From positions 1-38,775 of the forward strand of contig JADFJT010000016.1 of the NCBI GenBank assembly GCA_022566015.1: a stretch of 38,775 bases of DNA. The letters are read 5' to 3'. The notes beneath the pieces were generated by a model. That model was not told where the DNA came from. It made no database searches and was given only the letters and a program-made list of their open reading frames with translations. The position numbers were made by a program, and so were the translations under genes. This document shows positions 1-38,775 of this stretch, in pieces (position 1 is the first letter of the stretch; the number at the start of each line of letters is the position of its first letter). This DNA is from Pseudomonadota bacterium (GTDB lineage: Bacteria; Pseudomonadota; Gammaproteobacteria; GCA-001735895).

Positions 1-2
1 AA

Positions 3-125
3 CTTATAAATCCAGTTAATCGCCCGGACTACGAACCCTTTCTTCCCGCGACTCAATTCGGACTTCCGGCTTCGCTCTATCGCCGGCTCGACAGACCGCT
101 ACTTCCTGTGGGCGAAGCCGGGTGA
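3..125 (+). CDS. Possible 3' end of an unrecognised gene (partial)
   Basis: An open frame runs in from the window edge and ends at TGA 123-125, giving 40 residues rich in Pro, Leu and Arg that end in PLLPVGEAG. It would be convergent with the acyltransferase gene at 157. I do not recognise the family. The composition looks protein-like rather than random, but the stretch is too short to be sure and it overlaps a 10-bp inverted repeat (66-75 with 112-121), so it may simply be intergenic. Confidence 0.25.
   Translation, partial: LINPVNRPDYEPFLPATQFGLPASLYRRLDRPLLPVGEAG
66..121. repeat. 10-bp perfect inverted repeat
   Basis: CCGGCTTCGC at 66-75 is repeated inverted at 112-121, with 36 bases between. 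On the plus strand a T-rich stretch (tattttt) follows about ten bases later, so it could form a long-looped terminator between convergent genes. The long loop and imperfect tail make this weak, and it overlaps a possible coding tail. Confidence 0.25.
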
Positions 126-156
126 AGAACTATTTTTCTAACCGCTGCTATCAAAT

Positions 157-1506
157 CTAATCATCCCATTGGGCGATTGAATTGGCGTAGTATCTAAGCA
201 AGTTCAGGGCATCAGGATTGGCTCGCATCAGATTATCGCGTGACTCGATAAATCCTCGCCCCAACAGCATAGTCAGAGCCACCGACAATATACCTTCGCT
301 GGCATTCGCGGCGAGCTTGATAGGAGCGCCTTTCGATAGCAATTGTTCGATACGGGTTAAAGCAAGGGTTTTAAGCTCAAGTGCACTCAGCCATTTCGAT
401 TGATGTTCCAGCACTAGTTGACTCATCAAGGCAACGGGTAATACGGGCACCACATTGGCTATTTCCTTCATTAACCGATGGCTTAGCTTACCCACCTGGT
501 CAAAGCGACTGGATTGGTCTAACTGACTAAATTCAATTTTTTCACGCTCGCTATATTGGCGCATCGATAATGGCCTGCCAAAATTGACACTCGCGTAGCC
601 AAATCTCAACCAGCGCTTTCTTCGGCTCATTAATAGCATTTTGAAGGCGAATTTGAGCGTTGTTTTGAGCACGAACCAGCGACTCCTTTTACTCGCTGCC
701 GGATCAAGTTTCCGTGTCAGGCTTACGTCTTCGACGACACGGTCATAATTGATACCGACCGGGACAAATACCACGTCGGGATCGATGTCCGAATGATAAT
801 CGCGCAGCATGTAGTCGAGAAACCCCTGTTTCGGCTCCCGTAGTTTACCGTCCCGAGTCAAACCCCCTTCGAGAAATACGGCCTGGCAGACCCCGGCGCG
901 CGTCGCTAAATGGATGTATCGTTCGAGCACTTTACGATATAGCGGGTTACCTGAATTTCGTCGTACGAAGAATGCACCCATCGATTTTAACAGGGATTGC
1001 AGGGGCCAAATTCTAGCCCACTCTCCGACCGCATACGACAGTGCTGTTTTTTCAGCCACCAGAAAGGACACGAGAATATAGTCCATATTGCTACGATGAT
1101 TCATTACGAATACGACGCTCGAACCGGCCGGAATCTTTTTTAACCCATCATCGTCGAAAAACCCTACACGTACTCGATAAAGCAGGCGAGCGATTGATTT
1201 GGAAAGCCAGTAACCAAAACGAAAATACAGGTAAGCATTGAATGACGGGATAATTTCGTTAGCGTAGCGCAACACCTTTGCCTGAACCATTTCCTTCGGT
1301 ATCTGGTGTTCCAGCGCATAATCCTTTATTGCGGCGACTACCTTGTCGTCGAAAAGCAGTTGATCGACCAATGCCTGCTTTCGGGTAAGCTGAAACGGGC
1401 GAATTTCTATTTGGAGTCTGGTATTAACTTCTTCTATAACCCGGTTAACCCGTCGACGCAGATACCAGCGTACACCTGGCCACAGGAATAGTTTCAGCGC
1501 CAGCAC
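157..1506 (-). CDS. PlsB-like glycerol-3-phosphate/1-acylglycerol-phosphate acyltransferase
   Basis: An inner-membrane acyltransferase of the PlsB/PlsC superfamily, expected to put an acyl chain on glycerol-3-phosphate or lysophosphatidate in phospholipid synthesis. Numbered from the GTG at 1506, motif I is H137-RSNM-D142, motif II is GAFFVRR at 177-183, motif III is FLEGG at 211-215, and motif IV is VPVGINYD further on. At 449 residues it is much shorter than E. coli PlsB (about 807), so it is a short PlsB-like paralogue and its acceptor is uncertain. The frame stays open upstream to a stop near 1573. The added residues spell a hydrophobic helix (TWLFLLLLLAAIVLAL), so the true start is probably the ATT codon at 1567-1569 or 1564-1566 behind a GCAGGTAG-type ribosome site. 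It lies downstream of the amidase gene on the same strand. Confidence 0.85.
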   Translation of the reverse strand: MLALKLFLWPGVRWYLRRRVNRVIEEVNTRLQIEIRPFQLTRKQALVDQLLFDDKVVAAIKDYALEHQIPKEMVQAKVLRYANEIIPSFNAYLYFRFGYWLSKSIARLLYRVRVGFFDDDGLKKIPAGSSVVFVMNHRSNMDYILVSFLVAEKTALSYAVGEWARIWPLQSLLKSMGAFFVRRNSGNPLYRKVLERYIHLATRAGVCQAVFLEGGLTRDGKLREPKQGFLDYMLRDYHSDIDPDVVFVPVGINYDRVVEDVSLTRKLDPAASKRSRWFVLKTTLKFAFKMLLMSRRKRWLRFGYASVNFGRPLSMRQYSEREKIEFSQLDQSSRFDQVGKLSHRLMKEIANVVPVLPVALMSQLVLEHQSKWLSALELKTLALTRIEQLLSKGAPIKLAANASEGILSVALTMLLGRGFIESRDNLMRANPDALNLLRYYANSIAQWDD

Positions 1507-1615
1507 TATCGCGGCCAGTAGAAGTAATAAAAAAAGCCAGGTCGGCAGGGTTATCGTATTTTCAATAATGGATCAGCTACCTGCGAGTGTCCAGGGTATC
1601 GATTAACGAAGGTCG

Positions 1616-2794
1616 TTATATGATTTGACGAGTCTTGACGTGCGCTTTTATTCCATCGAATATAGCGCTAGCAATTTTTTGCTGATGCCTGCTACTGCGA
1701 AGATTTATTTCTTCTTTAGGGTTGGATAAAAATGCTGTCTCGATCAAGATCGAAGGCATATCAGGCGCCTTTAATACTGCAAATTCTGCTTGCTGCACCG
1801 CCTTATTGTTTAGCCTGGAAATCTTGCCCATATGTTTCAATACATCAGATCCTAGTTCCAGACTATCCTGAATGGTAGCAGTCTGCGACAGATCGAGTAA
1901 CACGGAAGCGATCAATTCATCCTTGTCATCCAGGCTGATTCCACCGATCAAATCTGACGAGTTTTCCTTCTCGGCAAGCAGTCGCGCCGCTTCGGAACTG
2001 GCGCCATTGAGCGACAACGCGTAAACCGAAGCACCTCGAGCACTCGGGTTACGGAACGAGTCGGTGTGAAGCGACAGGAATAAATCGGCTCGATGCGCAC
2101 GGGCTTTCTTGACTCGATTACGCAATGCCATATATTGATCGCCTTCGCGTGTCAATACAGCTTTGAAGCCGGGCGTTTTATTTACCAGTACTTTTAATTT
2201 TTTTGCTAGCGCCAGCGTTATATCCTTTTCGCGTGTTCCCTTCCTGCCAATCGCACCCGGATCTCTGCCTCCGTGCCCCGGGTCGATAGCGATGATCATT
2301 TCTTTTTTCTGTTTGCGTCTTTCCTGTTGACTGGTGATGATTGGAGTAGGATCCAGATTGGTCACATGTAAGTCAATAACTAAACGGAACCCCGATTCAC
2401 CGTCTGGTTGCAAGATAAAACTACGCGGGCGTACTTTTGTTTTCAAATCGAGAACTACCCGTAGCTCACCTGAATCGCGTGCGGCTGAGCGAATTCCTTT
2501 CATTAAATTAGTGGTTTGATCGCTCACGTCGAGTGCTCTACTGGCACGCGTATTGCTCAGGTCGATCACGATTCGGTGCGGATCTGACAATACAAACAAG
2601 TTATGTTGAATATTTCGCGAAAGGTCAAATACTACGCGGGTATGATCTTCCGACGCCTGCGAAATTCGTATGCCTGTGAGGGCAGAATTACTGGCGGCTA
2701 TGCTGTTTTTGTGACCGGATAGAAACGCAAACGCGATGCTAAAACGAGTCGTTCGCTTCAGGAAAAGGCGCCTTGCTGTAGAAAATAGATACAT
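1616..2794 (-). CDS. amiC: N-acetylmuramoyl-L-alanine amidase (AMIN + Amidase_3)
   Basis: A periplasmic zinc amidase that cuts the bond between MurNAc and the stem peptide, releasing daughter-cell septal wall. An AMIN domain (about 40-145, septal targeting) is followed by an Amidase_3 domain (about 166-385). The zinc ligands and catalytic residues are visible: H174 in DPGHGG, E189 in GTREKD, H243 in SLHTD and E352 in LIETAF. The N terminus has ARRLFLK at 7-13, matching the twin-arginine consensus RRxFLK, and then a short hydrophobic stretch, so Tat export as for E. coli AmiA/AmiC is likely. There is no C-terminal LysM. The nnr-tsaE-amidase order is where AmiB usually sits, so the paralogue name is a judgement. 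A sigma70-like promoter lies just upstream at 2837-2865. Confidence 0.92.
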   Translation of the reverse strand: MYLFSTARRLFLKRTTRFSIAFAFLSGHKNSIAASNSALTGIRISQASEDHTRVVFDLSRNIQHNLFVLSDPHRIVIDLSNTRASRALDVSDQTTNLMKGIRSAARDSGELRVVLDLKTKVRPRSFILQPDGESGFRLVIDLHVTNLDPTPIITSQQERRKQKKEMIIAIDPGHGGRDPGAIGRKGTREKDITLALAKKLKVLVNKTPGFKAVLTREGDQYMALRNRVKKARAHRADLFLSLHTDSFRNPSARGASVYALSLNGASSEAARLLAEKENSSDLIGGISLDDKDELIASVLLDLSQTATIQDSLELGSDVLKHMGKISRLNNKAVQQAEFAVLKAPDMPSILIETAFLSNPKEEINLRSSRHQQKIASAIFDGIKAHVKTRQII

Positions 2795-2836
2795 AATACC
2801 TGTTACGAGATGCTTCCATCGAAAATCTGAGATTTA

Positions 2837-2865
2837 CTTATAATAAAACTGTATCAGAAAATCAA
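2837..2865 (-). promoter_or_regulatory. Putative sigma70 promoter of the amidase gene
   Basis: On the minus strand TTGATT (2865-2860) is followed after 17 bases by TATAAG (2842-2837), about 43 bases before the ATG of the amidase gene at 2794. It lies in an AT-rich 273-bp gap after tsaE, so the amidase may be transcribed separately from nnr-tsaE. Nothing else was recognised in this gap. Consensus match only. Confidence 0.45.
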
Positions 2866-3067
2866 CACTTTTCCTATATTTATTAAAGAGATAGTGAATC
2901 TTTCTCGAATTAAATTTAAGATCTTTCGAATAAATCATCGATGATTCTAAAAGAACGAGCAACGAGAATTGTCATTTGCGCTCGATTTACTAAATTAATG
3001 CTTAATCTGCTTCGATATTGTCACCACGTCCCGGTGCTGCCAGTAGGATTAATACATCACATTTTCT

Positions 3068-3514
3068 CTAAAAAATGACCGACTCGGTGATTCGATTACC
3101 CCATTCACATTTTGAGCTTAATTTCACCAGACGCCCCTCGGCATCGTAATCGATGAATATATCCAGCCCGACATCGCCGAGACAATCCTTTGCGCGATCG
3201 GGCCACTCGACAAAACACAATGTTTGCTCATTCATGTAATCGCGGTATCCCAGGTATTCGAGTTCTTCTGCATGCTCCAGTCGATACAAATCGAAATGGG
3301 CAACTGATAGTGAATCAAACGCATAATATTCAATCAGCGTATAGGTAGGGCTTCGCACGCCTTTGGTCACTCCCAAAAATTCCAGTGCGCCGCGCACCAA
3401 TGTGGTTTTACCCGTCCCCAGATTGCCGTGTAGCGCGATGACTCCACCCGAATGAGTGGCCGCCATGATGTTCGCACCCAGTTTTCGCATTTGTGCTTCG
3501 CCCCTGATCAGCAT
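3068..3514 (-). CDS. tsaE: tRNA N6-threonylcarbamoyladenosine ATPase TsaE
   Basis: The ATPase of the TsaBDE complex, which helps transfer the threonylcarbamoyl group to A37 of ANN-decoding tRNAs in the cytoplasm. Walker A is GNLGTGKTT at 30-38. The family signature SPTYTLIEYY follows at 55-64, then HFDLYRL at 73-79 and FVEWPDR at 101-107. At 148 residues it is of normal length. The ATG at 3514 overlaps the end of the nnr gene by 7 bases, indicating translational coupling. Its partner TsaB is also in this window at 34671-35360. Confidence 0.95.
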   Translation of the reverse strand: MLIRGEAQMRKLGANIMAATHSGGVIALHGNLGTGKTTLVRGALEFLGVTKGVRSPTYTLIEYYAFDSLSVAHFDLYRLEHAEELEYLGYRDYMNEQTLCFVEWPDRAKDCLGDVGLDIFIDYDAEGRLVKLSSKCEWGNRITESVIF

Positions 3515-4989
3515 ACCGGATCGGAATTACCGTTGTTTCGCAGTACCTTCAGTATCCGAGGAACAAGCTGCGATATGTCGCTTGCGATCAAGCCAGCTTC
3601 ATCCCTGTCGAGAGCATATTCCTCTGCACAAAGCGCATGGATTAACACCGAGCTTTGCGCCGCTTCGAATGGCGTCAGGTTCTGTCCCAGAAACGCTGCC
3701 ACTAGCCCGGCAAGGACATCACCCATACCGGCGACCGCCATGCCTGGGTTGCCCCGCACGTTAATTAACGGTATCGACCCTTTCTGCTGGACAAGCGTGC
3801 CCGAACCTTTCAACACACTGACCACTTCGAATTTATCGACCAACTGCTGGCTCGCCTGCATTCGATCGGCCTGCACCTCAGCTGTCGTTAACGACAGCAA
3901 ACTAGCCGCTTCCCCGGGATGCGGCGTGATAACCACCCGATCCGATTTGAGCGAGATTAAAAAATGGGAATCGAGCGCGCTCGCGTCGATTACCAATGGC
4001 TTTTTGACGGATAGCAACGCCTGCAGGCAGGATTTCGCGGCTTTACTTTGACCCAGCCCAGGACCGACTAGTATGACGCTCGCCTGGTCCAGTTTTCGCT
4101 CTATTTGATCCCAGCTCTCGACCATCAGTTCTGGCACCGCCGACAAATGTTGGAGACATTCGGGATGTACCAACACACTAACCAGCCCTGCACCTGCACG
4201 CAGTGCCGCCTGAGCCGCAAGCATTGCGGCACCACTCATACCCCGGTCGCCTCCGATAATCAACAGGTGTCCGAATTGATTTTTATGCGAATTTTGTTTG
4301 CGTTTCTCGGGCAATAATATATTGCCAGATTCGATCACGTTGAGGGTGGGTGGTTCACTGCTTTTAACTTGCGAAGAAACGCCAAGATCATCGAATAACA
4401 AATCGCCGCAATAATCCGGCCCATCGGCCAGATACTGACCCACTTTTTTTCCGATAAAGGTAACAGTCAAATCGGCCAGCACTGAACAGGGTTGTGCGAC
4501 TCCGGTATCGGCATTCAGGCCCGATGGAATATCGATTGCCACTTTTGGCACCGAACAGCCATTGATATGCTGGATTAATGATTGCGCCTCATCATCCAGT
4601 TGGCGGCTTAAACCGATCCCCAGTAAACCGTCCACGATTAAATCGCCGGTTATCGCCTGCTGATTCCAGAGATCAATCTCTCCCCCTGCCTGATGCCAGA
4701 GTTCGCGAAAGTGCCTGGCCGTCTCCGACTGACCAGTCAAATTTCCGGTGTGAATAAGCTGAACCTCGACACCCTGTTCGCGCGCGAGGAGCGCAACCAC
4801 ATAGGCATCGCCGCCGTTATTTCCTGACCCGGCAAATACAGTGATACTCGATAACGAAGGCCAGCGTTCACCGATTGCCTGCCAGACTCCCTGTCCGGCG
4901 CGATGCATAAGTTCGACTTCGGCCAACCCATCGTGTCGTACGGCAGCCTTGTCCAGGCGATAAACTGACTCTTTATCGTATAAGTACAT
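3508..4989 (-). CDS. nnr: Bifunctional NAD(P)HX epimerase/dehydratase
   Basis: A metabolite-repair enzyme. The N-terminal YjeF_N domain epimerises hydrated NAD(P)HX, and the C-terminal ribokinase-like domain dehydrates it at the expense of ADP/ATP. The N-terminal domain has GSGNNGGDAYVVALLAREQG and the C-terminal domain has GPGLGQS, ITPHPGE, VLKGSGT and NPGMAVAGMGDVLAG, the last being the nucleotide-binding anion-hole region. I chose the ATG at 4989 (MYLYDKESVYRLD), giving 493 residues, because the 24 residues of the longer GTG frame (from 5061) are not like the family. AAGAG lies about 12 bases upstream. It heads the nnr-tsaE pair and is divergent from ppc. Confidence 0.93.
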   Translation of the reverse strand: MYLYDKESVYRLDKAAVRHDGLAEVELMHRAGQGVWQAIGERWPSLSSITVFAGSGNNGGDAYVVALLAREQGVEVQLIHTGNLTGQSETARHFRELWHQAGGEIDLWNQQAITGDLIVDGLLGIGLSRQLDDEAQSLIQHINGCSVPKVAIDIPSGLNADTGVAQPCSVLADLTVTFIGKKVGQYLADGPDYCGDLLFDDLGVSSQVKSSEPPTLNVIESGNILLPEKRKQNSHKNQFGHLLIIGGDRGMSGAAMLAAQAALRAGAGLVSVLVHPECLQHLSAVPELMVESWDQIERKLDQASVILVGPGLGQSKAAKSCLQALLSVKKPLVIDASALDSHFLISLKSDRVVITPHPGEAASLLSLTTAEVQADRMQASQQLVDKFEVVSVLKGSGTLVQQKGSIPLINVRGNPGMAVAGMGDVLAGLVAAFLGQNLTPFEAAQSSVLIHALCAEEYALDRDEAGLIASDISQLVPRILKVLRNNGNSDPVC

Positions 4990-5176
4990 AAGCGCTTTGG
5001 CTCTTAAGGAAACGAATTGTAATTGTAGCCAAATAGTAACGCTCGCCAAGCCGCAACGCACGCAAAGGTTTATTCATGTTATTCAATGTCGCCAGCGTGA
5101 ATAGTCGTATCGGTTTCCCAATAATCGGTAAAAGAGGCTCTGATATACTTTGCCGGCTATTTATTTGAGAAGGCTG

Positions 5177-8002
5177 ATGAGCAAACAGGCGATAAGTTTC
5201 CATGCAAAATCGGACAAAGAACTGCGTTCACGGGTAAAACTACTGGGTAGGCTACTCGGCAAGGTTTTACTCAAACACGAAAAACCGGAAGTTTTTCACG
5301 CAGTCGAATCCTTGCGCACTGGATTTATTCAGTTGCGAAAACGCAATAGCGAACCCGCTCGGCAAGCTTTGATGACGCTGATTGATAAATTACAACCTTA
5401 TGTCGTCAATCAGGTCATTCGCGCTTTTACCATCTATTTTAATCTGGTCAACATCGCCGAAGAAGATTTCTTACACCGCCAACGACGTCGATCGGTGCAA
5501 AAACACGGGCACGCCATTTGGACAGGATCCTTCCACCACACCTTGCAGGAATTTCAGCAGCAGGAGGTAAGCCTCGAACAATTGCAGCAATTACTCGACA
5601 GCCTATCCTATACGCCGGTATTTACCGCACACCCGACCGAGGCCAAACGCCGCACTATCATGCAATTGCAGCGTAGGGTATTCACCATTATCGACCAGCT
5701 TACCGACCCTCGTCTGGGTCAGTTTGAACACGACGAACTGGTCGATGCCCTACAGTCCCAAATCGAGGTGCTATGGCTAACCAACGAGGTGCGCAGCAAT
5801 AAACCCAGTGTGATCGATGAAATAAAATTGGGGCTGCACTACTTTCAGCGCAGCCTGTTCGAAGCGGTCAAGATCGACTATCGGCACCTGGAGCGCGCCA
5901 TCATACTGACCTATGGTGAAGACGCAGTAGGAAATCCGGCGGCAAAGGTCCCGAGCTTTATTCACTTTGGCTCCTGGATAGGCGGCGATCGGGACGGTAA
6001 TCCATTCGTCACCGCCGAAATAACACGCATAGCCCTACGCATGCACTCGGAGGAAATACTGACCGAGCACGTGCGACTCATTTACCAGCTAACCCAGGTG
6101 CTTACCATGTCAACCAGATGGTGTAAGCCGAGCGAGGCTTTTATGCAAAAACTGCGGGCCGACGAGGCGATGGGTGTCGAGGCTTTCGACCAACGACGCG
6201 ACCAGTTCGAAGATGAGGTATACCGACGTAAGCTCTATCACATGCACACTAGACTCAGGAAAAACCTGGCGATCGTCAGAAACCAGCTGCGCGGGATGGA
6301 CACTCCGAATAGCCACCACGCTTACACCAACGAGAAGGAGTTTCTCGACGACCTTTATTCGATTCGTGACTCACTGATTAGCCACGGTGAGTATTCGACC
6401 GCTAATGGTGAATTAAAAGACGTGATTCGTATCGCCGAAACCTTTGGTTTCTATATGGTTTCGCTCGATATAAGACAGGATTCGGCCCGTCACACGCAAG
6501 CCGTTTCCGAAATCGTAAAAAACAGTGGCATGAAAGACTATTCAGCGATGGACGAGGCACAACGCCTGCAGTTTCTGGCTGACCAAATTGTTTCGGGCGA
6601 TCGCCTGGAAATTACCCCGACCCGGCTGTCTGACCAGACTCGTCAGACACTGGAAGTATTTCAGACTATATCCGATATGCGCCAGGGCATTAGCGATCGA
6701 TGTATCGGCAGTTATGTGATTTCGATGACCCATACCGCCAGCCACATCATGGAGGTCATGTATCTGGGCTACCTCTCGGGGCTGGTTGGACAGCGCGATG
6801 GTGAATACTTTTGCAACCTGGAAATCGCGCCCCTGTTTGAAACCATCGACGATCTCGGGCATATCGATACCGTCCTCGATATCCTGCTGCAAATCCCGGT
6901 TTACAAAAATCTACTGGCCAAAAGCGGTGGCGTACAGGAAGTAATGCTGGGTTATTCCGACTCATGCAAGGATGGCGGCATCATGTCAGCCGCCTGGGGT
7001 CTCTATCAGGCGCAAATAAAAGTCGTCCAGATTACCCAGAGTCATGCTGTGAAATGCCGAATATTCCACGGGCGAGGCGGCACGATTACCCGTGGTGGCG
7101 GGCCCACACACGCCGCGATTATGTCGCAACCTCCACAGACGGTGCTCGGCCAGATAAAATTCACCGAGCAGGGTGAAGTGCTGTCACACAAATACAGCAA
7201 CACCGAAACTGCTCACTACGAACTTGCAATGGGTATTACCGGATTGATGAAGGCCAGTATCGGAAGCGCACGAGACGCAAGAGCCAGTTACGATGATTAC
7301 CTGCCGATCATGCAGTCGCTTTCCGACCTGTCGGAGCAGTATTACCGGGAGCTAACAGACCACACCGAAGACTTTTTCAAATATTTTTACCAGGCTACCC
7401 CTGTAATTGAAATCGGGCTGATGAATATCGGTTCCCGGCCTTCGCACCGAAATAAAGGCGACCGCTCGAAATCTTCGATACGCGCGATACCCTGGGTGTT
7501 TGGCTGGAGCCAGTCGCGTCACATGATGCCCGCCTGGTATGGTGTCGGTTATGCGATTAGTCGGTGGCTGGAAAGAAATCCCGGATCGGTGAAAAATCTG
7601 CGCGATATGAATAAACACTGGCCGTTTTTTGCGGCGATGATCAGCAACCTGCAAATGTCGCTGTTCAAATCGGATATGCGTACCGCGCTTGAGTATAGCA
7701 AGCTATGCGAGGACAAAATTCTGGGTAAAACTATATTCGGCAAAATAGAAAAGGAGAATAAAACAACCATCGAGCAAGTACTGAAAATAGCCAATATTAA
7801 AAAATTGCTTTCAAACGATCCGGTACTAACCCTGTCCTTAACGAGACGCGACCCTTACCTGGACCCCCTCGGCTATCTGCAAATCAACCTGCTCAGAAAA
7901 TATCGTGACGAATCGGTGCCCGAAGACCAGCGATTCGAATGGCAAGGTGGCCTGCTTAGCTCCATTAACGCCATCGCAGCCGGTTTGCGCAATACCGGTT
8001 AA
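5177..8002 (+). CDS. ppc: Phosphoenolpyruvate carboxylase
   Basis: Carboxylates PEP with bicarbonate to oxaloacetate, refilling the TCA cycle. Conserved elements are FTAHPTEAKRRT with catalytic H152, GSWIGGDRDGNP, VMLGYSDSCKDGG, FHGRGGTITRGGGP with H631 and R633, the WVFGWSQSRHMMPAW segment, and the typical C terminus AAGLRNTG. The ATG at 5177 (MSKQAISFHAK) follows AGAAGG closely and is preferred to an upstream TTG. The 941 residues exceed the 883 of E. coli, with the excess near the N terminus and in the middle. A TATACT box at 5144-5149 may be its -10 element. The allosteric properties cannot be read from the sequence. Confidence 0.96.
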   Translation: MSKQAISFHAKSDKELRSRVKLLGRLLGKVLLKHEKPEVFHAVESLRTGFIQLRKRNSEPARQALMTLIDKLQPYVVNQVIRAFTIYFNLVNIAEEDFLHRQRRRSVQKHGHAIWTGSFHHTLQEFQQQEVSLEQLQQLLDSLSYTPVFTAHPTEAKRRTIMQLQRRVFTIIDQLTDPRLGQFEHDELVDALQSQIEVLWLTNEVRSNKPSVIDEIKLGLHYFQRSLFEAVKIDYRHLERAIILTYGEDAVGNPAAKVPSFIHFGSWIGGDRDGNPFVTAEITRIALRMHSEEILTEHVRLIYQLTQVLTMSTRWCKPSEAFMQKLRADEAMGVEAFDQRRDQFEDEVYRRKLYHMHTRLRKNLAIVRNQLRGMDTPNSHHAYTNEKEFLDDLYSIRDSLISHGEYSTANGELKDVIRIAETFGFYMVSLDIRQDSARHTQAVSEIVKNSGMKDYSAMDEAQRLQFLADQIVSGDRLEITPTRLSDQTRQTLEVFQTISDMRQGISDRCIGSYVISMTHTASHIMEVMYLGYLSGLVGQRDGEYFCNLEIAPLFETIDDLGHIDTVLDILLQIPVYKNLLAKSGGVQEVMLGYSDSCKDGGIMSAAWGLYQAQIKVVQITQSHAVKCRIFHGRGGTITRGGGPTHAAIMSQPPQTVLGQIKFTEQGEVLSHKYSNTETAHYELAMGITGLMKASIGSARDARASYDDYLPIMQSLSDLSEQYYRELTDHTEDFFKYFYQATPVIEIGLMNIGSRPSHRNKGDRSKSSIRAIPWVFGWSQSRHMMPAWYGVGYAISRWLERNPGSVKNLRDMNKHWPFFAAMISNLQMSLFKSDMRTALEYSKLCEDKILGKTIFGKIEKENKTTIEQVLKIANIKKLLSNDPVLTLSLTRRDPYLDPLGYLQINLLRKYRDESVPEDQRFEWQGGLLSSINAIAAGLRNTG

Positions 8003-8152
8003 AGCTTCTTTATACTTCAGGCAAAGTAAATTCCAATGTTTACAAATCCGCTGAAGTTTAAAAAATAGATTACACTATGAGCATGTGCGAAAACTTTACA
8101 AGATGCGAACTAGTCGGAAGAATATTTCGCTCGACAGGCAATAATAATTCAC

Positions 8153-10429
8153 ATGGCAAAGCTGGATAAATTTTTATTTAATCGGGTACTCAAGCAGTTT
8201 CTCGAATGCAAAGACCTCGATGGTAATAAGGGTCTAGGGCTTACCGAGAAAATCCGAAATCTGACTAAAGATAACCTCGACAAGGTTCTCGAAACCATCA
8301 ATCGGGTGAATGAGCCGCACAAAGAAGTACTAAAAGACATCTGTGGCGAAATTGCCGAGGCATCTGCATTATTTAGATGCCTTCGAGATACCGATGTTTC
8401 CGCTACGGAAATAATCGACATCCTCGGGTCACAGAAACACTCGTTAAAGCCAGAAGATATTATTAATCATTCCCTGAATCTGGATACAGAATTCGCGATA
8501 CAGCTATTAAAACTGGTCGAAAATACGAAATTACCGATCGATTTGTCGAAACTAAGCTTGCAGACCGACAAAATTGATAATCCAGAGTTCAAAACAATCT
8601 TACTGCGTTATTTTAGTACCGTGAAACAGCCGAAAATTGCAATCATATTGACAAGATTTCTGACTGACTCTAATAAGGTTGTAGTGCTGGAGGCGCTACA
8701 GGCATTAGACCGATTATCAGTCATTTTTGACGCATCAATAATTTTGCCCTTCATGGAATTCATGTCTGGCGCCGAGCAGAAACTTATCTTTTCGATAATC
8801 GACAAGCAGGCCGATGCAAATTTAGTCCCGCATTTATCGCCATATTTGACCGGGAAATCATCTGACAGAAATGACTTGTTCGCCAGAATTATTGCCCGGG
8901 TTACCGATAAAGAGAATTTCGAGAAATTATTAACACTCCTTAAAATCGGAGACCAGCTGACGCAACAACATACAATCGCCAGCTTGCAAAAATTTTCCAC
9001 CGATAACCTGTCCGAAGTAGCGAGGGAACTATCCGATCATAAACAGAAATTCATTCGCAATAGCGCACAACAGCTAGTAATCAATTTACTGAGTAACAAG
9101 GATATCGAAAAGATCGGTGAATTTGCCTTGAGTGATAACTGGCAGGCCCGGGATCGTGCCGTTCAGACACTAGCCAAATCGTCAAACCGGGCATCTATTT
9201 CGATATTGAAAAACGTGGTCGATATGTGGCCCGATACTTCGGTACTGGTCTTGAGGGCAATTAAACAACTGGGCTTCAGTAAAGGGCTGGAGATTGCCTT
9301 CGACTGTCTAAAAAGTCAGGAAGCAAACGTCCAGCGAACTGCGCTGGAAACCATAGATAGCTTAACCACTAAAAAACATGCCAATAGCATTCGCGACACA
9401 ATTCTCTGGAATATTCCTGGCTTGACTCAGGAATTAAAGGGCTATGCCAGGCAGCTGATCGAACAAATAACCCGGGACTATGATTTATCAGTGCAAGAAA
9501 TTGACAATAAGTCAACCGATAACAGTGGATTTGTCGATATCCCTGAGATGCAGAATGTTAATCGTCAGGCGAAAAAATCAGCGCTGGATAATCTGAAGCC
9601 AGGCTCGGTGTGGATGAACCGATATCACATCAAAAAAGAAATCGGCCGTGGCGCGATGGGTCGGGTGATGCTGGTCGAAGATAAAATGGTCGACGAGTCA
9701 CTGGCCCTGAAGTTCATGCTGCCAGAGCTTACTATAGACAAGGAGACCACCGAACGCTTCAAGCGAGAAGTGAAATATGCCCGAAAAGTGGGGCATCGCA
9801 ATGTCATTCGAGTGCACGATCTGTTACTTCAGGACAGTATTTGTGCCATTTCGATGGAATATTTTAAAAGTCGGGGTTTGAAAGAAATTCTCGACGAACG
9901 CATATTTTTTGACACCCGCGATGGACTCCAAATACTCTATCAGATCGCCCGTGGCATGGCGGCGGCGCATGAAGAGGCGGTAATACATCGCGATCTCAAA
10001 CCGAGCAATATACTAATCGACGATTCCGGTCATGTGAAAATTGCCGATTTTGGAATTGCGTCGGCAAGCTTTTCCGCTGATTCTGCGCTGACCCAGACAG
10101 GATCCATCATCGGAAGTCCGGGCTACCTGGCACCGGAGCGAGCGCTTGGAAAGGATGCGGATGAGCGCAGTGATATTTACTCATTGGGTATCATTGCCTA
10201 CTACATGTTTACCGGCCAGCTGCCCTATAGAGGAAAACCCCTGGAAGTCCTGGCAAAACATCGTGATGGCAAGGCGGCACCGATCAACGAAGTAAGAAAA
10301 TCAGTTCCTTTTGAAATCGCCCTGTTGGTCAGCAAAATGACTGCGGTTGACCCGGCGGTACGAACGAGTTCCATGGTCGCCGTGCATAATGAGATTGAAG
10401 GGATTCTGGATGCGAATCCTGAGACCTGA
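8153..10429 (+). CDS. Serine/threonine protein kinase with N-terminal HEAT-like repeats
   Basis: A Hanks-type kinase of 758 residues. The C-terminal domain (about 485-750) keeps all key residues: glycine loop G498-RGAM-G503, K520 in ALKFM, the catalytic loop H612-R-D614-LKPSN, D632-F-G634, a Ser/Thr-rich activation segment and LAPE. Residues 1-440 are helical with recurring units such as FLTDSNKVVVLEALQALDRL and DNWQARDRAVQTLAKSS, which read as degenerate HEAT/armadillo repeats. I see no signal peptide, membrane segment or PASTA domain, so it should be a soluble signalling protein. The 150 bases upstream show no strong ribosome site. No phosphatase gene is next to it. Substrates are unknown; the repeats may bind partner proteins. 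Confidence 0.9.
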   Translation: MAKLDKFLFNRVLKQFLECKDLDGNKGLGLTEKIRNLTKDNLDKVLETINRVNEPHKEVLKDICGEIAEASALFRCLRDTDVSATEIIDILGSQKHSLKPEDIINHSLNLDTEFAIQLLKLVENTKLPIDLSKLSLQTDKIDNPEFKTILLRYFSTVKQPKIAIILTRFLTDSNKVVVLEALQALDRLSVIFDASIILPFMEFMSGAEQKLIFSIIDKQADANLVPHLSPYLTGKSSDRNDLFARIIARVTDKENFEKLLTLLKIGDQLTQQHTIASLQKFSTDNLSEVARELSDHKQKFIRNSAQQLVINLLSNKDIEKIGEFALSDNWQARDRAVQTLAKSSNRASISILKNVVDMWPDTSVLVLRAIKQLGFSKGLEIAFDCLKSQEANVQRTALETIDSLTTKKHANSIRDTILWNIPGLTQELKGYARQLIEQITRDYDLSVQEIDNKSTDNSGFVDIPEMQNVNRQAKKSALDNLKPGSVWMNRYHIKKEIGRGAMGRVMLVEDKMVDESLALKFMLPELTIDKETTERFKREVKYARKVGHRNVIRVHDLLLQDSICAISMEYFKSRGLKEILDERIFFDTRDGLQILYQIARGMAAAHEEAVIHRDLKPSNILIDDSGHVKIADFGIASASFSADSALTQTGSIIGSPGYLAPERALGKDADERSDIYSLGIIAYYMFTGQLPYRGKPLEVLAKHRDGKAAPINEVRKSVPFEIALLVSKMTAVDPAVRTSSMVAVHNEIEGILDANPET

Positions 10430-10461
10430 CTTCTTACGCGAGACACGCCGAAATGTGTTAA

Positions 10462-10474
10462 GTCAAGATTTGAC
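10462..10474. repeat. Short GTCAA-GAT-TTGAC hairpin after the kinase gene
   Basis: A 5-bp stem with a 3-base loop is followed by CCTTTGC. It may be a weak terminator for the kinase gene or a fragment of a dispersed repeat. Confidence 0.2.
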
Positions 10475-10511
10475 CCTTTGCTTCAGTAATTTCAGCACTA
10501 ACCTATTTCGA

Positions 10512-10534
10512 TCGCATGTCTAATGCGATATGAT
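10512..10534 (+). promoter_or_regulatory. Inverted repeat next to a -10-like box upstream of the beta-barrel gene
   Basis: TCGCAT (10512-10517) and ATGCGA (10523-10528) form an inverted repeat immediately followed by TATGAT (10529-10534), a good -10 match without a clear -35. The arrangement suits a regulator that overlaps a promoter. The gene starts 125 bases downstream. Confidence 0.25.
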
Positions 10535-10659
10535 AGCCGACAGTGCAGGTTGACGAAAATTGGCACTAACTGTCGAAGGCATGTGCTGGATTCAAAGCAA
10601 CAGGAGCAGCACTTGAAATTATTGCGCCTGATGCAATACCAATACGGAGATTTAACATC

Positions 10660-11172
10660 ATGAAAAAAATAATCGCAGGCATCTTACTCTTAATCATCTC
10701 TTTCACTGCTAATGCCCAGGAAGGGCCGCGCACCTACTGGGCATTGGGTGGGTCGTTATTGACGTTCGATACAAGTGGTACTACCTTTGATCCGATCAAT
10801 GTATTTGGTCGGCTAGGATACGACTTCAATGAAAATATAGGGGTCGGGGTTGAAGGCAGCTTTTCCCTGATAGAAGATGAAATAGGCGGTGTTGACATAA
10901 GCGTTAGCACAACATTCTTTTACCTAAAAGGCAGCATACCCGTAGGAGACGATGCCAAATTGTATGCCATGATCGGCCCGACTAATACAGAAATAACTTT
11001 TAGCTCCGGTGGCATTTCCATATCAGCCGATGACGACGACACCGGTATTGGATTTGGATACGAGAAAACGCTTGAAAATAACCGATCAATCTCTATAGAC
11101 TACATCATCTATAATAACAACTCCGGCGTCGATGTTAACGCCATTAATCTGGGTCTTGTTACCTACTTTTAG
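10660..11172 (+). CDS. Small outer-membrane beta-barrel protein
   Basis: A 170-residue protein with a clean Sec signal peptide (MKK, a hydrophobic core, then TANAQ), cleaved near residue 20. The rest alternates polar and hydrophobic residues in strand-sized units (GRLGYDF, GVGVEGSFSL, TFFYLKGSIPVG, ISIDYIIY) and ends in an aromatic residue (LVTYF). This is typical of 8-stranded OmpA/OmpX-like outer-membrane beta-barrels. GGAG lies about 10 bases before the ATG. It stands alone between the kinase gene and a terminator. No specific ligand can be inferred. Confidence 0.82.
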   Translation: MKKIIAGILLLIISFTANAQEGPRTYWALGGSLLTFDTSGTTFDPINVFGRLGYDFNENIGVGVEGSFSLIEDEIGGVDISVSTTFFYLKGSIPVGDDAKLYAMIGPTNTEITFSSGGISISADDDDTGIGFGYEKTLENNRSISIDYIIYNNNSGVDVNAINLGLVTYF

Positions 11173-11203
11173 TCCTTAACCACGGCTAGTCTCGGAAATA
11201 TAC

Positions 11204-11236
11204 AGGGGTTATTCTCAACAAATTCGAATAACCCCT
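11204..11236 (+). terminator. Rho-independent terminator
   Basis: An 11-bp perfect stem (AGGGGTTATTC at 11204-11214 with its complement at 11226-11236) and an 11-base loop are followed by ATTTCCTTT. It lies between the convergent beta-barrel and MFS genes and can serve the former; on the minus strand the tail is poorer. Confidence 0.8.
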
Positions 11237-11304
11237 ATTTCCTTTAATTGATAAATTTGGACTTTATAAACAGTTTAAATACCACCTGTTTTCCACTCCT
11301 TTTT

Positions 11305-12477
11305 TCACCCCTGCGAAAAAACCGTCTCCATACCCCGATCCGGCACAGCTGGCACCAGTTGCGATAGCAACAATGACATCACTGCAATCGACGCACCGAT
11401 TATGAACACTATCGGTGGTGAGACAATCCATACTATGCCCAATGCGAATGGCAAGATAACAGCGGCGATATGGTTGATCGAAAAAGAAACGCCCGCTGTC
11501 GCGGCGATGTCGGCTGGGTCGGCTATCTTTTTAAGGTAGCTTTTTAGTGCAATCGCCATCGCGAAGAAGATATGGTCAAATATATAAAGCATGGAAGCGA
11601 ATACCGCGCTTTCAGCGATTGCGTAGCCACTGAATATGACGATTAATCCGCAATATTCTAGCGTAAGCGTGCGTTTTTCGCCCCAGTAGCTCACCAGTCG
11701 GCCGATTTTGGGGGCCAGGTAGATCGTCAATACGCCATTGACCAGGAACAGCATCGACATTTCACCGACCGTGAAATGGAATTTCTCCACCATTAAAAAA
11801 CCCGCGAAGACGACGAATATCTGGCGACGCGCACCCGAGAGAAATGTGAGCAAATAATAAAGCCAGTAACGCTTTCTTAAGATTATTTTTTTGTGCTGCT
11901 CGGATTCGCCTTTGAAATGCGGAAATTTCAAAATCATCACAAGCGCAATTGCGACGGTCAATGCGCCACCTAGAACATAAACCAGCTGATAACCCAGATC
12001 GAACAAGTCGATCAGGCAGTAAATCGCGGCGAAAACAATCAGGCCGGTAAATGACCCGACTGCGATTTGTTTGCCCATCACGACGGGTAATCGCTCCCTG
12101 CTGATTAACTGAAGGGTCAGCGACTGGTGTATGGTTTCGGCATAGTGATACCCCATCGACATTAATACCGTGGTGAAGTACAGACCCATGATCGACGGCA
12201 GGTAACCCGTGATTGCGGTGCCTATACCCAGTGCCAGCAAGGCCAGGAATGCAACGGTTTGTTCGCGCATTATCAGCAGAAGAAATATGACGCCGAAGGC
12301 GATAAATCCGGGTATTTCACGCAGGCTTTGTAAAATACCTATCTCGATACCGGTAAATCCAACCTGTTCGATCGCGAAGTTATTGATCAGTGCCTGCCAG
12401 GTCGCAAATGATAGCGGTACTGCGGCTGAAAACAGATAGAGTAGAATTTCTGGGCGTTGAAAATGTTGTTTGAACAT
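11305..12477 (-). CDS. Major facilitator superfamily transporter
   Basis: An integral inner-membrane protein with about 12 predicted helices, for example LYLFSAAVPLSFATWQALI, IAFGVIFLLLI, AFLALLALGIGTAITGYL and a last pair near VILPFALGIVWIV and IVFIIGASIAVMSLLL. Helices fall into two halves around a basic loop (KFPHFKGESEQHKKIILRKR). The ATG at 12477 (MFKQHFQRPEI) is preferred; a TTG at 12504 would add nine residues. No close homologue with known substrate is recognised. It is divergent from the LysE-type gene. Confidence 0.8.
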   Translation of the reverse strand: MFKQHFQRPEILLYLFSAAVPLSFATWQALINNFAIEQVGFTGIEIGILQSLREIPGFIAFGVIFLLLIMREQTVAFLALLALGIGTAITGYLPSIMGLYFTTVLMSMGYHYAETIHQSLTLQLISRERLPVVMGKQIAVGSFTGLIVFAAIYCLIDLFDLGYQLVYVLGGALTVAIALVMILKFPHFKGESEQHKKIILRKRYWLYYLLTFLSGARRQIFVVFAGFLMVEKFHFTVGEMSMLFLVNGVLTIYLAPKIGRLVSYWGEKRTLTLEYCGLIVIFSGYAIAESAVFASMLYIFDHIFFAMAIALKSYLKKIADPADIAATAGVSFSINHIAAVILPFALGIVWIVSPPIVFIIGASIAVMSLLLSQLVPAVPDRGMETVFSQG

Positions 12478-12677
12478 CGGGATTTGAATAATATCGGATT
12501 CCAATCTACCAATGAGTATTACAGAATTGCTCGTGCAAGTCGTCGTAAAATTATTAAAGTTAGAATTCTGATTATTGATCCGCTTTACCCAGATCGACCA
12601 GCTTGTTTCCTTAAACTTTGCCGATCCGCGATCGAGCTACGGGATGAGGATTACTCCAGGTACGATACTATATCGGC

Positions 12678-13279
12678 ATGGATACATTCATTTACGGTTT
12701 TTCACTCGGCTTTTCCCTGATCCTAGCGATCGGTGCACAAAACGCATTTGTGCTGAAACAGGGCTTGAAAGGTGAGTACGTATTTCTGGTTAGTCTGATT
12801 TGTGCATTGTCAGACGCGCTATTAATATTGATCGGGGTCAGCGGTTTTCATCTGCTGGTTTTAAGTTTCCCCGAGCTGGTATCTATTGCACGTATGGCGG
12901 GGCGATTTTTCTTTTCGTGTATGGCTTTTACAGTTTCCGTACAGCCTGGCAATCAAAGCACGCACTAGTACCAAGTGAAATCAAAGGCGGCAGCTGGATT
13001 AACGCGGCACTCACTTGCCTGGCCTTTACCTGGCTGAACCCGCATGTTTACCTCGATACTGTCGTGTTGCTGGGATCGGTATCTTCTCAATTCCCAGATG
13101 AAATTGAATATTTCGCGTCAGGTGCAACCAGCGCATCGTTTGTATTCTTTTTTTCGCTCGGCTATGGCGCAAAGTTTCTGCGGCCGGTTTTCGCGCGTCC
13201 ACGATCCTGGCAAATTCTGGAGATTTTAGTCGGCATTATTATGTGGACCATCGCCGTGAAACTTGTATTCATCGATTAG
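12678..13279 (+). pseudogene. LysE/ArgO-type amino acid exporter, frameshifted
   Basis: The first part (from ATG 12678) reads MDTFIYGFSLGFSLILAIGAQNAFVLKQG, the classic N terminus of LysE/ArgO basic amino acid exporters including the GAQNAF motif. After IAR at about 12893 the frame turns out of register. The frame one base back continues as YGGAIFLFVYGFYSFRTAW, then TCLAFTWLNPHVYLDTV and four more hydrophobic stretches to the stop at 13277-13279. Together the two parts give a normal-length protein of about 200 residues, so one missing base near 12893 explains the break. It is either a recent pseudogene or a sequencing error. Programmed slippage at the T-run 12906-12910 is less likely. Confidence 0.82.
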
Positions 13280-13319
13280 CCAATATACATTTCACACCGT
13301 AACTTACACGAGAAAAATT

Positions 13320-14087
13320 ATGCGTTTAAAAGACAAGGTTGCCGTTGTTACCGGTGCCAGTAACGGTATTGGCCTGGCCATTAGTCAGCGATATATCGCC
13401 GAAGGCGTCAAGGTAGTTATGACCGATATCGATACTGACAAAGGACAAATCGAATCACAGGACTTGAGTAGCAAAGGCGATGTGATATTTGTCCAGTGCG
13501 ATGTCGGCGACAAAGCCAGTGTCGATCAATTATTTTCCAAAGCAGCCGAGCATTTTGGCCGCGTCGATATTGCCGTCGCCAATGCCGCCATATTACGAAC
13601 CGGCGCTTTTGTTGATATCAGCGAAGAGGATTTCGATGCGGTAATTCGGGTTAATTTGAAAGGTGTGTTTTTGACCGGGCAGGCTGCCGCTCGGCAAATG
13701 GTAAAACAAGACCCACAGGGCGGCACAATCATAAATATGTCATCGACCAACCAGGTGTTGGCCATTCCTCAAATTTCCCCTTATGTGATCGCCAAGGGCG
13801 GTGTTGGGCAGTTGACCAAGGTAATGGCGATAAGCCTGGTCGAGCAAAATATTAGGGTCAATGGTATTGGACCCGGCTCGGTAGCGACCGAAATGTTTCT
13901 GAATAATATCGCCACTGATGAAAAAGCACTGGCAGCGGTGATGTCGCGTACACCGATGAAGCGCCCAGCTGAACCGAGCGAAATTGCATCGATTGCGGTT
14001 TTCCTGGCATCTGAGGATTCTTCGTATATTACCGGGCAGACAATTTTTGCCGATGGTGGACGATTGCCGTTGGCCTATACCTGTTGA
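13320..14087 (+). CDS. Short-chain dehydrogenase/reductase
   Basis: A classical SDR of 255 residues that oxidises or reduces an alcohol/ketone with NAD(P). TGASNGIG (11-18) binds the cofactor, D36 after the second strand suggests NAD preference, NAA is at 88-90, and the active site is S141/S142, Y155 and K159 (YVIAK). The C-terminal ITGQTIFADGG is the usual family ending. I chose the ATG at 13320 (MRLKDKVAVV), because the upstream residues of the longer frame are not family-like. It follows the broken exporter by 40 bases. The substrate cannot be told; glucose- or 3-oxoacyl-type SDRs look similar. Confidence 0.9.
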   Translation: MRLKDKVAVVTGASNGIGLAISQRYIAEGVKVVMTDIDTDKGQIESQDLSSKGDVIFVQCDVGDKASVDQLFSKAAEHFGRVDIAVANAAILRTGAFVDISEEDFDAVIRVNLKGVFLTGQAAARQMVKQDPQGGTIINMSSTNQVLAIPQISPYVIAKGGVGQLTKVMAISLVEQNIRVNGIGPGSVATEMFLNNIATDEKALAAVMSRTPMKRPAEPSEIASIAVFLASEDSSYITGQTIFADGGRLPLAYTC

Positions 14088-14111
14088 GCACCGGTCAGGC
14101 TATAGGGTGCT
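14087..14111 (+). terminator. Weak terminator-like hairpin after the SDR gene
   Basis: AGCACC (14087-14092) pairs with GGTGCT (14106-14111) across a 13-base loop, followed by TTCAATAAC. The T tract is poor. Confidence 0.3.
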
Positions 14112-14264
14112 TTCAATAACAATGCGTCTTGGTAACCGGACCAGGTTTGTTGATTCTCAGATTCTTTATTGTTTGAGAGGCAATCTGTTTTGATATTGAC
14201 AACTAAACGACAAATTTATTTGGCTCTTGGAATTATATAATAATGAGTGACAATCTATCTGGCC

Positions 14265-14280
14265 GGTACTGACAAGTTAA
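14265..14280. repeat. Left terminal inverted repeat of the miniature IS6 element
   Basis: Sixteen bases, perfect inverse of 14616-14631. The next base inward and outward both mismatch, so the repeat is exactly 16 bp. Confidence 0.9.
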
Positions 14281-14318
14281 CTTCTCGATCCTGGAAAATT
14301 CCTGCAGATATTGCCCTT

Positions 14319-14591
14319 TTACGCCACCGCACATTTCCAGGACGCAAAGGCACGCAACCGAAATATTCGATAGTGCTTAGCAGAAATTAAATGACGCCCC
14401 AGATTAAATAAATTATAAACGGCCGCATGGACATTTAAGAAACGTTGAGCCTGTTGAATCGATTTAAATCGACACCTGCCTCGTTCTCGAACCCTTGTTG
14501 GTTGGTGCGAAAGCTCAGCACGATTATCAGCATATTGAATGAATTCAGGTGGGAATCGGTGGCGCTTGTTTAATGTTTTTGAGCTGCTCAT
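14319..14591 (-). pseudogene. IS6-family transposase remnant with internal deletion
   Basis: From the ATG at 14591 the frame reads MSSSKTLNKRHRFPPEFIQYA, the N terminus of many IS6-family transposases. It then jumps at about 14526-14535 to NRAELSHQPTR, a motif from the C-terminal end after the catalytic DDE core. It goes on through RFKSIQQAQRFLNVHAAVYNLF and NLGRHL, also family-typical, to the stop. About two thirds of the protein is lost, apparently in frame, and all catalytic acidic residues except possibly the last are gone, so it cannot be active. The deletion may have run between short repeats encoding QY. Confidence 0.85.
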
Positions 14592-14615
14592 TCGACAATT
14601 ATCGCCTAACAGCAC

Positions 14616-14631
14616 TTAACTTGTCAGTACC
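14616..14631. repeat. Right terminal inverted repeat of the miniature IS6 element
   Basis: Sixteen-base perfect inverse of the left end, on the transposase-start side of the element. Confidence 0.9.
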
Positions 14632-14635
14632 CATA

Positions 14636-14655
14636 AAAAGGAACCCGCTAGGTTC
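14636..14655 (-). terminator. Hairpin with T tract, minus strand
   Basis: Read on the minus strand, GAACC-TAGCG-GGTTC is followed by CTTTTTATG. The stem is only 5 bp. It sits just outside the IS6 remnant and would stop transcripts running leftward from the ABC operon side, where no minus-strand gene is seen, so it may be a leftover of a lost gene. Confidence 0.35.
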
Positions 14656-14703
14656 AACGAGACCTTTTGTGTAGACTGCGTGCTAAACCGCTACCAGGAA
14701 AAT

Positions 14704-14718
14704 TAATCACGGTGATTA
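14704..14718. promoter_or_regulatory. 15-bp perfect palindrome, candidate operator of the ABC importer operon
   Basis: TAATCAC-G-GTGATTA, 28 bases before the ATG of the first ABC gene. The two 7-bp arms are perfect and typical in size for a dimeric HTH regulator. No regulator gene adjoins it, so the cognate protein is unknown. Confidence 0.4.
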
Positions 14719-14746
14719 CCTTTGCAAAGCCGAACGCCCGAAACCT

Positions 14747-15544
14747 ATGATTCGCGTTGAAAACCTGTCCAAACACTTCGGTGGGTTGAAGGCAGTCAAT
14801 AATACCTCCATTAATATTGCCAAGGGGTCGATTACTGGCCTGATCGGGCCCAATGGCGCTGGCAAGACCACACTTTTTAACACCATAGCAGGACTCTATA
14901 CACCCACCTCTGGTCGTGTTTTTCTCGATGGCGAAGATATTACCGGGTTAAAGCCTCATCAACTGTTTGAAAAAGGATTGTTACGCACCTTTCAGATCGC
15001 GCACGAGTTTTCGCGCATGAGCGTTACTGAAAACCTGATGATGGTACCTGGCCAACAGTCTGGCGAAAATTTGGTGAACGCGCTGTTCCGACGCGCACAG
15101 GTCGAGATAGAAGAACAGGTTATTCACGAAAGAGCGGTGGAAGTGATCGATTTTTTGAACTTAAGTCATATAGCAGACGAACTGGCCGGTAACCTGTCGG
15201 GAGGTCAGAAAAAACTACTGGAACTGGGTCGAACTATGATGGTAGACGCCAAGATCGTATTCCTCGACGAGGTTGGCGCCGGGGTTAACCGTACCCTGTT
15301 GAAAGAAATAGGTAATGCGATCATCAAGCTTAACCAGGAAAAGAATTACACCTTTTGCATGATCGAACATGACATGGAATTTATCGGGCGCATGTGCGAC
15401 CCGGTCATTTGCATGGCCGAGGGCGCCGTGCTGGCCGAGGGCAGCGCCAAAGAGGTTCAAAATAATGAACAAGTGATCGAAGCCTACCTGGGACGAGGTT
15501 TCAAAAACAGAGATTTACCCTCCACAGAGCCGGTACAGCCATGA
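14747..15544 (+). CDS. Branched-chain amino acid-type ABC transporter ATPase (LivG-like)
   Basis: One of two ATPase subunits of a Liv/HAAT-type importer. Walker A is GPNGAGKTT (34-42), the signature LSGGQ is at 150-154, and Walker B ends in D174-E175. The residue after the catalytic Glu is Val (DEVGAGVN) where LivG proteins usually have Pro (DEPxAG). The H-loop histidine is in MIEHDMEF. The C-terminal stretch (VIEAYLGRG) is typical of LivG. It is first of four genes joined by ATGA overlaps; no clear Shine-Dalgarno precedes it. The transported solute may be an amino acid, urea or amide and cannot be fixed from sequence. Confidence 0.92.
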   Translation: MIRVENLSKHFGGLKAVNNTSINIAKGSITGLIGPNGAGKTTLFNTIAGLYTPTSGRVFLDGEDITGLKPHQLFEKGLLRTFQIAHEFSRMSVTENLMMVPGQQSGENLVNALFRRAQVEIEEQVIHERAVEVIDFLNLSHIADELAGNLSGGQKKLLELGRTMMVDAKIVFLDEVGAGVNRTLLKEIGNAIIKLNQEKNYTFCMIEHDMEFIGRMCDPVICMAEGAVLAEGSAKEVQNNEQVIEAYLGRGFKNRDLPSTEPVQP

Positions 15545-16245
15545 GCTTTTTAATCGGTGAAAATATGACTGGCGGTTATGGGGGTGCCGATATTATCAGC
15601 GACTGCACAATCGAAGTCGATAAAGGCCAAATTGCGGTCATAGTCGGACCCAACGGCGCGGGAAAATCGACCGTGATGAAAGCGATGCTCGGTATGCTCG
15701 ATCTCAAATCGGGTTCGGTTCGGTTCAAGGGCAAAGATATTACCCACCTGACTACGCAGGATCGCATCGCCGAGGGCATCGCGTTTGTACCTCAGTCCAA
15801 CAACGTATTCGTCAGTATGACGGTTCGCGAAAACCTCGAGATGGGTGCCTTTTTACGCGACGATGACTTCAGCGAAACGATAAACCAGGTATTCGAATTG
15901 TTCCCGGTTCTGGCCGAAAAACAAAACCAGGTGGCGGGCGAGCTTTCCGGCGGTCAACGCCAACAGGTCGCCTTCGGACGCGCTTTAATGTCGCAGCCTC
16001 AGTTATTAATGCTCGATGAACCAACCGCAGGCGTATCGCCAATCGTGATGGATGACCTGTTTGAACGGATTCTCGAGGTGCGACAAACCGGGGTCGCCAT
16101 ATTAATGGTTGAGCAAAATGCCCGCCAGGCGCTAAATATTGCCGATAAGGGTTTCGTGCTGGTTATGGGTGAGAATCGCCATACCGATACCGGGCAGGTG
16201 TTACTTAACGACCCCGAAGTCAGACGATCCTTTCTGGGGGGATGA
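15541..16245 (+). CDS. Branched-chain amino acid-type ABC transporter ATPase (LivF-like)
   Basis: The second ATPase subunit, 234 residues. Walker A is GPNGAGKST (36-44), followed by a Q-loop region with VPQSNNVF, the signature ELSGGQRQQ, Walker B LLMLDEPTAG and the H/switch-region equivalent VEQNARQAL, where LivF proteins carry Gln in place of the LivG histidine. Its ATG overlaps the LivG-like stop (ATGA), so the two subunits are translationally coupled in a 1:1 ratio. Confidence 0.93.
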   Translation: MSFLIGENMTGGYGGADIISDCTIEVDKGQIAVIVGPNGAGKSTVMKAMLGMLDLKSGSVRFKGKDITHLTTQDRIAEGIAFVPQSNNVFVSMTVRENLEMGAFLRDDDFSETINQVFELFPVLAEKQNQVAGELSGGQRQQVAFGRALMSQPQLLMLDEPTAGVSPIVMDDLFERILEVRQTGVAILMVEQNARQALNIADKGFVLVMGENRHTDTGQVLLNDPEVRRSFLGG

Positions 16246-17267
16246 TGGAAGCCATAATCGACCTCCTCAACGCCATTGTACTGCTACTAAACTTCGTCGT
16301 CATACCAGCACTGTCCTATGGCTCTCAACTCGCGTTGGGGGCGCTGGGCATCACAATGGTTTACGGCATACTTCGATTCGCTAATTTTGCCCATGGCGAT
16401 ACCATGGCCTTCGGCACGATGATTACTATATTGGTGACCTGGTGGTTGCAGTCGAAAGGTATCGGCCTGGGTCCGCTACCGACCGCACTATTAGCATTAC
16501 CGGTTGGTATTTTGTTCACCATATTGATTTTGCTAATCACTGACAAACTAGTTTACCAGCATTATCGACGTCAGAAAACACCGCCGATAACCCTGTTAAT
16601 CGTGTCTTTGGGGGTCATGTTTATGATGAACGGAATCGTACGTTTTGTGATCGGACCCAACGACCAACGTTTCATCGACGGCGAAAGGTTTATCATTCAC
16701 GCCCGCAGTTTCAAGGCGATGACAGGTTTGGATGAGGGTTTTAGCCTCAAGGTATCGCAGGGTCTGACCATTGTTATCGCGATAATAATGGTTTTAGCGC
16801 TATTTTGGTTTCTACAGAAAACTCGTACAGGCAAGTCCATGCGCGCCTATTCCGACAATGAAGAGTTGGCGCTACTTTCGGGTGTGAATCCCGATCGGGT
16901 GGTACTGATCACCTGGATCATCGTGGCCATTCTCGCCACCGTCGCAGGTACACTATACGGACTGGACAAAAGCTTTAAGCCCTTTACTTACCTGCAACTC
17001 CTATTACCCATGTTCGCGGCCGCAATCGTCGGTGGCGTGGGTAATCCCGTTGGCGCGATACTGGGCGGGTATGTCATTGCATTTTCAGAGGTAGTTGTTA
17101 CCTACGCCTATAAAAAGGTTTTTGTCTATCTTTTACCCGCCAGTCTGGAGCCCTCCAGCCTGATGCAACTATTATCGACCGACTATAAATTCGCCGTTTC
17201 GTTTATCATTTTAGTCCTCGTACTACTGATTAAACCGACCGGTCTGATGAAAGGGAAGGTGATATGA
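16242..17267 (+). CDS. Branched-chain amino acid-type ABC transporter permease (LivH-like)
   Basis: An inner-membrane permease with about eight hydrophobic helices. Family marks are the early segment ALGITMVYGILRFANFAHGD, the MRAYSDNEELALLSGVNPDRV coupling loop that contacts the ATPase, and GGVGNPVGAILGGYVIAFSE near the end. It has 341 residues, a little above the usual 290-310. The start ATG overlaps the LivF-like stop and a second ATG follows at once (16245), so either may serve. Confidence 0.93.
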   Translation: MMEAIIDLLNAIVLLLNFVVIPALSYGSQLALGALGITMVYGILRFANFAHGDTMAFGTMITILVTWWLQSKGIGLGPLPTALLALPVGILFTILILLITDKLVYQHYRRQKTPPITLLIVSLGVMFMMNGIVRFVIGPNDQRFIDGERFIIHARSFKAMTGLDEGFSLKVSQGLTIVIAIIMVLALFWFLQKTRTGKSMRAYSDNEELALLSGVNPDRVVLITWIIVAILATVAGTLYGLDKSFKPFTYLQLLLPMFAAAIVGGVGNPVGAILGGYVIAFSEVVVTYAYKKVFVYLLPASLEPSSLMQLLSTDYKFAVSFIILVLVLLIKPTGLMKGKVI

Positions 17268-18634
17268 GCAGCGTTCAGAAAACCTGGCTGGCTTTTTCAG
17301 TGATTGGCCTGCTGCTGCTCAGCATCGGTTTCGGACAGTCATGGTCGGTCGCGCTCGGAATTTTCAATATGTGCCTGATTTCGTCCATAGTGGCCTTAGG
17401 CATTAATATTCAATGGGGGTACGCGGGTATTGCGAATGTCGGCATCATGGGATTTGCCGCGGTCGGTGGCATGACTGCCGTGCTGGTTTCGGAACAGCCC
17501 GTAACCGCTGCCTGGGAGGCGGGTTGGGGTAATCTATTGCTCGCGGTTTTGTTTTTTAGCATCACTGTAACCCTGGCAATATTATGCTATCGGAGGATGG
17601 CCGCAGGTCGCCATCGGACGATTGCATTAAGTGCCACGATAATCATTGGCCTATTCTTAACCCGATATTTTCTCGACCCGGCCGTGGCTTCTATCGAAGC
17701 GATTGAACCCGCCAAGACTGGATTTCTGGGGGGTTTCGGACTACCCATATTATTTTCCTGGATCATCGGTGGAATCGTAGCGGCCGGCATCGCCTGGGTG
17801 ATTGGTAAGATCGCGCTGGGACTTCGAGCGGACTATTTGACCATAGCCACGCTAGGTATTTCGGAAATCATCATTGCCTTATTGAAAAATGAAGACTGGC
17901 TGACGCGCGGGGTGAAAAATGTTACTGGCCTGCCTCGGCCCGTTCCCTACGAAGTAAACCTGCAGACCAGCGAATGGTTTATCGATTTGATTAGCGGGTG
18001 GCATAGTGGATATTTATCCACACTATCCACCTTAGACAGGCAGGGGGCGCTCAAACAATTTGTTATCGAGGGTTCGAGTATTTTCGTCAAACTTTGTTAT
18101 ACCGGGCTATTCGCCACGGTTCTGATTTTCATTCTTATCCTGTGTATGCGCGCGCTTGACTCTCCCTGGGGTCGTATGATGCGCGCCATTCGGGACAACG
18201 AAGTAGCTGCCAGCGCGATGGGTAAAAACATAACCCGCAGGCATTTACAAATATTCATCATCGGCTCGGCCATAGTGGGGATAGCGGGTGCAATGATAAC
18301 CACGCTGGATGGTCAATTTACACCCACTTCGTACCGACCCATACGCTTCACCTTTTTGTTTCTGGTAATGGTCATAGTCGGTGGTTCCGGCAACAACCTC
18401 GGCGCGGTCGTCGGTGGATTTATTATCTGGATATTCTGGATTGAAGCCGAACCCGTAGGTGTTTGGCTAATGCATTTTGGCACCGCCTGGATGGATGACA
18501 GTAACGCCCTTAAAATTCATTTACTCGATAGCGCCCAACATATGCGTTTATTCTTCATGGGACTGGTATTGTTGCTGATACTGCGGTTTAGTCCGGGTGG
18601 GATATTGCCGGAAGTGATCAAGAAACGAAGTTGA
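17264..18634 (+). CDS. Branched-chain amino acid-type ABC transporter permease (LivM-like)
   Basis: The second permease. LivM marks are GINIQWGYAGIANVGIMGFAAVGG, the coupling loop RMMRAIRDNEVAASAMG, and the final VGGSGNNLGAVVGGFIIW. It is long for LivM (456 residues against 350-420). The extra length comes from a hydrophobic insertion at about 110-170 (CYRRMAAGRHRT then a helix) and a polar loop around 230-270. It overlaps the LivH-like stop by four bases and closes the operon. Confidence 0.93.
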   Translation: MSSVQKTWLAFSVIGLLLLSIGFGQSWSVALGIFNMCLISSIVALGINIQWGYAGIANVGIMGFAAVGGMTAVLVSEQPVTAAWEAGWGNLLLAVLFFSITVTLAILCYRRMAAGRHRTIALSATIIIGLFLTRYFLDPAVASIEAIEPAKTGFLGGFGLPILFSWIIGGIVAAGIAWVIGKIALGLRADYLTIATLGISEIIIALLKNEDWLTRGVKNVTGLPRPVPYEVNLQTSEWFIDLISGWHSGYLSTLSTLDRQGALKQFVIEGSSIFVKLCYTGLFATVLIFILILCMRALDSPWGRMMRAIRDNEVAASAMGKNITRRHLQIFIIGSAIVGIAGAMITTLDGQFTPTSYRPIRFTFLFLVMVIVGGSGNNLGAVVGGFIIWIFWIEAEPVGVWLMHFGTAWMDDSNALKIHLLDSAQHMRLFFMGLVLLLILRFSPGGILPEVIKKRS

Positions 18635-18710
18635 GTAGTTACTGGGCGAAGAAATTCGACTCGGCAGGCATAATTTCCCCTCTCGACATGGGAAAAAGAC
18701 CCCTCTTATT

Positions 18711-19571
18711 ATGAAACTGGTTACCTATAACATTCAATTTGGCAAGGGCCTGGACGGACGGGTCGATCTGGATCGAATCGCCGATGAAATTCGCGGGGCA
18801 GACATTATTGCATTGCAGGAAGTCGAACGTTTCTGGCCCCGTAGCGGCAATACCGACCAGGTTGCCTCACTGTATAGTCAATTCAGCGATTATTACTGGG
18901 TCTACGGTGCCGGAGTCGATATGCATGTTGAACACAGCACCCCACAGACTCCACGCCGCCGCCAGTTTGGGAATCTGTTGCTCAGCCGTTTTCCGATCCA
19001 GTATTCGAGGCATCACCTGTTACCCAAGTATGGCAGCACTGGACCGTTGAGCATCCAGCGTTCAACCATCGAGGCTTCGATTCAAACAGGAGACTTTGCT
19101 GTGCGCTTTTACTCGGTGCATCTCACGCATCTGTCTTTTGAAACCCGCATGCCGCAAATCGAAAAACTACTGGATATACATCAAAAAGCGCAGTTTGAAG
19201 GGGCCCCGGTTTCAGGCAATGTTTCCGGCATGGACTGGGAAAGTGGTGTTGATTCTCAGCAGGTATCAAACCTGGCAGTCATGATGGGTGACTTTAATTT
19301 TCAACCGGATTCACGCGAATACGATCGTATTATTGGCCCGATTTCCGGCTATGGTGGACATATATCCAACCCGGTCGGCCTGGTAGACGCCTGGTGTGAA
19401 TGCGGTAACGATAAAATGGATAGTTCGACTGCGGTGGTAGACTCGGCCCCGGCACGACTGGATTATTGTTTTGTCAGTGCACAGATTCGCGACCGGATAA
19501 AAAGCTGTCGGGTGGATACAACGGCAACTGGGTCTGATCATCGACCGGTATGGATCGAGATCGATTTTTAG
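18711..19571 (+). CDS. Endonuclease/exonuclease/phosphatase-fold hydrolase
   Basis: A 286-residue protein of the EEP superfamily of metal-dependent phosphodiesterases (DNase I, ExoIII, sphingomyelinase relatives). The catalytic set is complete: N7 (TYNIQ), E37 (LQEVE), H137 (SVHLTH), D194 and N196 (GDFN), D251 (RLDY) and D276-H277 (SDHRP). No signal peptide is present, so it acts in the cytoplasm. It follows the ABC operon by 76 bases on the same strand and may be co-transcribed, but the substrate (nucleic acid, phospholipid or sugar phosphate) is open. Confidence 0.9.
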   Translation: MKLVTYNIQFGKGLDGRVDLDRIADEIRGADIIALQEVERFWPRSGNTDQVASLYSQFSDYYWVYGAGVDMHVEHSTPQTPRRRQFGNLLLSRFPIQYSRHHLLPKYGSTGPLSIQRSTIEASIQTGDFAVRFYSVHLTHLSFETRMPQIEKLLDIHQKAQFEGAPVSGNVSGMDWESGVDSQQVSNLAVMMGDFNFQPDSREYDRIIGPISGYGGHISNPVGLVDAWCECGNDKMDSSTAVVDSAPARLDYCFVSAQIRDRIKSCRVDTTATGSDHRPVWIEIDF

Positions 19572-19583
19572 ATAGGAATTTAC

Positions 19584-19607
19584 CCGGAGCCCTTGTAAGA
19601 GCTCCGG
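19584..19607 (+). terminator. Terminator between the EEP hydrolase and the solute-binding protein genes
   Basis: CCGGAGC (19584-19590) pairs with GCTCCGG (19601-19607), loop 10 bases, followed by ATTTTGAG on the plus strand. The converging gene could use the same stem, but its tail is less T-rich. Confidence 0.65.
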
Positions 19608-19641
19608 ATTTTGAGTGCTAGTGGTAAACAGTGAAAACTAT

Positions 19642-20823
19642 CTAATGAATCTTAATGGTATTCCACTTGCCATCACTGACTTCCAGTTCTTTGTAAGTAC
19701 CATAAACCTCGCCGACATCGGTGAATTCAACATTAGTAGCACCCTGATAGTCTACATCACCACCGGCTGCTATGATTTTTAGTGCCTTGGCGAGTTCACC
19801 CGGACCAATTTGCTTACCAGGCGCATTGGCGACCATCATCATTTTTGACTGTATCGCGGCTCGGTCAGCAGACCCGGCAGCCTGTATCGCCAGGATGATT
19901 AATGCGGCAGCGTCATAAGATTCAGGTACAAATGGGCCATCACCCGAAATTCCGTTGGCTTCGGCATAAACTTTAAATGCATCGGCACCCGAGGATCCAC
20001 CCGGCAGGGTTGCGATTGAGCCATTGAGAGCAGAACCAATTGCAGCCAGTATCGAGTCACCGACCATACCATCGGCCATTACGAAATTACTGAACGCATC
20101 CGAATCGATAGAAGCCTGAATAATGCCTTTGCCACCTTGATCGATATAACCAAATACTGCCAGATACTTGGAGCCAGACGCAGACAATGCGCCCACTTCG
20201 GCCGAGTAGTCGGCCTTTCCATCTTCGTGAGCAGCACTAATTGACACGACCCCACCCTGAGCTTTAAACGCTTTACTAAATGAATCCGACAAACCCTTGC
20301 CGTAGTCGTTGTTGGTGTAGGTCACAGCGATTTCATTGATGCCGCGAGCTATTAAAATATCGGCTAACACCTGACCCTGGCGCGCATCAGAAGGCGCTGT
20401 CCTGAAGAAATAACCTTTATCGTCAATGGTCGAAAGCGCTGGCGAAGTGGCCGACGGTGAAACCATGACCACGCCATTCGGTACCGCGACGTTATTGACA
20501 ATGGCAGTAGTTACGCCTGAACAATCGGCACCCATGATCGCGACAACCCCATCTGCAGTAATCAAACGCTCGGCAACCGATGTGGCTGCCGCAGAGTCGA
20601 TGCAGGTGGAATCACCACGAATCACAACAATAGTGCTACCGTTGAGCAAATTGCCTGATTTCGATGCTTCGGAGAACGCCAGCTCGGCACCATCGGCCAT
20701 CCCTGGGGCCATTGATTCAAGAGGACCGGTAAATCCGAGGATAATACCTATCTTGATCTCTTCGGCGACGACTGGTACTGACAACATCGCCAGTATTGTC
20801 GAAGTTATAAGAATTTTTTTCAC
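19642..20823 (-). CDS. Branched-chain amino acid-type ABC solute-binding protein
   Basis: A periplasmic binding protein of the Peripla_BP_6 (LivJ/LivK) family. A Sec signal peptide (KKILIT, a hydrophobic core, VVAEE) is followed by IKIGIILGFTGP, the typical first strand. VTYTNNDYGKG and the FVPESYDAAALI segment are also typical. I chose the GTG at 20823, because GAGAGA sits at a normal distance before it; an ATG at 20829 and a TTG at 20838 are in frame. It is the likely partner of the Liv-type importer at 14747-18634 but is on the opposite strand and must have its own promoter. The ligand is unknown. Confidence 0.92.
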   Translation of the reverse strand: MKKILITSTILAMLSVPVVAEEIKIGIILGFTGPLESMAPGMADGAELAFSEASKSGNLLNGSTIVVIRGDSTCIDSAAATSVAERLITADGVVAIMGADCSGVTTAIVNNVAVPNGVVMVSPSATSPALSTIDDKGYFFRTAPSDARQGQVLADILIARGINEIAVTYTNNDYGKGLSDSFSKAFKAQGGVVSISAAHEDGKADYSAEVGALSASGSKYLAVFGYIDQGGKGIIQASIDSDAFSNFVMADGMVGDSILAAIGSALNGSIATLPGGSSGADAFKVYAEANGISGDGPFVPESYDAAALIILAIQAAGSADRAAIQSKMMMVANAPGKQIGPGELAKALKIIAAGGDVDYQGATNVEFTDVGEVYGTYKELEVSDGKWNTIKIH

Positions 20824-21074
20824 TAGCATCTCTCTCAATGTATTGATTTATGATTATAGTTACGCGGAATTCCATATATTGTTAAGGGTAGAATTTCCGT
20901 GCGCTCAAACGCGAATTTTATCACTGTTTGGGGGTTGTTGCATTCACAGGGTCGATATTTTGTACCAATTCGGATATTGATTAGCAGAAATCGACTGATT
21001 TCGGTTGATTTTGTATTCTATTGTCTTTAATTTCAACGATCTTTTTTTAATCGGCTTAATAATACAAACTAAAC

Positions 21075-22424
21075 ATGACAAGCGAATCAAAACCTTCCAG
21101 TTGGAGAAAATTTCCGATTAAACAGCAACCGGTTTACCCGGACCTGGATCGGCTCGAGCAGGTGGAACAGAAATTAGGTAATTATCCACCTCTGGTCTTT
21201 GCACAGGAAATCCGCGATTTAAAACAGCACCTGGCAGCGGTTTCCGAAGGACGTGGGTTTCTGCTGCAGGGTGGGGACTGTGCAGAGTCGTTCGCCGATT
21301 TTCACGCCAACAGAATTCGCGACACCTTCAAGGTATTACTACAAATGGCGGTGGTATTGACCTTTGCCGGTCGTCGCCCGGTGACTAAAATCGCTCGCAC
21401 TGCTGGTCAATTTGCCAAGCCACGGTCGGTAGATTATGAGGAAATCGATGGGCTTTCCCTGCCCAGTTATCGTGGCGATATCATCAATGCTGTGGAGCCA
21501 ACCCTAGAGGCTCGGACTCCCGATCCGACACGGATGCTTGATGCCTACCATCAGAGCGCGTCGACACTGAATTTATTGCGTGCCTTTGCCCAGGGCGGCC
21601 TGGCAGATTTGCATCAGGTGCATGGCTGGAACATGAGTTTTGTCAAAGCGAATCCCAGTCGAGAGCGTTACCAGGATATGTCAGACCGTATCGAAGACGC
21701 ACTCCATTTTATGGAAGTCTGCGGTATCACCTCGCAAACTGCACCGTCTATCCGCGAAACCCAATTGTTCACGTCGCATGAGGCGCTGTTACTCAACTAC
21801 GAAGAGGCGCTTACTCGAATCGATTCGTTTACCGGCAAGCGCTACAATTGTTCTGCTCATTTTGTCTGGATTGGCGAACGCACACGCCAGATCGACCACG
21901 CGCATGTCGAGTTTTTCAAACAAATCGAAAATCCGGTGGGAGTAAAAATTGGGCCCACAATAGACAGAGACGATTTAATGCGTCTGATCGATGCACTCAA
22001 CCCCGAAAACGAGGCGGGCAGGCTCACATTGATCACGCGCATGGGGGCCGATAAAATTGCAGACAAACTGCCTGGACTGGTTCGGGCAGTGCAGCAAGAA
22101 GGCCGAGACCTGGTCTGGTCCTGCGACCCAATGCACGGTAATACAGTGAAAGCGAGCAATGGCTATAAAACACGCCAGTTTGACGACATCATGCGGGAAT
22201 TACGCCAGTTTTTTGCGGTTCACCAGGCTGAAGGCACCTACCCGGGTGGCATCCACCTGGAAATGACCGGGGAAAACGTCACCGAGTGCACCGGTGGTGC
22301 CTACCAGATATCCGATTCTGATTTGAGTACCCGTTACCTGACCCGATGTGATCCGAGGCTCAACGCCAACCAGGTGCTGGAACTTGCCTTTCTAGTGGCC
22401 GACTCCCTCAAGGAATCAGTTTGA
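21075..22424 (+). CDS. Class II 3-deoxy-7-phosphoheptulonate (DAHP) synthase
   Basis: Condenses PEP with erythrose-4-phosphate in the first step of the shikimate pathway. It is the class II (plant/mycobacterial-like) type of 449 residues rather than the AroF/G/H type: [14 protein letters not shown] at the start, [12 protein letters not shown] with the metal-binding Cys, [22 protein letters not shown] at the end, and [10 protein letters not shown]. No fused regulatory domain. It has an AT-rich upstream region shared with the divergent binding-protein gene. Confidence 0.95.
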
Positions 22425-22455
22425 AATATTTTTCTCTGCTTGCAGGTTTTATGGT

Positions 22456-23382
22456 ATGAATCAATCGTCCAGTCCAATGAGTCAACTGGAAAGGGTATTA
22501 CGCGCCAATCAGTTCGCGATAACCGCCGAAACATCACCACCCGACTCCGCATCGGCTGACGAGGTGCTGGATCGCGTTAATTGCTTAAAGGGTATCGCCG
22601 ACGCGGTTAACGTGACCGATGGCGCTAGCGCGCGCGTACACATGTCTGCACTCGCCGCCGCGACCATCATGGCGCGCGCAGGTATCGACCCGGTACTGCA
22701 GTTTACCACGCGCGATAGAAACCGGCTCGCGTTGCAGGGGGATACACTCGGTGCGTCGGCACTCGGAATTCATAATATTCTGTGCCTGACTGGCGACAAA
22801 ATGACTGCGGGCGACCAGCCAGACGCAGCCGAGGTGTTCGATATCGACAGCGGTGAACTGATGCGTAATATGCGCGATATGCGCGATCTCGGCACTTACC
22901 CTTCGGGTCGGGAAATCAAGCCTCGACCCGCGCTATTCCTCGGTGGTGCCGAGGTACCCACCGACCCTGAGGCCGACTGGTCTCCCGCACGAATCCTGGC
23001 CAAGATCGATAACGGCGCACAGTTTTTTCAAACCCAATATTGCTTTGACCTCGGCATCGTCGAACGCTATTGCCACCGCCTGGTAGAAGAAGGCATCACC
23101 GAAAAGGCTTATTTTCTGATCGGCATCGGTCCGCTTGCATCGGCTAAATCGGCGCGCTGGATGGACGCCAATCTATTTGGTGTCGATATACCAGAGGCTA
23201 TCATCAAGCGACTCGATGGTGCCGAGGACCAGAAGGCCGAAGGGCGTAAAATATGCGCCGAATTGTTACAGGGATTTTCCGAAATCAAAGGCTGTGCCGG
23301 GGCTCATCTGATGGCTCCACATCAAGAAGCCGCTTGCGCGCAGGTGATCCAGGAGTCTGGACTGCTCAAGCAAAGAGTTTGA
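22456..23382 (+). CDS. metF: Methylenetetrahydrofolate reductase family protein
   Basis: Reduces 5,10-methylene-THF to 5-methyl-THF with FAD, for methionine synthesis and C1 metabolism. Visible marks: the catalytic Glu in ITAETSPP, NVTDGAS, a Gln/Phe-bearing GIDPVLQFTTRDRNR segment, ILCLTGDKMT and AQFFQTQYCFD. At 308 residues it is close to E. coli MetF (296). It lies 31 bases after the DAHP synthase gene. Divergent MetF-like enzymes in C1-degrading pathways look similar, so the methionine role is likely but not certain. Confidence 0.88.
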   Translation: MNQSSSPMSQLERVLRANQFAITAETSPPDSASADEVLDRVNCLKGIADAVNVTDGASARVHMSALAAATIMARAGIDPVLQFTTRDRNRLALQGDTLGASALGIHNILCLTGDKMTAGDQPDAAEVFDIDSGELMRNMRDMRDLGTYPSGREIKPRPALFLGGAEVPTDPEADWSPARILAKIDNGAQFFQTQYCFDLGIVERYCHRLVEEGITEKAYFLIGIGPLASAKSARWMDANLFGVDIPEAIIKRLDGAEDQKAEGRKICAELLQGFSEIKGCAGAHLMAPHQEAACAQVIQESGLLKQRV

Positions 23383-23642
23383 GACCTATTTTATAGCTAA
23401 ACCCAAGCTCATAAATAAGTCTCCAATCTGGCTTAACCTTTGACTAGATAGGCCTTTCCCCGTAGCATTGCGACCCTGATAAAAAGTAATTTACGGCAGC
23501 GTAAATGAACAATGTAAAGATCAAAAATTTCAATAATGGCAAGGGTGAAATGCGCTCTGCCGCGGCGGGCCTCTGACTGCTGGAAAGCGCCAAATTGGAA
23601 AGTCCTGCATCCTAAAATATTTCCCTGAAGGAGTACTCGTCG

Positions 23643-24188
23643 GTGACTGAACTTTCTGCTGAACTTAAGCAACAATTACGCGACATCAAGCTCATCGTAC
23701 TGGATGTCGACGGCGTACTCACCGATGGCGCCATCATCCTTACTGGCAAGGATTCCGACACCAAGCAGTTTCACGTACAGGATGGCTTTGGCGTCACGCT
23801 GGCGAGGCAGGCTGGAATCCGATTCGGTATTCTCACCGGCAGGACTTCCGATGCGGTTAGACGCCGTGTCGAAGAACTCAAAATTGATTACTATGAATGT
23901 GGGCACTTCTACAAACAGGACGCATTGCAGGACATGATTAAAGGCGCCGGTTTGAATCAGGAACAGGTACTCTACATGGGCGACGAAGTGCTAGACCTGG
24001 TATGTAAACCGCATGTGGGCGTCTTTGTAGCGCCCGCGAATGCGACTACCCGCGTACGACAGGACGCCGACTGGATAACCAGTCGTAAAGGAGGCGATGC
24101 CGCAGTCAGGGAAATGATTGATACCCTGCTCGATGCGCAGGATCTGCTGAAAAGCACCGAAGATATATTTATTGAGGGCGGGCAATGA
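23643..24188 (+). CDS. kdsC: 3-deoxy-D-manno-octulosonate 8-phosphate phosphatase KdsC
   Basis: A HAD phosphatase that hydrolyses KDO-8-phosphate to KDO for the LPS inner core. The nucleophile motif is D21-V-D23-GVLTDG, followed by ILTGRTSDAVRRRVEEL, and YMGDEVLDL as motif IV. 181 residues, normal length for the tetrameric C0-type HAD family. The start is GTG at 23643, supported by AAGGAG at 23628-23633. The stop overlaps the kdsB start (ATGA). It heads the kdsC-kdsB-kdsA cassette. Confidence 0.94.
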   Translation: MTELSAELKQQLRDIKLIVLDVDGVLTDGAIILTGKDSDTKQFHVQDGFGVTLARQAGIRFGILTGRTSDAVRRRVEELKIDYYECGHFYKQDALQDMIKGAGLNQEQVLYMGDEVLDLVCKPHVGVFVAPANATTRVRQDADWITSRKGGDAAVREMIDTLLDAQDLLKSTEDIFIEGGQ

Positions 24189-24916
24189 AGGTTACCGGCT
24201 GTATACCGAGTCGCTATGCTTCAACACGATTGCCTGGCAAACCTCTGTGCGACATCGGTGGAAAACCGATGGTTATTCGCGTGGTCGAACAGGCTACACA
24301 GGCCAAAAGCCTCGATGACGTGGTAGTACTGTGCGACGACGAACGCATTCTCGATGCTGTCAACGGGGCAGGCTACCAGGCGGTATTGACTTCAGAACAA
24401 TGCGCCTCGGGAACCGATCGCATTGCTGAATATATGCGCCAGGATGAGTCCACGGATATATTCGTCAACATGCAGGGAGACGAGATCCTGTTGAACCCCG
24501 CACACATCGATCAACTCGTAGGCGAATTTAGCGAGCGCAAGGATGCAGAGATGGGGACTCTGGCGCACTGGGAGTCCAGCGCCGATGTCCTGAAATCTCC
24601 AGCCACGGTCAAACTGGTCACGAGTCTGGGCAACAGGGCACTCTACTTTTCAAGAAACTGTATCCCGGTGTTACAATCCGGCGATTTTTCCGAAAAAGCT
24701 CTGGTACACATCGGTGTCTATATCTACACTCGTAATACCCTCGCAAAGTTCAACCAGTTGAACCAGTCACCTCTTGAAATGATTGAAAAACTGGAACAGC
24801 TTAGAGCACTGGAAAACGGCATTGGTATCGACGTGACTATTGTCGATAACTATCAGAGTTTGTCGATAGATACCGAGGATGACCTGATTAAGGCGAGGGA
24901 AATTTTTGAGGGCTGA
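24185..24916 (+). CDS. kdsB: CMP-KDO synthetase KdsB
   Basis: Activates KDO as CMP-KDO using CTP. Diagnostic parts are IPSRYASTRLPGKPL (CTP-binding loop), SGTDRIAE, NMQGDEI and the C-terminal [17 protein letters not shown]. At 243 residues it is full length. Its ATG overlaps the kdsC stop. A decayed copy of its last ~57 codons lies downstream of kdsA at 25893-26084. Confidence 0.95.
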   Translation: MKVTGCIPSRYASTRLPGKPLCDIGGKPMVIRVVEQATQAKSLDDVVVLCDDERILDAVNGAGYQAVLTSEQCASGTDRIAEYMRQDESTDIFVNMQGDEILLNPAHIDQLVGEFSERKDAEMGTLAHWESSADVLKSPATVKLVTSLGNRALYFSRNCIPVLQSGDFSEKALVHIGVYIYTRNTLAKFNQLNQSPLEMIEKLEQLRALENGIGIDVTIVDNYQSLSIDTEDDLIKAREIFEG

Positions 24917-25005
24917 AAAATGACGGCAGCATTGACCTAATCTCCATTTAGGGAGCATTGGAACACCAGACCAGACCCTATTTTCCGGAAAAAAATGAGC
25001 AACGC

Positions 25006-25842
25006 ATGAGAAATATTTATATAGGAGAGATAGTGATAGGGAATGATAAGCCCTTAACACTTATCGGCGGCATGAATGTCATCGAAGAACGAGATACAGT
25101 ATTTCGTGTAGCAGACCAGTTCGTGAGTTCAACTAAGCGATTAGGGATTCCGTATATATTCAAGGCCTCGTTCGACAAGGCTAATCGATCATCTGTTCGC
25201 TCATTTCGTGGCCCTGGTATAGAAGAAGGGCTACGCATTCTGGATGATGTGAAATCTAGATTCGGAGTTCCCTTGATTACGGATGTGCATGCACCTGAGC
25301 AGGCGCAAATGGTGTCCGAAGTGTGTGACATTTTGCAAATCCCTGCTTTTCTCTCTCGCCAGACTGACCTTGTCGCCGCCGTTGCTAAAACGGGTGCTGT
25401 AATCAATGTGAAAAAGCCTCAATATATGAGCCCACCGCAAGTTAGGTATCTGGTGGAGAAGATTCGTGCATATGGAAACGATCAAATACTTCTTTGTGAA
25501 CGAGGGACCTGTTTCGGATATGACAATTTAGTGGTAGACATGCTTGGATTTCAAACAATGAAAGAGGTTGGAGATGGTGCCCCAATCATTTTTGACGTGA
25601 CCCATGCACTACAAAGGCGAGATCCGGATTCCAGCGTTTCAGGTGGGCGACGAGATCAAATTGCGGAGCTAACCCGAGCCGGCGTGGCTATCGGGATTGC
25701 CGGCCTGTTTATAGAGGCTCATCCCGATCCCGATAACGCAAAATGCGATGGATCAAGTGCACTGGCCTTGGATAAGGTTCCAGCGTTTCTTGAGCAGGTA
25801 AAAATTATCGACGATATTATCAAATCGCTACCTTCGCTTTAA
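25006..25842 (+). CDS. kdsA: KDO-8-phosphate synthase KdsA
   Basis: Condenses arabinose-5-phosphate and PEP to KDO-8-phosphate. Marks: [10 protein letters not shown] (the Asn at the position that separates the metal-independent class), [47 protein letters not shown] and [15 protein letters not shown]. The start ATG 25006 is preferred to a TTG at 24958. It has 278 residues. Codons look more AT-rich than in kdsB (ATA, AGA and GGA are frequent early on), hinting at separate ancestry. It follows kdsB after 89 bases. Confidence 0.94.
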
Positions 25843-25892
25843 ACTGAAATAATAAGCCAGGGTCGACCATTGCTTTTAATTTTTCCAATCGC

Positions 25893-26084
25893 GTTCCAGT
25901 CCGCGAATACTAAAAACTCAGCAGTCTGGAACAAACGCCCTTGGAGCAAACCGAAAAGCTCGAACAACTCAGGGCGTTAGAAAACGGTATCAATATCGGT
26001 ATCACGATTGTTGCTGATTACCTAAACCTGTCAGTTGATACAGAGCAGGATTTGACAAAAGCACGAGTAATTTTTCAGCGCTGA
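25893..26084 (+). pseudogene. C-terminal remnant of a second kdsB
   Basis: The frame ending at TGA 26082-26084 reads [19 protein letters not shown], then [15 protein letters not shown] and [15 protein letters not shown]. This aligns with the last ~50 residues of the intact KdsB ([40 protein letters not shown]). An in-frame TAA sits at 25911-25913 and further match-like residues (REY) occur just before it. No N-terminal half is present. So this is a decayed or truncated paralogue, not a gene. It is divergent enough (for example INIGI against IGIDV) not to be a very recent tandem copy. Confidence 0.85.
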
Positions 26085-26096
26085 TGATCTGAAGTA

Positions 26097-26836
26097 TTAC
26101 ACTCCATCAGTCCTGAGCAATTCTATCAACCGCATCATCTGCGAATCATCGATCAATTCCCGCTCGACCAAAGAAGCACTCAAATTCGCCGCATAGATTG
26201 CTTGCGTCGATTTTTGCCTGAAAAGATCAAGCGCTGCCCCCCCACCTGATAACAAATCTTTGATCTCCAGCGGGCTCAACATCCCGGCGCTTTCCAGTAC
26301 CGGGCAAATGACAGTATTATGCAAGGCGGTAAAAGCTTAGGCCTGATAAACTGCGGCGGCATCGGACCCGCGTTAAGACGGAGTAATCGTTCGGCAGCGT
26401 CAGCATAAAAATCAAGAAAGCTATTACCCTGTCGAAACATCATAATAGCGTTGTGTACCTTGCTGTAAGTCTTTAGCCGGTTAACAGAATCCTGCTGAAC
26501 CCAGACTTCCCTGTCTAATGCAAAATCGTTCTTAGGCAATACATACAGCGCGGGATTAAAGATGAGAAAATCGGCATCACACCATATGACTGTTTGATAG
26601 CCCTGCCTTAACCCATTTTGTAGTGCATAGAGCCGGGCTAGATCAGTAGCGACCACCCGCTGGTGATATGTTTTTTCTAACAATTCGGCAGGCATGGAAT
26701 AGAATAATTCATCGCCGATAAACTGGTAGTCAAAGTGATTTAATTCGGCCCAGTAAAGCACCGAGTCCAGGCATGGCTGTAGCCATGACAGGGGTAAGGG
26801 TTGACGATGGGCCTGTAGAATCAGAGTGTCAGGCAT
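26097..26836 (-). pseudogene. Glycosyltransferase (DXD-type), frameshifted
   Basis: From the ATG at 26836 the protein reads MPDTLILQAHRQPLP and later TVIWCDADFLIFNPALY, a DAD (DXD) metal/nucleotide-sugar motif as in GMA12/MNN10-like or other nucleotide-diphospho-sugar transferases. After FIRPKLL (about 26333-26338) the frame is lost. The next frame reads TALHNTVICPVLESAGMLS and continues without a stop to 26097, as if one A were missing at TTTTACCG. The joined product is about 248 residues. Next to the kdsB remnant, it probably belonged to an LPS or capsule locus that is decaying. A sequencing error is the alternative. Confidence 0.7.
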
Positions 26837-27031
26837 GAAAATCAACTGAGATCAAATTTAAAGGGTGCCTGCTAAAATGATTCTAATCTTCACTAATCTG
26901 TTCGTCCGCCAGCATTAATATAGGATTATAATGCCTGTATTCTTACATCTTATTGATGTTCAATGCCATGGTCTAGTTGATGGTTTCAGTTTTTGATGAT
27001 GTACTAATAATTTTGGCTCCAAACCAAATAA

Positions 27032-28162
27032 ATGAAAAACATAGTACCTATAGCCACTGCCCTACTGATCGCACTATTGCTGTCATTGAACCAGGTACTC
27101 GCCGCGAATGTACTTGAAATCCCTCAACAAGACCCCCGTTTTAAGCTCGAACTAGTAGCTCAGGGACTAGGCATTCCCTGGGGTATGGCATTTCTAAACA
27201 AGCGAGAACTGATCTTTACCGAACGTAGAGGGCATATCAAGATTCTCGACCTCGATAATCTGAATATCACTGCGTTGAAAGGTGTGGCCAAAGTGGCCGC
27301 ACGAAACCAGGGCGGGATGCTCGATGTTGTACCGGGTCCGAACTTTAATCGTGACGGCTGGATATATTTTACCTACGCCAAATCGACCGAAGCCGGATCC
27401 GTGACGACACTCGCGCGCAGCAAGCGCAAGGGCAATCAGCTTACTGATTGGCAGGATTTACTGGTCACGCAATCGGCAACGAGAACTAGCCATCATTTCG
27501 GCAGCCGTATTGCCTTCGATGACAGGGGGCATGTTTTTTTTGGTATCGGTGATCGAGGCGAGCGTAAAAATTCACAGAATCTGGGCAACCATGCGGGAAC
27601 AATCCTTCGATTACTTCTCGATGGTAGTATTCCCGACGACAACCCATTTGTTGGAAATTCTGAGGCACTTCCGGAAATTTGGAGTTACGGGCATCGTAAT
27701 CCGCAGGGGCTGGTTTTCGATCCGGTAGAAAAGATCCTGTGGGAGATAGAACACGGGCCACGTGGTGGTGACGAAATTAATCGTATATACGAAGGGCGTA
27801 ATTATGGCTGGCCGGTGGTTAGCCATGGAAAAGAATACTGGGGTCCGGTGAGCATCGGTGAAGGCACTGAAAAGCCGGGCATAGAATCGCCGCTTAAGGT
27901 TTATATCCCGTCCATCGCGCCAGGTAGTTTGATGTTATATAACGGTGAAGCCTTCCCAGAGTGGAAGGGCAGCCTGTTTGCAGGCGCATTGAAACTCCGG
28001 CATTTGAATCGAGTAGCGATATCTGCCAAACAGCTACCAGGCGGCGAAGAACGCTTGCTTGAAGATCTGAACGAACGCATTCGTGCGTTAGCGCAAAGCC
28101 CCGAGGGGTGGATTTACTTTTCCACCGATAGCGGCAAGATCATGCGCCTGAAGCCAAGGTAA
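27032..28162 (+). CDS. PQQ-dependent aldose sugar dehydrogenase-like protein
   Basis: A periplasmic beta-propeller of the soluble glucose/YliI (Asd) dehydrogenase family, predicted to oxidise aldoses with PQQ. It has a Sec signal peptide (MKNIVPIATALLIALLL, then VLAAN). Family motifs are LVAQGLGIPWGMAF, HHFGSRIAFD (catalytic His), FFGIGDRGERKNSQN, EIWSYGHRNPQGL and EIEHGPRGGDEIN, then NYGWP. 376 residues. Upstream 26846-27031 is non-coding and carries no obvious strong promoter. The next gene starts at its stop codon. Confidence 0.9.
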   Translation: MKNIVPIATALLIALLLSLNQVLAANVLEIPQQDPRFKLELVAQGLGIPWGMAFLNKRELIFTERRGHIKILDLDNLNITALKGVAKVAARNQGGMLDVVPGPNFNRDGWIYFTYAKSTEAGSVTTLARSKRKGNQLTDWQDLLVTQSATRTSHHFGSRIAFDDRGHVFFGIGDRGERKNSQNLGNHAGTILRLLLDGSIPDDNPFVGNSEALPEIWSYGHRNPQGLVFDPVEKILWEIEHGPRGGDEINRIYEGRNYGWPVVSHGKEYWGPVSIGEGTEKPGIESPLKVYIPSIAPGSLMLYNGEAFPEWKGSLFAGALKLRHLNRVAISAKQLPGGEERLLEDLNERIRALAQSPEGWIYFSTDSGKIMRLKPR

Positions 28163-28359
28163 TGCCCCTGGCTGGACTGGAGGAGATAGATATTCAGTGC
28201 CCGTATTGCTGGGAAACCATCTGTATTCTGGTCGATTGCTCAATCGACGAACAAAGCTATATCGAAGACTGTCAGGTCTGTTGCCGCCCTATCGTGATGG
28301 ATGTCGTGCTGAATGACGACGGCTATCCGACAGTTACGGCGAATAGCGACGAAAGCTAA
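28162..28359 (+). CDS. CPXCG motif-containing cysteine-rich protein
   Basis: A 65-residue protein of the Cys_rich_CPXG family. Two Cys pairs, IQCPYCWE (13-16 region) and DCQVCCRPIV, likely bind zinc. The family usually has CPYCG; here the first pair ends in Trp and the second is CQVCC. It overlaps the sugar dehydrogenase stop by a base and is probably co-translated. Function unknown. Confidence 0.85.
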   Translation: MPLAGLEEIDIQCPYCWETICILVDCSIDEQSYIEDCQVCCRPIVMDVVLNDDGYPTVTANSDES

Positions 28360-28362
28360 ATC

Positions 28363-28378
28363 TAGCCCGGTCAGGCTA
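28363..28378. terminator. Short hairpin between convergent genes
   Basis: TAGCC (28363-28367) pairs with GGCTA (28374-28378), loop CGGTCA, followed by ATTTACAT. It sits between the CPXCG gene and the acylphosphatase gene and may end both transcripts. Stem short. Confidence 0.4.
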
Positions 28379-28380
28379 AT

Positions 28381-28650
28381 TTACATAATCATGAATCGAT
28401 TACCGAGGTCCTGACACTCACTTTCGCTAACCTCGACACCGGTCACTACGGAAAATGAAGGGCCCTTGCGTATATTCTCGACTACCGACTGAACCGACTC
28501 CCACTCGCCCTGAAGAAGGAATTCAACGCGGCCATCAGGTAAGTTTCTTGCAAAACCACAGACTTTATATTCGTCTGCGTGACGTGACACAAAGTATCGA
28601 AAGCCAACGCCCTGTACCCTGCCCGACACATATCCTTTGACACAAAACAT
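28381..28650 (-). CDS. acyP: Acylphosphatase
   Basis: A small cytoplasmic enzyme that hydrolyses carboxyl-phosphate bonds. The N-terminal GRVQGVGFRYFV holds the phosphate-binding loop and the catalytic Arg, and GFARNLPDGRVEFLLQG carries the conserved catalytic Asn. 89 residues, full length. It is last in the argG-lipoprotein-ferredoxin-acyP row on the minus strand, 15 bases after the ferredoxin gene. Confidence 0.93.
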   Translation of the reverse strand: MFCVKGYVSGRVQGVGFRYFVSRHADEYKVCGFARNLPDGRVEFLLQGEWESVQSVVENIRKGPSFSVVTGVEVSESECQDLGNRFMIM

Positions 28651-28665
28651 AGGCTGCGATCCAGG

Positions 28666-28953
28666 CTATTTGACTGAATACGCCAGAAAAGATTTAAGTT
28701 CTTCGACGATAACCGGCAATGTCGAACTGTCAATTTCGGTGAAAAACTTCCCGCCGGGCGCGACTCGCATAACCGGCCCCTGCTCACATTTATCGAGGCA
28801 TTCGCGCTCGATTATCGATACATTTAATCCTGCAGAATCGATCATTACCCTGATTTCCCGAATATAGTCCAGGTTTCCGCTACCGACGCAGGAGCGTTGC
28901 CCGATACCGAGGCGTTCATTGATACAAACAATCAGTCGTACGTTTAGAGACAC
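28666..28953 (-). CDS. (2Fe-2S) thioredoxin-like ferredoxin
   Basis: A 95-residue protein with the Cys set of thioredoxin-fold 2Fe-2S ferredoxins: C10, C22, C52 and C56 (RECLDKCEQGPVM). Likely a cytoplasmic electron carrier of unknown partner. It lies 2 bases after the lipoprotein gene and before acyP on the same strand, so the three are probably transcribed with argG. Confidence 0.88.
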   Translation of the reverse strand: MSLNVRLIVCINERLGIGQRSCVGSGNLDYIREIRVMIDSAGLNVSIIERECLDKCEQGPVMRVAPGGKFFTEIDSSTLPVIVEELKSFLAYSVK

Positions 28954-28955
28954 GA

Positions 28956-29396
28956 TTATTGCGGATGTAATTTGGCCTCAATCGACGACTGTGAAGCCGC
29001 CCAGAATTTGGCCCACTGTGCGAGCAGACGCAGTCCGTTTTGCTGTTGCGCCCGGTCACCCGCTTCAATTCCCAGCCGATAATCTTCGATACCCTTGATA
29101 AAATAACGTTGGTAATTCTTACCCAGACGCGCGTCGAGTTGCTTAAGAAATTTGTTTTCAACCTGAAACGCGAGTTTCAATCCCTGATCCATTCTGGTCA
29201 ATGCCCCCTGGATATCCTGCTGAGTTTTAGATTTGCGCTGCAGGCTTCTGCCAGCCTGTTCCACCAGTTGTAGTGATTCCAGGAAGTAATATTTCTGCGT
29301 TTCGGTAACAACTTCCTCCTCGTCCGAAGACGAGCAGGCGGCCAGGGTGAGAATCACAATTGCCAGGGAAATAGGGTAGATTATCTGTCGGCGCAT
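28956..29396 (-). CDS. Putative lipoprotein, hypothetical
   Basis: 146 residues with a lipoprotein signal: MRRQIIYP, a hydrophobic core and the lipobox LAAC with Cys at 21, followed by SSSDEEE. The mature part is helical and rich in Gln, Lys and Leu, and may form a helical bundle. I do not recognise its family. The start (ATG 29396) shares a base with the argG stop (TAATG), so it is coupled to argG. Confidence 0.8.
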   Translation of the reverse strand: MRRQIIYPISLAIVILTLAACSSSDEEEVVTETQKYYFLESLQLVEQAGRSLQRKSKTQQDIQGALTRMDQGLKLAFQVENKFLKQLDARLGKNYQRYFIKGIEDYRLGIEAGDRAQQQNGLRLLAQWAKFWAASQSSIEAKLHPQ

Positions 29397-30607
29397 TAAA
29401 GCCTCCCGGCAATACGCATACGCAGTGCGTTGAGCTTGATAAATCCCTCCGCATCTTTCTGATTATAGGCACCCGCATCATCTTCGAAGGTGACGATGGC
29501 CTCATCGAACAGACTATGGCTGGCAGATTTGCGCCCCACTACCGAAACCAGCCCCTTGTACAATTTGAGCCGTACTTCGCCATTGACAGTGACCTGCGAA
29601 GCATCGATCATTTGTTGCATTATTTTGCGTTCGGGACTCCACCAGTAACCGTTATAGATCATGACGGCGTACCGGGGCATCAATTCATCCTTCAGGTGTG
29701 CAACCTCGCGGTCCAGTGTTATCGACTCAATTGCCCGATGCGCCTTCAGCATCACTGTGCCCCCGGGCGTTTCGTAACAACCACGGGATTTCATGCCGAC
29801 ATAACGATTTTCGACGATATCGATACGACCAATACCGTGGGCGCTGGCTTCCTGATTGAGCCGAATAAGCACCTGCGCCGGGCTTAGTTTTTCGCCGTTA
29901 ATCGATACGATATCACCCTTCTCGAATTCGAGCTCCAGGTAAGTTGCCTTGTCCGGTGCAGCTTCAGGTGAAACTGACCAGCGCCACATATCCTCATCGG
30001 GTTCAACCCAGGGGTCTTCGAGGTTACCGCCTTCGTAGGATATATGTAATAAATTAGCGTCCATCGAATAAGGCGATTTCGATCCCTGTTTTTGCTCGAT
30101 CGCTATACCTGCCGACTCGGCATATTTCATCAGGCTCTCACGCGAATTCAAATCCCACTCGCGCCAGGGTGCGATAATACGGATATCCGGATTCAGCGCG
30201 TAAGCGCCCAGTTCAAAACGAACCTGGTCATTGCCTTTACCCGTAGCGCCATGGGAAATCGCATCGGCACCGGTTTCCTGCGCGATTTCGATCAGGCGCT
30301 TTGCGATTAGCGGACGTGCGATTGAGGTGCCGAGAAGATACTCACCTTCGTAAACAGTATTGGCACGAAACATCGGAAATACGAAGTCCCGCACGTATTC
30401 TTCCTGCAGGTTTTCAATATAGATTTCCTTCACACCAAATTTTTCAGCCTTGGCGCGTGCTGGTTCAACTTCTTCACCCTGGCCGATATCGGCAGTAAAC
30501 GTGACTACCTCGCATTCGTATTCGACTTCCAGCCACTTCAGAATCACCGATGTATCGAGGCCGCCGGAATAAGCCAGAACCACTTTTTTAACCGCTGTAT
30601 TGCTCAT
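29396..30607 (-). CDS. argG: Argininosuccinate synthase
   Basis: Joins citrulline and aspartate with ATP in the penultimate arginine step. [10 protein letters not shown] (9-18) is the ATP-pyrophosphatase P-loop, and [47 protein letters not shown]-like [13 protein letters not shown] and [11 protein letters not shown] are family hallmarks. 403 residues, the size of the type I (B. subtilis-like) enzymes rather than the longer E. coli ArgG. Divergent from the hydrolase gene at 30741. Confidence 0.97.
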
Positions 30608-30680
30608 AGGTATCCTGTCAACCTGAACCGGGCAAACGCATGGTTCAGGGTTTAAAAAAAGATGGCTATTGTCGGTACTA

Positions 30681-30711
30681 TTGGGTAAAAAATCCAGTAT
30701 CTGAGTATAAT
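30681..30711 (+). promoter_or_regulatory. Possible promoter of the MBL-fold hydrolase gene
   Basis: A perfect TATAAT at 30706-30711 is 30 bases before the ATG; the best -35 match is TTGGGT at 30681-30686 with a long 19-base spacer. GAGGAG at 30727-30732 is a strong ribosome site for the ATG at 30741. Confidence 0.45.
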
Positions 30712-30740
30712 GTAGTCAACTATTCCGAGGAGAATCTGTC

Positions 30741-31457
30741 ATGCCCGAATCTGGTTTCAAAATACACGCAATGGAATTAGGACCGATGGAGAATTTTGTC
30801 TACCTGATCGAAGACCTGGGCTCACGGCGTACAGCGGTAGTCGATCCTGCCTGGGATGTCGACGCTATCATCGAGACTGCAAATAAGCTCGGCTTGAACA
30901 TCACCGATATTCTGCTCACGCACAGCCACCACGATCATATCAACGGTATTGAGGGCGTATTGAATCATACCAGCGCCGAAGTGCACCTGCTTAAGCCGGA
31001 ATATGAATTTTGGCAGCATGAACTCGACAAGCCGAGCCTGCATCACGGCGGTGACGAAATTTCGCTCGGTGACAGCACGATTAAGATGTTGCACACGCCA
31101 GGTCACACGCCAGGCTCGGTCTGCTATCAAATTGGCAACGACATTATTACCGGTGATACGCTGTTTGTATTTGGCTGTGGCCGTTGTGATCTCAGTGGCG
31201 GCAACCCCGAGCACATGTATCAAACCCTTAAAAATATGAAAGAACGCCTGCCCGAAGACATGCTAATCCACCCCGGACACAATTATTCGGTGACAAAAAC
31301 CAGCACCTTAGGGGAGCAGTACGAAGGTAATCCGTTCATGCACTACGACGATGAAGAACAATTCATTAATTATCGCTTGCATGTCCACGATAAGACCCGT
31401 GCCGAACCTTATGCGTCACTGAGCAAAAAACAGCTTAAAATTGCTAATTTACTTTAG
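30741..31457 (+). CDS. Metallo-beta-lactamase-fold hydrolase (glyoxalase II-like)
   Basis: A 238-residue cytoplasmic hydrolase. The metal motif is H61-S-H63-H-D65-H66 in LLTHSHHDH, followed by the HTPGHTPGSVCY histidine, the bridging Asp in ITGDTLFVFGCGRCD and a final His in IHPGHNY. This set fits the glyoxalase II/hydroxyacylglutathione hydrolase subgroup, including short thioesterases or persulfide dioxygenase relatives; the exact substrate is open. Good ribosome site (GAGGAG). It stands alone. Confidence 0.88.
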   Translation: MPESGFKIHAMELGPMENFVYLIEDLGSRRTAVVDPAWDVDAIIETANKLGLNITDILLTHSHHDHINGIEGVLNHTSAEVHLLKPEYEFWQHELDKPSLHHGGDEISLGDSTIKMLHTPGHTPGSVCYQIGNDIITGDTLFVFGCGRCDLSGGNPEHMYQTLKNMKERLPEDMLIHPGHNYSVTKTSTLGEQYEGNPFMHYDDEEQFINYRLHVHDKTRAEPYASLSKKQLKIANLL

Positions 31458-31623
31458 GTGCTTCTGGCTTCGCATCGACGGACTTTATAGTGCCGATACA
31501 GGACTGGCCGAAAACGACCCAATATAAGCTAGTAGGATTTACACGCCCGTAATATCAGACTTGTACCGGGTCAAAGCTTAAATTTCTACTAACGATTATC
31601 GGTCGCTCGGCTCTTCAGACCTA

Positions 31624-32226
31624 CTAACCTACATGTTCTTCGATCTCGGCAAAATCGCGAATGCAAATATCGGCCACATCAGGCCATGCAAATTCGCCTT
31701 GCTGATCGAGATGAATGGTGGTGACACCTGCTTTTTTGCCTGCCTGTAAATCAAACAAATAATCCCCTACCATTACCGCGTCGTCTGGACTGGCTTGCCA
31801 TAATCGTAACAACTGATTGATTCCATCGGGCGAAGGCTTGGGTGCACAGGCATCTCGATCGAATATGTGTACACGGGGGAAAAAGTGTGCGATACCACAG
31901 GCGGCCAGAGTATGCTCCACAACGGGAAGCGTATTGCGGGTTAAAATGCCCAGTTGCACACCTCGCTGGAAAAGCTTTTCGAGCAATTCTTTAGCCCCCT
32001 GCATTACCGAGGCTTTAGAAGCAAAGTAAAATTCCATTTCGTTGAGTAATTCCCACAGCGGTGCTGCCTGATCGGCTGGCATCGCATTCAGGGCTTCGAG
32101 AATAGGTGTGTTCGAAGCTATACCCAGCTCACGGCGCATATATTCAAAGTCGTGGGCGCTGACCGTGAGCGTGCCATCCATATCAAATATCCAGTGATTT
32201 CTCTGGTGTAGTTTATGATGTTTCAA
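31624..32226 (-). CDS. HAD-superfamily hydrolase (phosphoglycolate phosphatase-like)
   Basis: A HAD hydrolase with nucleophile motif FDMDGTLT, motif II in LGILTRNTLP, Lys in APKPSPDG and motif IV MVGDYLFD. A helical cap lies between motifs I and II. The first ~28 residues of the longer frame from 32310 are not family-like, so I put the start at the TTG 32226 (LKHHKLHQRNHWIFD), with AAAGG about ten bases before it. About 200 residues. Substrate unknown. Convergent with the MBL-fold hydrolase gene. Confidence 0.85.
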   Translation of the reverse strand: MKHHKLHQRNHWIFDMDGTLTVSAHDFEYMRRELGIASNTPILEALNAMPADQAAPLWELLNEMEFYFASKASVMQGAKELLEKLFQRGVQLGILTRNTLPVVEHTLAACGIAHFFPRVHIFDRDACAPKPSPDGINQLLRLWQASPDDAVMVGDYLFDLQAGKKAGVTTIHLDQQGEFAWPDVADICIRDFAEIEEHVG

Positions 32227-32441
32227 TCTTCGAGAACCTTTGATTAAATTTGAATATGACAGGTGCGCAGATAAAATTCGGGCGCCGGACCGCTGCATCC
32301 CTGTAGGCAACGACTAGTTGACGTATTTTATCAGGTAGATGATTATTCATGAGTCGAGCAGAGGCTCCTCAACCTCAATGGATTCCGAGTTGCCCAGGGC
32401 CGTTGTCTGCTACTTACCATTGTCGTAGTATTCTATTTTAT

Positions 32442-32459
32442 GGTGAATATCATATCACC
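32442..32459. promoter_or_regulatory. Inverted repeat upstream of the peroxiredoxin gene
   Basis: GGTGA (32442-32446) and TCACC (32455-32459) flank an 8-base AT centre, 39 bases before the ATG. A possible operator; no match to a known redox regulator site was recognised. Confidence 0.22.
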
Positions 32460-32497
32460 TGTATCATCGTTATCATTTAAAAATTAAGGACACACCC

Positions 32498-32980
32498 ATG
32501 ACGATTCAAGTAGGCGACAAAATTCCTTCCGTGACTTTGCACCACAAAACAGATGCTGGCGTTGAGGAAATCACCACTGAAGATATTTTCAACGGCAAGA
32601 AGGTCGCATTGTTTGCTCTACCGGGTGCCTTTACCCCGACCTGTTCGGCCGCGCATTTGCCCGGATATGTCGTTAAGTCGGACGAATTGAAAGCAAAGGG
32701 AGTGGATAGCATAGTTTGCCTGTCAGTCAACGATGCCCATGTCATGCGAGCCTGGGGAGAGCAGCACAATGTTGAAGATCGGGTGATGATGATAGCCGAC
32801 GGCAGCGCCTATTTTACCCACGCTGTTGGTCTGGAACTGGATCGCAGCAGTGGCGGCATGGGTATACGCTCTCAACGCTATGCTATGATCGTCAACGATG
32901 GAATCGTCGAGTTACTCAATATCGAAGCCCCGATGAAATTTGAAGTCAGCGACGCAGAAACCATACTCAACAGCCTGTAA
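32498..32980 (+). CDS. Peroxiredoxin, Prx5 type
   Basis: A 160-residue thiol peroxidase. The catalytic loop PGAFTPTCSAAHLPGY puts the peroxidatic Cys at 49 with the conserved Thr at 46. The substrate Arg is probably in GIRSQRYAMI. No fused glutaredoxin domain, unlike some Prx5 hybrids. AAGGA is just before the ATG. Upstream (32442-32459) there is an imperfect inverted repeat, GGTGA...TCACC. Confidence 0.93.
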   Translation: MTIQVGDKIPSVTLHHKTDAGVEEITTEDIFNGKKVALFALPGAFTPTCSAAHLPGYVVKSDELKAKGVDSIVCLSVNDAHVMRAWGEQHNVEDRVMMIADGSAYFTHAVGLELDRSSGGMGIRSQRYAMIVNDGIVELLNIEAPMKFEVSDAETILNSL

Positions 32981-32998
32981 AACGACCAGGCAAACCCC

Positions 32999-33640
32999 AT
33001 GACCTGCCCATCCGATCCCAGGGGTCCTAATAAGTTTGTCAATGAGGCTTATGCGCTAAACGATACTGATCAAGTGGTCGAATTTTATAGTAAATGGGCC
33101 GACGATTACGATTACCAAATGCTGGATGAGCTGGGTTACATTTCGCCGACCACGATAGCGCAGTTACTGATCGATCGTCTCCCTCAAAAAGATACTAGAG
33201 TCTTTGATATTGGTTGTGGTACCGGGTTAATCGGTCGTTTTTTACATCGACAAGGTTATACCCAAATTGACGGCATCGACCTGTCGCCCGATATGGTTCG
33301 AATCGCGCAGGATAGAAATATCTATCGACAGGTAAAGGTCGCCGATTTAAACCAGCCACTAGTGATCGCTGATGACACCTATGGCGCGGCCATCTCCTCG
33401 GGCACTTTTACTCACGGGCACGTAGGCCCCGAGCCACTCGAAGAAATTTTTCGCATCCTAAGCCCAGGGGGAATTCTCGCCTGTACCGTTCACCGGGATC
33501 TGTGGCAAACAGAAGGTTTCGAAGCAAAATTTAATTCACTCATAGAAGCTGGGCTGATCGAATGCCTGTCGCTAGAAGAGGGCCGGTTTTACCAAAAAGG
33601 TGCGATCGAAGGATGGTTTTGCCTTTATCGCAAACTGTGA
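32999..33640 (+). CDS. SAM-dependent class I methyltransferase
   Basis: A 213-residue Rossmann-type methyltransferase. Motif I is VFDIGCGTG (68-76), the acidic post-strand is GIDLSPDM (92-99), and IAADDTYGA-like VIADDTYGAAISSGTF and LSPGGILACTVH form the rest of the SAM fold. The first 50 residues (FYSKWADDYDY) resemble Williams-Beuren-type/MerB-associated small methyltransferases. The substrate is unknown. It follows the peroxiredoxin by 18 bases. Its 3' end overlaps that of truD by 16 bases. Confidence 0.87.
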   Translation: MTCPSDPRGPNKFVNEAYALNDTDQVVEFYSKWADDYDYQMLDELGYISPTTIAQLLIDRLPQKDTRVFDIGCGTGLIGRFLHRQGYTQIDGIDLSPDMVRIAQDRNIYRQVKVADLNQPLVIADDTYGAAISSGTFTHGHVGPEPLEEIFRILSPGGILACTVHRDLWQTEGFEAKFNSLIEAGLIECLSLEEGRFYQKGAIEGWFCLYRKL

Positions 33641-34674
33641 TCGGCCCTGGGAATCTCTGTCTTCACAAAATGGTTTAACAACGTCGTGAAGTAACTGCCG
33701 CGAGGCAGTGTAGCGGTGATTTTTAGCGTTCGGTCCGCACCGCTATAATCGTAATTCATATTGCCGACCGTAACGCGAGTAGCCCGCATGGCTAATCGAG
33801 TTTTTTGCTGCAACAAACAGTCCCTGATTACCCCGAATTCGGCTAACACACGGTCTTCTAGAGATAGCGCACTACCCTGGAGCTTTTGATTACCAACTCC
33901 GTACAGACTGATCGTACTGGAAATATCATGTTGTTCAAATCTATCGATTAAATCCTGGCTAATCGGTGCATAAAATATCGACTGGCTACCAGCGAGCATA
34001 AACACATCACCATCGACTGGTTCGTTCCAGAATCCGCTTCCGATTCGACGCGACAGTATTTGATTGAATAGATGACTGCGTAAGGCAGACAAATAGAGAC
34101 TTTTTTTCGAGCGGCCTAACTTGCGGGCTTTACGCTCGTTGCCAAACGCTCTCAAAGCCTGTCTAACATTATCCTGTTGTCGCCCGAAACGCTGCTGACC
34201 GAAATAGTTTGCCATTCCCTTAACCGCGACCAAATCAAACTGGTCCTGTGTACGAGCTGGAAAAGCGCCTACATTCCGTATGGTCACGTCGAACCGATTT
34301 CTGCGGTGGGTGCCAGGCCTCAATTTTCTGTGGTGCCACCCCTGATCAAGAATTTCATATTCACAAGTTTCGGGCACGGACATACGACCCACTTGACCGG
34401 GTAACTGCAGGCTTAGCCACTGCCGCGTGACTGCATGCTTGTCTTTCAGGCCGCTGTATCCAATGTCCCTGGGTTTAACCTTAAAATCAACCGCAACGCG
34501 GTCGATCAATTCGGGTGTGCTGAGTCCGGTTTTCTCAATCTGCAAAAAAAGATGCTCACCTGCTCCATCGGGTTCGAAACCCAGTTCTTCGTCCACTCTA
34601 AAGTCTGTTGCCTGTGTTTTAATCGTACCAGTGACTGCTGGATCACCGTAGGGATAGAGCAGCGTTTCGGTCAT
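33625..34674 (-). CDS. truD: tRNA pseudouridine(13) synthase TruD
   Basis: Makes pseudouridine 13 in tRNA-Glu. The N-terminal DFRVDEELGFEPDGAGEH, the catalytic GYSGLKDKHA with Asp78, and VKGMANYFGQQRFGRQQDN are the TruD family signatures. 349 residues as in E. coli. Its ATG at 34674 overlaps the tsaB stop by four bases (ATGA), so the two genes are coupled. Both act on tRNA. Confidence 0.95.
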   Translation of the reverse strand: MTETLLYPYGDPAVTGTIKTQATDFRVDEELGFEPDGAGEHLFLQIEKTGLSTPELIDRVAVDFKVKPRDIGYSGLKDKHAVTRQWLSLQLPGQVGRMSVPETCEYEILDQGWHHRKLRPGTHRRNRFDVTIRNVGAFPARTQDQFDLVAVKGMANYFGQQRFGRQQDNVRQALRAFGNERKARKLGRSKKSLYLSALRSHLFNQILSRRIGSGFWNEPVDGDVFMLAGSQSIFYAPISQDLIDRFEQHDISSTISLYGVGNQKLQGSALSLEDRVLAEFGVIRDCLLQQKTRLAMRATRVTVGNMNYDYSGADRTLKITATLPRGSYFTTLLNHFVKTEIPRADHSLR

Positions 34675-35360
34675 CGTGACCGGGGCTTATCCGCAACTCG
34701 ATTACGCAGGTAATTAATCTGAACGTTTTCAGGTTTAACCACACGGTTTTCACACAATGCCTGTCGCGCTAGTTTTAACAATGATCTGGCATCGGGTAAC
34801 AAATCAGCGTCGATTACGATATCGTTATGCTTAACCATCCAGCCGGGTGAGTTTTCCAGGATCACTTTCCAGCCGTGACCAGCACCACTCGCGGGCAGGG
34901 TTTCAAGATTCAACTTATCCAGTTTGTCGAGTTTCTCGGAATCCTTGAGCGTCGCAATCCCACTTTTATTTCGCTGATAAATAGCCCAGTAGATTTCGCC
35001 CATGCGCGCATCGAGCGCAACCAGCGTGTCGGCCAGGGAATGTCTGTCCATGCTAGCTTGCGCCAGGGTCGCCAGGGTGGAAATTGTAATCACTGGGATT
35101 TCCAGACCAATCGCAAGGCCCTGTGCAGTTGCAGCAGCAATACGAATTCCTGTGAAAGCGCCTGGGCCGTTACAAAAAGCACAATGCGTCAGCGATGACT
35201 TAGGCGTTTTACCCGCATCGAGTACCGCATCCATCATTTTGGACAATAGCCGAGTATGTTGGCGTGGCGCTATTTCAAATTCGGCGAATACTTGCCCATC
35301 GTCTCGAAGTAAAGCGGCGGAACAAGCCTCAGTAGATGAATCGATAGCGAGAATATTCAA
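34671..35360 (-). CDS. tsaB: tRNA threonylcarbamoyladenosine biosynthesis protein TsaB
   Basis: The non-catalytic ASKHA-fold partner of TsaD in t6A synthesis. The N terminus NILAIDSSTEACSAAL is the family's ATP-fold signature, and GPGAFTGIRIAAATAQGLA follows around residue 60-80 (numbered from the TTG). I prefer the TTG at 35360 (LNILAIDSS), preceded by GAGAG; an ATG at 35402 would add fourteen residues unlike the family. Overlaps truD by four bases. Its TsaE partner is at 3068-3514. Confidence 0.9.
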   Translation of the reverse strand: MNILAIDSSTEACSAALLRDDGQVFAEFEIAPRQHTRLLSKMMDAVLDAGKTPKSSLTHCAFCNGPGAFTGIRIAAATAQGLAIGLEIPVITISTLATLAQASMDRHSLADTLVALDARMGEIYWAIYQRNKSGIATLKDSEKLDKLDKLNLETLPASGAGHGWKVILENSPGWMVKHNDIVIDADLLPDARSLLKLARQALCENRVVKPENVQINYLRNRVADKPRSR

Positions 35361-35434
35361 TTTTATCTGACTCTCTACAAAAACTGCAGGATGGTCCTCC
35401 AATTCGGTAATGTAACAAACTTTTGGCTGATATA

Positions 35435-36205
35435 TTAACGGGCAATACCCCGTTTACTGTTTCGAACAAAGCGGACAAATTGATCCACCTCAGGATACTG
35501 ATCGCACAATGGTTGCAATTTTTCAAATGCCTCGAGTTTTGGAACTCTAGATATAAGCAATGCTCGAAACGACCGATGCAGCGCGCGGATTAAATCTGCA
35601 GAAAAACCCTTGCGCTTAAGTCCCTCTTTGTTTATGCCTATTGTACGAGCGCGGTTGCCTGCGGCGGTCGAAAATGGGGGTATATCTTGTGTTACCACCG
35701 ATCCGAGGCCACAAAGTGATTGGGTTCCTATCAGGATATTCTGGTGTACCGAGGTAAAACCACCCAGAATTGCAAAATCTCCCACTTCGACATGACCCGA
35801 CAGCGAGGCTGCGTTTGCAAATACGGTGTGGCTGCCAACAATGCAGTCGTGCGCAACATGACTGTAGGCCATGAATAGATTATCACTACCTATGACTGTT
35901 TTACCGAGGCCATCAACTGTGCCGCGATTAAGAGTAACATATTCGCGAATTACATTTCTGTCACCCACTTCTAGAAATGTGCGCTCTCCTTTAAATTTTT
36001 TATCCTGTGGTATCTCACCGATAGAGGAAAATTGAAAAATACGATTATCCTTACCTATACGAGCAGGACCGTTGATGACCACGTGAGGCGCTATTTCTGT
36101 GCCGCTACCTACTTCTACTTCAGCACCTATAATCGTATAGGGGCCAACAGTCACGCCCTCATCCAGTCGGGCCCTGGAATCGATGATCGCGGTCGGATGA
36201 ATCAT
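35435..36205 (-). CDS. lpxA: UDP-N-acetylglucosamine acyltransferase LpxA
   Basis: Adds the first (R)-3-hydroxyacyl chain to UDP-GlcNAc in lipid A synthesis. A left-handed beta-helix of hexapeptide repeats (IHPTAIIDSRARLDEG, VTVGPYTIIG) with the catalytic His in AYSHVAHDC, and a C-terminal helical domain from INKEGLKRKGF. From the ATG 36205 the protein has 256 residues, close to E. coli (262). The start overlaps the fabZ stop (ATGA). The gene usually downstream, lpxB, is not here; tsaB follows. Confidence 0.96.
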   Translation of the reverse strand: MIHPTAIIDSRARLDEGVTVGPYTIIGAEVEVGSGTEIAPHVVINGPARIGKDNRIFQFSSIGEIPQDKKFKGERTFLEVGDRNVIREYVTLNRGTVDGLGKTVIGSDNLFMAYSHVAHDCIVGSHTVFANAASLSGHVEVGDFAILGGFTSVHQNILIGTQSLCGLGSVVTQDIPPFSTAAGNRARTIGINKEGLKRKGFSADLIRALHRSFRALLISRVPKLEAFEKLQPLCDQYPEVDQFVRFVRNSKRGIAR

Positions 36206-36666
36206 GCATTCCTGTCCTGAGCCGAACACATCATCTTTGCCTCGGCGACGATAGAATCATCAACTAGTGCCTTGCACTCGTATATATCGATGCCACGTAT
36301 TTTTCGCCTCAGTATTATTTTGAGTATTAGCTGATCGCCCGGTACGACCGCGCCTCTGAAACGAGCCTTATCGATACCTACCAGCAGGTACAATTTGTCT
36401 TCATGTCCATTCCCCATTGCCGTAAATGCCAGCAATCCGGTTGCCTGAGCCATTGCTTCCAGAACCAGCACACCTGGCATAATTGGCTGGCCAGGGAAAT
36501 GCCCCTGGAAAAACGGTTCGTTCACCGACACGTTTTTCAGCGCGGTAAGCGATGCCCCGGCATCCATATCGATGACTCGGTCGATTAGTAAAAAAGGGTA
36601 GCGGTGTGGCAAATATGCCATCACCTTTTCAATATCGAATTCGGACATAAACTCTCGATCTGTCAT
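36202..36666 (-). CDS. fabZ: 3-hydroxyacyl-ACP dehydratase FabZ
   Basis: Dehydrates 3-hydroxyacyl-ACP in fatty acid synthesis. HRYPFLLIDRV and the hot-dog motif FFQGHFPGQPIMPGVLVLE carry the catalytic His56 and Glu70. The frame begins at ATG 36666; a second ATG at 36648 (MSEFDIEKV) has a GAGAG just before it and may be the real start. It is sandwiched between lpxD and lpxA, as in E. coli, linking lipid A and fatty acid supply. Confidence 0.96.
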   Translation of the reverse strand: MTDREFMSEFDIEKVMAYLPHRYPFLLIDRVIDMDAGASLTALKNVSVNEPFFQGHFPGQPIMPGVLVLEAMAQATGLLAFTAMGNGHEDKLYLLVGIDKARFRGAVVPGDQLILKIILRRKIRGIDIYECKALVDDSIVAEAKMMCSAQDRNA

Positions 36667-36704
36667 TTTGACTGCGGCCCCGGTTAGTCGTGGGTATCAA
36701 TAAA

Positions 36705-37727
36705 TTATTTCTGCTTTTTGTCCATCATTGCGACCGTCCTGGCCAGTCTGTCCAGCGATTTGTACCGTACATTATTTTTATGCCAGAGGTTATTCTCGAG
36801 CAGTGGTGTACCTGACGAATATACACCAGGTTTTTTAATATCCTTAGTCACCAGCGACATGGCTGTAATAGTGACATGGTCAGTAATAGCCAGATGTCCC
36901 AACACGACTGCTGCTCCCGAAATTTTACAATAACGACCAATGTGCGCACTACCGGCGATACCTACACAGGCCGCTATAGCCGTATGGGCACCGATGCGAA
37001 CGTTATGCGCAACCTGAATTAAATTATCGAGCTTACAGCCCTGATCGATGACGGTGTCATCCAGTGCACCTCGATCAACGGTGGTATTAGCACCAATTTC
37101 AACATCGTCGTGCAAAATAACTGTTCCGATCTGCGGAATTTTTTCCCAGGCCTGTCGATAAAATACCAACCCGAAACCGTCGGAGCCAAGCACCACGCCA
37201 GAATGCAGTATGCACCGATTCCCAATTCTAACCCGCTCACCGACCGTGATTCGACTATGCAATCGACAATTGTCGCCTATTTTTGCATCCTGCTCGATAA
37301 CACATGACGCACCAATTGATGTATCGTTCCCTATGACTACCCCATCACCTATAACCGATAAAGCGCCAATCGATACATTGACGCCAATTTGAGCTGTGGG
37401 TGATATTTGAGTCGATTCGTGAATTCCCGGCTGGAGGCTACCGACTAGCTCTGGCTTGATCAGGTTGAGAGCCTGGGCAAAGCTGTGCCTTGGGTTATCG
37501 GCAAACAATAGCGACTTGTCGGTTACTTCAGAGCTGAAATCAGTCGGCACAATGATTGCCGAACACTGGCTGTCAAATAAATCATTCGCGTACTTTTCAT
37601 GCTGGATAAAGCTAAGATCTCCGTTTACTGCTCCGGAGAGCGACGCAACGCCAGAGATCACGAGACCCGATTTACCCTTATATTCCAGTTGAAGACTGGT
37701 CGCAAGTTGTTGGAGAGTCAGTTTCAT
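36705..37727 (-). CDS. lpxD: UDP-3-O-(3-hydroxyacyl)glucosamine N-acyltransferase LpxD
   Basis: Adds the second acyl chain in lipid A synthesis. An N-terminal uridine-binding domain (about 1-100; GDLSFIQHEKYAND) is followed by hexapeptide beta-helix repeats (IGVNVSIGALSVIGDG) and the catalytic His region IQVAHNVRIG. 340 residues, the family size. It precedes fabZ on the minus strand. Confidence 0.95.
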   Translation of the reverse strand: MKLTLQQLATSLQLEYKGKSGLVISGVASLSGAVNGDLSFIQHEKYANDLFDSQCSAIIVPTDFSSEVTDKSLLFADNPRHSFAQALNLIKPELVGSLQPGIHESTQISPTAQIGVNVSIGALSVIGDGVVIGNDTSIGASCVIEQDAKIGDNCRLHSRITVGERVRIGNRCILHSGVVLGSDGFGLVFYRQAWEKIPQIGTVILHDDVEIGANTTVDRGALDDTVIDQGCKLDNLIQVAHNVRIGAHTAIAACVGIAGSAHIGRYCKISGAAVVLGHLAITDHVTITAMSLVTKDIKKPGVYSSGTPLLENNLWHKNNVRYKSLDRLARTVAMMDKKQK

Positions 37728-37834
37728 AAGCCTTCTTCAGGTTTTTTTAGGTTTAATCCACCGGGCCTATTGATTGACGATGATCATTGGTATCCATGAA
37801 TAGAACCAAGAAGTAGTGCAATCCTCTATTTTAT

Positions 37835-38371
37835 TTACTGAACTGTTTCCCCAGCGGATTCTGATTGTTTTTTCAGCATTTCCACTATTTGTGTTGTGAT
37901 ATCAATTTGGTCAGAAACATAACTAACACCCTCGGTCAAAATTAAATCAAATTCTCCCGCATCCCCCAGCTGTTCTAGAACTTTGGCAATTACCCGTTGT
38001 AACTCCCGGATGCCTTCATTTCTACGCAGATTTTGATCCTCGCGAAACTCCTGCTCGAGAAACTTCAACTGACTCACTTTGAGCCTGATCTCACGTTCAA
38101 GTTTACGTCGGATATTAGCGTTGATTACTACATCTTGCGATATCAGCTGTTCTTCAAGCGAGAGTACCTCTCTTCTCCTTTCCCTGATCTGAGCTTCCCG
38201 CGGCTCGAACTCCGCTTTCAATCGATCCTCTACCTTGCGCGCCTGAGGCGCTTCCTTCAATACCCGAGCTGTATTTACAAAGCCAATTTTATACAGCCGA
38301 GTTTCGGCCAGGGCTACACTGCTAGTTATGATTAGAGTCAAAATGACTAAATGTTGAATAAATCGGTTCAA
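37835..38371 (-). CDS. skp: Skp/OmpH periplasmic chaperone
   Basis: Holds unfolded outer-membrane proteins in the periplasm for the BAM complex. The Sec signal peptide (MNRFIQHLVILTLIITSSVALAE) is cleaved near residue 22. IGFVNTARVLKEAPQA is the family N-terminal strand, followed by a long charged coiled coil (about 45-135). 178 residues. It lies between bamA and lpxD as in E. coli. Confidence 0.93.
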   Translation of the reverse strand: MNRFIQHLVILTLIITSSVALAETRLYKIGFVNTARVLKEAPQARKVEDRLKAEFEPREAQIRERRREVLSLEEQLISQDVVINANIRRKLEREIRLKVSQLKFLEQEFREDQNLRRNEGIRELQRVIAKVLEQLGDAGEFDLILTEGVSYVSDQIDITTQIVEMLKKQSESAGETVQ

Positions 38372-38385
38372 TGATGCCTCAGTAT

Positions 38386-38775
38386 TTAAAAAGCCGCGCC
38401 CAGCGCAAACTGGAACTGTCGAATATCGTCGCCGGGTTCGTCATTAATCGGGAATGCATAGCTGAATTCAAGCGGCCCAACCAATGAAAACCATTTGGCG
38501 GATAGCCCTACCGATTGTCGCAGCTGACTAAATTCGAAACTGTCCGCATCGGCAAATACATTACCTGCATCAAAGTATAACCCAAGGCGGAAGGTTTCTG
38601 AACTGCCAAGAGACTCTACCGGCAGTAATAGTTCGATTGTGGTAATCACCTGTAAGTTACCGCCGAATGGATTGCCCTGGCTGTCCAGAGGGCCGAGGCT
38701 ATTTCGGTCGTATCCACGCACAGATCTCACACCACCTGCGGTGAATTTTTCGAAAAATGGCAGGTCTGTAGTTTC
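38386..38775 (-). CDS. bamA: Outer-membrane assembly factor BamA, C-terminal part (partial)
   Basis: The last ~130 residues of the BamA beta-barrel, cut by the window edge. FTAGGVRSVRGYDRNSLGPL contains the VRGY signature of the loop-6 region, followed by alternating strands (LRLGLYFDAGNVFADADSF) and the terminal FQFALGAAF ending in Phe, as in outer-membrane barrels. The frame is open to 38775, so the internal Met at 38730 is not the start. It is followed by skp after 14 bases. Confidence 0.94.
   Translation of the reverse strand, partial: ETTDLPFFEKFTAGGVRSVRGYDRNSLGPLDSQGNPFGGNLQVITTIELLLPVESLGSSETFRLGLYFDAGNVFADADSFEFSQLRQSVGLSAKWFSLVGPLEFSYAFPINDEPGDDIRQFQFALGAAF

Follow-up and report, generated by a model that had tools for sequence, protein, structure and literature searches.

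A 367-bp unit in the genome of an uncultured gammaproteobacterium is a non-autonomous element of the IS6 family that has kept both of its terminal inverted repeats. It lies in the window, the 38,775-nucleotide stretch of DNA that was analysed. Taken as a whole, the explanation that the unit is such an element, that it originated by internal deletion and that it is now a passive insertion is in our judgement very probable. As an element it is real but ordinary, a new case of a kind that was known before.

Ends and reading frame of the element

The unit is bounded by inverted repeats of 16 bp, as the earlier note had claimed. The two arms (GGTACTGACAAGTTAA) match perfectly for 16 bp, and when extended to 21 bp they are 90% complementary. 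Nowhere else in the window is there a perfect 16-bp inverted repeat spanning less than 1 kb. No comparable repeat arose in 20 mononucleotide shuffles of the window. At both ends we find G1, G2 and G7, as in the consensus given for the terminal repeat of the IS6/IS26 family, of about 14-16 bp (PMC6807381). A genome-wide scan with the 16-bp end, allowing up to 2 mismatches, returned 16 near-matches, and the reversed control returned none. The search of this genome and related genomes that the earlier note had proposed located full-length, deleted and short elements with such ends.

Between the repeats the start and the end of an IS6 transposase are fused in frame with the catalytic core gone, again as the earlier note had read it. 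About 20 residues are joined to about 68, the helix-turn-helix region and both catalytic D residues are lost, and only the E of the DDE triad remains. The NCBIfam transpos_IS6 profile recognizes only C-terminal positions 156-201 in the remnant. The 98-aa open reading frame as listed begins at GTG, with the transposase-like start at an internal ATG (MSSSKTLNKRHRF...). A fusion of this kind has a one-in-three chance of being in frame. In the remnant, a motif that the relatives conserve is altered in an unusual way at two residues, from MR to RC. Its divergence as analysed by dN/dS comes mostly from older family history, and for that reason does not date the deletion.

The unit is short (367 bp, compared with 788 bp for a full-length copy), has both ends and lacks a catalytic domain, all of which are properties of a MITE. 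Multiple copies at different sites are a further property, and a search for 367-bp copies with differing flanks had been proposed as a check. Its own genome has a single copy, and the 30 other genomes of the genus have none. Given this single-copy state, 'internally deleted IS6 derivative' is a safer name than MITE.

Table 1. Coordinates of the element, its parts and surroundings, and of related elements in the genus. Single ranges with a strand refer to the window.
Feature	Position	Strand	Remarks
Internally deleted IS6-family element (MITE-like), 367 bp	14265..14631	-	strand of remnant transposase frame
Terminal inverted repeat, tnp 3' end side	14265..14280	+	GGTACTGACAAGTTAA
Terminal inverted repeat, tnp 5' end side	14616..14631	-	GGTACTGACAAGTTAA
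Remnant frame of IS6 transposase	14319..14615	-	N-terminal ~20 aa joined in frame to C-terminal ~68 aa
Inward transposase promoter-like site	14598..14627	-	CTGACA-18-GATAAT, -35 inside terminal repeat
Deletion junction	14530..14538	+	GCATATTGA; parental sites in relatives GCATACTGA and GCGTATTGA or GCGTATTGG
Native upstream region of importer operon, outside element	14642..14746	+	contains conserved CTTTTGTGTAGACT
Internally deleted IS6 element, 262 bp	L031 434-695 (G010)		joined at GATTGAAT
Internally deleted IS6 element, 244 bp	L036 1501-1744 (G023)		joined at ATCGCT
Elements of 131 bp with IS6-type ends (n=5)	L021 (G000:C144) 474-604, 2499-2629; L022 2409-2539; L026 1501-1631; L030 1501-1631		three species
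Second length class, 161 bp (n=2) and 162 bp (n=1)	L021 (G000:C144) 2840-3000, 6774-6934; L032 2544-2705		

Full-length relatives and probable origin by internal deletion

The same genome contains a full-length copy of 788 bp (contig C144, 8167-8954) bounded by the ends of the 367-bp element, its left end being one base off the 16-bp repeat. The ends of the short unit therefore coincide with the borders of a complete IS6 copy; had they not, or had no such relative encoded an IS6 transposase, the earlier assignment would have fallen. The full-length copy encodes an intact transposase of 230 aa that scores 209.9 bits (E 3e-62) against NCBIfam transpos_IS6 (NF033587), for which the cut-off is 125 bits, and it also matches Pfam PF13610 (DDE_Tnp_IS240). 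The catalytic residues, assigned by motif, are D79, D137 and E166, in a DD(28)E arrangement, and the motif E-SH---R follows the E. A full-length relative able to supply transposase, which the earlier note had envisaged, is thus present. A second copy in the genome, on contig C70, is damaged: a stop codon interrupts its transposase, and its right end is decayed or truncated.

Relatives of 782-805 bp whose ends are of the same type occur in the host's family and in other Gammaproteobacteria MAGs, and a 774-bp relative is found on a plasmid of Halioglobus pacificus, with a protein that is 75% identical. All told these relatives span 774-805 bp and have a transposase of about 230 aa with E-SH---R; the 367-bp unit lacks about 423 bp by comparison. 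The C144 copy resembles clade III of IS6/IS26 as described by Harmer and Hall (PMC6807381): it has the E-SH---R motif, and base 10 of its terminal repeat is an A. In its own terminal repeat the 367-bp unit has GG at bases 1-2, G7 and A at base 10, like full-length clade III elements (PMC6807381), but unlike them it is without the helix-turn-helix region, both catalytic D residues and an 8-bp target duplication.

The unit corresponds to about 270 bp from the beginning and about 100 bp from the end of the full-length form. Alignment to the C70 copy covers positions 1-274 of the 367 bp at 80%. Alignment to the C144 copy falls into two parts, 1-270 (72%) and 266-367 (74%), that overlap at GCATATTGA. 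The two parental sites lie about 423 bp from each other and form an imperfect direct repeat of 9 bp, as read from relatives of which the nearest are 20-28% diverged from the element, with no direct parent found. We propose that the starting point was an IS6 copy of full length, about 790 bp, and that a deletion between short direct repeats removed about 423 bp from its transposase gene. The junction itself is observed; slippage or microhomology joining would be the likely origin of the deletion, because the join sits at the 9-bp imperfect direct repeat. Two other species of the genus have independent miniatures, of 262 and 244 bp, with different breakpoints, and these are joined at 6-8-bp repeats. 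Deletions between short repeats have thus arisen more than once in the IS6 family here.

Mobility and short elements with the same ends

Both terminal repeats survive, and a transposase acting in trans could still recognize the element. Its mobilization by the transposase of the same genome is possible, because the source of the protein is present and both ends are intact. The earlier suggestion that the unit could still move thus stands as far as the supply of transposase is concerned; a second 367-bp copy, which would be a sign of movement, was found neither in the host nor in the 30 further genomes.

No 8-bp target duplication, a criterion for IS6/IS26 insertions, flanks the unit, and none was found at any paired element checked, full-length copies included. 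None of the full-length clade-III-like copies with readable ends (L021 8167-8954, L038, L052, L060, L079-L091 and L127) has one. Such a duplication is a diagnostic trace and not a strict requirement, and it is removed by intramolecular IS6 events or later rearrangement. The missing duplications would fit intramolecular replicative events, which would leave a single copy and no flanking repeats, or simple age. The replicative mechanism of IS6 is reviewed in PMC7986276.

The unit could alternatively be an immobile relic. An old IS6 copy would then have been shortened where it stood, and the 367-bp form as such would never have moved. This is a question within our preferred explanation, with identity and origin shared, and we weigh it on its own. 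With only one copy across 31 genomes of the genus, and no target duplication, the deletion could have happened in place. Yet both ends are perfect, though long decay would erode them, the genome also encodes an intact transposase, and 131-bp elements with the same ends lie at unrelated sites in three species. On this evidence we find the balance between a relic and an element that has moved to be even.

The short elements fall into two length classes. Four of the 131-bp copies, from three species, have interiors that are 75-89% identical in a gap-free alignment; the fifth is also exactly 131 bp, with an interior about 51% identical. The 161/162-bp elements are similar to one another mainly near their ends. 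In neither class does the interior match the transposase gene. Their flanks are unrelated, except for overlap within one contig, so the short elements have dispersed. They are like the 367-bp unit in being non-autonomous and in having 16-bp ends that are identical or nearly so, and differ from it in their non-transposase interiors and in occurring as several copies at different sites instead of one. Among 369 genomes of the class, only two, both from this genus, matched in a search for elements 131-161 bp long whose ends were exact. When the 131-bp family was folded, covariation lent no support (covariation term +0.2).

Two regions are crowded with such elements. In the first (L021, G000:C144, 474-8954), a full-length IS6 copy and four short elements with IS6 ends share 8.5 kb of one contig. 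In L032 1501-2705 (G020:C51) mobile elements are nested, and one IS6 copy abuts and truncates another; the 162-bp element of this genome lies where the second copy is broken, directly against the interior of that copy's IS6 transposase gene, and the sequence on its other side is unrelated.

The gap-free alignment of the 131-bp copies, the retention of exactly this length in the fifth and the second class at 161/162 bp could indicate that the genus hosts IS6-driven MITEs whose length is under selection. The 367-, 262- and 244-bp elements would then be repeated first steps towards a fixed length. We consider this reading improbable.

The importer operon and other miniature IS6 elements

On one side of the element is an SDR gene, and on the other the operon of a branched-chain amino-acid-type ABC importer (livG). 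The element ends 115 bp upstream of livG. The earlier note had placed it at a region without intact genes next to an importer operon. The neighbouring operon is there, but the region is only the 659-bp gap that separates an intact SDR gene from livG, and 367 bp of that gap are the element. Three relatives have orthologous SDR-livG gaps without the element. On the right, homology to these resumes about 10 bp past the element; the sequence on the left is not homologous, and for this reason the exact empty site cannot be read. The conserved CTTTTGTGTAGACT lies at 14660-14680 of the window, intact downstream of the element, and is common to six genomes of the genus including the host, among them relatives without the element. 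Upstream of livG, many other genomes of the genus share another motif, GAATTCGCTACCAT.

The proximity to livG, and a mini frame still open behind an intact inward transposase promoter, might suggest that the insertion has been domesticated, either as a promoter or operator for the importer operon, as the earlier note had raised, or as a source of a mini-protein that inhibits transposase. The promoter scan found no outward promoter in the element, only the inward one, and promoter-like sites in the region are no more numerous than in shuffles. With the native upstream motif intact and nothing reading outward in the promoter scan, a regulatory role for the importer operon is not supported. The mini frame has the MR to RC change, occurs once and is without a DNA-binding domain, which argues against an inhibitor. 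We regard domestication as very improbable. The element is better viewed as a passive insertion between the SDR gene and the importer operon, lying upstream of the operon's own conserved control region.

The inverted repeat might be due to chance or, in a draft genome of 197 contigs, to an artefact of assembly, but with no such repeat in the 20 shuffles and with ends that coincide with the borders of complete IS6 copies from several genomes, chance was rejected and we give this explanation next to no weight.

Non-autonomous IS6 elements had been described in the earlier note as seldom reported. They are indeed rare in lists, but the kind is already recorded. The IS6-family MITEs in ISfinder are MITEBth2 and MITEHarch3 (named in PMC6807381), and two IS6 MITEs are given as 227 and 336 bp (PMC7986276). 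By description these are like the 367-bp unit in having both IS6 ends, no functional transposase and a similar size; the unit differs from them in that remnants of the start and the end of the transposase gene are still present, joined in frame.

Miniature IS6 elements are thus sparsely recorded, with two in ISfinder according to the reviews (PMC6807381, PMC7986276), and the biology of the set found here is as one would expect. In this genus internal deletion has occurred independently three times, always at a short direct repeat, and a full-length source and dispersed short elements are present as well, so that the origin of IS6 MITEs can be traced stepwise.
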